Shown here in pieces: positions 1-64,000 of a stretch of DNA of 64,000 nucleotides. The DNA is from Methanoregula sp. (GTDB lineage: Archaea; Halobacteriota; Methanomicrobia; Methanomicrobiales; Methanospirillaceae): contig JAUSBW010000022.1 in the NCBI GenBank assembly GCA_030651815.1, positions 1 through 64,000 on the forward strand, read 5' to 3'. Both the position numbers and the translations under genes were made by a program. Position 1 is the first letter of the stretch. The number at the start of each line of letters is the position of its first letter. The notes under the pieces were generated by a model, which did not search any database, had not been told where the DNA came from, and was given only the letters and a program-made list of their open reading frames with translations.

Positions 1-141
1 ACGATCATTACGACAAATCTCTCGTTTTCGGATTGGATCAAAATTTTTCATGACAAGAGCCTGACTGCTGCTATTCTTGACCGGATTACTCACCGTTCTG
101 CCATTATTAACATGAATGGCGTGAGTTTCAGGAGACGATAA
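1..141 (+). CDS. istB: IS21-family helper ATPase (IstB-like), C-terminal end, truncated by window edge
   Basis: Frame 1 reads TIITTNLSFSDWIKIFHDKSLTAAILDRITHRSAIINMNGVSFRRR*, matching the IstB C-terminus pattern (IITSNLPFSEW..LTAALLDRLTH....MNG.S.R). Not in the ORF track because it is partial. Confidence 0.85.
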   Translation, partial: TIITTNLSFSDWIKIFHDKSLTAAILDRITHRSAIINMNGVSFRRR

Positions 142-186
142 GTGGCGTGAGGTTTATCTGTTCCACAGCCTTTTGATTATATAGGG

Positions 187-231
187 TGGATCAATTTCGG
201 ATTGGCGCTCTGGATCAATTTTGAGTTGGCG
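187..231 (+). repeat. Two 21-bp direct repeats, likely IS21-type multiple terminal repeats
   Basis: TGGATCAATTTCGGATTGGCG (187-207) and TGGATCAATTTTGAGTTGGCG (211-231), just downstream of the istB stop. Confidence 0.7.
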
Positions 232-561
232 AAAACAAACCACCCGGATACTGGTTTTGTCTGACGTTTTCCGGACCCCCTGTTCATGCAAATACTCTTG
301 GAGTTTTAGATCAAACAGGGGTCTATTTGCACATAATCGGAGCCCATATTGAAGAGATACAGAAATCAAAGCCCGCAAAATGCCCGGATTAGGGGTTTTT
401 GCGATTGGTGTTAACTCCTTTTTTTGAGGGGGAAGCATCCTTGAATTGCCCAGCATCGCGCATGTGATTTCTGAAATAATGGGTGGTGGGCTTTGTGTGA
501 CGGCAATGGGATTGTGTTTGGACCGGGCGAGTGGCTTGACAGGAGAATAAAATGATTCAGG

Positions 562-664
562 AGCGAAATCAATGCAACTGACGGGTAAATCAATACGCTG
601 GTGTATGAGTTGTATGGGTTGACTGAGAAGGAGATTTCCTGTTGTTGAGGAAAGTGCGAGATGA
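562..664 (+). pseudogene. Remnant of RM-enzyme C-terminal tail (copy G)
   Basis: Reads EINATDG*INTLVYELYGLTEKEIS then, after a frameshift, VVEESAR*; matches EATDAAIDKLVYDLYGLTEEEIAIVEG at the end of the 18492-21497 ORF. Confidence 0.75.
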
Positions 665-724
665 AACAATATATTCATCTGACAGCATACGAAAAGATAG
701 AGAACAAGGAGAGGTTTTTCTTTA

Positions 725-1128
725 ATGACCACTGAATCCGGTGAATGGTTCCGACAGGCGCAGTATGATCTTGGTACTGCCGAATCTCTCGTTTCCGCAG
801 AGCGATATCCCCCGACGATATTTTTCGTCATCTTGCATTAGAAAAAGGCTTAAAAGCATTATACACGGAGAAATACAATGACAATCCGGAAAAGACTCAC
901 AGCCTTATCTATCTCGTTGAACTTATTGAACTGGAACTGCCACAGCCCTATCTGGACTCGCTGTTTGTCATCAATTGTTTGTCATCAATCGTATCGGGGT
1001 GACCGGGCGTTATCCCCAGAACATAAAAAAAGGTTCTTGAACAATATACCAAAGCAAAGACAATAAAAATTATATCTGAAACAAAGGAGATCCTCACATG
1101 GTTGATGCAAAAGTCCTCGAAGCGGTAA
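725..1128 (+). pseudogene. HEPN-domain toxin, degraded by three frameshifts
   Basis: MTTESGEWFRQAQYDLGTAESLVSAERYPP / DDIFRHLALEKGLKALYTEKYNDNPEKTHSLIYLVELIELELPQPYLDSLFVIN / RIGVTGRYPQNIK / KVLEQYTKAKTIKIISETKEILTWLMQKSSKR*. Breaks at a C-tract (~821), a 14-bp tandem duplication (962-989) and an A7 run (~1025). 3' end overlaps the MNT start. Confidence 0.85.
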
Positions 1129-1424
1129 ATTTTTTCAGAGCGCAAATCCGGAATAATGGAATCCGCATCAACAACCTTATCCTGTTTGGTTCATCGAGCA
1201 CTGGCACCGCAACACCCGGAAGTGATATCGATATCGCAATAATCTCTGATGATTTTGTAAACCGGGATATTTTTGATCGGGCTCTCCTGACAAAAGATGC
1301 GGAGATGCATACGGTGAAAAAATTTAAAGTGCCTCTCGATGTGATCACCCTGACCACTGAGGAATATCAGGATAAGAGATCCCTGATTGCGGGGACGCTC
1401 AGGAAAGGGGTTGTTCTTTCCTAA
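1098..1424 (+). CDS. MNT-type nucleotidyltransferase (antitoxin of HEPN/MNT)
   Basis: GSSSTGTATPGSDIDIAI = GSx(n)DxD nucleotidyltransferase motif. Confidence 0.88.
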   Translation: MVDAKVLEAVNFFRAQIRNNGIRINNLILFGSSSTGTATPGSDIDIAIISDDFVNRDIFDRALLTKDAEMHTVKKFKVPLDVITLTTEEYQDKRSLIAGTLRKGVVLS

Positions 1425-1649
1425 CCTTTCGATAGCAGGATCTATTTTTCAGAAAGGTTGCCGAGAGCGGTCCTTTGTTCACGCCGGGCGGGGGGCTGAT
1501 CGTTCAGGGTGAGTACGATCAACAGCGATGAACATTTCCGCGTCGCGGTATGTGAGGAGCGGGCCGGTCTCACTATGATGTAGGGAAATTTTCCCAGACT
1601 GGTTTAAAATGAAACCTGTGGTACAAAATGTAACCAATAAACGCAGACC

Positions 1650-1737
1650 TATCACTGATACTTCTCCTATCATATCACTAATCACTGATACCTACATATC
1701 ACTGATAACTTTATAAACCTATCAGTAAATAATGATA
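1650..1737. promoter_or_regulatory. Palindromic operator array around the TATA box of the AbiEi-like gene
   Basis: TATCACTGATA (perfect 5+1+5 palindrome) at 1650-1660 and 1697-1707, AATCACTGATA at 1680-1690, plus TATCAGTA...ATGATAG at 1720-1737; TTTATAAA at about 1710. Confidence 0.7.
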
Positions 1738-2766
1738 GATCATATGATGATGCTCTCATCTTATGATCCTAAAATGATTGCATTGCTCCGCACAGAGCTG
1801 GGATTTGGCGAGAACGCGGTAATAAAACAGGAAAGTACGCTCAGCGACAACTACCCGTTGCAGTTTGACCTGATAATCGTTGATGGCACCAGAACGTTCA
1901 TCGTCGAAATCAAACGGGTCGTAAGGCTTGCAGAACTCTCGCATGTCGGATTGTTGAAACTGCTCCTGAATGTCGATAACGTGAGCACCGACAATACCGA
2001 ATTCGTCATCGTCGGAAAACGGATCACAAAGGAGGCCGTAGAAGCCGCAGAAAAGACCGGCATGCGGCTCATCAGGCTGCCCTCTGAGATGAATGTTGCA
2101 GAGGCTTCTCACGAAAAGCCCGGTGCAGTCTCAGTGAAACTCACGTCCCCCAAATCCTGGCGGGTCATCTCGTATCTCCTAAAGATGAACGAGACCTCTA
2201 TCCGGAAGCTCGCATTCGAATCCAGGGTCTCGTACGGCTGGACCCATGCAACCGTACGGGCTCTCACTGACAAAGGGATCGCTTCACACACCGGTGGCTA
2301 TGTAAAGATCAGCGATATCAACAAACTCCTCAACGGCGTCGCATGGGAGCGCCCGTTCGAGCGGCTCTTTGCTTATGAGATCCGGATCGCCGCTGACAGT
2401 CCTGTTGCGCTCGCACAGGAAATATGCCTTGTCTGTGAAGAGCAGCGTATCCTGTGTGCGTTCACCAGTTTCACAGCTGGCGAAATATACACCGGCTACA
2501 GCGCCCGGCACGATTCAGTGTACCTGTATCTGGAGAAAAAAGATATTGCGGCACTTGCCGGAATGTTCGATGTCCGGACAGATGGGGGAATTGCCGTGCG
2601 GATCTATGCACCGGACCGGGATATATTCTCTGATCGCTCAAAGGTATCGTCCGTCAACGGCGTCTGGCTGGTCTCGCCAACCCAGGCACTTCTCGACTGC
2701 GCTGGCCTCGGATACGCGGGCCGCGACCTCACGCAAAAACTGGTGGAGATCTATGGTGGATTATAA
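1732..2766 (+). CDS. AbiEi-like winged-helix antitoxin with apparent N-terminal PD-(D/E)XK-like domain
   Basis: 344 aa; N-terminal FDLIIVDGTRTFIVEIKR (D...ExK), central HTH (TSIRKLAFESRVSYGWTHATVRALTDKGI), C-terminal SPTQALLDCAG typical of AbiEi; overlaps a downstream nucleotidyltransferase gene. Confidence 0.65.
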   Translation: MIDHMMMLSSYDPKMIALLRTELGFGENAVIKQESTLSDNYPLQFDLIIVDGTRTFIVEIKRVVRLAELSHVGLLKLLLNVDNVSTDNTEFVIVGKRITKEAVEAAEKTGMRLIRLPSEMNVAEASHEKPGAVSVKLTSPKSWRVISYLLKMNETSIRKLAFESRVSYGWTHATVRALTDKGIASHTGGYVKISDINKLLNGVAWERPFERLFAYEIRIAADSPVALAQEICLVCEEQRILCAFTSFTAGEIYTGYSARHDSVYLYLEKKDIAALAGMFDVRTDGGIAVRIYAPDRDIFSDRSKVSSVNGVWLVSPTQALLDCAGLGYAGRDLTQKLVEIYGGL

Positions 2767-3505
2767 AGCGGCACGCACGGTCATCGATGTGTCACGGGAC
2801 GAGCTAATCGAGATATTCCGGTGGGTGCAGGCAAGGGGCGAAGATGAGCGATATCCTCTCACCATCCTCATCGGTGGATGGGCGGTTTATAGTTACAATC
2901 CCTGGTATGGATCGGTGGATATCGATCTCATCACCAACAACAGGGCCCGACAGCACCTCATGAAGTACCTGCGGGACGAGCGCGATTTTGTTCACAAGCG
3001 GCACCCGATGATCCCAAATACGGTTGTGAAACATATTCCGGAAGGTGAGATCCTGATCGATTTCGGGTCGCGAGAGGATGTCTGTCGGTTTGAGGGGAGA
3101 ACTGAGGAGTGCCCGTTCTCCCTGCTTGATGGCCGTACTAAGGTACGGGAGATCCGCGCCGGTTCTCCAGTCGTGGTGCCGGAACGGACGTTACTCCTGA
3201 TATTCAAGATGAAAGCGGCATGGGACCGATCGGCAAGGATTCGGGGCGGCACTTCGTATGATGAGGGATGGGAGCAGGGCAAGCTGCGCAAGGATCGTGC
3301 CGATATTCTGGCCCTCCTGGACCCGGCTGCTGGTGGCACAGAAATCGATATCAAATATTTTGGGGAGCAACTCGTCAGGTTTTCGTTTCTTTCAGAGATA
3401 TTGCAAGAGATCCTTCTTGACAGGGATGCCATAGCAATGTACCGCCGGATGGATCAGGCGCAGGCCCGTGATGTTGTTGACAGGCTGCTCCTGCTTGTTG
3501 GATAA
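2753..3505 (+). CDS. AbiEii-like nucleotidyltransferase (type IV TA toxin-like)
   Basis: GGWAVYSYNPWYGSVDIDLI motif; ATG at 2753 overlaps the previous gene by 14 bp. ORF-track start 2369 lies inside the upstream gene in another frame. Confidence 0.7.
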   Translation: MVDYKAARTVIDVSRDELIEIFRWVQARGEDERYPLTILIGGWAVYSYNPWYGSVDIDLITNNRARQHLMKYLRDERDFVHKRHPMIPNTVVKHIPEGEILIDFGSREDVCRFEGRTEECPFSLLDGRTKVREIRAGSPVVVPERTLLLIFKMKAAWDRSARIRGGTSYDEGWEQGKLRKDRADILALLDPAAGGTEIDIKYFGEQLVRFSFLSEILQEILLDRDAIAMYRRMDQAQARDVVDRLLLLVG

Positions 3506-3568
3506 CTACGGCTGAATTATCTATCCCTTTTTTGTCTGTAATAAAAATTGAGCCAGTGATGTGTCGGA

Positions 3569-4222
3569 ATGTTTAAGTTTTTTTCAACACTTGCTGGTGA
3601 AGTGATGATTGTATCATCGTGGCGCAATGATTACCCACTGCCCATAACTCCTGATGCATTTGTATTCCTGACAAACAAGAAGGCCCCGCTCGGATATGCA
3701 GGGTTGGCAAAGCAGCTTCCTGTCATCGCAAAGAGAGCGGGAATAACAAAGCACATCACCCCGCATATCTTCCGGCACACCCGGGCAACCCTCCTTATCC
3801 GGCAGGGATACGGTGAGGCCATTGTGAAGAAATTGCTTTGGGGGAATCTCAATAGCAAAATGTTTTCAACGTGCCTTCACCTGGTCGACTCCGATGTGGA
3901 ACGGGTAATAGCTGAGAAGGCCGGGAGCATTACCAAAGAGGAGAGATCAAAAACTCTCAAAGCCTGTCAATGCCCCCGGTGTTTCACGGTCAACGGTCAG
4001 ACTCGTGGATTTTTTTTGATGCGTGCGGATGTGAACTCTCTGAAAGAAGCAGCGAATAAAGTTATGCAGGCAAAGACGCGAGGGAGGACTCCAGCCGGAG
4101 TTTCAGGCAATAATGGACCGGGTCAGAGGAGAACTGTTGCAGATGCAGAATGCCCAAAAACGTTGATTATTGGGGTAATACCCCCGGAAAACTGCTCTAT
4201 TTTTCAGGCCCCCGGAAAATGA
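3569..4222 (+). pseudogene. Tyrosine recombinase/integrase, N-truncated and frameshifted
   Basis: HITPHIFRHTRATLLIRQGYGEAIVKKLLWGNLNSKMFSTCLHL (H-x-x-R box); C-terminal zinc-ribbon CQCPRC..DACGCELSERSSE is only recovered by shifting frame at the T8 run near 4010. Confidence 0.75.
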
Positions 4223-4895
4223 CCCTCATATTCGCGTTCTGACAGCGTTTTTGGGGTCCGATGGCATAAACCAGGTGGCAAAACCAAACATGATTTAAAG
4301 GACCTTGGCGGTCTTCAAATAAAGCACAATCCTGCCGTATTTTGGCAAACAGAGCGACATTCAGGCACAATTTTTTACACCCTGAAATCGGACGGTTTTA
4401 CGGGCTTTTCCGGAATTGGGTATGGCAAACGGAGCCCAAATTGAGCGTATTTCCCTCCATCCCAACAATACCCGGATCAGACGGTTCTCCGCTGACAACA
4501 AGTAAACAAAAACGAAAAGCAAAAGAGTGAAACAGGGATGAAATCTCACCCCCGGATCAATCCCAGTCCACAACCCGGACGAACTAATAACTCCGACAAT
4601 CTGCTGCGCTGTCACCGTGTCCACAACCCGCACTATCATCACAAAAAAGATCCAGAACACTTTCTTCACCTGCTCATTCTTCCCGAACGCCTCAATCGAA
4701 GAATCCACGTCAGCATGCAGCCCATGTTGGATCAGCTTCGGCAAAAACACAAACAAAGGAAGGAACAAGACATCTGAACAGCCTGTCAGGGAAAAAATCC
4801 CCGATAGCGCACGAGTCAATACCGGGTGCCTTTGCACCATTCACTGCATTGCCAGGCGCGATATGGACTGTTCCCGGGCAAAGGCGAGCCGCTGT

Positions 4896-5558
4896 TCAGG
4901 GAATCTTTGCATATGCCTTTTGGGCCAGATCGACCAGCATTGCAATATCGGGCGATGGCCCCGTCATTCTGAATACTTCAAACGTGTTTCCTTTTGAAAA
5001 TATAATCTCTGCAACATCGTTTTTCGAGACTGCCTGAACCTCATTCTCATTCATACCGGCAAATACCGGGTTGGCCTGAGTGGGTTTGATGAGAATCTGT
5101 GCGCTGGCCTTTCCGGAAAATGCCCGGGCATTATTCCCTAAATCCTGTACCGGGAGATCAGTATACGTAAGGTCACTGTCGGATCGTCCCTGCTGCTCTG
5201 CAAGGGCGATCACGTCTTTAATGGTGCGTTCCGGGTAGATGGCGATGCTCTGAACGATCCCGATCTCCCCCCACCCGCCTTGTGCGGGGCTGGTACACCG
5301 GACTACATATCCATCCTGCCAGCCAAGATCCAGAGCGAGTTTACTTACATCGGCGGGGGTCTTCGCTCGGCTTTCTACTATAGTAAATCCCTGTGGCACT
5401 TCAGATTGTGTGAAGGCAATCTGTGCAGGATTCGCAACAGGTACAGACACTGTGATGTTTGTAACAGGTACCTGTGAAGATAGATTCTGCGTACATCCTG
5501 CACAAAAAACTGCAGCACAGATTACCAAAGAAAAGAGTAGCTTGCGGGATAGGTGCAT
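4896..5558 (-). CDS. Predicted lipoprotein
   Basis: Signal sequence with lipobox MHLSRKLLFSLVICAAVFCAGCTQN. Confidence 0.7.
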   Translation of the reverse strand: MHLSRKLLFSLVICAAVFCAGCTQNLSSQVPVTNITVSVPVANPAQIAFTQSEVPQGFTIVESRAKTPADVSKLALDLGWQDGYVVRCTSPAQGGWGEIGIVQSIAIYPERTIKDVIALAEQQGRSDSDLTYTDLPVQDLGNNARAFSGKASAQILIKPTQANPVFAGMNENEVQAVSKNDVAEIIFSKGNTFEVFRMTGPSPDIAMLVDLAQKAYAKIP

Positions 5559-5635
5559 TGTTATGAATCACCGTAACCGGAATAAAAAATATTGGAAATG
5601 TATCTGCAACCCGGCCTGGTTTTTCCCCATGAGAA

Positions 5636-5893
5636 TTATTTCTGTTCAGTTTCTGATCCTTTTATGCAATAGTAGGCTTTCTTCAAGCCGAGTATCTTTG
5701 TTACCGGGCAACCCGGGCAGATACATCCTTTCTTCTCAAACATGCAGTCAGCACTTTTTCCTGTCACACAAAACAGCAGCTCATTGCCAGCTCGCATGCA
5801 CTCGGTGTAGGAAGGGCAGGGTTCGCAGATACACTTCTTCTTATTTTCTTCAATGATTTTTTTCTGATCCTCGTTCATCACGCTCATCCCCAT
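5636..5893 (-). CDS. Cys-rich DUF2769-like protein
   Basis: CICEPCPSYTEC...LLFCVTGKS...GCICPGCPV...YYCIKG pattern. Confidence 0.7.
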   Translation of the reverse strand: MGMSVMNEDQKKIIEENKKKCICEPCPSYTECMRAGNELLFCVTGKSADCMFEKKGCICPGCPVTKILGLKKAYYCIKGSETEQK

Positions 5894-5976
5894 CTATCGA
5901 TCGGCAGGTTCCCGCGGGAACGAGTGCGGGAGAACAGACCAATAGATAGATAATCACGACAAAGGATTATTAATTC

Positions 5977-6708
5977 ATGCCTGCGCCACTTGTCGGAAGG
6001 AAGTTGGGTCTCAATATCATTCCCGTCCCGGACCGGAATACGTGCCGACAGATCAAAGTTCTGGGACTTTCGGGTTCGAGCCGACAGGCACCAGGGATGA
6101 GCAAATCGGAACGTCTTCTTCTGCGGGCTCTTGACCTGTACAAAGGAAATGGGTGCGGGACCAGTTTTGTGCGACTCAAAGATCTCGTTATCCATGACTG
6201 TGAAGGGAACTACTCCGAGAACCCGGACTACTGCACCTATCCCTGCCAGAGCTCGCTGAAGTATGACGATGACCAGATGCAGGACGTATATGATGCTGTG
6301 CTTGCCTGCGATATCCTGATCCTTGCAACCCCGATACGCTGGAATAACCACTCCGCTCTGGTGCAGAAATTTGTGGAGCGGATGAACTGCATTGAGAACC
6401 AGTATTCATGGTTTGGCAACCGCCTGATCAACAATAAGGTTGCAACCCTCATCATCATCGGACATGTGGACGGAATCCAGCATGTGGCAGGCAATCTCTT
6501 AAACTTTGTATCGTGGCTCGGCTTTCACATCCCTGAAGTCGCGATTGCATCATGGGCAGGAGAGAATGATGAGGACACCACAAAGGACTGGGCGTTAATC
6601 GAGAACAACAAATACACACAAGAGGACCTGCACAACATGGTCAACAGCGCGCTCCGACTTGCCTGCACTCTCAAGAGTCACACCGCCGAAGATACCGGGG
6701 GGGCATGA
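5977..6708 (+). CDS. NADPH-dependent FMN reductase / flavodoxin-fold flavoprotein
   Basis: KVLGLSGSSRQ...SKSERLL; DYCTYPCQSSLKYDDDQMQDVYDAVLACDILILATPIRWNNHSALVQKFVERM. Confidence 0.8.
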   Translation: MPAPLVGRKLGLNIIPVPDRNTCRQIKVLGLSGSSRQAPGMSKSERLLLRALDLYKGNGCGTSFVRLKDLVIHDCEGNYSENPDYCTYPCQSSLKYDDDQMQDVYDAVLACDILILATPIRWNNHSALVQKFVERMNCIENQYSWFGNRLINNKVATLIIIGHVDGIQHVAGNLLNFVSWLGFHIPEVAIASWAGENDEDTTKDWALIENNKYTQEDLHNMVNSALRLACTLKSHTAEDTGGA

Positions 6709-6790
6709 CGGGGAATAAAGTAACCATAAATACCATTGGTTTTTAAAACTGTAACCTAACGTAAAAAAGCAAAGAGGCACAGGTACAGAA

Positions 6791-7774
6791 ATGTTTCCCC
6801 AGAGACGGATGAGAAGAACACGAACACGGCATATCCAGCCGCTCCTGCGCGAGATCACTCTGACAAAAAATGATCTCATAGCACCCATTTTTGTGGACGA
6901 GACGATCAGTTCCCCCCGTCCGATCGACTCAATGCCCGGCCAGTTCCGCTACCCTATCAACGGGGTTGCCGCGATTGCCGCAGAAATCTGGAAACTGGGA
7001 TTACGCGCCGTGCTGATCTTTGGTATTCCCAAAGAAAAAGATCCGGAAGCGTGCTCATCGTTCCATGCCGAAGGTGTGGTTCAAAAGGCGGTCCGCAGGA
7101 TAAAAGCAGAGGTACCGGAGATGGTTGTCATCACCGATGTCTGTGCCTGCGAATATACCGATCACGGACACTGCGGCATAGTTGGGGAAGGCCGGAACGG
7201 ACCTGACCTGTTAAACGATCCCTCGCTCGAGCTGATGAACAGGATCGCAATCAGCCATGCAGAAAGCGGGGCAGATATTGTTGCTCCTTCGTGCATGCTT
7301 GACGGAATGGTCGGTTCCTTACGTGCAGCGCTTGACGATGCAGGGTATGAAGAGGTGCTGATCATGTCCTACTCTACCAAGTTTGCTTCCGCACTCTACG
7401 GGCCGTTCCGTGAGGCAGCAGATTCAGGGTTCTCGTTTGGCGACCGCACCAGCTACCAGATCCATTGCGGCAACAGCCGGGAAGCAATCATCGAATCCCA
7501 GATGGATGTGGATGAGGGCGCAGACATCCTCATGGTAAAACCCGCGGGGTTCTATCTCGATATACTTGCCGCTGTGGCCGAACTCGGACTGCCGGTTGCC
7601 GCGTACCAGGTCAGCGGTGAATACTCGATGATCAAATGCGCAGCTGAGCGCGGATGGTTAAAGGAGAAAGAGACCGTGCTTGAGAGCCTGACCTGTATCA
7701 AGCGTGCGGGAGCAGACCTCATCATTACCTATTTTGCGGCAGATGTTGCCGGGTGGCTCGATGAAAAACAGTAA
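6791..7774 (+). CDS. hemB: Delta-aminolevulinic acid dehydratase (porphobilinogen synthase)
   Basis: 327 aa; [49 protein letters not shown]. Confidence 0.97.
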
Positions 7775-9011
7775 AAGCAGTGACTTGTTCGATATTGCAA
7801 AGACCCTGATGCCCGGCGGCGTCAGCAGCCCGGTGAGGGCGATCAAACCATACCCGTTTTACACAGCCCATGCAAGAGGCTCGCACCTGACCACAGTTGA
7901 TGGAGCCTCGCTGCTCGATTGCTGCATGGCGTACGGCCCGCTCATTCTAGGACATGCCTCCCCGCAGGTACGGCAAGCGGTTGAAGCACAGCTGGATCAC
8001 GGCTGGCTGTACGGTACACCCTCGCCGCTTGAACCCGAGTTTGCGAAAATGATCACCGGGGATCACCCGGGCATGGACATGGTACGGTTTGTATCGAGCG
8101 GTTCAGAAGCAACCATGGCCGCTATCCGGCTCGCACGCGGGTTCACAGGCAAACGAGATATCGTGAAGATCGAGGGCGGATTTCACGGAGCACATGATGC
8201 CGTGCTCGTAAAGGCAGGGTCCGGCGCAACCACCATGGGAGTTCCGGATTCTGCCGGTGTACTTGCCGATCTCGTGAAGCACACCCGGCAGATCGCCTAT
8301 AATGATCCAGAAGCGTTAGAAGCCCTGCTAACTGCTCATACCGATGTCGCGGCACTCATCATCGAGCCGGTTCTCGGCAACATCGGGCCTGTCCTGCCGG
8401 AAAATAATTATCTACGGGATGTCCGTAAGATCACAAAGGCACACGATGTGCTCTTGATCTTCGATGAAGTGATCACCGGTTACCGGCTCGGCATTGGCGG
8501 GGCGCAGGTGATGTATGGCATCAGGCCGGATCTCACTACGCTGGGCAAAATCGTCGGTGGTGGACTTCCCATAGGTGCGTTTGGCGGGCGACAGGAGATC
8601 ATGCAGCTCATTGCCCCGCAGGGCCCGGTATACCAGGCAGGAACATTTTCAGGAAATCCGCTCTCGCTCACTGCCGGAATCGCCACGCTCCGGTACCTGC
8701 ACGCACATCGTACGCTTTACAACGATCTCGCCGAACAGACACGTGCGCTTGAAGAGTCGCTGATCCCGCAGGAAAACGGTTCGTTTGTCCGGCTCGGCTC
8801 GATGTTCAAATATTTCTTCCGCAATAAACCCCCGAAAAATTACCGCGAGGTTAAGGAATGTGATACCGGTGCATTCGGCAGGTTCTGGAAACGCATGCTC
8901 GATTGCGGCATCTTCCTTCCCCCATCCCAGTTTGAGACCAACTTTATTTCATCCGCGCACAGCGATCAGGACCTCACCACTCTTTCACAGGCGTACACAC
9001 AATGTCGATAA
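7761..9011 (+). CDS. hemL: Glutamate-1-semialdehyde 2,1-aminomutase
   Basis: [56 protein letters not shown] at 7761 preferred over 7704. Confidence 0.96.
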
Positions 9012-9892
9012 CGATCGGAACCCGTGGCAGCAAACTGGCGCTTGCACAGACTGAAACGGTCATAAAAAAATTATCCTCGCTCGGCATCCAGTGCCAGAAG
9101 ACCATCATCAGCACGCAGGGTGACATTACACAGAGCGTGCCGCTCCACGCAATTGGCGGGCAGGGTGTGTTTGTCCGGGCGCTGGATGACGCGATCCTTG
9201 CCGGGGAGATCGACTGTGCAGTGCACAGCATGAAAGATATTCCTGCTTTCCGTCCTCACGGGCTTTTTACTGCCGCGGTGCTCAAACGTGATTCACCTGC
9301 CGATTATATCGCCCATAACGGCCCGCTTGACAAGGTTAAGTGCATCGGCACATCGAGCACCCGCCGGCGTGCCCAGCTGCTCCGCCATGACCCGGATATC
9401 CGGATTAAGGATCTACGGGGCAATGTCGACACACGTATCCGGAAGATGTGTGACGGGGAATACGATGCGATTATACTTGCAGAGGCCGGGCTTACAAGGC
9501 TGGGTATCCGGATTGCAGGCGAGCGGTTCCCCCCGGAAAAATTTGTCCCGTCACCGAACCAGGGTACAATCGCGGTCGTGAGCCGGTCGGATCCATCGCT
9601 GATGGAGGTGTTATCAGCGCTCGATCACCCGCAGACACGGACCGATGTACTGATAGAACGGGCGGTGATGGAACAACTCGGCGGGGGTTGCTATACTCCG
9701 CTCGGGATCTACTGCCGGGCCGGTCATCTGATCGCTGAAGTGCTGTCGCTGGACGGCAGGCGAACGGAACGGATCGAGACGGACGTAAAGACTATGGAAG
9801 AGGCACGGGAACAGGGCAGGCTGCTTAAAGGCCGGGCACAGGATTTGATTGATGAATCTTTTAAACAACTGGGGATCAGCAATGAAGGGTAA
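9002..9892 (+). CDS. hemC: Hydroxymethylbilane synthase (porphobilinogen deaminase)
   Basis: [47 protein letters not shown]. Confidence 0.97.
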
Positions 9893-10637
9893 GGTGTACC
9901 TGGTGGGTTCAGGCCCCGGTAGCGAAGGACTGCTGACGCAGCGGGCCCGGAATATGATCGATGCTGCGGATGTCATTTTATTTGATCAGCTTCCCGGCGA
10001 GGAGATCCTGGCGTCCCTGCCCGCCCGTGCCGAGAAGATTGACTGCGGGAAATATGGCGGAAAGCACACGTTAGAACAGGACGAGATCGAAGCCCTTGTT
10101 GTTGACCGGGCACAGAAGGGAAAGACCGTGATCCGGTTAAAAGGTGGCGATCCCTTTATGTTTGGCCGTGGCGGCGAGGAATTAGAGTCCGTCCGCATGG
10201 CAGGTATTGATGTAGAGATGGTGCCGGGGATCTCCAGTGCTCTGGCAGTTCCTGCTTCCGTGGGAATTCCGCTCACGCACCGGAAGTACGCCTCACAGGT
10301 CACGATCCTGACCGGCAACGAAGACCCGACCAAGCCCGAGCCAGCCCTTGACTGGAAACTCCTTGCGCAAAGCAGGGGCACCATTGTGATCCTGATGGGG
10401 GTTGCAAATCTTGAAAAGATTGCTGAAGTGCTTATAAGAAACAAAAAAAACCCGGACACCCCGGTTGCGATCATCGAACGCGGCCTGCGCAAAGACCGGC
10501 GGGTGACTACCGGATCACTCGTCACGATTGCAGGTGCTGCCAAAAATGCGGGTGTGAAGCCTCCTGCAGTGATCGTAATCGGTGATGTGGTGAAGTTATA
10601 TAATCCGGAGCACCCGGATCTTATACCTGTGGAATAG
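9882..10637 (+). CDS. cobA: Uroporphyrinogen-III C-methyltransferase (SUMT)
   Basis: [41 protein letters not shown]. Confidence 0.95.
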   Translation: MKGKVYLVGSGPGSEGLLTQRARNMIDAADVILFDQLPGEEILASLPARAEKIDCGKYGGKHTLEQDEIEALVVDRAQKGKTVIRLKGGDPFMFGRGGEELESVRMAGIDVEMVPGISSALAVPASVGIPLTHRKYASQVTILTGNEDPTKPEPALDWKLLAQSRGTIVILMGVANLEKIAEVLIRNKKNPDTPVAIIERGLRKDRRVTTGSLVTIAGAAKNAGVKPPAVIVIGDVVKLYNPEHPDLIPVE

Positions 10638-10646
10638 TGTTCACCA

Positions 10647-11090
10647 ATGATTGAAATTGTCAATAAATTCGAAAAACTGATCTATGCTGTCCTCATGGCA
10701 TTGCTGATGTTCGTGCTTCTTGCGGCGATTGGTGATCTTGTCTGGCTCTTATTCCAGTCCCTGATAGTAACCACGCCGGTATTGCTGGAAGCCCATGAAC
10801 TCGTCACGGTGCTGGGAGCTTTCCTGCTGGTGCTGATCGGTATCGAACTGTTAGATACCATCAAGGCATACTTCATAGAGAACACCATCCACGTAGAGAT
10901 CGTTATTCTGCTTGCCCTCATTGCGATTGCGAGGAAAGTGATTCTTCTGGATCCCACCGGAATGAATGGCTTTGAGTTCGGGTTTGAACTGATGGGAATC
11001 GGGGTTATTGTTATCGGTCTGGGTGCGTGTTATTACCTGATCAAGAAAGCCGGTATCACCATTGGGCCGGGTGTACAGAAACCGGAATAA
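10647..11090 (+). CDS. PsiE-like membrane protein
   Basis: Four hydrophobic segments; AHELVTVLGAFLLVLIGIELLDTIKAY...HVEIVILLALIAIARKVI. Confidence 0.75.
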   Translation: MIEIVNKFEKLIYAVLMALLMFVLLAAIGDLVWLLFQSLIVTTPVLLEAHELVTVLGAFLLVLIGIELLDTIKAYFIENTIHVEIVILLALIAIARKVILLDPTGMNGFEFGFELMGIGVIVIGLGACYYLIKKAGITIGPGVQKPE

Positions 11091-11123
11091 TTTTTTTCAT
11101 ATTCATTCTGGATCGAGACCCGG

Positions 11124-11411
11124 TTATTTTCCAGCCGCCTCCACTATCTTAATTTCTTGTTCCGTCAGCTCATACAACTCGTACACCAGCGCATCAATCG
11201 CCGCATCCGCCGCCTCAACCTGCCGGGACAGCAGCGTCTTCTCGTGCTCTAACTTAGCGTTCTGCAACCGCTTGTTCAAATCCAGCATCTGCGTGACGAG
11301 CGCGACCATGCGATCGTAGCGCGCTTTGTCACCCGGATCGGCGAAGTTGATGGTGCGGATGGGCGCAGATGGAGATGTAATTGTCGTGGGAAAAGAGGAG
11401 AGTACATTCAT
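11124..11411 (-). CDS. Orphan RM C-terminal tail ORF (copy A)
   Basis: TINFADPGDKARYDRMVALVTQMLDLNKRLQNAKLEHEKTLLSRQVEAADAAIDALVYELYELTEQEIKIVEAAGK; homologous to the end of the 18492-21497 ORF. Start overlaps the preceding stop (ATGA, 11408-11411). Confidence 0.8.
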   Translation of the reverse strand: MNVLSSFPTTITSPSAPIRTINFADPGDKARYDRMVALVTQMLDLNKRLQNAKLEHEKTLLSRQVEAADAAIDALVYELYELTEQEIKIVEAAGK

Positions 11412-11617
11412 GGAGCGGGTATTTTCTGTCTGCGTTCCATGATACGTTTGAGAATTTTATCGGGATCTTTGTCGAGGTATTTTTTCCGGTCTTTTGTCCA
11501 GTCCCCGCTTCCCGGTTCATAGATCTGGTGGAACCGGATTGCATCGTCCGGGCCAAGCTTTTCAACCAGTACGTCAAGCCCCTCCTGCTGGATCTGGTGT
11601 AATGTTCTGGCACTCAT
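11408..11617 (-). CDS. Small PIN-associated protein (putative antitoxin)
   Basis: MSARTLHQIQQEGLDVLVEKLGPDDAIRFHQIYEPGSGDWTKDR...; ATGA overlap with the PIN 3' end. Confidence 0.5.
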   Translation of the reverse strand: MSARTLHQIQQEGLDVLVEKLGPDDAIRFHQIYEPGSGDWTKDRKKYLDKDPDKILKRIMERRQKIPAP

Positions 11618-12169
11618 CTGTTTCCCTCCTTTAACCACGTAACCGGGTTTTCTATATGTATCTGTATGTTCTGGTGCAACTTAAAAAAGGTTATCAGATC
11701 ATCATCAGTAGTAAGGAACACAGCGTCGGCTCGTTCGGCACAGGCAATGTAGAGCGAGTCCATCGCATCTCCGCCCATCGCAATTAACACGTGCATCCGT
11801 GAGATTATGCCTTCGTCAACGAGTATGTGTTCTTAGGAGTTACGCAGATCAACCATTTTGATAACTGATTTAGGTATACTTTACAAAAATATTGCGATTT
11901 GACATTACCAAATCTTTATAAGCTGACGCATTTTGCGTAACTCCTAGTTCTTTTGCTACTGATGCAATCTTCTCCACCCGTAACCTTTTCCTTATGTCTG
12001 GAATTTTTTCGAGTTCTTCAGTTATCACTTCGCTGGTAACCAAGGTAAATTCCTTTGTAGCACAGCGACGGATGATTTCCTGAACTGCGGTCACCTCCAG
12101 ACGGATTCGTCCCATCATCTGATCGTCAAACGGCCTGCACAAACAACAGACATCCATGTAGATTTTCAT
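11614..12169 (-). pseudogene. PIN-domain toxin interrupted by a MITE-like insertion
   Basis: N-part MKIYMDVCCLCRPFDDQ..RIRLEVTAVQEIIRRC..; C-part ..GGDAMDSLYIACAERADAVFLTTDD..ENPVTWLKEGNR*. Removing 11834-11951 (element plus one TSD) restores one frame: ASVAKEHILVDEGIISRMHVLIAMGGDAMDSLYIACAERADAV. Confidence 0.9.
11834..11946. mobile_element. MITE-like element, 113 bp
   Basis: Perfect 13-bp TIRs TAGGAGTTACGCA (11834-11846) / TGCGTAACTCCTA (11934-11946), flanked by 5-bp direct repeats GTTCT (11829-11833, 11947-11951). Confidence 0.9.
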
Positions 12170-12411
12170 TTCCCGACACCTTCAACAATCGCAATCTCCT
12201 CCTTAGTCAACCCGTAGAGCTCGTACACCAGCGTATCGATCACCTTATCCGTCACCTCAACCTGCCGGGACAGCAGCGTCTTCTCGTGATCGAGTGTGGC
12301 GTCCTGCAACCGCTTGTTCAAATCCAGCATCTGGGTGACGAGCGCAACCATGCGATCGTGGCGGGCTTTGTCTGCCGGAACGGCGATGGTGCGGATTTCA
12401 GATTTGTTCAA
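12166..12411 (-). CDS. Orphan RM C-terminal tail ORF (copy B)
   Basis: TIAVPADKARHDRMVALVTQMLDLNKRLQDATLDHEKTLLSRQVEVTDKVIDTLVYELYGLTKEEIAIVEGVGK*; start overlaps the HicA 3' end; stop overlaps the PIN ATG (ATGA). Confidence 0.8.
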   Translation of the reverse strand: MNKSEIRTIAVPADKARHDRMVALVTQMLDLNKRLQDATLDHEKTLLSRQVEVTDKVIDTLVYELYGLTKEEIAIVEGVGK

Positions 12412-12634
12412 AGGCGTGTATAAAATCCTCGCGGGAAATTTTTACCTGCGTGCAGATGATCCGGAGTGTTGATCCCTTGAGCCTCTCATGGTTTGGCATG
12501 GTCAGTGGGGTTTTTGTTCCGTCAGGGTTCTCTCTTTGCATCGAAATATGATTACCGATTCTGACGATGTGGAACCCGAGATTCTCAAACGTCCGAATAA
12601 CCTTTGGCTGGGGAACGTCCTGGGGAAATTTCAT
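12398..12634 (-). CDS. hicA: HicA-family toxin
   Basis: VIRTFENLGFHIVRIGNHISMQRENPDGTKTPLTMPNHERLKGSTLRIICTQVKISREDFI. Confidence 0.88.
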   Translation of the reverse strand: MKFPQDVPQPKVIRTFENLGFHIVRIGNHISMQRENPDGTKTPLTMPNHERLKGSTLRIICTQVKISREDFIHAFEQI

Positions 12635-12853
12635 TTATACGGTAACCTCGGCAACAAAGGTCTCGATAAGATCGCTGTGCTCGTACGCATCATCGCCAAA
12701 TGATTCGATATGGAACTGTATTGCGGATTTCACATCGGCGAGTGCCTCTTCATAGGTATTTCCCTCTCCGATTACTACACCTTTCATGCCGAGCGGGTAC
12801 GCGATGTAACCGTCAGGATGCTTTTCTACGATTATTTTCAAGGGTTTTGGCAT
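12635..12853 (-). CDS. hicB: HicB-family antitoxin
   Basis: KIIVEKHPDGYIAYPLGMKGVVIGEGNTYEEALADVKSAIQFHIESFG; directly upstream of hicA. Confidence 0.88.
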   Translation of the reverse strand: MPKPLKIIVEKHPDGYIAYPLGMKGVVIGEGNTYEEALADVKSAIQFHIESFGDDAYEHSDLIETFVAEVTV

Positions 12854-12938
12854 AGGTGATCGCCCCTCTTTTGGGGTACTGTTGTACTCGTACTATCCTT
12901 TCTCATGTGATTAATGTTCGTGCACCGTTGGGTGATTT

Positions 12939-13165
12939 TCCTCAACAATTGCAATCTCCTCCCACGTCAATCCATACAACTCGTACACCAGCATATCTAT
13001 CGCCGCATCCGCCGCCTCAACCTACCGGGACAGCAGCGTCTTCTCATGATCGAGTTTGGCGTGCTGCAATTTTTTGTTTAACTCCAGCATCTGCGTGACG
13101 AGCACAACCATGCGATCGTAGCGGGTTTTGTCTGCCGGGTCGGTGAAGTTGATGGTGCTGGGTGG
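12939..13165 (-). pseudogene. RM C-terminal tail remnant (copy C) with nonsense codon
   Basis: TINFTDPADKTRYDRMVVLVTQMLELNKKLQHAKLDHEKTLLSR*VEAADAAIDMLVYELYGLTWEEIAIVEE; CAG to TAG in the RQVEA motif. Confidence 0.8.
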
Positions 13166-13203
13166 ATGAGAGATCAACGGTTGCAGGAAAAAAGGATATT
13201 CAA

Positions 13204-13446
13204 CTAACATGGCATCGCAGAGCCGGAAACGTATCTTCGTACATTTACTTGTGCCCCGCACTTTGCCATGCGTTCTGCTATCGTAAGAATTTCGTGGGCG
13301 ATATGTTCGTCTACGTAATCCTCACCACAATTTGTGCAGACCTGAGCAGGGACATCTTTTACGACAAGGGTCATTCCGTCACGATCAAAGGTGACGGTTG
13401 TTGTGCCCTCCTTGGTATTTCCGTGTTTGCAGATGACGCACTTCAT
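13204..13446 (-). CDS. YgiT/MqsA-type zinc-finger protein
   Basis: MKCVICKHGNTKEGTTTVTFDRDGMTLVVKDVPAQVCTNCGEDYVDEHIAHEILTIAERM. Confidence 0.75.
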   Translation of the reverse strand: MKCVICKHGNTKEGTTTVTFDRDGMTLVVKDVPAQVCTNCGEDYVDEHIAHEILTIAERMAKCGAQVNVRRYVSGSAMPC

Positions 13447-13459
13447 TTTTTCACAAAAA

Positions 13460-13705
13460 TTATCCATTAAGTGACACTTCACCTGCGGGAAGAGGACGCA
13501 TGCACAGTTTTTTCTGGTGAGCGCTCTGCATAACCCCATCAATTTTACGGGAAACTTCGGCAGTGTAATATGCTTCTCCGCACTGCTCGCAGACGTATGC
13601 CAGTACATCTTTGATCACGATGACTTCACCGGCGGCATGCACCAGAAACTCAGTATTTCCTTTACGGAGTTTTCCTTTACTGAAGCTGCAACGATCTGGA
13701 ATCAT
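13460..13705 (-). CDS. YgiT-type zinc-finger protein, first CxxC altered to CSFS
   Basis: MIPDRCSFSKGKLRKGNTEFLVHAAGEVIVIKDVLAYVCEQCGEAYYTAEVSRKID. Confidence 0.72.
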   Translation of the reverse strand: MIPDRCSFSKGKLRKGNTEFLVHAAGEVIVIKDVLAYVCEQCGEAYYTAEVSRKIDGVMQSAHQKKLCMRPLPAGEVSLNG

Positions 13706-13719
13706 GGCTCATCTCGCCT

Positions 13720-14115
13720 TTATTTTGCCTCGTTGAATTGTTGTTCAACCCATGAAAAAACAGTTTCCGCGCCTTTTAAGGCTTTTTGGTATTCCCGCTC
13801 TTTCACCGGTTCATAGGATCCTGGATACCGGGTTGATACTGCATAGTGGGTGAGTGAAATGGCTGTTTTCACATCCTCCGGCACGCTAACGTCATGCTTT
13901 TCGATTGCTTCTATGAGATGGGCGAGCGAATGTGTTTGGGGAGGGACGATTCCCTTAATAATCAACAGACCTTTGAGAGCTTTTTCTGCTGCCTGTTCGC
14001 AGTCAAAGCAGAGGTCTTCGTACATGATGTCAGGAGCGCTCTTTCCCTGCCGGGCACGAGCGATATTACTTCGTGCCCGGATAAGCCATGTATCAGCAAG
14101 GGACCGGTTTTTCAT
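13720..14115 (-). CDS. HEPN-domain toxin
   Basis: DLCFDCEQAAEKALKGLLIIKGIVPPQTHSLAHLIEAI; paired with MNT. Confidence 0.88.
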   Translation of the reverse strand: MKNRSLADTWLIRARSNIARARQGKSAPDIMYEDLCFDCEQAAEKALKGLLIIKGIVPPQTHSLAHLIEAIEKHDVSVPEDVKTAISLTHYAVSTRYPGSYEPVKEREYQKALKGAETVFSWVEQQFNEAK

Positions 14116-14437
14116 AGATGATCCTGCCCTGATGAGCGATGTCGTGGTATATCATGAAGGGGTTGTCCCTGAGTTCAGCAAACGTTTCAGGAGTTTCGAC
14201 AATAACATCGACCGGCACGCCAACCCCGTACAGGTCACAATAGAGTTTCATTGCGAGTTCCCGACGATGCTTAACCCCCCGCTTGATGACGCAGATATCA
14301 TAGTCACTCTCATGTGTCTGCGTGCCTTTTGATCGTGAGCCAAAGAGAATAATGCGATCGGGATCAGCGGATCGTGCGATAATATCAACGATTTTTTTGA
14401 GTGCCGCTGTATTTACCCGCGATGTTTTCCCTTTCAT
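14093..14437 (-). CDS. MNT-type nucleotidyltransferase antitoxin
   Basis: RIILFGSRSKGTQTHESDYDICVI; overlaps the HEPN start. Confidence 0.9.
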   Translation of the reverse strand: MKGKTSRVNTAALKKIVDIIARSADPDRIILFGSRSKGTQTHESDYDICVIKRGVKHRRELAMKLYCDLYGVGVPVDVIVETPETFAELRDNPFMIYHDIAHQGRIIYEKPVPC

Positions 14438-14518
14438 ACTAATCCCTATCCGTCATACACCCAAAGGTGCATATCTTTTTGTTCTGCTGGTGATTGTGTT
14501 TTGTTCAGAAGAGGATAA

Positions 14519-14757
14519 TCATTTCCCTGTTCCTTCAACAATCGCAATCTCTTCCCCCATCAGCCCATACAACTCGTACACCAGCGTATCGATCACCTTA
14601 TCCGCCACCTCAACCTGCCGTGACAGCAGCGTCTTCTCGTGCTCTAACTTTGCGTCCTGCAACCGCTTGTTCAAATCCCGCATCTGCGTGACGAGCGCGA
14701 CCATGCGATCGTGGTGGGCGATATCGGCGGGGTTTGATGGGTTGATGGTATGGATGT
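14519..14757 (-). CDS. Orphan RM C-terminal tail (copy D)
   Basis: IHTINPSNPADIAHHDRMVALVTQMRDLNKRLQDAKLEHEKTLLSRQVEVADKVIDTLVYELYGLMGEEIAIVEGTGK*. Confidence 0.8.
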
Positions 14758-14846
14758 CCCCATTATGTCCACTTTGCGGGGACGTGCAGAGGAGAGAGAT
14801 ATTGGGAGGGGCCAGAACTTCTGGTTATTGAACTTAAATCACCATG

Positions 14847-15917
14847 TTACATGTCAGTAGGATTATCCGGCTCATCGTCCCGGTACGTTTTTTCCGGCAG
14901 TTTTGTCTCTTTTAGCATCCGGTCAAAATCGCTTTCAAAAAGCCGGTCCTGGACAATACGGTATTTTTCAAATTCAGTCTCCGCATACTCTTTTGCCATC
15001 TCTGCCGTTACTTTCCCGCCATCTTCAAGCAGTTTCCGGTCATCGAACACGAGGAACCGGTCAAGACGTTTTGCCCAGTCTTCCATGGTCATGGGTATCT
15101 GTCGTCGGGCGCGATCTTCAGCCAGATCAAGCCAGGCATTGACAACCCTGCCAAGTGATTCAAGCTCTTGCGAAGTCAGGTAATTTTTTGCTACCAATAC
15201 ATCGGTCTTTAAAATTTTTCCGTCGGGACTGTTCTCCCACGTGTTCAGTCCCATGTGATCGTTTCTGCTGTCGGCACGCTTTATTATCAGTTCGGCTGCG
15301 GTATGACCGTGAATTGCGAAATGCAATTTGTTCTGGACTTTAGCAAAAAAATCGCGGGTTGTGGGGGCATTCCTGTTGTAATCAATGCTTATGGCATATA
15401 TGTCGGTGATCTTCTGGTAGAACCGTCTCTCGCTGAGGCGGATCTCCCGTATCTCTGCAAGTAAGCGCTCAAAGTAATCTTTTCCAAGGAACGTACCGTT
15501 TTCCATCCTTTTTTTATCAAGTACGTATCCCTTGACGGCGAATTCCCGCAATACCCGGGTTGCCCACTGGCGAAACTGGGTGGCTCTCTTTGAATTGATG
15601 CGGTATCCAACCGAGATTATCGCATCAAGACTGTAGTATTCAAGATTCCGTGAAACGTCACGGTTTCCTTCAGTACGAACTATTAGAACTTTTCTAATAG
15701 TTGCTTCGCGGGTTAGTTCACCGCTCTCAAAAATTTTTTTCAGGTGAAAATTTATTGTCGGAATGCTCACGTCAAAGAGCGTTGCCAACATCTTCTGGCT
15801 GAGCCAGATCGTTTCATCCTCGTACCGGACTTCGATTGATTCTTCACCGGCGGTTGAAGTAAATATCAGGAATTCTGCTGTGCTGTTTCTTATCAGATTC
15901 TTTTCATGTCCGGTCAT
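14847..15917 (-). CDS. RhuM-family protein
   Basis: ESIEVRYEDETIWLSQKMLATLFDVSIPTINFHLKKIFESGEL...YYSLDAIISVGYRINSKRATQFRQWATRVLREFAVKGYVLDKKRMENG. Confidence 0.85.
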   Translation of the reverse strand: MTGHEKNLIRNSTAEFLIFTSTAGEESIEVRYEDETIWLSQKMLATLFDVSIPTINFHLKKIFESGELTREATIRKVLIVRTEGNRDVSRNLEYYSLDAIISVGYRINSKRATQFRQWATRVLREFAVKGYVLDKKRMENGTFLGKDYFERLLAEIREIRLSERRFYQKITDIYAISIDYNRNAPTTRDFFAKVQNKLHFAIHGHTAAELIIKRADSRNDHMGLNTWENSPDGKILKTDVLVAKNYLTSQELESLGRVVNAWLDLAEDRARRQIPMTMEDWAKRLDRFLVFDDRKLLEDGGKVTAEMAKEYAETEFEKYRIVQDRLFESDFDRMLKETKLPEKTYRDDEPDNPTDM

Positions 15918-16021
15918 TTCACATTTCCTTCAACAATCGCAATCTCCTCTGCCGTCAGCCCGTACAACTCGTACACCCGTTTATCGATCGCCGCATCCGC
16001 CGCATCGAACCTGAACTTCAT
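15914..16021 (-). CDS. Truncated RM tail mini-ORF (copy E)
   Basis: MKFRFDAADAAIDKRVYELYGLTAEEIAIVEGNVK*; stop overlaps the RhuM ATG (ATGA). Not in the ORF track. Confidence 0.7.
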   Translation of the reverse strand: MKFRFDAADAAIDKRVYELYGLTAEEIAIVEGNVK

Positions 16022-16027
16022 CACGAG

Positions 16028-17164
16028 TTACCCAGCCTCCGAAGTGTTGAGAGCAGTTTCTGACCATTCGATCAGTTTCTTCTTCAGTTCCTCTTTTGAG
16101 GGCAGGTAGAGTTGATACTGGGAAGCGTAGATGTTCGCATTCTCCGGCAGGGTAAGTTTAACGAGGGCATCGTTCTTTGTCTTGCAGAGGATCATGCCAA
16201 TGGTAGGGTTCTCATCGTCGAGTTTTACCTCGCGGTTGTAATAATTGACGTACATCTGCATCTGCCCGAGGTTCTCGTGCGTGAGTTTTCCGATCTTGAG
16301 GTCGATCAAGACATAGCACCGGAGGATGCGGTTGTAAAAGACGAGGTCCACATAGAAATGGTCGGCATCGAAGGTGAACCGTTTCTGCCGGGATTCGAAG
16401 AGAAATCCTTTGCCAAGTTCCAGGAGAAATATTTCCAGTTTGTCGATGATGGCGGATTCGAGATCGCTCTCGGAGTAGTGTAAATTCTCATCAAGCCCGA
16501 GGAATTCGAGAACATAGGGATCTTTGAGCACGTCCTGCGGATTTCCGATGATCTGTCCTTTATCTGCAAGGGCTTTTACTCCTTTTTTATCCCGGCTGAG
16601 TGCGAGTCGTTCATAGATTCCGGAGTTGAACTGCCGTTTGAGTTCGGAGAGCGACCACTGGTTTTGTTGGGATTCGATCTCGTAAAACCGGCGCTCATCC
16701 CGTTTGTCGATATTCATGAGGAAGAGGTAGTGCGACCAGCTGAGGGTGAAGGCAGGTGTGAATTGGGCAGACAGTGTTTGCCCAATTGGAGTTTCTGTCG
16801 GTGTTTTGGCCGGCAATTGCGCAGACAGTGTTTGCGCAATTTGCGGAGTTACGTCGTGGTATTCAAGATAAAACCGGCGTATATACTCAAGATTTCTTTT
16901 CGAAAACCCGCGTCCGAGCTCTTCGGTCAAGCGGTGTGAGAGTTCTTTCAATATTCGTTCACCATATCCCGCCCGACTGCTTCCCTTCTGCTCATACTCC
17001 ACGATCCGCCGGCCAATCTCGAAGTTGGTGACGACCTGCAGGGTGTTGACGTTCTGTGCAGCAGTCCGTCGTGCGCTTTGCACCAGATCCCGGATTTCTT
17101 TGATGAGGGGGAGGAGGGGTTCTCCGGGTGACGGACTTTTGGATTTTTCGGGTTTTTCTGGCAT
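16028..17164 (-). CDS. YhcG/DUF1016-family PDDEXK nuclease-domain protein
   Basis: FEIGRRIVEYEQKGSSRAGYGERILKELSHRLTEELGRGFSKRNLEYIRRFYLEY...FYVDLVFYNRILRCYVLIDLKIGKLTHENLGQMQMYVNYYNRE. Confidence 0.9.
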   Translation of the reverse strand: MPEKPEKSKSPSPGEPLLPLIKEIRDLVQSARRTAAQNVNTLQVVTNFEIGRRIVEYEQKGSSRAGYGERILKELSHRLTEELGRGFSKRNLEYIRRFYLEYHDVTPQIAQTLSAQLPAKTPTETPIGQTLSAQFTPAFTLSWSHYLFLMNIDKRDERRFYEIESQQNQWSLSELKRQFNSGIYERLALSRDKKGVKALADKGQIIGNPQDVLKDPYVLEFLGLDENLHYSESDLESAIIDKLEIFLLELGKGFLFESRQKRFTFDADHFYVDLVFYNRILRCYVLIDLKIGKLTHENLGQMQMYVNYYNREVKLDDENPTIGMILCKTKNDALVKLTLPENANIYASQYQLYLPSKEELKKKLIEWSETALNTSEAG

Positions 17165-17456
17165 TTTTTTATCTCCTCACTTGCGGTTTTTTTAATCTGC
17201 TAACGCAGTGCGACGTTATGATCTCCCGAGTGTTTATCCTGAACAGGTAATTGGTTTTGAATCCTGCATCAAGCCATAGGGAACATGCGGCGGGCATCTG
17301 GACTTACTACTGAGTTAGGGTTCTCTTCCTTTTTCTGGTTGTTGCTCTTGCTGGGGGAGACCTCCCGATGCTTTGAGTGAAACCGGTATTACACAGGGAG
17401 CGGTTGCGTATCTTTTGTTTTTTTAGAGGGCTACCTATGAGCATCATCGTGAGAAG

Positions 17457-18461
17457 TTAATTTACTTCACGACAGGGAATTAACCGAATCAGTTTATGGA
17501 TGGCATCTTCTGATAAGGTATTTTCCCGGGAAGTGATGTATCCACATAGCCGGTGAGGTGTGACAACATCGATATATTTGTCAATCCTTATGCCGGGCTG
17601 CTGGCCGTGCAGAGAGACTACCACACTTCGTATTTTTGGCGCATTTCCAAATAACCCGTAGCTGTCTTTCAGGTAATACCAGAGTGCATAGTTTGCACGT
17701 TGTACCTGGTGTGCCAGATCATCAGATTTTTTTCCGATGTCGGAAGTTTTCCAGTTTTTGGTTTCCAGTAAAATGATCCCTGTAGGCCCTATTACCAGGT
17801 GATCGATCTGGCTGGTTTTGATGTGTTCATTTCTTTTCTTCCAGTAAATGTATTTATTGAAGTGAAGGTTGACATCATTCAAAACATGGTATTCATCGGG
17901 TAACCGGGAGAGGACACTGATAACGTGCTCCTCTCCTTTTGCCCCGATCAGGAACGAGATATTTTCGGTTATGAATTTTTGATTGGAGATGACATTGTTG
18001 CATTCGTTTTTGATCACATACGGTTTGTTGGTGATGAGACTTGCCTTTCGGGATTGAACATTATGCAATTCTCTTGATATATGCGAGAGGGGACCGTGTA
18101 TCCTGTGTGATCTCAACGAACGTGCAATCCAATGTTGTACTTTGTATCCCAGAAATCTGATGACATTCTCAGTATTTTCGATCTTTGTTTTGATTTCGTT
18201 GATATTCCCGTCCACCTCTACGGTGCGAATGGCGATACTTTCCCGTAGTTGGCTGTCGAGCCGAACTTCATTATTGCCTAAGCTGAGAATCATCTCGTCC
18301 TGTTGTTGCTGAACGGTGATTTGAGTCTCGGCGAGGATTGCCTCGTAATTGCTATGAAAATGATCGATGTCTTCCAGGGTCGCCAGTTTTTTCCTGTTGA
18401 TGGGCTTAGTTCCGTTCAATAGATAGCGGGTGCTGCCGGAGATTCCGTGGATTTTTGCCAT
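17457..18461 (-). CDS. NERD-domain (nuclease-related) protein
   Basis: GAKGEEHVISVLSRLPDEYHVLNDVNL...SQIDHLVIGPTGIILLETKNWK. Confidence 0.82.
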   Translation of the reverse strand: MAKIHGISGSTRYLLNGTKPINRKKLATLEDIDHFHSNYEAILAETQITVQQQQDEMILSLGNNEVRLDSQLRESIAIRTVEVDGNINEIKTKIENTENVIRFLGYKVQHWIARSLRSHRIHGPLSHISRELHNVQSRKASLITNKPYVIKNECNNVISNQKFITENISFLIGAKGEEHVISVLSRLPDEYHVLNDVNLHFNKYIYWKKRNEHIKTSQIDHLVIGPTGIILLETKNWKTSDIGKKSDDLAHQVQRANYALWYYLKDSYGLFGNAPKIRSVVVSLHGQQPGIRIDKYIDVVTPHRLCGYITSRENTLSEDAIHKLIRLIPCREVN

Positions 18462-18491
18462 TGCATTTCCTTTCCTTTTTTCTGTGTCGTA

Positions 18492-21400
18492 TTAGTGAGA
18501 TGAGCCTTCGACAATCGCAATCTCCTCCTCAGTCAGCCCGTAGAGATCGTACACCAACTTGTCAATCGCCGCATCCGTCGCCTCAACCTGCCGGGACAGC
18601 AGCGTCTTCTCGTGATCGAGGGTGGCGTCCTGCAACTTTTTATTTAACTCCAGCATCTGCGTGACGAGCGCGACCATGCGATCGTGGTGGGCTTTGTCTG
18701 CGGGGTTATTTGGATCAAACTTAGGAATTGGAAATTCTTCTAAAGTATTTGTGTTAATTTTTGGAAACGCAGCTCTGTCGAGATTTACATTTTTTGATTT
18801 TATGTAAGCACCGCATGTATTGGATGCCAAAATCCCTAAGAAAAATAAAATATCAGGTCTTTCAATATTTTTTGGGAGTAGTGAAATAACATCTGTATTG
18901 CAAATATATTCTTCATCAATAAATGTTACATCTAATCGGTCTTTTGAAACAATTCTTTGAACTAAAATTCGTGATCCAACGAAGATATCATGATTCCTTG
19001 GAGCTGCAAGATTCACTCCATATTTTATCCAATCATTTTCCCATTTATAATAGTACCTTTTTATGTTTCTTGCTCGTAGTAATGGTTTGTATGTATCATC
19101 TAATTTCTTCTCTGCATCAAAAATTTTATTTTTCATCATATTTTTTGTCTGATGCGGAACACCTTTTCCTTCTTCATAAGGTTTCATTCCAAATTTAAAA
19201 TTGAAAAAATTCTTCAAAAAATCTTGCCCCTCCAATTTTAAGGGATTTTGGAATGAGATGGATATTATCTGATCAGAAGATGTTATCAAATAATTAGTAT
19301 CAAATGAAAAAGTTTCATTAATAATTGCATGAAGTCTTTCATTTATTGTTTTAAACATCCGATTAATACAACAAATACGAACCTCTTTTGGAAAAACAAT
19401 CTTCACTGCCTTTTCTAATACCAAAATTAAGGTATCAACAGTTGCATTTTCAAAAACCTTGTACACATTAAGGATTTCATTAACATTATTTTCAATAATC
19501 ACAAAATTTCGTAATTTGTTATCATATTTTGTCGAGAGCCAATAATTCGGGATAATCATCCCGAATAGCCCATTAATTTTAAGTAATTTTATTCCTTTCT
19601 CCACGAATAGTCCATAGGTATTAATCTGATATTCAACGGTCGAATATCGATTTTCAAAATATTCTTTACTAAGTTCATCAACTCTTCCTTCTCTTGATTG
19701 AATATACGGCGGATTCCCAATCACCGCATCGAACCCACCCGCCGCCATCGCCGGCGCAAATTCCTTTGACCAGTCAAACGGGTTGATCCGCTTCACTTCC
19801 TCGCCCGGCATCTCCGGCGTCAAAATGTCCCAGCCAATCAACGAGTTCCCGCACTTGATATTCTGGTGCAGCGAGGGCAGTGCCCGTTCCGCGAAGAGTT
19901 TGAGCTGCTTGTCGATGTTCTCCTCGTTCTCCTCTTCGAGCACTTTCAACAGGAGCGAGAGTTTCGTTACCTCGACTGCCTGCGTATCGATGTCCACGCC
20001 GAAAATGTTGTTTAAGAGAATGCGTTTCTTCTCGACAGTCGTAAGCCGCCAGTCGCTCCGCGTCCGGGTGGCGTCGCCGCTCGTGCCGGCCTTGTATATC
20101 GGAAGATCGACCTGTGAGAGTTTCTTCTTGCCACGCGGTGCGGCTTCGGGCAGGAGGGCGAGGACGGCCGGGTCGGTCACGGATCTCTTATCGATGAAGA
20201 CCGGGACGAGATTTTCGATGTACCAGTCGCGGTGCCAGTCGAGGAGGAACTGGTATGCCCCGATCAGGAACGAGCCGGAGCCGCACGCGGGATCGAGGAC
20301 GCGGAGCTTCGCCACATCGCGGGGGGTCTTGTCCTTCGTGAGTTCGCCTACAGTGTGCTTCACGATGTATTCCACGATATACTGCGGCGTGTAGAAGACC
20401 CCGCCTGCCTTCTTCACTTCCGGTTTGTATTCCACCTTTGCCTGGTGGCCATCCGTGAGCCGGATCACTTTGCCGAGGAACTGCTCGTACACGTGACCGA
20501 GGATCTCTGGCGGGATGACCGAGAACAGGTACGGGGTTTCCGGATAGTAGAGCCGTTTGATGATCCCTTTGAGCACCTTGTCGTCGATGGTTAGTGAGAG
20601 GGAGAGGGTGTCGGGCATCTCGTCCCAGTCCGGTTCCTTCTCGAAATGGAAGAGCCCGGAATTGTACTTCGCATCTGCCTCACGGAAGTGTTCGCAGAGC
20701 CGGGCATAGACCTGCTCGCCTTCGAGCAGCTTATGGAGCGTTGCGTACTCCTCGATCCCCCGGTCCTCGCAGATCCGCAGGAAGATGATCCGGTCGATAG
20801 TCCGCTGGACAACCGTGTTCAGTTCATCTACCGAAAGCGCGGGGTTGCGGAGGGCGAGGTTCTTTGCCAGCGCATCCCGCCATGACTCGATCTCAGTCAG
20901 GATATCGTCATCCACCGTCGCCGTCCCTTTCTTGCCCTTATGAGACCCGGCATACTTGTCAAACGATCCTTTCAGGATGCTCTCCTGCGAGAAGACCGAA
21001 ACGAGATACTCCCACTTTTCAGGAATCTCCCTGTACGTGAAATACTCGATCCGTCCCTTGGCGGCATTGTCCCCGTTCCCTGGCTTGATCGTGCAGTCAT
21101 AGACCGCAAACTCCTCAAAATTAGTCAAAATGGAGAGAGGCAGTTTGGCGTTCCATGCGTACCGGCGCAGCTGGAGCGCGGAATCGGCATCATCCTTGAT
21201 CCGCACGGACGGCTTTTTGGTCTCGACAATGAACTTCCGGATGCCCCCGATGCGAAACGTGTAATCAAAAAAATAGGTTGTCCCGCGAATCCGGATCGGT
21301 TCTTCGTGCAGCACTTCACGATAGGCTTCCGAATGTCCCTTGTTGTTGTTCACATCCCAGCCCAATGCATGGAAGAACGGATCGGTGAAATCCTGGCGGA

Positions 21401-21497
21401 GCTGGGTTTCGTTGTATTTCTCCTGCCCGCGAATGTAGGCATCGCGATGGAATGTGTACTTGTCAACAAGGGGCTGGATCGTTTCGGGGACTGCCAT
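18492..21497 (-). CDS. Type IIG-like restriction-modification enzyme (Eco57I/TaqI-like)
   Basis: 1001 aa; DYTFRIGGIRKFIVETKKPS (PD-(D/E)XK-like), LDPACGSGSFLIGAYQFL (SAM), FDAVIGNPPYI (NPPY), TaqI-like C-terminal region, coiled tail HHDRMVALVTQMLELNKKLQ. Confidence 0.9.
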   Translation of the reverse strand: MAVPETIQPLVDKYTFHRDAYIRGQEKYNETQLRQDFTDPFFHALGWDVNNNKGHSEAYREVLHEEPIRIRGTTYFFDYTFRIGGIRKFIVETKKPSVRIKDDADSALQLRRYAWNAKLPLSILTNFEEFAVYDCTIKPGNGDNAAKGRIEYFTYREIPEKWEYLVSVFSQESILKGSFDKYAGSHKGKKGTATVDDDILTEIESWRDALAKNLALRNPALSVDELNTVVQRTIDRIIFLRICEDRGIEEYATLHKLLEGEQVYARLCEHFREADAKYNSGLFHFEKEPDWDEMPDTLSLSLTIDDKVLKGIIKRLYYPETPYLFSVIPPEILGHVYEQFLGKVIRLTDGHQAKVEYKPEVKKAGGVFYTPQYIVEYIVKHTVGELTKDKTPRDVAKLRVLDPACGSGSFLIGAYQFLLDWHRDWYIENLVPVFIDKRSVTDPAVLALLPEAAPRGKKKLSQVDLPIYKAGTSGDATRTRSDWRLTTVEKKRILLNNIFGVDIDTQAVEVTKLSLLLKVLEEENEENIDKQLKLFAERALPSLHQNIKCGNSLIGWDILTPEMPGEEVKRINPFDWSKEFAPAMAAGGFDAVIGNPPYIQSREGRVDELSKEYFENRYSTVEYQINTYGLFVEKGIKLLKINGLFGMIIPNYWLSTKYDNKLRNFVIIENNVNEILNVYKVFENATVDTLILVLEKAVKIVFPKEVRICCINRMFKTINERLHAIINETFSFDTNYLITSSDQIISISFQNPLKLEGQDFLKNFFNFKFGMKPYEEGKGVPHQTKNMMKNKIFDAEKKLDDTYKPLLRARNIKRYYYKWENDWIKYGVNLAAPRNHDIFVGSRILVQRIVSKDRLDVTFIDEEYICNTDVISLLPKNIERPDILFFLGILASNTCGAYIKSKNVNLDRAAFPKINTNTLEEFPIPKFDPNNPADKAHHDRMVALVTQMLELNKKLQDATLDHEKTLLSRQVEATDAAIDKLVYDLYGLTEEEIAIVEGSSH

Positions 21498-21784
21498 TAT
21501 CTGTTATTAATAATCACAAGAGATTAAACGTGCTGAAACGGTTCTCTAAAAAAAATAATTTTCAACCAGACTCTGCTCCAAAATAATTAACCAAACCTTG
21601 ACTGAAAAATGTTAACCGTACCTTACTTGAAAATTTTCAATCAAACCTTGATTAAAAAATTTCAACCGACCCCACTACCCCTGCTCAAAAATTTTCGATC
21701 GCGAGCACGATCGCGTTTGAAAATTGTTTCCGGATCAACCGTACCCCACTCTCATTGTTTATGAGCAATCGCTGACCCGGGCAT

Positions 21785-22430
21785 CCTATTCCTCGTCTGA
21801 AACTACGTCAGTATGCGACGAGAGATTTCTTCACTTTTACCCCCAAAACAGGCCTTTCTTTCCCTTTTCACCTGCTTTAGCCCATCCGGCAAGCGATCGT
21901 CAATCCAATTGAGCCCATTTGAGCACTTTTCAGAGCCCGAAATATGCCGTATCCAGCCTAACGGGGCGCAATATGCGATTTTCAGAAAACATATAGCTCC
22001 ATTTTTCGCGAATTAGACACTTTTTGGGTGCCGGGACTCTTTATGGGAAGGGGGTCTCCGACGGAGAAGTGAGTTTAGGATATCTATACTCATCCTCGTT
22101 AGATCTCACACCCCCCAATCCCCAAAATCCACGTCGGTATCCTACGAGGGAATTCCCGAACCCGACCCCCAAAACAGGCCTTCCTTTCACTTTCCACCTA
22201 CTTCATCCCATCCGGCACACGATCGGCCCTCCAAAAGCGTCTATTAGCGCCCTTTTTTGAGCCTGATTTATGCCGAATTAAGCCAAACAGGGCCTATTTT
22301 GAGGTTTTAAAAAATATATGTACCGTAATTCCGCGAAAATGGCATGAAATTGAGGTCGGAACTCCCTTTCCGGAAGAGGTTCTCCGACGGAGAAACGGGT
22401 TGGATGAAATGCAGGTCTCTTAGTGTCTGT
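21785..22430. repeat. Two diverged ~325-bp non-coding tandem units
   Basis: Both contain ACGTCrGTAt..ACGAG.G, ACCCCCAAAACAGGCCTT.CTTTC, CATCCGGCAMRCGATCG and a TCTCCGACGGAGA palindrome at a similar offset. Confidence 0.7.
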
Positions 22431-22734
22431 GACTTGGATTGCATGTATCAATCCTGGAGATCCAGCACACCAACGTGTAATCCTGTCTCCCGGTAGACCA
22501 GTACTATTTGGCGCTCATTTCAGCCTCCTTTTGCCAATCCGGGGATCCTGTTTTTCCAGCAGGGGAATTGGTGTCCACGCCTTCTCAAAAGTCATTGAAA
22601 TGGGCGTATTTTTTGAAAAGAGGCAATTATATCAGGAATCAACCCTGCAATTCAGCCGCGTTCAAATCGCCCCTTTTTCCTTGCCACAGGTAAGACCCTG
22701 CAAACGAAAAGAACCCCTGTTTTTCAGATCTGGA

Positions 22735-23991
22735 TCATTCACCCAACAGCTGGCTCTTCTCTTCAAGCCGCTTACGGATCCCTTCTGAAGCGAGGTACCC
22801 GGTTGAGAATGCAGCCTGCAGATTGTATCCCCCGGTATCGCCATCGATATCCAGCACCTCGCCGGCAAAATAAAGCTTGGGAACAATTTTCGATTCCATG
22901 GTTTTCATGTTCACTCCCTCGAGTGCTACACCGCCCCGCGTTACCATGGCAACAGCAAAACCGCCCGGTGCGGTAACGGTCAAGGGAAATTCTGTGCAGT
23001 TCGTGACCAGTCGCGTTCGCTGTTCTGCGGAAAAATGATTACACTTGAGATCATCAGGAATATCGGATATCTTCAGGAGTTTCCGGTTAAGACGCTCCGG
23101 GATCGGGTATGCCGCAAGTATCGTACTGACCTGCCATGTCCGGTTTTCCTCTACACGCCGGGAAAGATCCGCTGTGAACTCCTCGCGCTTCATCGCTCCC
23201 ACAAACGATAGCTTGATCAGATCATCCGGAAGGATATTCCGCGATGCATCGAGAATGCCCGGGCCGGAAACGCCAAGGTGAGTGAAAAGAACATCTCCCT
23301 TATGCTCACCGATTTTTTTCCCGTCACGCCAGACCGTAAACGGCATCTGCTCAAATGAGATCCCGGCAAGCGCGGCAAACGGAAAATTCCGGATAAGGAG
23401 CGGGGTGAGGGCAGGTGCAGTTTCCGTGACCGGCTGTCCCAGCGATTCGCAGAACCGGTACCCGTCTCCGGTCGAACCCGTCTTTGGATAGGACCTTCCT
23501 CCGGTTGTAATAACAATCACCGTGGAGCGATAAGTTGCGCGGGGAGTCACAATTACGAATCCTTCAGCATGATGTGTGATGCCCGTAACCGGTTCACCGC
23601 AATGGATTTCAACCCCTCTCGTTTTGCATTCCTTAAGAAGGACTGCCAGCACATCAGAAGATTGCCGGGTTTCCGGAAACACCTTGCCGTTCTCCTCAGT
23701 CATCATCGAAAGGCAGCGCTCCTGAAAAAATGCGATGAGCGCTTTGTTCGTAAATGAAAAGAGTGCAGGTTTTAACCATTTCCCATGTTCGCCATAATGA
23801 GCAAGGAAATCCCGCATCTCACCGGCATGGGTGATATTACATTGGCCGGTACCCGAAAGCAGAAGTTTTTTCCCCGGCTCATCCATCTTTTCCAAAAGAA
23901 GAACCTTAAAGCCGGGTGCTGCTGCGTGAATTGCACAAAACAGTCCGGCAGGTCCTGCACCGATCACGCAAATATCATACTGCTCCATCAC
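22735..23991 (-). CDS. HI0933-like NAD(P)/FAD-dependent oxidoreductase
   Basis: DICVIGAGPAGLFCAIHAA, GKKLLLSGTGQCNITH, FAGEVLDIDGDTGGYNLQAAFSTGYLA. Confidence 0.93.
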   Translation of the reverse strand: MMEQYDICVIGAGPAGLFCAIHAAAPGFKVLLLEKMDEPGKKLLLSGTGQCNITHAGEMRDFLAHYGEHGKWLKPALFSFTNKALIAFFQERCLSMMTEENGKVFPETRQSSDVLAVLLKECKTRGVEIHCGEPVTGITHHAEGFVIVTPRATYRSTVIVITTGGRSYPKTGSTGDGYRFCESLGQPVTETAPALTPLLIRNFPFAALAGISFEQMPFTVWRDGKKIGEHKGDVLFTHLGVSGPGILDASRNILPDDLIKLSFVGAMKREEFTADLSRRVEENRTWQVSTILAAYPIPERLNRKLLKISDIPDDLKCNHFSAEQRTRLVTNCTEFPLTVTAPGGFAVAMVTRGGVALEGVNMKTMESKIVPKLYFAGEVLDIDGDTGGYNLQAAFSTGYLASEGIRKRLEEKSQLLGE

Positions 23992-24066
23992 ACGAAATCC
24001 TCCATAGTAGTGCCACCCGCGTACATCTTGAAGTATTGCAAGGCCCGATAAAAAAGAATAATTGTG

Positions 24067-24351
24067 TTAGTGCGCGTGATGGCCCGGGACCCGTTTACGC
24101 AGCGCCTCTGCATAGTGGTGGCGCAGGTCAGCGGTTTCCTCAGGACTAAAATCCTTTTTCTTATTGGTATGGAGGTGTTTTTCCATCTGTTTAACGATAT
24201 GCTCGGCCTCGTGATAATCCTGAACCTCAAGATATACCGGCGCTTTTATCACTTCATGCGCATGTCCGCACTGCGGGCAGAGCTTCCAGCGCTGGAAATG
24301 ATCCACGTACGTAAACGTCCTGCATGAAGGGCACCGGATTATGAGGTACAT
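24067..24351 (-). CDS. Zinc-ribbon protein, DUF1922-like
   Basis: MYLIIRCPSCRTFTYVDHFQRWKLCPQCG; long helical C-terminus. Confidence 0.6.
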   Translation of the reverse strand: MYLIIRCPSCRTFTYVDHFQRWKLCPQCGHAHEVIKAPVYLEVQDYHEAEHIVKQMEKHLHTNKKKDFSPEETADLRHHYAEALRKRVPGHHAH

Positions 24352-24525
24352 GGTAAAGATGTGTTGCGCGTTATCCTCTTAAAAATATATCGGCGTTTTT
24401 TTGAATTCGCCCGAACCGTATGTCATCTGCCTTTAACAATCCTGCTGGTGTGGTGAAGCTGGTATCTAAAAAACCCGGGTACGAAACGAAACTCCTATAT
24501 CGTCAGATCTTCTCATAGAGATGTT

Positions 24526-25278
24526 ATGGAAAATATTCAGGTCATGGGTGTGCAGGGGCTTCCTCTCATCCATGCGGGCGACGATATTGCTGCAATGATC
24601 TGCAAACGCATGCCTTTGCAGGAAGGAGATATCCTGTGCATTGCGTCGACAATCTATTCAAAAGCAAAAGGCTGCACGAAAAAACTCTCATCCATCACGC
24701 CCACTGAACGCGCCGAGCGTCTCGGGAAGCTGAATGGTGAAGATCCCCGTTTTGTCCAGGCCGTGCTCGATGCGTCTGCCGATATCATCATGGAGCACCC
24801 GTTCATCCTGTCAGAGATGGCGTTCGGTCACATCGGCGTCCGGGCCGGTGTTGACCAGAGCAACATTGAAGAGGGCATGGTCATTTTCCTGCCGCCCGAT
24901 CCGATGAAGTCTGCTAACGATCTGCGGGACGAGATAAAAAAGATCAGTGGCATGGATGTCGGTATTATCATCACCGACACCTGCGGGCGCTCATTCCGTC
25001 GCGGACAGACCGGCCACGCCATCGGGTGGAGTGGTTTTACTGCAATCAGGGATTTCCGGGGCGACTCGGACCTGTTCGGTCATGTGCTCAAGATCACTGA
25101 AGAGGCTGTGGCAGATGAGATCGCCGGTTTTGCCAACTTTGTGATGGGCGAGAGCAACAATGGCATTCCCGCAGTCGTTTTCCGCAACTGCCCGAAATGG
25201 ACAGGTCATGACAACCTGTATTTCAGGACAGATGAGGATATCTTCAAAAAAGTGTTGAAAAAGGAATGGAATCAGTAG
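24526..25278 (+). CDS. cofE: Coenzyme F420-0:L-glutamate ligase
   Basis: GDILCIASTIYSKAKG, DTCGRSFRRGQTGHAIGWSG. Confidence 0.95.
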   Translation: MENIQVMGVQGLPLIHAGDDIAAMICKRMPLQEGDILCIASTIYSKAKGCTKKLSSITPTERAERLGKLNGEDPRFVQAVLDASADIIMEHPFILSEMAFGHIGVRAGVDQSNIEEGMVIFLPPDPMKSANDLRDEIKKISGMDVGIIITDTCGRSFRRGQTGHAIGWSGFTAIRDFRGDSDLFGHVLKITEEAVADEIAGFANFVMGESNNGIPAVVFRNCPKWTGHDNLYFRTDEDIFKKVLKKEWNQ

Positions 25279-25430
25279 ATATAGTTCAATACCATGATGA
25301 CGATACCAACCCCGGCTGCTACTGCCATAACGGTAATGGGATCGATATAAATTGCCCGCCTGTCCTCGCTCTCATAATAGTTAACGAGACCTGCTGATGA
25401 GAGTAATCTTCCACCTTGCTTCTTTGCCAT
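25272..25430 (-). CDS. secG: Preprotein translocase subunit SecG (Sec61-beta), 52 aa
   Basis: MAKKQGGRLLSSAGLVNYYESEDRRAIYIDPITVMAVAAGVGIVIMVLNYIY*; Sec61-beta pattern LLSSAGLxxYYE plus one TM. Absent from the ORF track (below length cutoff). Confidence 0.92.
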   Translation of the reverse strand: MAKKQGGRLLSSAGLVNYYESEDRRAIYIDPITVMAVAAGVGIVIMVLNYIY

Positions 25431-25475
25431 GCAAATATATTTCATTTTTGAATATATAAAGGAGAGTTACGGCAT

Positions 25476-26516
25476 ATGAAAAAGACCATGCAACAGATCT
25501 CCGGACACGCGCTGACTGGCTACGAGCTTACGCTCAAACCGGTAGATATTATTATCGAGAACGGTCACATCACGGCAATTGAGGATAATCCAGATGCGCC
25601 ACAGTGCTGGATCTGCCCGGCATTGTTCAATGCGCATACACATCTGGGCGATACGATTGCCATGGATTGTGGTGCAACCGGTGATCTCACTGCACTCGTC
25701 ACTCCCCCACATGGGCTGAAGCACCGGCTGCTTGCCGCAGCGTCCGGAAAAGATCTTGTCAGGGGTATGCGGGCAAGCATACAGGAAATGATCACCGGGG
25801 GGGTTGCAGGCTGTGCAGATTTCCGGGAGGGAGGATCTAAAGGTGTTTCTGTACTCAAAGAAGCCGCAGACGGGCTCTCATTCTCTCCGGTAATCTTCGG
25901 CCGCGATGGCGGAGAGAAAGTAGCAGATGGACTCGGAATCAGCAGTGTCCGCGATGTAAAGGACACCGAACGTCTTGTAAGAGAGGCGCGGCGTTTGGGA
26001 AAGAAGATAGCATTTCATGCCGGAGAGCGGGACTCAGAAGATGTCGATGCTGCTCTGTCGTATGAACCGGATCTGATCGTCCATGCCACCCACGCAACAA
26101 AAAAACAGCTCCGTCATTGTGCCGACAAGGGGATCCCCATCGCTGTCTGCCCGCGATCCAACTGGATCCTGGGAGTGACTACATCCGCACAGAAACCTCC
26201 ATTACGCCTTATGCATGAACTCGGTTGCACGCTTTACCTCGGTACTGACAACGTGATGTTCGTGCCTCCGGATATGTTCTCAGAGATGGCTTTTGTCTCC
26301 ACAGTCTACGGGCTGGAACCAAAAACCCTGCTGCGCGCAGCGATACAGGGATCGGAACTTTCAGGGGAATCCTTTTTTATCCGCACCGGTGCGCGGGCCA
26401 ACCTGTTCATGATCGATCCTTCCCAATCTGCATTGCAATTCAGCCGCGATCCGGTTATCAGCATCACAAAAAGGGTATCCTGCGGCCATATTGTCCATAA
26501 TGTTTTTAATTCGTAA
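25476..26516 (+). CDS. Amidohydrolase-family protein
   Basis: ICPALFNAHTHLGD, FHAGE, HATHATKKQL, GTDN. Confidence 0.88.
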   Translation: MKKTMQQISGHALTGYELTLKPVDIIIENGHITAIEDNPDAPQCWICPALFNAHTHLGDTIAMDCGATGDLTALVTPPHGLKHRLLAAASGKDLVRGMRASIQEMITGGVAGCADFREGGSKGVSVLKEAADGLSFSPVIFGRDGGEKVADGLGISSVRDVKDTERLVREARRLGKKIAFHAGERDSEDVDAALSYEPDLIVHATHATKKQLRHCADKGIPIAVCPRSNWILGVTTSAQKPPLRLMHELGCTLYLGTDNVMFVPPDMFSEMAFVSTVYGLEPKTLLRAAIQGSELSGESFFIRTGARANLFMIDPSQSALQFSRDPVISITKRVSCGHIVHNVFNS

Positions 26517-26544
26517 ACTCAAATAAAAAAGGAATGTTTTTTGG

Positions 26545-26982
26545 GTGATTCCGGTGTTTACAAATATACTCGTTGCAATAGATGGTTCTGAAGTGAGCGA
26601 TCGGGCATTGGCCCGGGCCGTTGATGAAGCACGAATCTGGAATGCGAAGATTCATGCCATCTATGTGGTGGAGACGGGGCTTTTTTCCTCCCTTCCTGCT
26701 GATAATACCGTGGAGATCATGTACCGCGTTCTTGAAAAAGAGGGACAGGATAAACTTGCACAGGCCAGGGCATTTGCTGCAACACAGGGTCTCTCCCTTA
26801 CTACACACATGAAACAGGGTCATGCAGGCAGCGAGATCATTGCCCTTGCAGAACGGGAAAAAAGCGATCTTATCATCGTTGGTTCCCATGGCAAGAGCAA
26901 TGTTGATAAGCTGCTGATCGGCAGTGTCAGCTCGTTTGTCATCGCTCACAGCAAAATCTCAACAATGGTGGTGAGATCATAA
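26545..26982 (+). CDS. Universal stress protein (UspA family)
   Basis: TNILVAIDGSEVSDRALARAVDEA...LIIVGSHGKSNVDKLLIGSVSSFVIAHS. Confidence 0.95.
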   Translation: MIPVFTNILVAIDGSEVSDRALARAVDEARIWNAKIHAIYVVETGLFSSLPADNTVEIMYRVLEKEGQDKLAQARAFAATQGLSLTTHMKQGHAGSEIIALAEREKSDLIIVGSHGKSNVDKLLIGSVSSFVIAHSKISTMVVRS

Positions 26983-27005
26983 CTGGAAAGACTGTCAAAG
27001 ATTAC

Positions 27006-27836
27006 ATGACGTCCGATGTCGTCCATGTTGAGATACCGGGCAACCGCGATGATGTATTAAAAATTCTCAAACGCACGGGTATCTCCGGCGTTCCGGTCGT
27101 CAAGAACAAGAAGATCGTCGGCATCATAACAAGAAAAGATCTGCTGCGAAATCCTGAGGAGACCCAGCTGGGACTTCTCATGACACCAAAGCCTGTCAGC
27201 ATCGGTCCGGATGCAGATATCCGTAAGGCAGCACGTCTCCTCGTAGAGCACCGTATCCGGAGATTACCGGTTGTTGAGGAGGGTCATATGGTCGGTCTTC
27301 TTTCGGTGTCCGACCTGATTCACGCAATCGCCCAGCTCAAGATCAAGGATGAGATCAAGACAACCTATACGAGCAAGACATTTGCCCTCTGGGAGGAAAC
27401 ACCCCTCCCTGTCGTCGGAAGGGTCATGGAGATCTCCGGTGTCGATGCAATTCCCATCCTTGATGATGAAAATAAACTGCAGGGCATCATATCAGAGCGT
27501 GATCTCATAAGGAACTCGAGCATTGAGGATTCCGTGGGTGTGAGTGACTTCTCGAACGGAACGGATGATGATGAGTGGACATGGGAGAGCATCCGGGATA
27601 ACCACACCATCAGTTTCGGCATATCAAGAGTCCAGCTTCCCAACCGCCCCGTCAAACTGGCGATGGTAAAAAAGGTGTTTGCCGTTCCGCACAATGCTGA
27701 AGTGAGCGAGTGTGCATTAATGATGCGCAGGGCGCGGGTTGACCAGCTGCCAGTTATTAACGGCGACAAGCAACTCGTTGCCATGCTCTACGATCGTAAA
27801 CTTATCAGGGCCCTCTGTAAAGAAGGGTCAGAATAA
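27006..27836 (+). CDS. Multi-CBS-domain protein
   Basis: Repeated CBS segments (GISGVPVVKNKKIVGIITRKDLL; RRLPVVEEGHMVGLLSVSDLI; VDAIPILDDENKLQGIISERDLI; VDQLPVINGDKQLVAMLYDRKLI). Confidence 0.93.
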   Translation: MTSDVVHVEIPGNRDDVLKILKRTGISGVPVVKNKKIVGIITRKDLLRNPEETQLGLLMTPKPVSIGPDADIRKAARLLVEHRIRRLPVVEEGHMVGLLSVSDLIHAIAQLKIKDEIKTTYTSKTFALWEETPLPVVGRVMEISGVDAIPILDDENKLQGIISERDLIRNSSIEDSVGVSDFSNGTDDDEWTWESIRDNHTISFGISRVQLPNRPVKLAMVKKVFAVPHNAEVSECALMMRRARVDQLPVINGDKQLVAMLYDRKLIRALCKEGSE

Positions 27837-27922
27837 AAACCTTTAAATTTCCGGGGATCCTCTAATACCTTACAGCGCTTTTATTAGAATTTTAGCGTTA
27901 AATTTGTTTTTGGGGTGTTACT

Positions 27923-28564
27923 ATGCCTGAACCGTTACAGGAGTCCATGAAGGGGACAACAACCATCGGCATCGTTTTTGACGGTGGGGTGATCCTCGCA
28001 ACCGAAAAGCGGGCGACCATGGGCTACATGATCGCAAGCAAGAAAGCGAAAAAAGTGTACAAGGTAGCAGAACGGATTGGCATGACCACTGCCGGGGGTG
28101 TCGGAGATGCCCAGCAACTCGCACGTATCCTTACTGTTGAGTGCAATCTCTACCAGATCCGCAGATCCCGTTCAATCACCGTTGGTGCTGCAGCAACGCT
28201 GCTTTCGAACTACTTAAACCAGAACCGGGTCTTCCCGTATTATGTCCAGCTTCTTGTCGGTGGAATTGACGAGACCGGGCCAAGCGTCTACTCAGTTGAT
28301 GCAATGGGTGGTGCAACCAGGGAAGAAGAGATCGTTGCCACCGGGTCGGGTTCTCCCATGGCGTACGGTGTGCTGGAAGACCGGTTCCGCAAGGATATGA
28401 ATGAAGATGAAGCCATTGATATTGCAGTGCGTGGACTGAAATCTGCCATGAAACGCGATGCCGGAAGCGGAGAAGGCATCCATGTAGTCGTGATCACAAA
28501 AGACAAATACCTGGAAATGGGAGAAGACGCACTTAAAAAATATCTTGTAACATCTCCCGCGTAA
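27923..28564 (+). CDS. psmB: Archaeal proteasome beta subunit
   Basis: Propeptide MPEPLQESMKG/TTTIGIVFDGGVILATEKRATMG. Confidence 0.96.
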   Translation: MPEPLQESMKGTTTIGIVFDGGVILATEKRATMGYMIASKKAKKVYKVAERIGMTTAGGVGDAQQLARILTVECNLYQIRRSRSITVGAAATLLSNYLNQNRVFPYYVQLLVGGIDETGPSVYSVDAMGGATREEEIVATGSGSPMAYGVLEDRFRKDMNEDEAIDIAVRGLKSAMKRDAGSGEGIHVVVITKDKYLEMGEDALKKYLVTSPA

Positions 28565-28591
28565 AAACTTTTTTTAAGGACGTTAATTATT

Positions 28592-30511
28592 ATGTTAATT
28601 GAAGAACGGCTCAAAGAGCTTAAAGACAAGATCAATGAAAAGGTGCCCCACGGCATCACGGTGACGCAGGTTGAGTTTGAAGGACCTGAGCTCGTCATCT
28701 ATACCGATGACCCGAAGCGGTTTGCAGATGAGGCAGACCTGATCAGAATTCTTGCCCGGGATTTACGCAAGCGGATCGTGATCCGGCCAACGGTATTAGA
28801 AGATCCGGAAAAGGCGTACAATGAGATCAAAGCCGTGGTCCCGGAGACTGCGGGTATCACCGACATCTTTTTTGATCCCGATACCGGAGAAGTGTTAATC
28901 GAAGCAGAGAAACCCGGGGTGGTAATTGGTAAGAATGGAACCACGCTGCGGGATATCACCCGTCATATCGGCTGGACGCCCAAGGTGGTGCGGACTCCTC
29001 CCATTGAGAGTTCGACCGTAAAACAGATCCGGCAGTACCTCCGCTCCACAAACGAAGAAAGAAAAGCGTTCCTGCGTACCATTGGTCGCCGGATTCACCG
29101 TGACATCCCCGGCAAAGACGATACCAGCAAGGATGCAGTCAAAAGAGACCAGTGGGCACGCGTGACCATGCTCGGCTGCTGCCGTGAAGTCGGAAGAGCA
29201 GCATTCCTGCTCACTACCCCAAACAGCCGGGTACTGATTGACTGTGGTGAGAAGCCGGACAACCAGGGAAGTACGCCGTACCTGTATGTCCCGGAGATCC
29301 ACCCGTTAGCCCAGCTCGATGCGGTCGTTCTCACCCATGCCCATCTCGATCACTGCGCTCTTGTGCCCCTGCTTTACAAGTACGGGTACGAAGGGCCGGT
29401 CTATTCCACCCCCCCCACCCGTGATCTCTCGGCCATGCTCCAGCTGGACTATCTCGATGTGATCCATAAAGAAGACAGGAAGGTCCCCTATTCATCCAAC
29501 GAAGTCAAGACCTATATCCGGCACTCGATAACTCTCAACTATGGCAGTGTGACTGATATTGCGCCGGATATCAAACTCACCTTCCATAACGCCGGCCATA
29601 TCCTTGGCTCTGCCATCGCGCACTTCCATATCGGCGATGGCATGTACAACATCGCCTTCACCGGCGATTTCAATTACGCCAAGAGCCGTCTCTTTAACCC
29701 GGCCGTCAACCAGTTCCCCCGTCTCGAAGCGCTCTTCATGGAAAGTACGTACGGTGGCAGCAACGACTTCCAACAGCCACGGGCCGATGCCGAAGCCCGG
29801 CTCTATGAAACTATCAACACCGTGGTATCACGTGGCGGGAAAGTCATCATCCCGGCATTCTCTGTCGGGCGTTCCCAGGAAGTGATGCTTGCACTTGAAG
29901 AGGGTATGCGCCTTGACAAGATTCCCAAGGTGAAGATCTATCTTGATGGTATGATCCGTGAGGCAACTGCGATTCACACCTGCTATCCGGAGTACCTCAA
30001 CACTGAACTCCGTAACCAGATCTTCCGCGAAGGCATGAACCCATTCCTGGCTGAATGCTTCCAGCAGGTGGACTCGCAGGATCTCCGCGAGAAGGTCATT
30101 AACGGCGATCCCTGCGTGATCATCACCACAAGCGGTATGCTCAACGGCGGCCCGGTGATGGAATATCTCTTAAATCTTGCACAGGATGAGAAGAACGCCT
30201 TAATCTTTGTCGGGTACCAGGCTGATGGAACCTACGGGCGCCGCATCCAGAAAGGCTGGCGCGAGGTGCCGATGGGACGAAAAGGGACCATTACCATCAA
30301 TCTGGAGATCGTTACGGTAGACGGGTTCTCGGGTCACTCGGATCGCAGACAGCTGATGAATTATATCGGCCAGATCCAGCCCCGCCCTGAGAAGATCTTT
30401 TGTATTCACGGGGATGAGAATAACACGATCGATCTTGCGAGTTCCATCTACAAACGGTACCACATCGAGACACACTCGCCCATGAACCTCGAGACATACC
30501 GTCTGGTCTGA
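28592..30511 (+). CDS. Beta-CASP ribonuclease aCPSF1 with N-terminal KH domains
   Basis: VVIGKNGTTLRDITRHIGW; VLTHAHLDHCALVPLLYKYGYEGPVY; TGDFNYAKSRLF; GFSGHSDRRQL. Confidence 0.95.
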   Translation: MLIEERLKELKDKINEKVPHGITVTQVEFEGPELVIYTDDPKRFADEADLIRILARDLRKRIVIRPTVLEDPEKAYNEIKAVVPETAGITDIFFDPDTGEVLIEAEKPGVVIGKNGTTLRDITRHIGWTPKVVRTPPIESSTVKQIRQYLRSTNEERKAFLRTIGRRIHRDIPGKDDTSKDAVKRDQWARVTMLGCCREVGRAAFLLTTPNSRVLIDCGEKPDNQGSTPYLYVPEIHPLAQLDAVVLTHAHLDHCALVPLLYKYGYEGPVYSTPPTRDLSAMLQLDYLDVIHKEDRKVPYSSNEVKTYIRHSITLNYGSVTDIAPDIKLTFHNAGHILGSAIAHFHIGDGMYNIAFTGDFNYAKSRLFNPAVNQFPRLEALFMESTYGGSNDFQQPRADAEARLYETINTVVSRGGKVIIPAFSVGRSQEVMLALEEGMRLDKIPKVKIYLDGMIREATAIHTCYPEYLNTELRNQIFREGMNPFLAECFQQVDSQDLREKVINGDPCVIITTSGMLNGGPVMEYLLNLAQDEKNALIFVGYQADGTYGRRIQKGWREVPMGRKGTITINLEIVTVDGFSGHSDRRQLMNYIGQIQPRPEKIFCIHGDENNTIDLASSIYKRYHIETHSPMNLETYRLV

Positions 30512-30524
30512 TACACTGGCAACC

Positions 30525-31604
30525 ATGAGAACCCGGTTCACTCTTTTTTTCGGTGTCTTTGCAGTGATGGCACTCTCTAATGCCATCGTCCCTGTGCTGC
30601 CTTCATTTGCTGACAGTTCTTCGCTGCAGGGTGCAATCTATGCTGCCTATTTCCTGGGCGCCTTTGTCAGCACACTTCCTGCCGGTATGCTGTCTGACCG
30701 GATTGGGCATGTCCCGCTCATTCGTCTTGGTCTTATCATTACTGTAATCAGCGGCATTTCTCTCTCGATTATCGGATCTCCATTCCTTGTGCTGGCGATC
30801 CGTTTTATTGAAGGTGTAGGTGCAGGGTGTTTTGTTGCTGCAGCCATGTCGTTTGTGAATTCTGTACCGGAGCATGAGCAGATGAGCGGGTACTTCATGG
30901 CGCTGCTGAATGCCGGGCTCGTTTCCGGCCTTATCGCAGCCGGCTGGCTGGGGGCATTCTTTCAACTGCCTGCAATTGGCATCATGTTCTTTTCAGGATG
31001 TGCCGTAATTCCTGCGTGTACCGGTTTTTTCCTACGTGATTCTTCTGTGGCCGCACTAAAATATGATAATCACGCTCTCCTGTCACTGGTGAGTGAATAC
31101 CGTTACCTCTGGTATTCCTCAGTGATCCTTGTCGGGATTACCGGAGTGGTTATCTCATTATACCCTGAGTTTTCCGGAGTGTCTTCCGATATTGCCGGGA
31201 TCTGGATTGCACTCATGAGTATATCCACCATTATCGCTGTTCTCATAATCTCCCGCATGTCGCTGCCACCGGTTCAGACTATCCGCTGGTCTGCATTCCT
31301 GATGGTCTTTGGAGTCCTTATCTCGTTTTATTCCCCTATGGGTTTTATTGTGATCGGGGCCCTTGCCGGTATTGTGATGATCGCCCAGATGGCTTTTCTT
31401 GCGGGAATTAAGGAACATCAGGGTATCGTAATGGGACTGTTCTCTACGACAAGTTACCTTGGTATGGCTGCACTTCCGTTCATCGCCGGATTGATCGTGG
31501 ACACTTCCGGTTTTTTTGCTGCGTTCTGTGCAACTGCATTTTGTGCAGTTACCGTGGCTCTCACCATCGGCCAATGTGCCTGCAGGAAGTCGGTATCTTT
31601 ATAA
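30525..31604 (+). CDS. MFS transporter
   Basis: Multiple TM segments; AGMLSDRIGHVPLIRLG. Confidence 0.88.
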   Translation: MRTRFTLFFGVFAVMALSNAIVPVLPSFADSSSLQGAIYAAYFLGAFVSTLPAGMLSDRIGHVPLIRLGLIITVISGISLSIIGSPFLVLAIRFIEGVGAGCFVAAAMSFVNSVPEHEQMSGYFMALLNAGLVSGLIAAGWLGAFFQLPAIGIMFFSGCAVIPACTGFFLRDSSVAALKYDNHALLSLVSEYRYLWYSSVILVGITGVVISLYPEFSGVSSDIAGIWIALMSISTIIAVLIISRMSLPPVQTIRWSAFLMVFGVLISFYSPMGFIVIGALAGIVMIAQMAFLAGIKEHQGIVMGLFSTTSYLGMAALPFIAGLIVDTSGFFAAFCATAFCAVTVALTIGQCACRKSVSL

Positions 31605-31648
31605 ATCCGTTAAAATGAATAGATTCATCTGCGATTAAGGGAAATTTC

Positions 31649-32653
31649 GTGATTGAGATTATGAGAACAAAAATAATTATTCTGGTCGTGCTCTTTGCCA
31701 TCCTCACAATTCCTGGTGTGCATGCTGAGGATGCCCAGGAATGGTATATACGGGGGCAGAACGCGGCAATAGTGGGAAACTATGCTGATGCCCTTACTTA
31801 TTACAATAATGCCCTCGCACTTGACAGGAATTATGTATCAGCTATGGCAGGCAAGGCAGCGGCCCTGAATGAATTAGGGAAATATTCTGATGCCGTCAAC
31901 CTGTCTGAGCAGGCGCTTGCCATAAAATCCGCGGACCCGAATGCACTGAATGCAAGGGCATACGGTCTTTTTAAACTCGGGAGATATGAAGAATCCGTAA
32001 GCGCCTATGACAATTTCTTCTCTGTCCAGAACAATCGTGTGGATGCATACTGCAACCAGGGATATGCCTACCTCCAGATGGAGAAGTACGATGCAGCTAT
32101 CGTCCCCTACGATCACTGCACTGCCAACGATCTTCTCAACTTCATGTCCTGGAACTATAAAGGACTGGCTTACATGGGCAGCAAGAAATACGACCAGGCA
32201 CTCAGTTCCTTTGACCAGGCGACTTCGATTACGATAAAGAACGCAACTGTCTGGAACAACAAGGGACTGGCCTACGTCCAGTTGGGTAAACCCCAGGATG
32301 CATCCGAGTGTTTCAAAAAAGCCCTTGGCATTGATCCCGGTTTTGCAGATGCAATGCAGAACAAGGAGAGTATGGTCGGTAAACTTCAGGTGGTAAATAT
32401 CTCCGGTACTATCACGCCTGTAGTCACAATAAGCCGGATCGGCACATTTTACACAACAGCAACCCCCGTACAGGTGCCGACAATTACGACTGCTGTGCCG
32501 GAAGTGACTTCAGAAGTCACTGCGATTGCAACGGCAGGTATAACTCCCGTGCAAAAGAAAACAACCTATTCCCCGGTATCCCCTTTGACTGTGTTTGGTG
32601 CAGTCATTGTTTTTTGCGGGATTGTATTTGCTCTTAACCGGCAGAAAAAATAA
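31649..32653 (+). CDS. Exported, membrane-anchored TPR protein
   Basis: Signal peptide, tandem TPRs (YADALTYYNNALALDRNY; YDQALSSFDQATSITIKN), Thr-rich linker, C-terminal TM. Confidence 0.88.
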   Translation: MIEIMRTKIIILVVLFAILTIPGVHAEDAQEWYIRGQNAAIVGNYADALTYYNNALALDRNYVSAMAGKAAALNELGKYSDAVNLSEQALAIKSADPNALNARAYGLFKLGRYEESVSAYDNFFSVQNNRVDAYCNQGYAYLQMEKYDAAIVPYDHCTANDLLNFMSWNYKGLAYMGSKKYDQALSSFDQATSITIKNATVWNNKGLAYVQLGKPQDASECFKKALGIDPGFADAMQNKESMVGKLQVVNISGTITPVVTISRIGTFYTTATPVQVPTITTAVPEVTSEVTAIATAGITPVQKKTTYSPVSPLTVFGAVIVFCGIVFALNRQKK

Positions 32654-32660
32654 TTTTTTA

Positions 32661-33839
32661 CTATCCTTTCTCTGCATATTTTGCCATGATGTCCTGGTAC
32701 ACCAGGGACGCCTTCTCCAGCGACTCAATCTGTACGCGTTCATCGATGGCATGCAGCAGTGTCAGTTCTCCGGGGCCATACTCGATAACATTGAACCCGT
32801 ATTTCCGGAGATGCCGTGCATCGCTTGCCGCCCATTGCACAATGGGAAATACACTGCCTCCATGGATATCCTCTATTGCTTCGCACGTCCGGGAAACAAG
32901 CGGACATTCCGGGCTGGTTATTGAGGGGTCGTGGGATTCCTGTGCTACAATCCTGCCGTTTCCTGCATGAGCCGAAATGTCGACGATAAGATCCGGAATC
33001 CTGCAACCCCACGGGATCCGGAATTCCAGTTCCAGATCGCAGTGCTGTGCCACCACATTGGATTTTTCGCCACCGGATATGATTCCCGGGTTAAATGTGA
33101 GCCTCTTTAAGATATCACTGACGTCGTGGATATGGAATTCCTGTGCAAGCACTACGGAGGACTGGCTGATGATCTCCTTTAAGTGTTCATCAACCGGGTA
33201 TTCCCGGGTATGCAGATGCCTGACATATTCGAGAAAATCCATCACTTCCATGATCGCACTGACGCCGACTGCAGGGTACAGCGAACCATGGGCGGGCTTT
33301 CCTGCAAACTGCATATCGAGACGTATGAGACCTTTCTGGCCGATATTCGGGTGCCGGGCCGGTGTGGGTTCTGCAATGATGCAGTCGCAGGGTGAGATGG
33401 TATTATCTGCCAGCAGCCTCCGTATTCCGTGCTCTCCCCCGGTCTCTTCGTCGCAGACAAAGGCAAGGGTGGCAGGGATCTCCCCGCCGTTATTGGCAAG
33501 CGTCTCGCAGGCAGACAGGATAGCCGCACAACCCCCCTTCATGTCCGTTGATCCGCGTCCGTAGACAAACCGGTCATCGATTATTCCTGAGAATGGGTCC
33601 TCTGCCCATCCGTTATCTAGGGCGGGTACGACATCCACATGACCGCAGAGAAGGAGTTTTTTTACCGGCCCACGGGTAACCAGATTGCACATACCCTGTG
33701 CATTTCCAGAGACCAATGAACTAATGCCAATACCAGTAAGAAAGGACCGGATATATTCAATGACCTCATCAGTGCGTCCGGGAGGGTTTTCGCTATGGAT
33801 TTGGACCAGATCGGCACAGATACGGCTGACATCTCTCAT
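32661..33839 (-). CDS. dapE: M20-family peptidase / succinyl-diaminopimelate desuccinylase-like
   Basis: LLLCGHVDVVPA, YGRGSTDMKGGCAAIL, CDEETGGEHGIRRLL. ATG at 33839 preferred. Confidence 0.8.
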   Translation of the reverse strand: MRDVSRICADLVQIHSENPPGRTDEVIEYIRSFLTGIGISSLVSGNAQGMCNLVTRGPVKKLLLCGHVDVVPALDNGWAEDPFSGIIDDRFVYGRGSTDMKGGCAAILSACETLANNGGEIPATLAFVCDEETGGEHGIRRLLADNTISPCDCIIAEPTPARHPNIGQKGLIRLDMQFAGKPAHGSLYPAVGVSAIMEVMDFLEYVRHLHTREYPVDEHLKEIISQSSVVLAQEFHIHDVSDILKRLTFNPGIISGGEKSNVVAQHCDLELEFRIPWGCRIPDLIVDISAHAGNGRIVAQESHDPSITSPECPLVSRTCEAIEDIHGGSVFPIVQWAASDARHLRKYGFNVIEYGPGELTLLHAIDERVQIESLEKASLVYQDIMAKYAEKG

Positions 33840-33874
33840 AGGGTTACCTGAATTATCAATGGCTACCGGAATTA

Positions 33875-34378
33875 TCAATGGCTGCCGGGATAGGATGCAA
33901 ATAATGTCGAGAGTGAATTATCACTATACAGGCTCTTTAAGAAATCCTGATCAAAAAATTCGTCAATGATTGCATAGAAGAAATCCTCGGGTATGGGCTT
34001 TTTACTGTCAGGATCAAGCACAATCCGGAAACTCCGGTAGCTGGCCGGATTTTCAGTATCATAGATCATCTGCCATAATGACGGTATGGATGCAAATTTA
34101 TCAGGATGGTTTACCTTAAGCCAGTTAATAAAACCTTTAAATTTCGTCCGTTCACCTTTCTTCTCTTCATCAATGCGCCAGCGGAGATACTCGGCACCCA
34201 TGATATTTTTCGGGGATTCATAATGATAGGCATAGATGCTTGCCGTATAGTCAATATGGGCTAATGCGTCGATAAAGAAAAAATACAGTGTCTTATTGAA
34301 ACTTCCGGTATCATGGAGCATGAGCGATTTCTCGTACAGGTGGTTGAGAACCGCCTGGTATTCATTGTCATCCTGCAT
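33875..34378 (-). CDS. Hypothetical protein
   Basis: 167-aa ORF with plausible coding composition; family not recognised. Confidence 0.55.
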   Translation of the reverse strand: MQDDNEYQAVLNHLYEKSLMLHDTGSFNKTLYFFFIDALAHIDYTASIYAYHYESPKNIMGAEYLRWRIDEEKKGERTKFKGFINWLKVNHPDKFASIPSLWQMIYDTENPASYRSFRIVLDPDSKKPIPEDFFYAIIDEFFDQDFLKSLYSDNSLSTLFASYPGSH

Positions 34379-34418
34379 AGTAACAGGTTCGTTACGGCAT
34401 TGTAAATATATTGCCGTA

Positions 34419-34751
34419 ATGCAACTCCTGCAACCGGGATTAAAAAACGATGAAACGATCAGATCTATCCCGGGATATGAAATGGAATTTTACGAACCTC
34501 CCCCGCCCCCGGGTCTCATCCATGCATGGCTCCCCTCAAAAAAAATGCTGCCCGACCCCTCTGACCCCTCTTTTCTTCCAAAATTATCCGATTTTCATTA
34601 TCCGTATGTGAACCTGACGGGTTCAAACCTGATGTATGAATATATCGACCATCTTTGGTACAGTAATCAGGAGCATTCCCATCCCCTGCGGAAGTTGCTC
34701 GGCGGGCAGATTACCGGGGTTGTCGGTTTTTCCGGTAATTTTTTCCGGTAA
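34419..34751 (+). CDS. Hypothetical protein containing MEFYEPPPPPG
   Basis: Open frame; short motif shared with the asd upstream region. Confidence 0.3.
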   Translation: MQLLQPGLKNDETIRSIPGYEMEFYEPPPPPGLIHAWLPSKKMLPDPSDPSFLPKLSDFHYPYVNLTGSNLMYEYIDHLWYSNQEHSHPLRKLLGGQITGVVGFSGNFFR

Positions 34752-34867
34752 TTGATCCGCCACGGGAGCGCCCCGCGGGGGTGGCGGCATTCATCGCAAG
34801 GAAAATAATATCACCGAACAATTTCCGTAATTTAAAAAAGAATGAACTCAATCCGGTAATAGTATCA

Positions 34868-34955
34868 GTCATACTCCCGGAACAACGCCAGGTTCTGCTT
34901 TCGGATGTACTACCTGCGGACGAGCACACCGCCGGTAACGAGCCCGACGCACCCG
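34868..34955 (-). pseudogene. 3' fragment of membrane-anchored surface protein gene (decayed copy)
   Basis: GCVGLVTGGVLVRR*YIRKQNLALFREYD*; direct repeat of the 35617-35760 fragment. Confidence 0.7.
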
Positions 34956-34988
34956 GCTCTTCCCCGTCTTTACTATCCCGAGTAATTT

Positions 34989-35339
34989 TTACCCGGAATC
35001 AGGGGAGAACAGATCTGAAACCAGATTACGGATCTCCTGCATCTTTTCTAATCGTACGATACCGATTGTGTTGCAGATAAGAGCTTTTTCAATGGCATAG
35101 ATCCCGTCAGCCTGGACATAACTGGGATAATCCAGCGATCCTGCCCGGAGGTCATCGTTTGTCAGGCTGACCGCCATCATCTTTGGTTTCCGTGACGTGA
35201 TCTTCATGACGATCACGTCACGGGAGATCGTGTTATATCGGGAATTGCTCATGACAAGTGCCGGGCGTACCTTGGACTGCGTCTGGTTGGAATAGGTAAA
35301 ATCCACAAGGACGACCGATCCCTGTGCGGGTTCATTCAT
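34989..35339 (-). CDS. mazF: MazF/PemK-family toxin
   Basis: GSVVLVDFTYSNQTQSKVRPALVMSN...YVQADGIYAIEKALI. Confidence 0.88.
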   Translation of the reverse strand: MNEPAQGSVVLVDFTYSNQTQSKVRPALVMSNSRYNTISRDVIVMKITSRKPKMMAVSLTNDDLRAGSLDYPSYVQADGIYAIEKALICNTIGIVRLEKMQEIRNLVSDLFSPDSG

Positions 35340-35547
35340 GCGCCAGCCTTCTCTTCGAGTACTCCTCCCATGTATCGTCAGAGTTCTCGTAATCGATCTC
35401 GATCTTCGCTTTCCGGAATATGATCTGGTCCTTATCCGACGAGATAGTCAGGTAATCCCCGTCATGGATACCGAGCTGGGACCGGATCTTTTTCGGGAGT
35501 GTGATCAATCCCTTTGATGAAACCTTAACGAGTGTCGTGTCAGGCAT
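35332..35547 (-). CDS. AbrB/MazE-like antitoxin
   Basis: VKVSSKGLITLPKKIRSQLGIHDGDYLTI (SpoVT/AbrB fold); overlaps mazF. Confidence 0.88.
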   Translation of the reverse strand: MPDTTLVKVSSKGLITLPKKIRSQLGIHDGDYLTISSDKDQIIFRKAKIEIDYENSDDTWEEYSKRRLAHE

Positions 35548-35616
35548 ATGCTCTCACACATAGAATGTAAGATTATAAGATTATCAGTGTTGCGGGAGAG
35601 ATAGTATCGTGTTCAA

Positions 35617-35760
35617 TCATACTCCCGGAACAAGGCCGGGTTCTGCCTGCGAATGTACCACTTGTAGATAAGCACCCCGCCGGCCACAAGCCCGATGCCG
35701 CCAACCGCGACCAGGGCAGCGGTGGTGAGTGGGAAGCCGGTGTCGGGGCCGGATCTATTC
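35617..35760 (-). pseudogene. 3' fragment of membrane-anchored surface protein gene
   Basis: GPDTGFPLTTAALVAVGGIGLVAGGVLIYKWYIRRQNPALFREYD*; C-terminal TM anchor without N-terminal coding region. Confidence 0.7.
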
Positions 35761-35806
35761 CATTTTTTTTCGGGGCAAAAAAATAAAAAAAATTCCGGTG
35801 AACCGG

Positions 35807-36685
35807 TTATTTGTAAAAAGGTTCACGTAATGAAACAGCCTGACGGAATAACTCTTCAAGTTCCGGTCCTCTTTTCCCGCGGATGTCAATATGATTATCC
35901 GTGCGCATGAGGCAGGGTTTGAGTTTTCCGTCAGAAGTCACCCTGAGACGGTTGCAAAACGCACAGAACTCGGTGTTGTGCAAGGGGCGGACTACTTCTA
36001 CTTCTGCACCGTCAAGGCAGTATTTCTTCCGGTGATGCATCCTTCTGGTAATAATCTGTTTTGAACGGGCAGCAAGTGAATCTTCAAGATTATTGAGATC
36101 CCCGTGATTGGTACATTCATTGAAGTGCATCAGCTCAATCAGCTGGAGAACAAGATTCCTGTTACCCCGTACAAACGCAAGGAAGTCATCGATCTCATGA
36201 TCGTTTATGCCGGCAAGGACCACCATGTTCAGCTTTACCGGTGTGAGACCCGTTTCGAGTGTTGCAGTAATACCTTCCAGCACTTCATCGAGCATGTCAG
36301 TGCCGGTGATTTTTTTGTAGGTCTCATGGTTCAGGCTGTCTATACTTACATTTACCCTGCGCAACCCGGCTTGCCTGAGATCTGCGGCGAGCCCTGCAAG
36401 ACGTGTTCCATTGGTGGTAATAGAAGATTCCATGCCGTCAGGTACGGATTGAATAATCTCCAGAAGATCTGTGCGAAGCATGGGCTCGCCACCGGTAAAC
36501 TTTACACTGCGGATCCCGAAGTGTGCTGCTACTTGTAAAATTTCAGCAATTTCAGCAGCGGACATTGGTTCTTCTGGCGCTTTTTCCCCTTCCCGGTGAC
36601 AGTATATGCACGAAAGATTACACTTCGGGGTAAGACTAATCCGCAGGTTACTGACCGGGCGATTGTAGGGGTCTTTGAGAATCAT
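35807..36685 (-). CDS. moaA: GTP 3',8-cyclase (molybdopterin biosynthesis)
   Basis: LTPKCNLSCIYCHREG, KFTGGEPMLR, C-terminal FCAFCNRLRVTSDGKLKPCL. Confidence 0.94.
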   Translation of the reverse strand: MILKDPYNRPVSNLRISLTPKCNLSCIYCHREGEKAPEEPMSAAEIAEILQVAAHFGIRSVKFTGGEPMLRTDLLEIIQSVPDGMESSITTNGTRLAGLAADLRQAGLRRVNVSIDSLNHETYKKITGTDMLDEVLEGITATLETGLTPVKLNMVVLAGINDHEIDDFLAFVRGNRNLVLQLIELMHFNECTNHGDLNNLEDSLAARSKQIITRRMHHRKKYCLDGAEVEVVRPLHNTEFCAFCNRLRVTSDGKLKPCLMRTDNHIDIRGKRGPELEELFRQAVSLREPFYK

Positions 36686-36694
36686 GGTACTGTT

Positions 36695-37276
36695 TCAGCC
36701 TATGAAGTTCTTTGCTACTATGTAGAGCTCGGTGCTCCCTTTACGGGTGGATTTGGTCATACAGGTTTTTACTGAATAGAAGTTTTTCTTGCACTTTGCA
36801 TAGAATTCAGGAAAGTCCGTTCCCTGGAACGATTTTGCCACAAAATTACCTCCCGGTTTTAAGACTTTGCAGGCAAATGCGAGTGCCTGTTCGTTCAGGT
36901 CAATAATCCGGGCCTGGTCGTAACATTTATGACCGGAGAGTTTTGGTGCAGCATCGCAGAGTACGATATTGACTACTCCCAAGCTCGATTTGACTTGTTC
37001 TGCAACCGCAGGATCATTGATATCCCCCTCGATTGTTTCTATGCCTTCGAGTTCGGCAATCGGGTTGAGATCAATACCGATAATACGGGCATTGGTGAGT
37101 GTCCGCTCAATCTGGAGCCAGCTTCCCGGTGCCGCACCCAGATCAACAATGTTATCATCCGGTCTGATAACAGCAAATTTTTTCTGAATTTCCATGAGTT
37201 TATAGGCTGCCCGCGAACGGTAGCCCTCGTGTTTTGCCCGAAAATATGTTTTATCCTGTCCCCATTGTGAACCCAT
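36695..37276 (-). CDS. rlmE: 23S rRNA (uridine-2'-O)-methyltransferase, FtsJ/RrmJ family
   Basis: RSRAAYKLMEI, VDLGAAPGSWLQ, VLCDAAPKLSG. Confidence 0.93.
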   Translation of the reverse strand: MGSQWGQDKTYFRAKHEGYRSRAAYKLMEIQKKFAVIRPDDNIVDLGAAPGSWLQIERTLTNARIIGIDLNPIAELEGIETIEGDINDPAVAEQVKSSLGVVNIVLCDAAPKLSGHKCYDQARIIDLNEQALAFACKVLKPGGNFVAKSFQGTDFPEFYAKCKKNFYSVKTCMTKSTRKGSTELYIVAKNFIG

Positions 37277-37376
37277 TGTCTTAATCGTTCCCCTTAATTG
37301 TTCCGGGTTAAACCCAAAACGCTATTATTAAAGTATGACGATATACTGTATAATACAATTTGTTAAGGGGTAAGCG

Positions 37377-38120
37377 ATGTTAAAAGCTACGATTGATGCA
37401 GATATTTTTAAGGAATTCATCGATGCGATCTCGGCTCTCATCCCGGAGTGCCGGCTGCATACGGACGAGAATGGTATATCCACGCGGGCTGTTGATACCG
37501 CAAATGTTGCGATGATTGGTCTCACGCTCAAGAAAGAAGCGTTCGATTCGTTCAATGCAACTGAAAGCCAGCTGGGCATAGACATATCCAAGATGAAGAA
37601 CATCTTTGGCATGGCAGGAAAGGGTGATTTAATCAGCATTGAACTTTCGGACAATGCCCAGAAGATGTCGGTTTCGGTTCATGGGTACCATTATTCCATC
37701 ACCCTCCTTGATACGAATACCATACGAAAAGATCCAAGCCCTCCCACCATCAATCTTCCGGGAAAAATTGTTATTGCCGGTGAAGACTTTAACAACGCCA
37801 TGAAAGCGGCAGCGGTAATTTCTGATAAGATTGCTCTTGGGATCAATCCAAAAGACCAGACCTTTTACCTGGTTGCAGAAGGAGATACAGATCATATAAG
37901 GCGTGAGTTTTCAAAAGACGAACTCAAATCGATTACTCCTGTTGAGGCCCGCTCACTCTTCTCACTTGATTACTTAAAAGACATGGGAAAAGTCATGGCC
38001 AAAGCGGCGGAGGTTGAGATCTTCCTCGGTATCGATCACCCGGTCAGGTTCTCGTTTGACATTGCCGGTGGTAACGGGCATGTTGAATACCTCCTCGCAC
38101 CCCGGATCGAGGCCGATTGA
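37377..38120 (+). CDS. pcn: DNA polymerase sliding clamp (PCNA)
   Basis: FKEFIDAISALIPEC..., C-terminal MAKAAEVEIFLGIDHPVRFSFDIAGGNGHVEYLLAPRIE. Confidence 0.96.
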   Translation: MLKATIDADIFKEFIDAISALIPECRLHTDENGISTRAVDTANVAMIGLTLKKEAFDSFNATESQLGIDISKMKNIFGMAGKGDLISIELSDNAQKMSVSVHGYHYSITLLDTNTIRKDPSPPTINLPGKIVIAGEDFNNAMKAAAVISDKIALGINPKDQTFYLVAEGDTDHIRREFSKDELKSITPVEARSLFSLDYLKDMGKVMAKAAEVEIFLGIDHPVRFSFDIAGGNGHVEYLLAPRIEAD

Positions 38121-39250
38121 TGGATTTTAAAATCGATAGATTACTCTACACAATTTTCCCTTTTTTACCAGAATCTCAAAATTTTGTCGAAAAAAATTTT
38201 AATTCAATTGAAGATTTGGTATCGGGACCAAGAGAAACGATAATCCGGGGAAAAACACTACGTAGAATTACAAACGCTTTGTTAAATCATGAGATAAAGG
38301 AAATTAATAAAATTTCGGACCCTATTTTAATTAAAGAGGAGTTAATCAGCTATGGTTTGGCAAGATTGATTGTTTCATGTATTAAAAATCCAGATATTAT
38401 CAAAAGATTAACTCGATATGAATCAGAACGCGCATTTTTTTATTTAATCAATGAAGGACAAGAGGAAACGGGGTCAGCTGCAAATTTTAAGGATTTTTAT
38501 TCACCATTGAGCAGGCACATTGCACATGCTATTGGGATCGATATCGAAGGAAATCGTATCCAGTTAGTAAATTATATCGATTGTACCGCACCCTTGCATG
38601 AAACCCGGTGGAACCTTGTTAACAGAGAATTAAAGAAAGGTTATGTAATCATATCCAATGTTAGTCATTCCGATGAAAAAGATGAATTGATCGAACTCAT
38701 TAAACAAAGAATTCAGTATATATTGCAAAAAGATCTTCCAAAAAAAGTGCCCTCATCACTTTGTCAATTATTCGCAGAAGAGATTAATAAAACGAATATC
38801 CTGTATCAAGAAATTTCTCTTCAAAATTTTGGAGAGATAGAAGAAGGCGCTTTTCCACCATGTATTCATGCATTAATTGAATCTCTCACAAAAGGAACAA
38901 ATCTCACTCACGCAGGACGCTTTGCATTGACTACTTTCCTTCATAACATAGGAATGAATGTGAATGAAATTGCGGAATTATATTCCCGTTCACCGGATTT
39001 TGATATTTCAAAAACGATGTACCAGGTGGAACACATCACCGGCCGTGGTGGAAGTGGAACAGAATACAACGCCCCTGCATGTCCGGGAATGGTAACTACG
39101 GCTCTTTGCGTTAACCGGGATAAAATATGCGAGTATGTTAATCATCCATTGAATTATTACAAGAAAAAAAAATATTTCCTTGAAAAAGAAACCGGCGGGA
39201 AATCAAAGACTATGAATCCCCCCTTTCCCCCTACGCAATCTTCTCATTGA
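38117..39250 (+). CDS. priL: DNA primase large subunit
   Basis: FPPCIHALIESLTKGTNLTHAGRFALTTFLHNIGM...YEHITGRGG-type Fe-S region; ATGA overlap with pcn. Confidence 0.93.
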   Translation: MMDFKIDRLLYTIFPFLPESQNFVEKNFNSIEDLVSGPRETIIRGKTLRRITNALLNHEIKEINKISDPILIKEELISYGLARLIVSCIKNPDIIKRLTRYESERAFFYLINEGQEETGSAANFKDFYSPLSRHIAHAIGIDIEGNRIQLVNYIDCTAPLHETRWNLVNRELKKGYVIISNVSHSDEKDELIELIKQRIQYILQKDLPKKVPSSLCQLFAEEINKTNILYQEISLQNFGEIEEGAFPPCIHALIESLTKGTNLTHAGRFALTTFLHNIGMNVNEIAELYSRSPDFDISKTMYQVEHITGRGGSGTEYNAPACPGMVTTALCVNRDKICEYVNHPLNYYKKKKYFLEKETGGKSKTMNPPFPPTQSSH

Positions 39251-39407
39251 CCAGGTAACCCGCACCTGAAAGGAAGAGGATGAATACAATTATTGCTGCA
39301 AGGTAGGCGATACCTGCTGTCATTATCATGGGCATTATGGCAAGCAGTGCAATCAGGATTAAAAATGCGATCACACCTATGATCACATCAAGAAGTCGGG
39401 CATCCAT
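39231..39407 (-). CDS. Small membrane protein
   Basis: MDARLLDVIIGVIAFLILIALLAIMPMIMTAGIAYLAAIIVFILFLSGAGYLVNEKIA. Confidence 0.55.
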   Translation of the reverse strand: MDARLLDVIIGVIAFLILIALLAIMPMIMTAGIAYLAAIIVFILFLSGAGYLVNEKIA

Positions 39408-39508
39408 TGGTAAAATTTTCGTTGCAGAAGAATATAGGCTTATCCGATACTTAATTCTCCAACATACTGCGCGGTGATAACACATCATTATGTGACGTTA
39501 CGTCCATT

Positions 39509-40060
39509 GTGGTACACATGAAGGATCCGGTACAGGAACGAAACGAGGTACTCTACCGGCTTGATCTGGCAGTAGCCCATCTGGAAGCATCGATGAGTCC
39601 CCTGCTCATTCCCGATAGTGGGGCATCTCTTGTGTACGCGATCAAGGGAGCACGGGATCTTAACGGGGTCGCTGCAGTTCCGGGCGGGATGGTGCTCCGC
39701 GATGGTAAGGTTACTGCCGGAGGGCCGTGCGCATTTGGTGCTGATGAAGAGTGCGCGCGGATCGTCCTCACCGCTATGAAGTTCGATCCGCTCATGCGGA
39801 GCATCGCGACTATCAGTTTTTCAGAAAATGTGCTTGCTGTGTTTGAAGCGATGCTCCTGGAATGCACCCCGTTTGATCGCAACCGCAAACCTCCGGGAAT
39901 CAGTACCATGGACTGGGGTGTCGCATCCTGCTGCAACGACGGTGTACCTGATATTATGTATGATCGTGGCGGGAATAAAAGACCGGGAATTATTCATATT
40001 TCTGGCGAGGATCCGGTCGTCGTTACAAACAATATTATTATCTGTTCAAACCGCATTTAA
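39509..40060 (+). CDS. ThiN-domain (thiamine-phosphate synthase-like) protein
   Basis: LIPDSGASLVYAIKGARDLNGVAAVPGG...AFGADEECARIVLTAMKFDPLMRS...MDWGV...GGVPDIMYDRGG-type pattern. Confidence 0.72.
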   Translation: MVHMKDPVQERNEVLYRLDLAVAHLEASMSPLLIPDSGASLVYAIKGARDLNGVAAVPGGMVLRDGKVTAGGPCAFGADEECARIVLTAMKFDPLMRSIATISFSENVLAVFEAMLLECTPFDRNRKPPGISTMDWGVASCCNDGVPDIMYDRGGNKRPGIIHISGEDPVVVTNNIIICSNRI

Positions 40061-40085
40061 CATATAGAAATTTGAGGAATCATTC

Positions 40086-40277
40086 ATGGGAATCAAGCCG
40101 TCATACATTAAAAATCTCGGTAACGCACTTCTGGTCAAACAGCGGGAGTATTTCACCAACAATTTCGATGAGAACAAGCAGCAGCTCGGCGCATCAGCAA
40201 TCATCTCAAGCAAGCGTGTCCGGAACCGCGTTGCTGGCTACATCACAAGAAAAATAAATACCAAGAGACGTTCATAA
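40086..40277 (+). CDS. rps17e: 30S ribosomal protein S17e
   Basis: MGIKPSYIKNLGNALLVKQREYFTNNFDENKQQL...SKRVRNRVAGYITRK. Confidence 0.95.
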   Translation: MGIKPSYIKNLGNALLVKQREYFTNNFDENKQQLGASAIISSKRVRNRVAGYITRKINTKRRS

Positions 40278-40285
40278 TCTAATTC

Positions 40286-41251
40286 ATGTTCGAAGGTGTC
40301 CTTCCAGCAATCATAACCCCTTTTAAACGGAACTCTACGATGGGCCTTGATATTCAGGGTCTGGAACGCAACATCGAGTTTCTCATGTCCTGTGGCATCC
40401 ATGGGATTGTTCCGTGTGGATCGACTGGTGAATCAGCAACACTCACGTTCGAAGAGCATGAGAAGGTTGTCCAGGTAACCGTCGATAAGGTCAAGGGCCG
40501 GATTCCCGTTATTGCCGGCACCGGGTCCAACAACACAGCAGAAGCGATACGGTTAACAAAGGCAGCTAAAGACATCGGTGCGGATGGGGTGCTTGTCATC
40601 AGTCCGTACTACAACAAACCGAACCGTTCCGGGCTCATCAAGCATTATACAAAACTGGCTGATCTCGATATTCCGGTCATTATGTACAATGTCCCGGGAA
40701 GGACCGGCCAGAATCTTGAACCCGATCTCGTTGCCGAGCTGGCCCGGCACCCGAATATCGTTGCGATTAAGGAAGCCAGTGGCAATATCAGCCAGATCTC
40801 GAGGATCATTGAAGATACGCAGGACGATGAATTTGCAGTCATCTCCGGTGATGACAACATCACGCTCCCTATCATGGCGCTGGGTGGTGCTGGTGTCATA
40901 TCGGTTGCAGCAAATGTTGATCCCAGCCGTATGGTTGCCATGTACGAGGCAATGAAACAGGGTGATTACCAGAAAGCACTGGTGCTGCATTTCGCTCTGT
41001 CGCCCCTGTTCCGCTCGATGTTCATTGACACAAACCCCATCCCTGTGAAAAAGGCAGTCGAACTTCTGGGAATGGCAGGAGGACCCGTGCGGCTTCCACT
41101 CGATGAACTGGATGCGAAAAAGACCGATCAGCTCAAAAAAGTGCTGGCCACAATACCGGCAAAAACTCATGCAAAACGCGCGGTAAACGCAAAGAAACCG
41201 GTAATTACAACCGGGACAAAAAAACCTGCGGCAGCGAAACGGATGAGGTGA
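40286..41251 (+). CDS. dapA: 4-hydroxy-tetrahydrodipicolinate synthase with basic C-terminal tail
   Basis: PCGSTGESATL, GVLVISPYYNKPNRSGL, YNVPGRTGQN, AIKEASGN. Confidence 0.96.
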   Translation: MFEGVLPAIITPFKRNSTMGLDIQGLERNIEFLMSCGIHGIVPCGSTGESATLTFEEHEKVVQVTVDKVKGRIPVIAGTGSNNTAEAIRLTKAAKDIGADGVLVISPYYNKPNRSGLIKHYTKLADLDIPVIMYNVPGRTGQNLEPDLVAELARHPNIVAIKEASGNISQISRIIEDTQDDEFAVISGDDNITLPIMALGGAGVISVAANVDPSRMVAMYEAMKQGDYQKALVLHFALSPLFRSMFIDTNPIPVKKAVELLGMAGGPVRLPLDELDAKKTDQLKKVLATIPAKTHAKRAVNAKKPVITTGTKKPAAAKRMR

Positions 41252-41259
41252 TCTGAATC

Positions 41260-42024
41260 ATGATCAAAGTGGTGGTATGCGGGGCCTCAGGACGGATGGG
41301 GCAAACGATCGGCAGGATGGTCAATGAGTCCTCCGATCTTGAGCTGGTGGGGGGAATCGACCTCAAACCCGGTTCGTTCTTTGGTGCCGAAATTGTGGAA
41401 ACGAAGAATGCAGAATCATTCATAAAGAGCACAAAGGCCGATGTACTGATCGATTTTACGATAGCGGCAGCAGCTGTTGAGAACGTGAAGACAGCTGCGC
41501 GGAATAATGTGGCGCTGGTTGTCGGCACTACGGGATTCACCCCAGAGCAACGCGCAGTGATGGAAAAGGCAATCCACAATAATGTGCCTGCTGTGATTTC
41601 CAGTAACTTCTCGGTGGGTGTCAATATCTTCTGGCAGCTGGTAAGGGAATCCGGAAAGCTGTTAAAAGACTATGATATTGAGGTATTTGAGGCGCACCAC
41701 CGGAATAAGAAGGATGCACCGAGCGGCACGGCAAAGACAATCCTGCAGATCCTTGAAGAAGAGGTTGGTTCCCGCCAGAAGCAGTACGGGCGCGAAGGGA
41801 TGACGGAACGGAAAAATGAGATTGGGGTACATGTAATCCGGGGGGGGGATATTGTCGGCGACCACAAGGTCATGTTCTCAAAGAATTTTGAGACGATTGA
41901 ACTCTCTCACCATGCGTCCGATCGTTCTGTCTTTGCAAGCGGTGCCCTCCGTGCAGCCCGGTGGGTTGTGGGTAAAAAACCCGACATCTACGGCATGAGC
42001 GATGTGCTCAATCTTAAAAAATAA
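41260..42024 (+). CDS. dapB: 4-hydroxy-tetrahydrodipicolinate reductase
   Basis: VVVCGASGRMGQTIG, EAHHRNKKDAPSGTA. Confidence 0.96.
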   Translation: MIKVVVCGASGRMGQTIGRMVNESSDLELVGGIDLKPGSFFGAEIVETKNAESFIKSTKADVLIDFTIAAAAVENVKTAARNNVALVVGTTGFTPEQRAVMEKAIHNNVPAVISSNFSVGVNIFWQLVRESGKLLKDYDIEVFEAHHRNKKDAPSGTAKTILQILEEEVGSRQKQYGREGMTERKNEIGVHVIRGGDIVGDHKVMFSKNFETIELSHHASDRSVFASGALRAARWVVGKKPDIYGMSDVLNLKK

Positions 42025-42101
42025 TACCTTTTTTATATGTATAAACTATGCAGTAAAATCGAAATCTATTTTGTTATCTTTTGTAAAACATATACTATGG
42101 A

Positions 42102-42284
42102 GTGAACCAGTTGGTAGCAATAATTGACAATACGAAGTGTACCGGATGCGAAACATGCGTAAGCGAATGCCCTGCAGCGGCAATTACCATGGAGAATGAC
42201 AAGGCGAAAGTGGATAAGGACATGTGCGTAGACTGCGAGACCTGTGTGGATGTCTGTCCGGCAGAAGCCATTCACATGGAATAA
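42102..42284 (+). CDS. 2x[4Fe-4S] ferredoxin
   Basis: CTGCETCVSECP and CVDCETCVDVCP. Confidence 0.95.
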   Translation: MNQLVAIIDNTKCTGCETCVSECPAAAITMENDKAKVDKDMCVDCETCVDVCPAEAIHME

Positions 42285-42637
42285 TTACGGATTTTTTCCG
42301 GACTTTTTTATTTTATTTTTCTGATCTTCTTCCTTAATGTCAACGGGGGTTTAATTTCCTCACTCCCGGCGGAATAAATTTCCCAGTGCTGCACTCAGGT
42401 TTAGGTATCAGAAAGTTGCAGAAAGATTTTTTTTTGGATTGATTTTTTGGAAAATCTGTTATGGCGAAATTATCCATTACCGAATTTCGCAATCCGCTTG
42501 AAAAAAAAAGATTTTTTTTGGATTGATCCTGCGAAATATTAAAAAACAATGTTTTTATTATCACAGGAGAAATGGAATTTTACAACCCGCCACCATCGCA
42601 AAACGGGAAAACACACACAAACAGGACATGATACCTA

Positions 42638-43657
42638 ATGATCAATGTTGGAGTACTCGGAGCAACGGGTGCGGTAGGTCAGCGATTTGTTGAACTCCTG
42701 GCGGAACATCCCTGGTTCAATCTGTCGACACTCGCCGCATCAGATCGCAGCGCGGGAAAACCCTATGAAAAGATCGTGAACTGGCGTCTTGATACACCAT
42801 TTCCCGAAAAGATTGGAAAGATCAAAATAGTTCCCACTTCGCCCAAGGCGGTGAAGGATGTAGATCTGGTATTCTCTGCCCTTCCTGCAGAGATTGCCAT
42901 TGATGCGGAGAAAGAATTTGCCGATGCAGGAATTGCTGTCTGCAGTAACGCGAGTTCTTACCGGATGGACAAAGATATCCCTCTTGTTGTTCCGGAAGTG
43001 AACCCGGAGCATCTGGGTCTCATAGACGTCCAGAAAGATGCGGGACGTGATGGGTTCATAGTTACTAACCCGAACTGCTCCACTATTGTGATGGTTACTG
43101 CACTTGCACCCATCCGCCAGTTCAAATTCACGGATCTCCGGGTAGCAACTATGCAGGCAATATCCGGAGCCGGTTTTGCCGGTGTTGCCGCTATGTCCAT
43201 CTATGATAATGTAATCCCGTATATCGGCAAAGAAGAAGAGAAGATGGAGACCGAGACGCTTAAGATTATGGGTACGCTCAAGGGCAACAAAGTTACCAAT
43301 GCCTCGTTCAATGTGAGCGCAAGCTGCCACCGCGTGCCGGTGATTGACGGTCACACCATGGCAGTCTGGGTTGACATCAAAGAGCCGGTTGACAAACTCA
43401 AAAAAGCATACCGTGACTATAAACCCCCCATCAAAGGACTGCCGACACAACCCGTGGAATCCGTTCATTTCTTTGAAGAAGAACCTGATCGCCCGCAACC
43501 CCGGCTCGACAGGATGCGGGGGAAGGGGATGACCGTTTCAGTCGGGCGCCTTCGGGAGGGAGTGCGTTTCGTGGCAATGGGACACAATACGATCCGTGGT
43601 GCTGCCGGCGCAAGTGTACTGAATGCAGAACTGATTGTAAAGAAGAAGTATCTCTAA
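42638..43657 (+). CDS. asd: Aspartate-semialdehyde dehydrogenase
   Basis: GVLGATGAVGQRFVELL, VTNPNCSTIVMV, SASCHRVPVIDGH. Confidence 0.96.
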   Translation: MINVGVLGATGAVGQRFVELLAEHPWFNLSTLAASDRSAGKPYEKIVNWRLDTPFPEKIGKIKIVPTSPKAVKDVDLVFSALPAEIAIDAEKEFADAGIAVCSNASSYRMDKDIPLVVPEVNPEHLGLIDVQKDAGRDGFIVTNPNCSTIVMVTALAPIRQFKFTDLRVATMQAISGAGFAGVAAMSIYDNVIPYIGKEEEKMETETLKIMGTLKGNKVTNASFNVSASCHRVPVIDGHTMAVWVDIKEPVDKLKKAYRDYKPPIKGLPTQPVESVHFFEEEPDRPQPRLDRMRGKGMTVSVGRLREGVRFVAMGHNTIRGAAGASVLNAELIVKKKYL

Positions 43658-43672
43658 AACGGGTGAAACTTT

Positions 43673-43954
43673 ATGCAGCAACTGAAAGAGAACACAGTAT
43701 TCGTCGGGAATAAACCGGTAATGAACTACGTGCTTGCCGTAGTTACGCAGTTTAACAATGGCGCAGACCAGGTGGCAATCAAAGCCCGGGGCAAGGCAAT
43801 TTCCCGGGCAGTTGATACCGCAGAGATCTCCTTAAACCGGTTTTTGGTGGGAGTAACAAAGAAAGAGATTGTGACATCCACCGAGGTCATTGATACCGAT
43901 TCCGGCAAGACCAATGTCTCAAGTATCGAGATCATACTGATCCATAATAAATAA
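43673..43954 (+). CDS. albA: DNA/RNA-binding protein Alba
   Basis: [44 protein letters not shown]. Confidence 0.95.
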
Positions 43955-44068
43955 TCTTACTTTTATTTTGATTGGGCGTTATTTCAGGCATGAATTCGGG
44001 AAAATCGACAAATGACTGCGCAGAATCACCCAAAACAATTTAAGCGGCATTCACGAATTTGTATTGCT

Positions 44069-44575
44069 ATGCGAGCACGTGCTATCGCGCTGCTGATACT
44101 CATTTCACTATGCCTTGTCACACCTGCGTTAGCTGCAAACGAAGACCGTTATGGTTATATCAAAGTTCAGGATGTGACTGTTCGGCTTGATAACAGTACA
44201 GCAGCAATCCATGTGAATTACGCAGTCGATGAAGGCACGCGATTCATCTTTTTTTTGCTGGGGAAACAGGATCTCAAGAAAAAGTTGTTAAAGATTCTCA
44301 ATTATGATGATGCCCAAATCACCCGCATCGATCTTTCCAGTGCTGATTTTATCGTCGATGATGCGGCATTCTCATACGGGAACGGGATATACTGGTATCC
44401 CTCACATGAATTTAATGTCGCAATCCCGAACCTGACGATTCAGACCCCTCAGGTGAGACGGAACTTTACTATGGCAAAAGTGTTCCCTGCCGGTATGGGT
44501 TTTTTTGCAATGAACAATGCGGGACTATCCTCTGATGCTTCTGACCCTGTCCTTTCAGGGACACGATCTCATTAA
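44069..44575 (+). CDS. Secreted hypothetical protein
   Basis: Signal peptide MRARAIALLILISLCLVTPALAA. Confidence 0.65.
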   Translation: MRARAIALLILISLCLVTPALAANEDRYGYIKVQDVTVRLDNSTAAIHVNYAVDEGTRFIFFLLGKQDLKKKLLKILNYDDAQITRIDLSSADFIVDDAAFSYGNGIYWYPSHEFNVAIPNLTIQTPQVRRNFTMAKVFPAGMGFFAMNNAGLSSDASDPVLSGTRSH

Positions 44576-44629
44576 TCTTATTTCTGTTATTGTTTTTCAT
44601 AGGTACGCATTAGTTTTTGATGTATCTGT

Positions 44630-44684
44630 TGGATCAGTTTTAAATGAGCGTTTCTGCGTTTAGTGGATCACTTTCTAATGAGCG
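44630..44684 (+). repeat. Orphan pair of IS21-like terminal repeats
   Basis: TGGATCAGTTTTAAATGAGCG (44630-44650) and TGGATCACTTTCTAATGAGCG (44664-44684), same 21-bp pattern as 187-231. Confidence 0.55.
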
Positions 44685-44840
44685 AAAACATCCAGACCAA
44701 CTCCATCAGATCTGTATCCATAGTGATAATTCTACGGTTTTTGTAGTAACGGGATATGTTAAAAAAATCTGTTCTTATCGTAATTGCTCTGAATTGGAAG
44801 AAGATTTTTTTCCTGACATGCAGGGGTTTTTAAAAAAAAA

Positions 44841-45977
44841 TTACATGACTTCTATGATCTCCTGCTTGCGGAGTTCTGCCATTTTCTTATTCACGAAGTA
44901 CTGGATAACAACTCCCAGAACCGCAGATATGATGCCAGATATGGTTGAGTACACGATGACACTTTGCGCATCTGCTGCGTTCAACGGAAAATCAGGGATA
45001 CTGCTTACAGTTATGATGTACACGCTGGCTCCGTAGAGAATAAGGCCAAGAGCCGTGACAAAGAACGGAAAGACTATCACTTTTCCGAATGCTTCCCGCT
45101 CATTGACATATACATCGATAATTACTCCGATGGAGGTTACAAGCCCGGCAACAATCAGCCATTCGATTGAGCCATAGATGAATGTCATCAGATACAACAG
45201 GATGCCAAGACCTGAGTCCGATGTGTAATACTTCAGGATATTGATAAAGCCCGTAGTAAATCCTATAATGATGAGAAGGACCGTTGCTGAGTAGGTAATA
45301 AACGAGAACCTTCCCCGCGAGAGAGACATTTTTAGTGCATCCATGACACTGTGGACAATCTCATCGAACCCGAATCCTTTGTAGAGCAGGTAACAACCAA
45401 TAACACCAACGACAATGATGGTAGCCGTGCCAGGATACCCGAGCAGGTACGCTGAGGCATACAGCAGCATCGCAAGCCCGAGCGGGATGAAGATCATTCG
45501 CGAGATCTTTGGATCATCGAATAATTTCTTTAAAATATAGTAGGTGCCTTCGAGATTGGGCATCTGGTTGACGATAACCCGTGTTATGCTGGATACAGGA
45601 ATTTTTGACTGGATGATCGGAACTACATATTCATCTTCAGCGCCATCGGAGACAAGTATGCAGTTGGTTGCCTGCGTTTCCTGTACTACCTGCTCCAGTG
45701 CCGCTGCAATCCGTCGATCCCCTTCGATCATATGCAGGTGGTTTCCCGCTATCACCGCAATGGCTGTATCCTCACCCTTGGCGGTGAGTTCATCGTAGAT
45801 TTTAACGGCCATGAAAATTGCATTAACATCGGAATCTTCAGGGTCAGCAAGGGCTAAGGTGTTGGCTGCTTTTACTGTCGCCGCTCGGCCAATGACAGGG
45901 CTGTCTATTTTTGCTTTCCAGCCTATATCATCGTCCCGATCGACACTGAGGACCAATGTCCGCCCCTGCATCATCAC
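44841..45977 (-). CDS. DUF373-family membrane protein
   Basis: RTLVLSVDRDDDIGWKAKIDSPVIGRAATVKAANTLALADPEDSDVNAIFMAVKIYDEL; C-terminal TM segments. Confidence 0.88.
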   Translation of the reverse strand: MMMQGRTLVLSVDRDDDIGWKAKIDSPVIGRAATVKAANTLALADPEDSDVNAIFMAVKIYDELTAKGEDTAIAVIAGNHLHMIEGDRRIAAALEQVVQETQATNCILVSDGAEDEYVVPIIQSKIPVSSITRVIVNQMPNLEGTYYILKKLFDDPKISRMIFIPLGLAMLLYASAYLLGYPGTATIIVVGVIGCYLLYKGFGFDEIVHSVMDALKMSLSRGRFSFITYSATVLLIIIGFTTGFINILKYYTSDSGLGILLYLMTFIYGSIEWLIVAGLVTSIGVIIDVYVNEREAFGKVIVFPFFVTALGLILYGASVYIITVSSIPDFPLNAADAQSVIVYSTISGIISAVLGVVIQYFVNKKMAELRKQEIIEVM

Positions 45978-46043
45978 TAGTAATAAAATTGCAGTAAATC
46001 TATTAAACCCTTATTGACGAAGAGAAAAAAGAGATAAAAAAAA

Positions 46044-46904
46044 TCAGATGAGTTTTGAGCGCTGGAGGAGTAAAATATCGTCGGTAGTAAGTTTTTCTCC
46101 GGCCCTGAAATTCTTAAACAGGCTCTCTGCCTCTTTCCTGACCGCTTTTTGCTCTTTTGTTACTTTGACTTTCTTGGTCTTCTTGCGCAGACCTGATATG
46201 ACCTTATCATAATCGCGGAGTTCTTTCTGGCAGGAGATAAAGAACTTGTGCTCGGAATCTGCTGATTCCTGTGCTTCGACAAAACTCTTGTGCCCTGCAT
46301 CGGCAGCCTCGCGTGACTTGTCTGCCTTACGGTAGGACTCGACCATCAGGTCATGGTGCTTCTGGGCAAGTTCAGCTACTTCCGTCACCTTTGCATGCAG
46401 ATCAGATGCCTGCTTTCGATGATCGCGGGCTTCAGTGATCTTGGTGCGCATCTCCTTGTTCTGCTCGAACTCGGCTTCCTGTTCCCGCACCTGGCCTTTC
46501 ATCTGCTTGATCTTTTCGATCAGTTCGCGTTCCTTATCGGTGGTGAAGACCTCGGTCTGCTGGCGGTACTCCATCAATTCGATCTGCTTCTGGATCTCTT
46601 TGGTGCCGCGGTTTTTGGCAGTGCCGTGATCCTTTTTAAATGATTCAATATCCTCGAAAAGTACGTTTGCCTTATCATTGAAATCGTTGCGCTGGGCCTT
46701 GAGATCAAGGACCTCCTGATTATATTTATCCCTGAGATCCTTGTTCTTCTGCGCCTCTTCTACAAACTCCCGGGTCTGGTTGTTGAGTGTGTTTCTTTCG
46801 CGGGCGGACTTGCTTGCAGATGCATTCAGTTCGTTGCGGCGGTTTTTGTGTTCTTCAGACTCGGCAAGAGTTTTCTTTCTCTTTTCCATAAGGTCATTCA
46901 ACAT
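46044..46904 (-). CDS. Archaeal coiled-coil protein
   Basis: Long charged heptad-rich helix throughout. Confidence 0.8.
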   Translation of the reverse strand: MLNDLMEKRKKTLAESEEHKNRRNELNASASKSARERNTLNNQTREFVEEAQKNKDLRDKYNQEVLDLKAQRNDFNDKANVLFEDIESFKKDHGTAKNRGTKEIQKQIELMEYRQQTEVFTTDKERELIEKIKQMKGQVREQEAEFEQNKEMRTKITEARDHRKQASDLHAKVTEVAELAQKHHDLMVESYRKADKSREAADAGHKSFVEAQESADSEHKFFISCQKELRDYDKVISGLRKKTKKVKVTKEQKAVRKEAESLFKNFRAGEKLTTDDILLLQRSKLI

Positions 46905-47407
46905 GCGTTACAACTCCTCATCAGATTCTCCTGTCTTTGGAAGTGCATGAAGTGTCAGGAGTATATTTATTAAAAAGAGCAGAAAATCTGACTCTTTTAC
47001 TTTACTCAAATACCAACTCTGCATGCAGGATGCAGGGTGAAAAACATCAGAAAATGCTATCAGCGTAGAAGACTTCGATACGAAGTCTTTGTTCAACACT
47101 CTGTTCATGATGTTCAACTCCCGATACCTGGGTGTCGCCTTAATTGAAAAGTGCGAACCCATATCCTCCCAGTGAAGGACAGATCAAATGTACTATATTT
47201 TAAAGGAGTGAAGAATAATTAAGCGTTTCGCCACTTTAACTGATGTGACATCAACACGATATACAAGATAATTGATCCAGATTTTTTTAACAGACTGATT
47301 ACAAAAAGGATGTTGGTAGTTGGATAGGCCAGCATTTCCTTAAATAACTGGAGATTTTTTCCGGGTTTTTGCTTTTTACAATTTCAATTTCAATTACATC
47401 GGTATGC

Positions 47408-48574
47408 TTAACCGACCCATTCAAGAACGCCGCCGCCACTTGGCTGGTCCCTGCCGCTTCTTCTGCTCTGGGGCATCTCAACTGCTTTCGGATTTGCCCT
47501 CTTGTTCTCGATATCGTTGATCATGGTTTTGTAGGACTGGCGGGTACCGAGGATCTGCGCGCTCTTGACACCGGTCATGATGGCGAGTACACGGATCTTA
47601 CCTTCCATATCACTGCGCACACGGGCGCCCCAGATCACATCTGCATGTGGATCGAGTTCATACGTTAGTGAGGTGGCTACTTCTTCTGCATCCTGCAGGG
47701 TAAGGTCTGTACCGCCGGTGATATGGATTAAGGCGCCGGTTGCGCCGCGGTAGTCGATGTCGAGCATCGGGTTGCTTAAGCATTCGCGGACAACGCTCTC
47801 TGCCTTGTTCTGCTGCTTGCTCTCTCCAACGAGCATGACTGCAACGCCGCCCTTTGACATGATGGCACGGACATCTGCATAGTCAATGTTGATGAGTGAT
47901 GGCTCGGTGATGGTTTCAGAAATACCTTTTACCGTTTCACCAATGAGCTGGTCCATGACTGAGAATGCCTGACCCAGCGGAAGGTTCGGGACGAAGTTCT
48001 TTAACCTGTTGTTGTCGAGAACAATCACGGAGTCGGCTGCGGCTGCAAGTGCCTCAAGACCCTCTTCTGCACGGATCAGGCGGGCCTTTTCAACCTGGAA
48101 CGGGTAGCTTACCATTCCGACAACAATAGCGCCCTGCTCTTTTGCTATTGATGCGACAACTGGTGCTGAACCGGTACCGGTACCTCCTCCCATACCTGCT
48201 GTAATAAAGACAAGGTCTGCTGATTCTAATATTGCCTCAAGTGTGGGGCGTGCCATCTCAGCTGCACGTTTACCTATATCGGGATATCCACCAGCACCAA
48301 GACCTTTGGTTAAGGATTTACCAATCAGGATGCGTTTGTCAGCCTGGATCATATCCAGGTGCTGCTTGTCGGTGTTGATAGCAATCGTCTCTGCACCGGA
48401 AACGCCCATGTGGTGGATGCGGTTTACCGTGTTGTTGCCTGCGCCACCGCATCCGATAATGACGATACGTGGCTGACCGCAGAAGTCTTCATCCAGTTCA
48501 TTTGATTTGCCGGCCTTGTTCATCTCTTTTTCAAGATCGGCATTTTTTAAAGCGTCGTTAATAATGCTCTGCAT
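47408..48574 (-). CDS. ftsZ: Cell division protein FtsZ
   Basis: [46 protein letters not shown]. Confidence 0.97.
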
Positions 48575-48584
48575 GTTTACCCTC

Positions 48585-48764
48585 TCAAATATTGAATGAA
48601 ACCTGGTCGCTCTCCTTTAAGACACGGTTTGCACGTTTTTCAACAAGTTCGCGGACCGCAGCCCGAACAGCCTCAGAGATATTGGGATATTCTCCCGTGT
48701 CCACTATCTGCTGGAGCAGATTGATTTGCTGTTCAGGCAACCGGAGCGTGATTCTTTGCATCAT
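48585..48764 (-). CDS. Ribbon-helix-helix transcriptional regulator upstream of ftsZ, 59 aa
   Basis: [62 protein letters not shown] pattern. Not in the ORF track. Confidence 0.88.
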
Positions 48765-49025
48765 TTTACCTCACGTTTCTGACATATGTCTGTCAATTGT
48801 CATACATATGTCAGACAATTAGTGTCTTAGTGTCTGACTTAACCAGATGATTCAAACTAGAACATTAATGTATAAATACCTTCTCCTTTGAACCTGTCCG
48901 GTCAGGATTCTTAACTAAAAATCGAGCTACAAGACGTACCGGGCCCGGTCGGGTTTTGGTGAGCCGGGGTTAGTAGTCACAATCAAAAGGCTCATCTTGA
49001 TTCTCATCTCATAGATGTTACCAGA

Positions 49026-49712
49026 ATGGCCACAAAAATTCTTCAAAAATCTATCACTACGGTTTTATTTGACATGGATAATACTCTCTTTGATCTTGTC
49101 GGTGCACAGATTGCCTCCTGCCATGCGGTCACAAAATTTCTTGGAAATGGTGATGGCGATGCACTCTTTGAGTATTTTCTGCGCCCGGCCCGGGGATTTG
49201 AATCCCATGAGAACATCCTTGACTATATAGTTGATCGCTCGCTTTCTTCTGATGGAATGTACAAAAATGCATGCCGGATTTACGAGACCGGAAAACTCCA
49301 TCACATTACACCCTATCCGGGGGTAATGGAAACTCTTGAAGTACTCAGGGAATGCGGGTATCCGATGGGGATTGTCACGGACGCTCATTCTAAGGACGCG
49401 ACACTTCGTCTCGAAAAAGTCGGGCTTCTCCCGTTTTTTTGTGGGATGGTGACTTATGATATGGTGGGTGTAAAGAAACCGGCACCCGATCCTTTCCTCT
49501 TTGCTCTTGAGATGATGAAAGCTAAAACCCACGAGGTGCTTTTAGTGGGGGATAGTCCCCGGCGGGATATAGAACCATGCAGGAAACTGGGTATATGCTC
49601 GGTCTATGCCCGGTATGGTGACCGGTTTTCAGATGATCGAAATAAGTCTGATGCTGATTTTACAATTGACGCACTGGATGAGTTGCCCGGTATTCTGGCC
49701 GGACTTTCATAA
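49026..49712 (+). CDS. HAD-family hydrolase
   Basis: VLFDMDNTLFDL, GIVTDAHSKDAT, KKPAPDPFLFALEMM, LLVGDSPRRDIEP. Confidence 0.93.
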   Translation: MATKILQKSITTVLFDMDNTLFDLVGAQIASCHAVTKFLGNGDGDALFEYFLRPARGFESHENILDYIVDRSLSSDGMYKNACRIYETGKLHHITPYPGVMETLEVLRECGYPMGIVTDAHSKDATLRLEKVGLLPFFCGMVTYDMVGVKKPAPDPFLFALEMMKAKTHEVLLVGDSPRRDIEPCRKLGICSVYARYGDRFSDDRNKSDADFTIDALDELPGILAGLS

Positions 49713-49875
49713 AAATAAAAGGTCATTTCTTTTGTGATGGCTGTTGTCTTTTACTCACTCTCCGCACATCCGGCAGGGCGCGCCCGGTTTTTTTATGGGA
49801 AAAACACTTCTTTTTTTTGATTTTATTTCCCGGATGACCAAAACTTAAAAAGGAAACAGATGATATTTTAAAAAT

Positions 49876-50418
49876 ATGTATGTTCCGACCGGGATATTTT
49901 TCACTAAAGGTGTAGGTGTCCATAAAGATCGTCTTGCCTCGTATGAGCTGGCATTACGGAGAGCCGGGATCGAAAAATGCAATCTGGTGTACGTTTCAAG
50001 TATCTTTCCGCCCAACTGTAAACAGATTTGCAAATCTGATGGATTGGATCAACTGCTTCCGGGAGGCATTACGTACTGCGTTATGGCACGGAATGATACA
50101 AATGAACCCAATCGTCTGGTATCAGCAGCAATTGGTCTTGCCCTGCCCAAGGAAGCTGAGGAGTACGGGTATCTGTCAGAACACCATGCATACGGTGAGA
50201 CACAGGAAAAGACCGGGGAATATGCTGAAGATCTTGCAGCCACAATGCTTGCAACCACACTGGGTATCAAGTTCGATGCAGATCTTGCCTGGCAGGAACG
50301 TGAACAGATCTACAAGGCAAGCGGGAAAATTATCAAGACAAAGCATACCTGCCAGTCAGCTGAAGGGAACAAAAACGGTCTCTGGACAACAACTATTGCC
50401 GTGGCTGTTTTCCTCTAA
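49876..50418 (+). CDS. pdaD: Pyruvoyl-dependent arginine decarboxylase
   Basis: [43 protein letters not shown] (SS self-cleavage site). Confidence 0.94.
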
Positions 50419-50428
50419 AAACTTTTTT

Positions 50429-51196
50429 TTAAGCGCCTGTATGTTCTTTTGCGAGTGACCGTATCTTTTCTGCAAGCTCCCTCACAACCATCCGTGCAGG
50501 ACTATTTAGCGGAACCTGTGATACCGGAGTTGCAGCAAGATCCGCTGCTTCTACGCTGTAATCATCCGGAAGAATCGCAATCGGGATTTCATTGCCGATA
50601 TCAACCGGGGCAGTACCCGACTTGTATTTATTGAACACGATATGGATCTTTGCCGGTTCCAGCCCGAGCAGGGTGGCAATTTCCCGTATCCGTGAGATGG
50701 TCCGCAACCCTCGTGCACCGGGATCACTGACGATCAACAGCATATCGGGTTTTCCTATGGTCCCCCTGCTGATATGCTCCATGCCCGCTTCCGTGTCAAT
50801 AACAATAAACCGGTATTCCCGTTCCAGTTCTGTCATACATTCTGACAGGAGATCGTTTGCAAAACAGTAACACCCGCTGCCTTCCGGTCTGCCCATTGCA
50901 ACAAGATCAAATCCTTCTGCCTCGACAAGAGCCTGCCGGAACCTGAAACGGACATAATCATGCCGGTTCATGCCGGGCGGAATCCTGCGTGTAAACGCTT
51001 CCTCCCGCATGCTGCCCAGTGTCTCACTGACCGTAACCCCGAGAGCCTCGTGAAGATTTGCATTGGGATCCGCATCGACTGCAAGTACCGGTTTTTCCCC
51101 GATATCGATAAATGACCGGACAAGCAGTGAACAGAGGGTTGTCTTTCCGGTCCCGCCTTTACCGGAAACGACAATGGTGAATGGACGTGATAGCAT
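50429..51196 (-). CDS. cooC: CooC-like nickel-insertion/accessory ATPase
   Basis: TIVVSGKGGTGKTTLCSLLV (P-loop), AVDADPNANLHEALG, VIDTEAGMEHISRGT. ATG at 51196 preferred over 51538. Confidence 0.88.
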   Translation of the reverse strand: MLSRPFTIVVSGKGGTGKTTLCSLLVRSFIDIGEKPVLAVDADPNANLHEALGVTVSETLGSMREEAFTRRIPPGMNRHDYVRFRFRQALVEAEGFDLVAMGRPEGSGCYCFANDLLSECMTELEREYRFIVIDTEAGMEHISRGTIGKPDMLLIVSDPGARGLRTISRIREIATLLGLEPAKIHIVFNKYKSGTAPVDIGNEIPIAILPDDYSVEAADLAATPVSQVPLNSPARMVVRELAEKIRSLAKEHTGA

Positions 51197-51221
51197 GGCA
51201 GAAATCCTTTTTTTGCGGTAA

Positions 51222-52265
51222 TCAGGTATAGTTCTGACGGATTCGATGCGAAATCTCAGCTGCTGCCTGCATGATATCCCGGGCAGAATTGCGATCGGCA
51301 AACCGGATCCCGCAACTTGGCGTGATAAGTGACTGTGCATCGAAGAGCTGTTCAGGCATATGCGTGCAGAGCTGCGTGCGGATATCAAGATATTTCCGGT
51401 ACAGGGATTCAGTGGTTTCTGTTGCGAAAATCCGGGAATCTGAAGGAACGATGCCCCATGCAACAACCCCGCCCCGCTCCATATATCCGGTAATTGTGTC
51501 CGGGTAGAGAAGGAATTCTTTTGCCGTTGCGTAGGCATCGATAGAAACTACTGATGGATTGAGCATAAGAATAAATTCCCAATCCGTATTCGAGCAGCAA
51601 TGGATACCTAATCCTCCTTCTGCCAGCGAGGCAATGTCTTCCCACCCGGACCTTACCGTCTCTTTGTCTACGGGCACAACAGAAGAACCCAATGATGCGA
51701 GATACGGTTCGTTGAGCACGATTAAGGTTTCTTTCACCCCGGTCTTATCTTTCATCTCCGACTCACACCAGCGGGCTTTTAATGCCAGCATCTTTGCAAG
51801 TACGTCTGCGAGCTGGGTATCGTAATAGATCGGACGTTTGTCTGCATCCACGACCTGCATACCAAACGTAACCGGGCCGGTGACCTGGTATTTCAATATG
51901 CTGACATTAGTCAGATCGTGCGACATCATCTCGGTAAATGCGGAGGCATAATCCCGGTGCAGGGCATAGGATGCAAAATTTTTCTCCACATAATCCATGT
52001 ACACCTGTTCAATTGCAGCGGTATGATCGGTGGTGCTGTCAAAGAGGAGCCGGTCATCGCGTATCATCCGCCCGGGCAACTGTTCCGAGTCATTATAGAC
52101 AATACTCTCCAGTTGTCCCCGGTCGGGAAGTGTTGGGATGTAAGGAACTGATGGGAAGATCTCCAGCACATCCCGGCATGCCTCGATAGGATCTTTGTGG
52201 GGCAGGGCACCAACACCGGTTGCCTGTGAATAGGGGGAAGGAATCATCTTTGCCATTTCCCTCAC
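51222..52265 (-). CDS. MetE C-terminal-domain-like (core methionine synthase-type) protein
   Basis: ATGVGALPHKDPIEACRDV, ILKYQVTGPVTFG, VLNEPYLASLG, GIHCCSNTDWEFIL, ITPSCGIRF; lacks the MetE N-terminal half. Confidence 0.75.
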   Translation of the reverse strand: MREMAKMIPSPYSQATGVGALPHKDPIEACRDVLEIFPSVPYIPTLPDRGQLESIVYNDSEQLPGRMIRDDRLLFDSTTDHTAAIEQVYMDYVEKNFASYALHRDYASAFTEMMSHDLTNVSILKYQVTGPVTFGMQVVDADKRPIYYDTQLADVLAKMLALKARWCESEMKDKTGVKETLIVLNEPYLASLGSSVVPVDKETVRSGWEDIASLAEGGLGIHCCSNTDWEFILMLNPSVVSIDAYATAKEFLLYPDTITGYMERGGVVAWGIVPSDSRIFATETTESLYRKYLDIRTQLCTHMPEQLFDAQSLITPSCGIRFADRNSARDIMQAAAEISHRIRQNYT

Positions 52266-54163
52266 TCCTTTGCTATCCGGCAGGAGTCCAGGAGTTTCTG
52301 TACCATGGGAAAGAGCGTGAGATCGGTGTGGGGCAGGAATGTACTGGAGGTGTACTCGTCCATGAAAGATGACTCGGCATTAAGCTCAATATAGGCAATC
52401 CGGCATGCAATATCGTCCAGGATTTTTCTCTTCCTCCGGTTGATGAGCGCGATATTTGCGCCGGTTACTGCCCCGTTTCCGATATTGATGATCTGTTCGA
52501 TGCCGATTTCAGGGATGAGGCCGATGATGGTTGCATTCTTTTTGTTGATGTAGTTCCCAAATGCACCGGAGAAATAAATGATGCTGATCTCTTTTCTGGT
52601 AATGCCGGCCTGATTCATCAGGGTCACACAGGCGGCATGTACCGATGCTTTACTCATGATCAGGTTTTTGACATCATTTTCTGTTATTACAATGTCTTTG
52701 CCTATACCGGTCTCTGCTGCCCATGCGATAACATACTCGGGAAAGTGTCCGCTCGTGCGTATTCGCGGGTTGGGAATACCGGTGTTAATGCGCCCGGTCC
52801 GGTCGATAACACAGGTACAGATGAGTTCTGCCAGAAGATCGATAAGTCCGGAACCACAGATGCCACGGGGTTTTATCCCATTGATCGTGGAATACACCGG
52901 ATTGAGCGTGCCCGGTTCGATGGTGATCTTTTCAATCGCTCCCGGGTTTGCCCTCATGCCAAAGAGCACCTCGCCGCCTTCAAGTGCAGGGCCGGCTGCG
53001 CCTGCACAGGAGAACATCCACTCACTGTTGCCGAGTACGACTTCAAAATTGGTACCGATATCGATTAAAAGGGATATCTCTTCTTTCTCGTTCATGCCGC
53101 AGGCAAGGATGTCTGCGATGATGTCACCCCCTATAAAATCGCTCACTGCAGGGAAGACATAGAGTCCTCCATTGGGGTTGCAGGAGATGCCGATTCTCCC
53201 AGTTGCTACCGAGAGTGCCCTGCGTACCACCGGAACATAGGGTTCAGCGATCATATAGGCCGGATCGATTCCCAGCAGCATATGGGTCATTATAGTATTT
53301 CCCGCAACCACAACTTCGTAGATATCCTCCCGGTCGATGCCTGCCGTATTGGATGCCGAGGTGATAGCAGCATTGATGCTCTCGGTAGCAAGTGCCTGAA
53401 GTTTTACAAGCCCGTTTTTGCGGGCAAAATTCACGCGGGCAAGGATATCCTCACCACAACTGATCTGCCGGTTGTAATTCGATGCAACACCGACAACTTT
53501 ACCGGAGACCAGATCCCAGAGGTACACAACAATTGTTGTAGAGCCCAGATCAACTGCTGCACCATAGAGTCTTTTTGACGTATCATTTTCCTGCAAATCC
53601 ACCAGGCGGTACCCGCCCGGCACAAGGGCAACAGTGCCGGTCGATTTCCAGTCGGAATGGCGCAGGATTGCAGGAATTTCCCGGAGCACTTCTAAGGGAA
53701 CATACATCTTTTCGGCGACGGGACCGCCGTCTTTCTGGATGCCCCAGAGCAACCGGGAAAGATCCGGTGAGGGATCGGAAAGTGTAGGGGGCTGGAGTTC
53801 AACATAATATTTCCTGACAGACGGGTGAAATTCAATGGCGGTTTCCTGTCCGTCAATGAGGATCTTCTGTTCCTGGATTAATGTGCTCTCGGGAATAAAC
53901 ACCTGTAAATCGCTTTCTATCGTTGTTTCGCAGGCAAGGCAGGCTCCCCGTGCACGTTCATCCCTGGTAAAAAACTGCTCGTATTTCTGATAGTCAAAGC
54001 TTGTCTTACCTGACTGGACATAGACGATACATTTCCCGCATTTTCCCAGACCCCCGCAGACAACGTTGATGTTCAGCCCGGCCCGTTGGGCAGCATCAAG
54101 AATTGTACTGCCCCGGGGGATCTCGATCTTGCGATAACCGGGAAGGAAAGTTACTGTTCGCAT
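52262..54163 (-). CDS. acsV: RACo-like ASKHA corrinoid reductive activator with N-terminal 2Fe-2S domain
   Basis: VCGGLGKCGKC...CLAC (ferredoxin), GAAVDLGSTTIVVYLWDL (ASKHA), LIDIGTNFEVVLGN, CAGAAGPALEGG. Confidence 0.88.
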   Translation of the reverse strand: MRTVTFLPGYRKIEIPRGSTILDAAQRAGLNINVVCGGLGKCGKCIVYVQSGKTSFDYQKYEQFFTRDERARGACLACETTIESDLQVFIPESTLIQEQKILIDGQETAIEFHPSVRKYYVELQPPTLSDPSPDLSRLLWGIQKDGGPVAEKMYVPLEVLREIPAILRHSDWKSTGTVALVPGGYRLVDLQENDTSKRLYGAAVDLGSTTIVVYLWDLVSGKVVGVASNYNRQISCGEDILARVNFARKNGLVKLQALATESINAAITSASNTAGIDREDIYEVVVAGNTIMTHMLLGIDPAYMIAEPYVPVVRRALSVATGRIGISCNPNGGLYVFPAVSDFIGGDIIADILACGMNEKEEISLLIDIGTNFEVVLGNSEWMFSCAGAAGPALEGGEVLFGMRANPGAIEKITIEPGTLNPVYSTINGIKPRGICGSGLIDLLAELICTCVIDRTGRINTGIPNPRIRTSGHFPEYVIAWAAETGIGKDIVITENDVKNLIMSKASVHAACVTLMNQAGITRKEISIIYFSGAFGNYINKKNATIIGLIPEIGIEQIINIGNGAVTGANIALINRRKRKILDDIACRIAYIELNAESSFMDEYTSSTFLPHTDLTLFPMVQKLLDSCRIAKE

Positions 54164-55498
54164 TTATTGTTTCCACTCCTCGTGTAAAAATTCCCCAATC
54201 TCTGCTGCGTCCCGTGGCCCGACCAGTACTTTCCATCCGGTTGCCTCTTCGATCCTGCCCGATAGCGGGGATGCGTATCCCGGTATAATGAGTTTCCGGT
54301 GGGATACCTCATCTTCAAGGGCGAATTTTTTTATTGAGTCTTTCACCAGCATCTCACTGAGTTTTCCTGCAGCAACTGCAGTGAGCACCGAGAGTCCCTC
54401 GGTGTCGACAATCAGCATGAAGCAGGGCATGCGGGTGGATTCAAGATATCCCTGCAGGGTAAAGAACGTGAGTGAAAAGTTCACGGTCATCAGGACCGGT
54501 GCATCCTTTCCCGGGTTGCCTACACGATAAATACCCGGGTTCATCTGAATCGGTTTCTGGGGATCAGTGTAAATATTCTGGCGCAGGGTCAGTGCCGCTT
54601 TTGCAGTTGCAGAAGAGAGCGGGGTGCAAATAATGACTGAAGCATATTTTGCAATACCCAGTGCAATCGCTGCATCCTGCATCTCCATTACCGAAGCATC
54701 GAGAAATACCGGGTACCCGAGATCGGGCGCTGACCGGGTGATGGCAAGCTGGCGGATGGTTGTGGATCGGACAATAAATGCCTGTAACGATTCCGGTGAA
54801 AGATCCAGTAAAAGATCCTGCACTCCGTCTGCTGTGCAATCTTTGGTCAGTTGTGCGAGTTCATCAATATTCTTTGCCTTGATTACCAGTGGGCAGCCAT
54901 GTTGTTTTGCCAGTGCACAAAATTCCTTACGATTTTCCTGTGTAGCGGCGTGGATAAGCGGCCGGTACGTTCCGCAATGCGTAAGAGCGGCAGACAGTGC
55001 TACAGGATCCGCAGTCATCAGCACCAGTGGCAGGTCCGCAGTTTTTTCAACTGTTTCGACCGCCCGGCTGAAGCTGTCTGCAGAACCACTGGCATTTTCT
55101 ATTGCAATCCCGTTAAACCGGAGAATCACTCCAACGCGGGTAAAAGACTCATTAAGGACTTGTGTTGTAACAGCCCGAATCTCATCGGGGGTTTGCGTGT
55201 CAGCAATCTTAAACAGGATGCCCGGGGGGTGATAAAACGTCTTTTCGTGACGATAGAGAACAAACTCTTCGCCAACTGCAAATGAATGCTCACCAATACC
55301 GAGCTTGACAAGCCTGACAGGGGGGCGTGTCGTAGCACCCAGTATCGATTTGGCTGCATCATCCAGGTACGGGCAAAGGTCCATGTCAGCTTTACCCCCG
55401 GCAAGTTTCATGGCAAAGGTCAGGCAGGTGGGATCGCCGCATTCCTTGCAGTTTTTCTTAGGCAGGAGTTTATAGATGTCGAGTGCTTTGAGTGCCAT
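54164..55498 (-). CDS. acsC: CoFeSP large subunit (acetyl-CoA decarbonylase/synthase gamma)
   Basis: LPKKNCKECGDPTCLTFAMKLAGGKADMDLCPYL [4Fe-4S] motif; TIM-barrel/B12 region; 444 aa. Confidence 0.93.
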   Translation of the reverse strand: MALKALDIYKLLPKKNCKECGDPTCLTFAMKLAGGKADMDLCPYLDDAAKSILGATTRPPVRLVKLGIGEHSFAVGEEFVLYRHEKTFYHPPGILFKIADTQTPDEIRAVTTQVLNESFTRVGVILRFNGIAIENASGSADSFSRAVETVEKTADLPLVLMTADPVALSAALTHCGTYRPLIHAATQENRKEFCALAKQHGCPLVIKAKNIDELAQLTKDCTADGVQDLLLDLSPESLQAFIVRSTTIRQLAITRSAPDLGYPVFLDASVMEMQDAAIALGIAKYASVIICTPLSSATAKAALTLRQNIYTDPQKPIQMNPGIYRVGNPGKDAPVLMTVNFSLTFFTLQGYLESTRMPCFMLIVDTEGLSVLTAVAAGKLSEMLVKDSIKKFALEDEVSHRKLIIPGYASPLSGRIEEATGWKVLVGPRDAAEIGEFLHEEWKQ

Positions 55499-55499
55499 G

Positions 55500-56456
55500 T
55501 TACTGCCCCCCATCCGATACTTTTCCCGCTTTAAGATTTGAAAATGCTTTTCTGAGTAGGGGAATTGTCCGGGGGTGCCGAACACAGATGATCTCTGCAC
55601 CGGCTGCTGCTGCTGCAAGTCCGGTTGTGAATTCCCACTGGACTGCGATATCGTCCTGTATGGCCGGTTCTGCCTCCCTTACTTCTTTTACGGTTAATGA
55701 ATCGATGGCAGAACAGATGATTGGCATGGCAAGATCGGCATCCCCTTTCAGTGCAGAAAACCGGATCCGCTCCATCGCTGAATAGGAATACTCAAAGCCG
55801 TAGCCCAGCGAGCCGGTATACGGATCGATGACTATGTGGTCCCGGGATACACCGATCTCCTTTAACAGGATGTTGAGTTGTTTTGCAAGATTGACATCGA
55901 TCGGTGACTGGGCAATCACAGCATGATTGTAGGCCATGGCGGCGGCAGCAATACTGCGGTACCTGCCTGCTTCAGCAGTTCCGAGTAACATGCGTTCTCC
56001 TTCGCCTGCTTCTCCGCATTTTAAGAATACATCGCTGTCAATTTTTGGTTCATTGCTCCCCTCGATGATGAGTGGCAGGCTGGTACTGGACAGCACGGCA
56101 TCTACAGTCTTTCCCAGGGATGCAATATCTGAAAAATTCCGCTGTCGGGTGCTGGTCAGGTACAGGCGGACCATGTCCGCTCCATAGACAGAATCTGCGG
56201 ATTTGGCCCATTCCCCGCAATCATTTGCCTTATCCCCGCAATAATTTCGGACAATCGGGGACCAGTTTTGCGGGTCATCACAGATCTCAAAGGCGATGAG
56301 CGGAGCAGAAGAGTCCGGTGTTTTTTCAAGGAACGGAAGTGTTTTTCCTCCGCCAATCCGGTAAGAGATTCTGCGGGTTCCCCCATCGGTCTTTGTTGCA
56401 CCGAGCATCACTACGGTGATCGTGCCACTCCAGCCAAACTGAACATCAAACCCCAT
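55500..56456 (-). CDS. acsD: CoFeSP small subunit (acetyl-CoA decarbonylase/synthase delta)
   Basis: MGFDVQFGWSGTITVVMLGATKTDGGTRRISYRIGGGKTLPFL, VIDPYTGSLGYGFEYSYSAMERIRFSALKGDADLAMPIIC; 318 aa. Confidence 0.93.
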   Translation of the reverse strand: MGFDVQFGWSGTITVVMLGATKTDGGTRRISYRIGGGKTLPFLEKTPDSSAPLIAFEICDDPQNWSPIVRNYCGDKANDCGEWAKSADSVYGADMVRLYLTSTRQRNFSDIASLGKTVDAVLSSTSLPLIIEGSNEPKIDSDVFLKCGEAGEGERMLLGTAEAGRYRSIAAAAMAYNHAVIAQSPIDVNLAKQLNILLKEIGVSRDHIVIDPYTGSLGYGFEYSYSAMERIRFSALKGDADLAMPIICSAIDSLTVKEVREAEPAIQDDIAVQWEFTTGLAAAAAGAEIICVRHPRTIPLLRKAFSNLKAGKVSDGGQ

Positions 56457-56463
56457 GATCTCC

Positions 56464-58494
56464 TCACACCAGTGGTTTCATAGTCAGAGCCGGGTGTTTG
56501 ACGTCATCAAGATACACCATGAGGTCTTTAAGGGTGGCAGCTTTTGTCTCATCTGCGATCTTATCAAACAGGTCCGTTCTGCCCTGTTCAGCAAGTTTTT
56601 TTACCAGTCGCGGTTTGAGCTCTTCTTTGAGTTGCGCGGGCATCCAGACAAGGCGTTCTATTCCCCCCTCACCCTGCAGGAACTTGTCAGAAAGAATATA
56701 CCCTTTTGAAATTCCTGCAAACCCCGGCGTCTGTGCACCGCCCCCGATAGTGCCGGCAAGGGTAGAAAACGACATGCCCGAAGGAGTCAGTCCTACGAAC
56801 TCACGGTTCACCACCATGATCCCGTTTACTTCGGGAAGCATCAGGGCAATACATTCAAAACACCCGCAACAGGTCATCGGGTGTTCCATGACGCTGTAAA
56901 GCGAGCACCGGTCTACTTCTCCATGGCTGGCTTTCCTGACAAACCGGTTGATTCCTTCAAATTCCCCGTTCTGGGCATTTATAATCGATCCTTTTTCGAT
57001 TGGCTGGTTTGCACCGGCAGGCGAGATCTCGTACGCGATTTTTCCATCCAGCCAGCTGATGGCTCCGCACAGGGCGGGGCGTTCAGGAGTAATCACGCAG
57101 ACATGGTTAGGTGCAAATGTCTGGCAGAGCGTGCAGGAATAATAGGTGTTCACATCCCCGTCACGCATACCCCTGATGCGGGCATCCCGCTCATCATAGA
57201 CCCGTTCTGCCTCCGTCTTTGCCGCCAGAACTTTTTCCTTATCCGTAATGAGCGTGACCGATACGGCATCCAACAACTGGGGAAAATCCATACGGAACTT
57301 GCTTGCGAGAAGCTTGCCGAGATGTTCGATCTTCACGCCTTTTGCAACGGCCTCTTTCGATAACCTGACCCAGATGATATCCCGCTGGGCAACATGCCAC
57401 GATCCTTCCCCGTAGTTGACAAAATTATGAATCCTTCTCTCGAGGACCGGTTCATAATCTTTTTTCATGGTCTTACCGGCCACTTCGATGATGATTGCCA
57501 GCGGGTTTGCAGACCCTTCATGCATGGAATCGATCTCGGGACCGATGACAGTTACCTGCCCGTCTTTGATATCACCCGGATTTTTCATCCGCAGTAGTTC
57601 AAACGCCGGTGATCTGCCACCCCCAAACTCTGCGTACATCTCCTCTTTCCGGATGCTTTTTCCTTCAAATGCAGGTGAACAACCCATGGGAATAGGGATT
57701 GCGGTCACATTGACACGAATGCCTTTTTGCTCCATGCCAATCCCGACAATATCTTCAGGGGTTGCAGAAATCCATGCGCCTTTCGAATAATCTCCCAGTG
57801 ACAGGATGGGAAATCCAAGCACTCTCATACCATCGACAAGTGCAATTTCCTCATCGGAAAGACCGGGCAGAACGATAACAATGGCCTTTGCCCGTTCCGT
57901 TGCATAGGTAAGAAGCCGGTTTATGTCCCCGGGCGTGACTCCCCCGAACATCATGGCTACGCGGGCAATGATATCTACAAAGTGCACACCATACAATGCG
58001 TTTGAACCAAGGGGGATAAGGCGATAATCAAGACCCAGTTTTACACCAGCAGAAGATAAGGTTGGAATAACCGGGCCGGCAAGGAAGGTGAGCATGTATT
58101 TTTCCTGGAGTTCGCGGCAGATGGCGGCAGCGGCCCCGGCACTTGGGGGTGATCCAACAATGAGGGCGAGGCCGAGAATACTGCCGTCAACAAGTGAATA
58201 ACCGAGTTTCCGTATTATCGTATCGCCAATAAAACCCGTGTAGGGGGACCCTTCTTTGCCATCCTGTGCAGTTTTTTTTGCGAGAATACATTCAGAGGCA
58301 ACCAGTGAGTTATCTTTTGTACGGGACAAAACATCTAAAGAGGTCATCCGGTCATGCACCGGTATACCCGTCAGTGCATAGGATATGGGGAGGTGATAGG
58401 CTGTATCTTCATAAGAAAATGTCCCCTGTATTGTCGTTATTGCTGTTTTTAATTGGCGTTCTCCATTTTCTATTGCCAACTCAACGTCGGTCAT
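56464..58494 (-). CDS. acsB: Acetyl-CoA synthase, full-length bacterial-type (AcsB-like)
   Basis: 676 aa; A-cluster motifs YYSCTLCQTFAPNHVCVITPERPALCGAISW and MTCCGCFECIALMLPEVNG; N-terminal ~300 aa (YHLPISYALTGIPV...) present, a region missing from typical archaeal CdhC. Confidence 0.9.
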   Translation of the reverse strand: MTDVELAIENGERQLKTAITTIQGTFSYEDTAYHLPISYALTGIPVHDRMTSLDVLSRTKDNSLVASECILAKKTAQDGKEGSPYTGFIGDTIIRKLGYSLVDGSILGLALIVGSPPSAGAAAAICRELQEKYMLTFLAGPVIPTLSSAGVKLGLDYRLIPLGSNALYGVHFVDIIARVAMMFGGVTPGDINRLLTYATERAKAIVIVLPGLSDEEIALVDGMRVLGFPILSLGDYSKGAWISATPEDIVGIGMEQKGIRVNVTAIPIPMGCSPAFEGKSIRKEEMYAEFGGGRSPAFELLRMKNPGDIKDGQVTVIGPEIDSMHEGSANPLAIIIEVAGKTMKKDYEPVLERRIHNFVNYGEGSWHVAQRDIIWVRLSKEAVAKGVKIEHLGKLLASKFRMDFPQLLDAVSVTLITDKEKVLAAKTEAERVYDERDARIRGMRDGDVNTYYSCTLCQTFAPNHVCVITPERPALCGAISWLDGKIAYEISPAGANQPIEKGSIINAQNGEFEGINRFVRKASHGEVDRCSLYSVMEHPMTCCGCFECIALMLPEVNGIMVVNREFVGLTPSGMSFSTLAGTIGGGAQTPGFAGISKGYILSDKFLQGEGGIERLVWMPAQLKEELKPRLVKKLAEQGRTDLFDKIADETKAATLKDLMVYLDDVKHPALTMKPLV

Positions 58495-58660
58495 TGTCAG
58501 ATTCCCTCGGATACAACAGTTTCCTTTGTAATACAGATATAGTTTCGTTATGGGGTAAAATACAACAATACATTCCCTTTTTCTATGGTAAGCGTGGCTA
58601 ACGATAACAAAAATATATATCCCTTTTAAAATGTCATTCTCTTTAATGAGAGGCTAGAAA

Positions 58661-59773
58661 ATGAGTATCGTGCGAATTAATAAGTTTATTTCAGTTCTTG
58701 TGCTGCTGATTGCAGCGATATGTATTATCCAGCCGGTGCTGGGTGCTAACGGGACCGTGAGCATTGCCTACCGTGGATCGGGCGGGAGCTACATTGGCGA
58801 CACAATTATTTTTGATGGCAAAAACACGGTTGGCAATATTACCTTTATCCGAATCACCGGCCCCGGTCTCCCTGTTGAGGGTGTCCCTATATATGATCTT
58901 AATGGAAATCCGGGTGCTGGAAATCCCGTTGAAGTGAACCCGGATGGTACCTGGAAGCTTGCATGGTATTCATCGACTGTCAAAGGAATTGAAAAAATGC
59001 AGACAGCACGATATTATTTCATTGCAGCAGATCTAGCCCATCCAGAATCGTCCTCGACAACTTCAGTGCTCATGAAAAAAGCAGAATTTTACGCAGACCT
59101 TACACCAAACCCTGCGACAAATGCCGACTATGTGTCGTTGACAGGTTCTGCTGAACGGGGGGTATCTTATGTCCGGATTGACGTAACAGACATTTCCGGC
59201 AAAACACTTCGTACATATTCTTCACCTGTCAGTGCATCCGGATATTTTAACTATGGTTTCCATGTTGATATGCAACCGGGACAATATTATATCACTGTGA
59301 GCAACCCTTCGATAAAAAATCCCCTCCAGATGGTTCTTACTGTTCTCCCACCACGAACACAGACTCCAATGGGGACAACGGTGACAGTAACTCCAGGTGG
59401 TTCAACAGCATCAATACCGGATTCCATTACCCCATCCGCTACGACACCACAGAACCCTCAGGGTATTCCGGCAGGTACCGGGACACTCTCCATCTCATCA
59501 ACCCCGGCAGGATCTTCAGTATATCTCGATTCGGTGATGATGGGAAAAACACCGGTTGATCTGGGCAATTTAAATTATGGCAGTCATCTGGTTGAGATAA
59601 AATCTCCCGGATACCAGACCTATTCGGTTCAGGTAACAGTCCAGGATGGAACACCGGTTACCTTATCTCCGGTCCTGCTCAAAAGTCCCTCTTCAATCCC
59701 TCTTTCACCAGTCACCGCAATTATCGGGCTTTTCATAACCTGTGCAATTGCCCTTGTATGGAAAAGGACGTAA
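58661..59773 (+). CDS. PEGA-domain surface protein
   Basis: Signal peptide; TLSISSTPAGSSVYLDSVMMGKTPVDLGNLNYGSHLVEIKSPGYQTYS; Thr/Pro linker; C-terminal TM. Confidence 0.85.
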   Translation: MSIVRINKFISVLVLLIAAICIIQPVLGANGTVSIAYRGSGGSYIGDTIIFDGKNTVGNITFIRITGPGLPVEGVPIYDLNGNPGAGNPVEVNPDGTWKLAWYSSTVKGIEKMQTARYYFIAADLAHPESSSTTSVLMKKAEFYADLTPNPATNADYVSLTGSAERGVSYVRIDVTDISGKTLRTYSSPVSASGYFNYGFHVDMQPGQYYITVSNPSIKNPLQMVLTVLPPRTQTPMGTTVTVTPGGSTASIPDSITPSATTPQNPQGIPAGTGTLSISSTPAGSSVYLDSVMMGKTPVDLGNLNYGSHLVEIKSPGYQTYSVQVTVQDGTPVTLSPVLLKSPSSIPLSPVTAIIGLFITCAIALVWKRT

Positions 59774-59888
59774 ATATTAATAGACCCCCTCTTTTTTACC
59801 TCATTTTTACAAATTAAAACAAATTCTTTCTACCATAATCTATTTCGATGTAAACACAGACACGTATAGATATAACCGGTGAATATCA

Positions 59889-61391
59889 GTGATGAAATTT
59901 TCTTTTATCGCTCACATGCCCGATACTCCGGGTTCGCTGCACAGGGCTGCAGAGATTATCAAAAAATATGATGGCAATATCAACCGCATCCAGTTTGACC
60001 GCCGCATCGATCCCGGAACAGTCTTTTACGAGATTACGGCATCAGAAGAATCCTACAAGAAGATCACGCAGGATCTCGAACAGATGGGGTATCTCCAGAC
60101 TTCCATAAAACCCCAGAGTTTCTTAAAATTCTGCGTCTGCCTGCCCCACCGCCCGGGTGCACTGTATGAATTCCTGAGTCTGACAACATCGGCAGATGCA
60201 AATATCTCGTTTTTGGATTTCGATGATAAGCGCAGACATCCGGATCGTCTTACAGTAAGCCTGAATCTCGAACAGGGTGCAGTGGTTGACCGTTTGTTAA
60301 ACCTGCTGAAATCCATATACCGTATTGAGATTATCGAATACGATACTACGGGAAAGCAACTTGATGATACGGTCTTTTATGTACGGTACGCCCAGGCAAT
60401 CCGCGAACTTATCGGTGAATATGAGGATGCTTTCCTTCTTTCGTTTCTTGCTGATACCAACCGCATTGCGCAGGAACTCATGGACCGTGGTTGTGATCCC
60501 AAAAAGGTTTTTGAGAGTGTTCTCCTTACCGGTCAGACCCTGAAGGCTACTACCGGTAAAAATTTTTATGCAGATGTCCAGAAATTCCGGATCAACGATA
60601 ACACAAGCTTGTTCTGTTTCCAGGTTCCCTGTGGGGGGAATATTTTTCTTTTAAAATCCAGAGAAAATCTGCTCATGATTGATACCGGGTACGGGATCTA
60701 TCACCCTGATATAATGGTCATGCTTTCACGGTATGGTATGAGTGATCCTGATAAGATTTCTTGTATTGCAATCACGCATGCTGATGCTGATCATTGCGGG
60801 GCTGCCGGTTTTTTTGCAGCACCGGTACTCATGCACAAGAGTACTCTTGAAATCATCCGGACAAATAACCGGGCTTACGGCTCACGAAGCGATCACTCAT
60901 CTCTGGATGAATTCTACACCAGGATGATCAACCTGTTCTCACGGTTTAATATTCCGGAAGAGATCGAATGTTTTTCAGCACCTGACGGAACAGCCAGGGG
61001 AATTTTTCCGGTAATCGGCTTAGTCTCTATCGGAGATATTGAACTCGAAGTGCTGGAGGGCTTAGGCGGACATACTGCCGGACAGGTGTTCCTGTATTCC
61101 CGGACATATGGTTTGTTGTTTGCCGCCGATAGTGTGATAAATTTTGCCAGTCTCTCAAGAGAACGGGCGGATTATAGTTCTCTTGCAGCATTTCTTGTAA
61201 CTTCAGTGAATGTGGACAGCGACATGGCAAAGAAGGAACGAAAAGGTCTGCTTGAACTGGCACAGGATACTGATAACGAACTGGTATCCTCCGGGAAACA
61301 CTGCCTTATCTGCGGTGGTCATGGGGCGGTGTCAGTACTTGATGATGGAAAGCTTGTAGCATGTGGCAAGATAGAGCGGTACATACCGTAA
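59889..61391 (+). CDS. ACT-ACT-metallo-beta-lactamase fusion protein
   Basis: FSFIAHMPDTPGSLHRAAEIIKKYDGNI and FCVCLPHRPGALYEFLSL (two ACT-like domains), then ITHADADHCGAAG and LEGLGGHTAGQVFLYS (MBL). Confidence 0.82.
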   Translation: MMKFSFIAHMPDTPGSLHRAAEIIKKYDGNINRIQFDRRIDPGTVFYEITASEESYKKITQDLEQMGYLQTSIKPQSFLKFCVCLPHRPGALYEFLSLTTSADANISFLDFDDKRRHPDRLTVSLNLEQGAVVDRLLNLLKSIYRIEIIEYDTTGKQLDDTVFYVRYAQAIRELIGEYEDAFLLSFLADTNRIAQELMDRGCDPKKVFESVLLTGQTLKATTGKNFYADVQKFRINDNTSLFCFQVPCGGNIFLLKSRENLLMIDTGYGIYHPDIMVMLSRYGMSDPDKISCIAITHADADHCGAAGFFAAPVLMHKSTLEIIRTNNRAYGSRSDHSSLDEFYTRMINLFSRFNIPEEIECFSAPDGTARGIFPVIGLVSIGDIELEVLEGLGGHTAGQVFLYSRTYGLLFAADSVINFASLSRERADYSSLAAFLVTSVNVDSDMAKKERKGLLELAQDTDNELVSSGKHCLICGGHGAVSVLDDGKLVACGKIERYIP

Positions 61392-61490
61392 AATCTTATT
61401 CTGCCGTTTTTGTTCGTTATCTATCAAACTTTTATAGAAGTTCCAGGAACCTGCTCCGACTCATATACGGATAGGTTTTTTTCAATATCA

Positions 61491-61622
61491 TTACTGAAAT
61501 TTTTTTAACTGATGTGCTACAATGCCGGTAGTTCCACTTCCACAGAATGGATCGGGCACCAGATCCTCTTCTTTTGAAGTTATGATCCGCTTGAGAATGG
61601 CGGCGGGGTCTGTCGTACGCAG
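61491..61622 (-). pseudogene. C-terminal fragment of a site-specific DNA methyltransferase
   Basis: PLRTTDPAAILKRIITSKEEDLVPDPFCGSGTTGIVAHQLKKFQ*; DPFCGSGTT SAM motif, no N-terminal part. Confidence 0.72.
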
Positions 61623-61753
61623 GGGTATGGGGCATTTACATCTGTCAATATTTTATCGGATAACACGGGTTCATCTCTCATTTTGACAATGAGCCTGAGA
61701 AATCTTCTGCGAAATTCTCATCTACTATGCCATAGCATCTTCTGTGGGAATGT

Positions 61754-62353
61754 ATGGAGAGCCACAGAGTACAGGAAATGATGCGGCTGATGGCATCAAA
61801 GATCCGGTCAATCGCCAATACCATATCAGATGATGATATCGGGAAATTCATTGCCGAAATCTTAAAAGCAAAGCGCATTTATGTGATCGGTGCAGGACGG
61901 TCAGGGCTTGTGGCAAAAGCATTTGCCATGCGTCTCATGCATCTTGGGTTTCGCGCATATGTTGTCGGGGAGACAATAACTCCTGCATTGAACAAGGGTG
62001 ATCTGATGGTCATCTTCTCGGGCTCCGGCCGGACAAAGACCGTTGCTGATCTGGCTGAGACTGCAAAGGAGATTGGAGGAAGAATCTGCCTGATCTCTTC
62101 GAATGCAGATTCCCGTATCGGTAAGATCTCTGATTGCATAGTAATAATCGAGCAGCAGCGGGATTCCGTGGATGATGATGCGGTCGAGTTTGAAATCCGG
62201 CAGATGATGGGCGAGCACAAATCGTTTGCTCCTTTAGGAACGCTCTTTGAGACAGTCTCCATGATCTTTGCAGATGCCGTGGTCTCGCGGCTGATGGAGA
62301 TCACCCGGACGGATGAAAGTGCACTTAAGAACCGGCATACGAATATCGAATAG
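61754..62353 (+). CDS. hxlB: 6-phospho-3-hexuloisomerase (SIS domain)
   Basis: RIYVIGAGRSGLVAKAFAMRLMHLGFRAYVVGETITPALNKGDLMVIFSGSGRT. Confidence 0.92.
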   Translation: MESHRVQEMMRLMASKIRSIANTISDDDIGKFIAEILKAKRIYVIGAGRSGLVAKAFAMRLMHLGFRAYVVGETITPALNKGDLMVIFSGSGRTKTVADLAETAKEIGGRICLISSNADSRIGKISDCIVIIEQQRDSVDDDAVEFEIRQMMGEHKSFAPLGTLFETVSMIFADAVVSRLMEITRTDESALKNRHTNIE

Positions 62354-62356
62354 GAG

Positions 62357-63469
62357 ATGACAATGAGCATGAAATTTGCAGAACGGGTAAAAGATATTGA
62401 AATTTCGGGTATCCGCCGATTGTTTGAAGCAGCAGGTCCTAACTCCGTCAATCTCGGGCTCGGGCAACCCGACTTTGATACACCTCAGCACATCAAAGAT
62501 GCAGCGATAAAAGCGATACAGGAAGGAAAGACCGGGTATACCGGTAACAATGGTATCCCCGAGCTCCGCAATGCAATAAGTGCAAAATTCAAAACGGAGA
62601 ACCAACTCTCTTACACACCGGATCAGATCATTGTTACTGCCGGTGCAAGTGAAGCACTCCATATTGTGATGCAGGCAATGGTGGGCGATGGCGACCGGGT
62701 GCTCTGCCCGGATCCGGGTTTTGTCTCCTATGCGTCCCTTGCAATCCTTGCAGGTGCAAATCCAATCAGTGTTCCGCTCACAAACGATTTGCATATCGAT
62801 GTGGAGCGGGCAAAAGAACTGATGGACGGGGCAAAACTTTTTGTCTTAAACTCCCCGGCAAATCCCACCGGGGCTGTCGAGAGCAAAGAGTCTATAAAAG
62901 CCATAGTTGAATATGCAGACGATGCCGGTGTTACTGTTGTCTCTGATGAGGTGTACGAACATTTCATCTATGGTAAAAAGCACTGGAGCGCAGGACAGTT
63001 CGGCGAAAATGTCATCACCATCAATGCGACCAGCAAGACCTATGCAATGACCGGCTGGCGTCTCGGGTATCTTGCTGCATCTCCCGATATCATCGGCCAG
63101 TGCATAAAAGTGCACCAGTACTGTCAGGCCTGCGCCACTTCAATCTCCCAGTATGCGGCAGTTGCAGCATACGAAGGCGACCAGCATCCCGTTATGGTAA
63201 TGCGGGATGAATACCGGGCGCGGCGGGATCTCTTCTGCAAAGGATTGTCAGCACTGGGGCTGAACTTCCCGCTTCCCGAAGGTGCATTCTATGCATTTGT
63301 TCCAATGAAACCTGCACTCACCCGGAAAATTATTGATGCCGGGGTAGTGATTGTTCCCGGCTCTGCGTTCGGTGTCAATGCGCCTGATTATGCCCGTATG
63401 AGTTATGCTACCTCCCGGGAGAACCTGGGGCGTGCCCTTGATAGGATTCAAAAAGTAATATGTGATTAA
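62357..63469 (+). CDS. PLP-dependent aminotransferase (class I, AspC-like)
   Basis: VNLGLGQPDFDTP, NSPANPTGAV, NATSKTYAMTGWRLGY. Confidence 0.93.
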   Translation: MTMSMKFAERVKDIEISGIRRLFEAAGPNSVNLGLGQPDFDTPQHIKDAAIKAIQEGKTGYTGNNGIPELRNAISAKFKTENQLSYTPDQIIVTAGASEALHIVMQAMVGDGDRVLCPDPGFVSYASLAILAGANPISVPLTNDLHIDVERAKELMDGAKLFVLNSPANPTGAVESKESIKAIVEYADDAGVTVVSDEVYEHFIYGKKHWSAGQFGENVITINATSKTYAMTGWRLGYLAASPDIIGQCIKVHQYCQACATSISQYAAVAAYEGDQHPVMVMRDEYRARRDLFCKGLSALGLNFPLPEGAFYAFVPMKPALTRKIIDAGVVIVPGSAFGVNAPDYARMSYATSRENLGRALDRIQKVICD

Positions 63470-63470
63470 C

Positions 63471-64000
63471 ATGGTCAAAGAACTGTTACGTAAATTATCC
63501 AATGCCCACGGTGTCTCGGGCAGTGAAGGCAACGTCTATGCGATCATCAAAAAAGAGCTAAAGGGGCATGTCGATGAGATCCGCGAAGATGCCATGGGCA
63601 ACCTTATCGCAATCAAGCACGGCAACAAATTCAAAGTGATGCTGGCTGCCCACATGGATGAGATTGGTCTCATGGTGAAGTATGTCGAAGAGAAAGGCTT
63701 CATCCGGTTCGTCGCTCTCGGAGGATGGTACGGGCCTACGCTCTACAACCAGCGGGTAGTCCTGCATGGGGCAAACGGTCCCGTTATTGGCGTCATTGGC
63801 GGTAAACCCCCGCATATGATGGACGACGAAGAGCGCAAGAAGGGTGTAAAAGTCGATGATCTCTTCATCGATGTTGGTGCAATAAATCCCGATGAGGTCG
63901 ATTATCTGGGTATTGAAGTCGGTACACCTGTAACCATTGACCGGGAATTCTGTGAACTTGCCAATTCCCGGGTTACCGGAAAAGCCTTTGACAACCGGGC
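63471..64000 (+). CDS. M42-family metallopeptidase, truncated by window end
   Basis: MVKELLRKLSNAHGVSGSEGNV...VMLAAHMDEIGLMVKYVEEKGFIRFVALGGW...VTGKAFDNR. Confidence 0.93.
   Translation, partial: MVKELLRKLSNAHGVSGSEGNVYAIIKKELKGHVDEIREDAMGNLIAIKHGNKFKVMLAAHMDEIGLMVKYVEEKGFIRFVALGGWYGPTLYNQRVVLHGANGPVIGVIGGKPPHMMDDEERKKGVKVDDLFIDVGAINPDEVDYLGIEVGTPVTIDREFCELANSRVTGKAFDNR

Follow-up and report, generated by a model that had tools for sequence, protein, structure and literature searches.

Acetyl-CoA synthase (ACS) is usually regarded as half of a larger machine, CODH/ACS. The 64,000-nt stretch of Methanoregula sp. DNA analysed here (the window) encodes a bacterial-type ACS in an operon of six genes and, as originally predicted, no CODH gene is encoded in the window. 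This raises the question of what such an ACS does where no CODH gene lies beside it. ORF and profile analysis of the window places the six genes on the minus strand at 50429-58494 in the order acsB-acsD-acsC-RACo-mesB-cooC. The intergenic gaps, from acsB to cooC, are 7, 1, 0, 5 and 25 bp, which confirms the predicted gene order and near-gapless arrangement (0-25 bp). A conserved BRE/TATA-like promoter block of the archaeal type, CGAAACTATATCT, lies on the same strand upstream of acsB (58535..58547) in an alignment of 27 Methanoregula-type loci. The gene order is kept across loci, the same genes are present in most of the 75 loci examined and in closed genomes, and cooC is the final gene in most loci of sufficient length. 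Two loci (L049 and L081) seem to differ in gene order, probably due to over-long ORFs.

The acsB gene (56464..58494, minus strand) encodes a protein of 676 aa that scores 911.9 bits against NF040764, the AcsB equivalog profile (cut-off 800 bits), and covers positions 5-705 of the 705 in the profile, so that the claim of an AcsB-like protein with the N-terminal domain is upheld. Its closest relative in the PDB is the Carboxydothermus ACS (640 bits). The protein also exceeds the cut-off of the archaeal CdhC profile TIGR00316, because the catalytic domain is shared with CdhC; the archaeal type as such (about 460 aa, no N-terminal domain, cdhA/B co-encoded) is not matched. The A-cluster cysteines C454, C457, C466, C476 and C543-G-C545 are invariant in the alignment with Carboxydothermus and native CdhC, and are conserved also across 61 loci. 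The CO-alcove phenylalanine, F183 (F229 in Moorella), is present in all full-length ACS aligned and in at least 97% of the 61 loci. In acetogens this residue is needed for acetyl-CoA synthesis at low CO (PMC11321310), and its retention would also suit the synthetic direction, which counts against a cleaving role.

Four of the other five minus-strand genes were likewise confirmed as the predicted types by profile or domain searches. The small subunit of the corrinoid iron-sulfur protein (CFeSP), AcsD (318 aa, 55500..56456), scores 352.8 bits against NF003376, over the cut-off, and its gene is conserved and adjoins acsB. The large subunit, AcsC (444 aa, 54164..55498), matches PRK04165 with 554 bits and Carboxydothermus AcsC over its full length with 402 bits; family conservation sets its start at the conserved ATG at 55498. 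The RACo/AcsV-like reductive activator of corrinoid protein (633 aa, 52262..54163) contains the Fer2, RACo linker, middle and C-terminal Pfam domains, all four over cut-off. It matches Carboxydothermus RACo (3zyy) with 487 bits and the curated AcsV "exception" profile with 546 bits, under the cut-off of 800 for that profile. The last gene (50429..51196) encodes a CooC/AcsF-like P-loop ATPase of 255 aa with MinD/CbiA ATPase matches and the P-loop GKGGTGKTT, probably a nickel-insertion maturase. Its conserved start at 51196 indicates that the 369-aa ORF listed for it is about 114 aa too long.

Between RACo and cooC lies the gene of a MesB-like protein of 344 aa (51222..52256, conserved start at 52256). 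Pfam and PDB sequence searches with a profile of this protein gave nothing useful, but its AlphaFold model (pLDDT 87) supports a MetE fold, the top 13 Foldseek matches all being cobalamin-independent methionine synthases. A UROD/MtaA-type coenzyme M methyltransferase fold was dismissed on the same matches. The Zn ligands H222, C224, D243 and C318 (GTG-start numbering) are conserved in 44/44 sequences, and their spacing corresponds to that of residues 214/216/235/311 given for Q3Z939, the MesB of D. mccartyi. Two positions that contact homocysteine are altered: the equivalent of MetE Asp599, which binds the amino group of homocysteine, is Asn in 41/44, and the contact Ser is Ala or Gly in 37/44. 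Homologues outside Methanomicrobiales retain the Asp and mostly the Ser. The substitutions may count against homocysteine as the acceptor; some members, such as that of L012, keep both residues.

The genome-wide search for cdhA/cdhB gave a twofold answer: CODH is present in the genome, although none lies beside the operon. A contig of the same assembly (C238) carries a complete native CdhABCDE with its own RACo, making "CODH in trans" possible in this genome. The identities between the operon proteins and these native counterparts are 44% for ACS, 34% for AcsD, 37% for AcsC and 36% for RACo, and native CdhC scores only 511 bits against NF040764, from position 296 onward. The operon proteins are thus of a bacterial type distinct from the native ACDS, as had been proposed. 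No AcsE/MetH-type pterin methyltransferase was found in the genome; the only PF00809 protein is dihydropteroate synthase, and a methyl-pterin route into the operon CFeSP is therefore not evident.

We surveyed 150 Methanomicrobiales genomes, of which 49, from five families, carry the operon (with full-length AcsB) and 101 do not. CdhA is absent from 29 of the 49 carriers, and both CdhA and CooS are absent from nine (G004, G080, G112, G035, G143, G071, G092 and two incomplete genomes); G004 is closed in one contig and 99% complete. Ni-CODH is therefore not required for the operon in general. Across the 150 genomes CooS is not associated with the operon (p=0.39). In G053 and G101, two genera, a same-strand cooS-cooC pair does follow about 2-3 kb downstream of the operon, but CooS as a standing CODH partner was rejected. 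In contrast, a MesB-like protein accompanies full-length AcsB in 49/49 carriers and occurs in 1/101 other genomes (p=5e-39). The ACDS behaves differently, the sets of genomes with native CdhC and with CdhA being identical (31=31). In Methanoregula genomes the operon occurs together with a complete, separate ACDS. MesA, the core methionine synthase of methanogens, is present in every carrier except one 77%-complete genome, so the carriers do not rely on the operon for methionine. The original prediction of a methyl/acetyl module with CODH supplied in trans thus stands in one part, since a methyl module apart from CO2 fixation fits; CODH in trans as a general rule does not, given the nine carriers without CdhA and CooS and the unassociated CooS.

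Because the operon needs no CODH and always occurs with the MesB-like protein, it probably splits acetyl-CoA for methyl groups rather than fixing CO2. We put at about one half the probability that it is a module of the Dehalococcoides kind, which decarbonylates acetyl-CoA and transfers the methyl group independently of CODH, with homocysteine as the most probable methyl acceptor. The operon shows the Dehalococcoides-type gene pattern: AcsB, AcsC, AcsD and MesB occur in the operon without AcsE and without an obligate CODH. In such a module the CooC-like ATPase would mature AcsB, which may cleave acetyl-CoA, the presumed direction, to yield a methyl group along with CoA and CO. The methyl group would pass to AcsC/AcsD, held in the active Co(I) state by RACo, and the MesB-like zinc protein would transfer it to a thiol, most probably that of homocysteine to give methionine. 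CO may leave the cell or be oxidised by any CODH the host has, here the native ACDS. Gene content, intact metal-site residues, the obligate linkage to MesB and the absence of an obligate CODH are directly supported by the genomes, and the fold predicted for the MesB-like protein by its model; the acceptor is uncertain, because MesA is nearly universal and two homocysteine-binding positions are altered.

Alternatively, the operon might make acetyl-CoA from methyl-CFeSP and CO, which native CdhA, a CooS-type CODH or the surroundings would supply. The CdhA in this genome, the presence of CdhA or CooS in 40/49 carriers, the downstream cooS-cooC pairs and the kept CO-alcove Phe are all consistent with synthesis. 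However, nine carriers, some of them closed or near complete, lack Ni-CODH, CooS is not associated, a search for an AcsE-like methyl donor enzyme found none, and the invariant partner is MesB, not CODH. We therefore consider synthesis possible but unlikely. A second alternative, which appears rather improbable, keeps the cleavage of acetyl-CoA and lets the MesB-like protein methylate a different thiol or some other acceptor in place of homocysteine (for example coenzyme M, or a precursor on the route to methyl-H4MPT). The substitutions at the two contact positions (41/44 and 37/44) beside an invariant Zn site, unlike homologues outside the order, argue for it, and MesA would always be kept because homocysteine is not the acceptor. 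On the other hand, the leading fold matches are all methionine synthases and not coenzyme M methyltransferases, L012 keeps Ser and Asp, so that Asp and Asn may be interchangeable, and MesA and MesB can co-occur in methanogens according to Price et al. (PMC7857596). The combination of CODH-free cleavage with such an acceptor, possibly coenzyme M, seems doubtful indeed; if true, it would be a CO-releasing route that carries the acetate methyl group into methyl metabolism or methane, bypassing ACDS, and would account for both MesA retention and the altered contact residues.

It is highly unlikely that the operon is what remains of an ancestral CODH/ACS in decay, without its CODH and with little function left: partial Codh/Acs gene sets were described in Methanoculleus by Nagoya et al. 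(PMC8621161), and the distribution is patchy (49/150 genomes), but the metal ligands are all conserved (44-61 sequences), as are gene order and promoter, and the complete separate ACDS in Methanoregula implies that the operon is not that complex minus pieces. An error of assembly or binning, or a contaminating contig from a bacterium, can be dismissed, although the assembly has 285 contigs and 3.14% contamination, since archaeal genes (FtsZ, proteasome subunit, PCNA, pyruvoyl arginine decarboxylase) flank the operon within the window, PdaD and PEGA flanks are common to most Methanoregula loci long enough to tell, and closed, single-contig relatives carry the operon.

A lateral gain was first proposed. 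A recent gain is not supported by the AcsB tree, which was built on reading frames chosen by homology and mirrors organismal relationships (Mantel r=0.74, p=0.0001), nor by the occurrence in five families; the tree suggests an old acquisition followed by mostly vertical inheritance. No bacterial donor was placed by trees with few bacterial reference groups, a donor search in IMG/VR found no relatives, and an AcsB search of a plasmid collection matched only Acetoanaerobium.

In Methanomicrobiales, then, an order of common methanogens, many hydrogen-consuming members carry a bacterial-type ACS that regularly stands apart from CODH and is tied to a methyl-transfer protein, either in place of the native ACDS or beside it, sometimes with that ACDS complete. 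We found no published description of this CODH-free acs pattern across the order; published work already covers the link between mesB and acsCD in methanogens, and also the Dehalococcoides pathway. The literature describes genomes with partial sets of this kind as partially Codh/Acs-deleted (PMC8621161), and on our reading they would instead hold a different, intact module. If the preferred reading of a CODH-independent decarbonylase is true, finding acsB/acsC/acsD in a member of Methanomicrobiales should not be read as a sign of CO2 fixation, CO could be released by these methanogens, and the operon offers an archaeal test case for the Dehalococcoides pathway and for methyl transfer from CFeSP to MesB, still a prediction in the published work consulted.

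In D. mccartyi, AcsB and AcsCD are present without CODH, the methionine methyl group is drawn from acetate (PMC7005905; PMC7857596) and CO is released (PMC6113397). The present operon, known from genes, resembles this incomplete Wood-Ljungdahl pathway in having ACS, CFeSP and a MesB-type core methionine synthase with neither CODH nor AcsE. It differs in its host, an archaeal methanogen that has MesA and a methyl-H4MPT pathway of its own, in its single tight operon including RACo and CooC, and in the complete native ACDS alongside it in Methanoregula. A link of MesB to acsC/acsD in methanogens has been noted (PMC7857596); the accessible text of Price et al. 2021 on these mesB-acsC-acsD clusters does not address which type of ACS is present, that CODH is absent or that a second, native ACDS coexists. 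With the acetogen acs operon (Carboxydothermus, Moorella, Acetoanaerobium) it shares the AcsB N-terminal domain, AcsD of about 318 aa, AcsC of about 445 aa, RACo and CooC/AcsF, but acsA (CODH) and acsE are missing and a MesB-like gene stands in place; the N-terminal part of AcsB begins 26 residues later than in Carboxydothermus and has 9- and 7-residue deletions. The archaeal ACDS (CdhABCDE, including that on C238) has homologous subunits and the same chemistry, but in its CdhC both the N-terminal domain and the alcove Phe are missing, its CdhD is longer, and its CdhC always occurs with CdhA (31/31), whereas the AcsB of the operon does not.

The six minus-strand genes of the original prediction were confirmed as acsB (56464-58494), acsD (55500-56456), acsC (54164-55498), RACo/acsV (52262-54163), a mesB-like gene (51222-52256) and a cooC-like gene (50429-51196), the starts of acsC and the last two being chosen by family conservation. 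The intergenic gaps are 7, 1, 0, 5 and 25 bp. The block CGAAACTATATCT, 41-53 bp 5' of acsB, looks like an archaeal BRE/TATA promoter and is kept across an alignment of 27 Methanoregula-type loci. As predicted, no CODH gene is encoded within the 64-kb window. An apparent genomic island, judged by inspection, occupies 14847-21497 (minus strand), with RhuM-like, DUF1016/PDDEXK-like and NERD-like genes and a 1001-aa restriction-methyltransferase-like ORF.

The assembly containing the window (3.28 Mb, 285 contigs, 99.9% complete) has Methanoregula and other Methanomicrobiales MAGs as its closest named relatives. The genome-wide search for cdhA and cdhB proposed in the original prediction found them outside the window, on contig C238, within a full native ACDS comprising CdhA (1146 bits), CdhB, CdhC (465 aa), CdhD and CdhE. 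This cluster (L010:1227-5096) has its own RACo, and therefore two RACo/CFeSP pairs are present in one cell; a ferredoxin-like iron-sulfur gene adjoins cdhE. The window proteins are clearly distinct in sequence from the native ones (identities: ACS 44%, AcsD 34%, AcsC 37%, RACo 36%) and nearer to bacterial proteins, AcsB scoring 640 bits against Carboxydothermus ACS (47% in the alignment), AcsC 402 bits over its full length and RACo 487 bits against their bacterial counterparts. Binning does not account for the two ACS types, because six congeners assembled as single contigs (G017, G064, G085, G093, G113 and G140) carry both.

A scan of GTDB contigs yielded 75 loci, one of them (L080) a native-type CdhC locus; essentially all belong to Methanomicrobiales, and most loci of sufficient length keep the gene order. 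Methanomicrobiales AcsB forms one clade (bootstrap 100) in a tree with two bacteria, two CdhC and one further archaeal lineage, which singles out no source group. Lateral acquisition, as originally predicted, is still plausible. In 21 genomes AcsB distances track those of the core methionine synthase MesA (Mantel r=0.74, p=0.0001), and the family groupings of the two are largely concordant. The operon has thus probably been in the order for a long time, passed on mostly vertically and often lost.

Among 150 Methanomicrobiales genomes, full-length AcsB was found in 49, a MesB-like protein in 50, CdhA in 31 (the same set as CdhC), CooS-type CODH in 81 and MesA in 141. The MesB-like protein accompanies AcsB in 49/49 genomes and stands alone in one. 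Co-occurrence tests count genomes as independent, which related genomes are not; the MesB-AcsB linkage is robust to kinship, since there are no exceptions among carriers spanning five families, while the CdhA-AcsB association (p=6e-5) is largely due to Methanoregula. CooS is patchy, absent from the window's genome, and not enriched with AcsB (29/49 against 52/101 others, p=0.39). It lies ~2-3 kb downstream of the operon in G053 and G101, beside a CooC-like gene (L089:3804-5759, L090:13779-15971).

The main rival for the window's genome is that the operon runs in the synthetic direction with CODH supplied in trans, as originally suggested. That genome does have CdhA, but CdhA is missing from 29/49 carriers, and nine of the 49 have neither CdhA nor CooS, including the single-contig G004 (99% complete), G080, G112 (99%) and G035 (98%). 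Compared with Carboxydothermus ACS, the N-terminal domain of window AcsB starts 26 residues later and has 9- and 7-residue deletions, in a part of the protein that sits near CODH in bacterial complexes. All A-cluster cysteines are kept, as is F183, equivalent to Moorella F229 of the CO alcove wall; this residue is missing in methanogen CdhC, and its equivalent is needed for autotrophic growth of C. autoethanogenum (PMC11321310).

In another family of the same phylum (f7; G168 and G150), CODH and AcsB share a single stop-free ORF of ~1380-1407 aa (L167:6555-10775, plus strand; L168:8167-12300, minus strand), followed by AcsD and AcsC. Its CODH part is of CooS/AcsA type (~640 aa), with Cys/His kept at the expected C-cluster positions, and by sequence the ORF is a natural CODH-ACS fusion. 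Comparably long frames occur in G159 and G185, with a possible fifth in G177.

The simplest reading of the operon is acetyl-CoA cleavage: acetyl-CoA would be split into CO and methyl-CFeSP, and the MesB-like protein would hand on the methyl group, as in D. mccartyi. The operon requires no CODH partner, the MesB-like partner is invariant, and an AcsE-type methyltransferase is missing from the window's genome, where the sole PF00809 protein is a dihydropteroate synthase. The last point is not conclusive, because archaeal CdhD/CdhE accept methyl groups from methyl-pterins without AcsE. On contig C111 of this genome (L126:940-2588), a dihydropteroate synthase gene (TIGR01496, over cut-off) beside FolD-like and GlyA-like frames suggests that this methanogen has folate genes of bacterial type.

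Price et al. 2021 (PMC7857596) had already tied MesB to acsC and acsD in methanogens. Nagoya et al. 2021 (PMC8621161) described Methanoculleus genomes with only part of the Codh/Acs genes, and reported that strains deficient in Codh/Acs require acetate. In the part of the CODH/ACS and Methanomicrobiales evolution literature covered, we found no earlier account of an order-wide bacterial-type ACS that is linked to MesB and free of CODH, and priority for the pattern is uncertain.

The predicted structure of the MesB-like protein (pLDDT 87) has only cobalamin-independent methionine synthases among its 13 best PDB fold matches, and the protein is 28% identical to MesA of its own genome over 225 residues. 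In 44 sequences the Zn ligands are invariant; at the positions where MetE contacts homocysteine, 41 have Asn instead of Asp and 37 have Ala or Gly instead of Ser. Since these contacts are altered and MesA is present in nearly all carriers, the methyl acceptor may be homocysteine or another compound. Unlike the Methanomicrobiales proteins, homologues in another archaeal family keep both Ser and Asp, and a Desulfosarcina homologue keeps Asp; a 'hypothetical protein' on a Desulfosarcina ovata plasmid (L125:5968-6996) is MesB-like (26% identity), with Zn-site-like residues, and is distant from acs genes. In D. mccartyi, the system that the cleavage reading would resemble, labelling traces the methionine methyl group to acetate (PMC7857596, PMC7005905) and CO builds up (PMC6113397).
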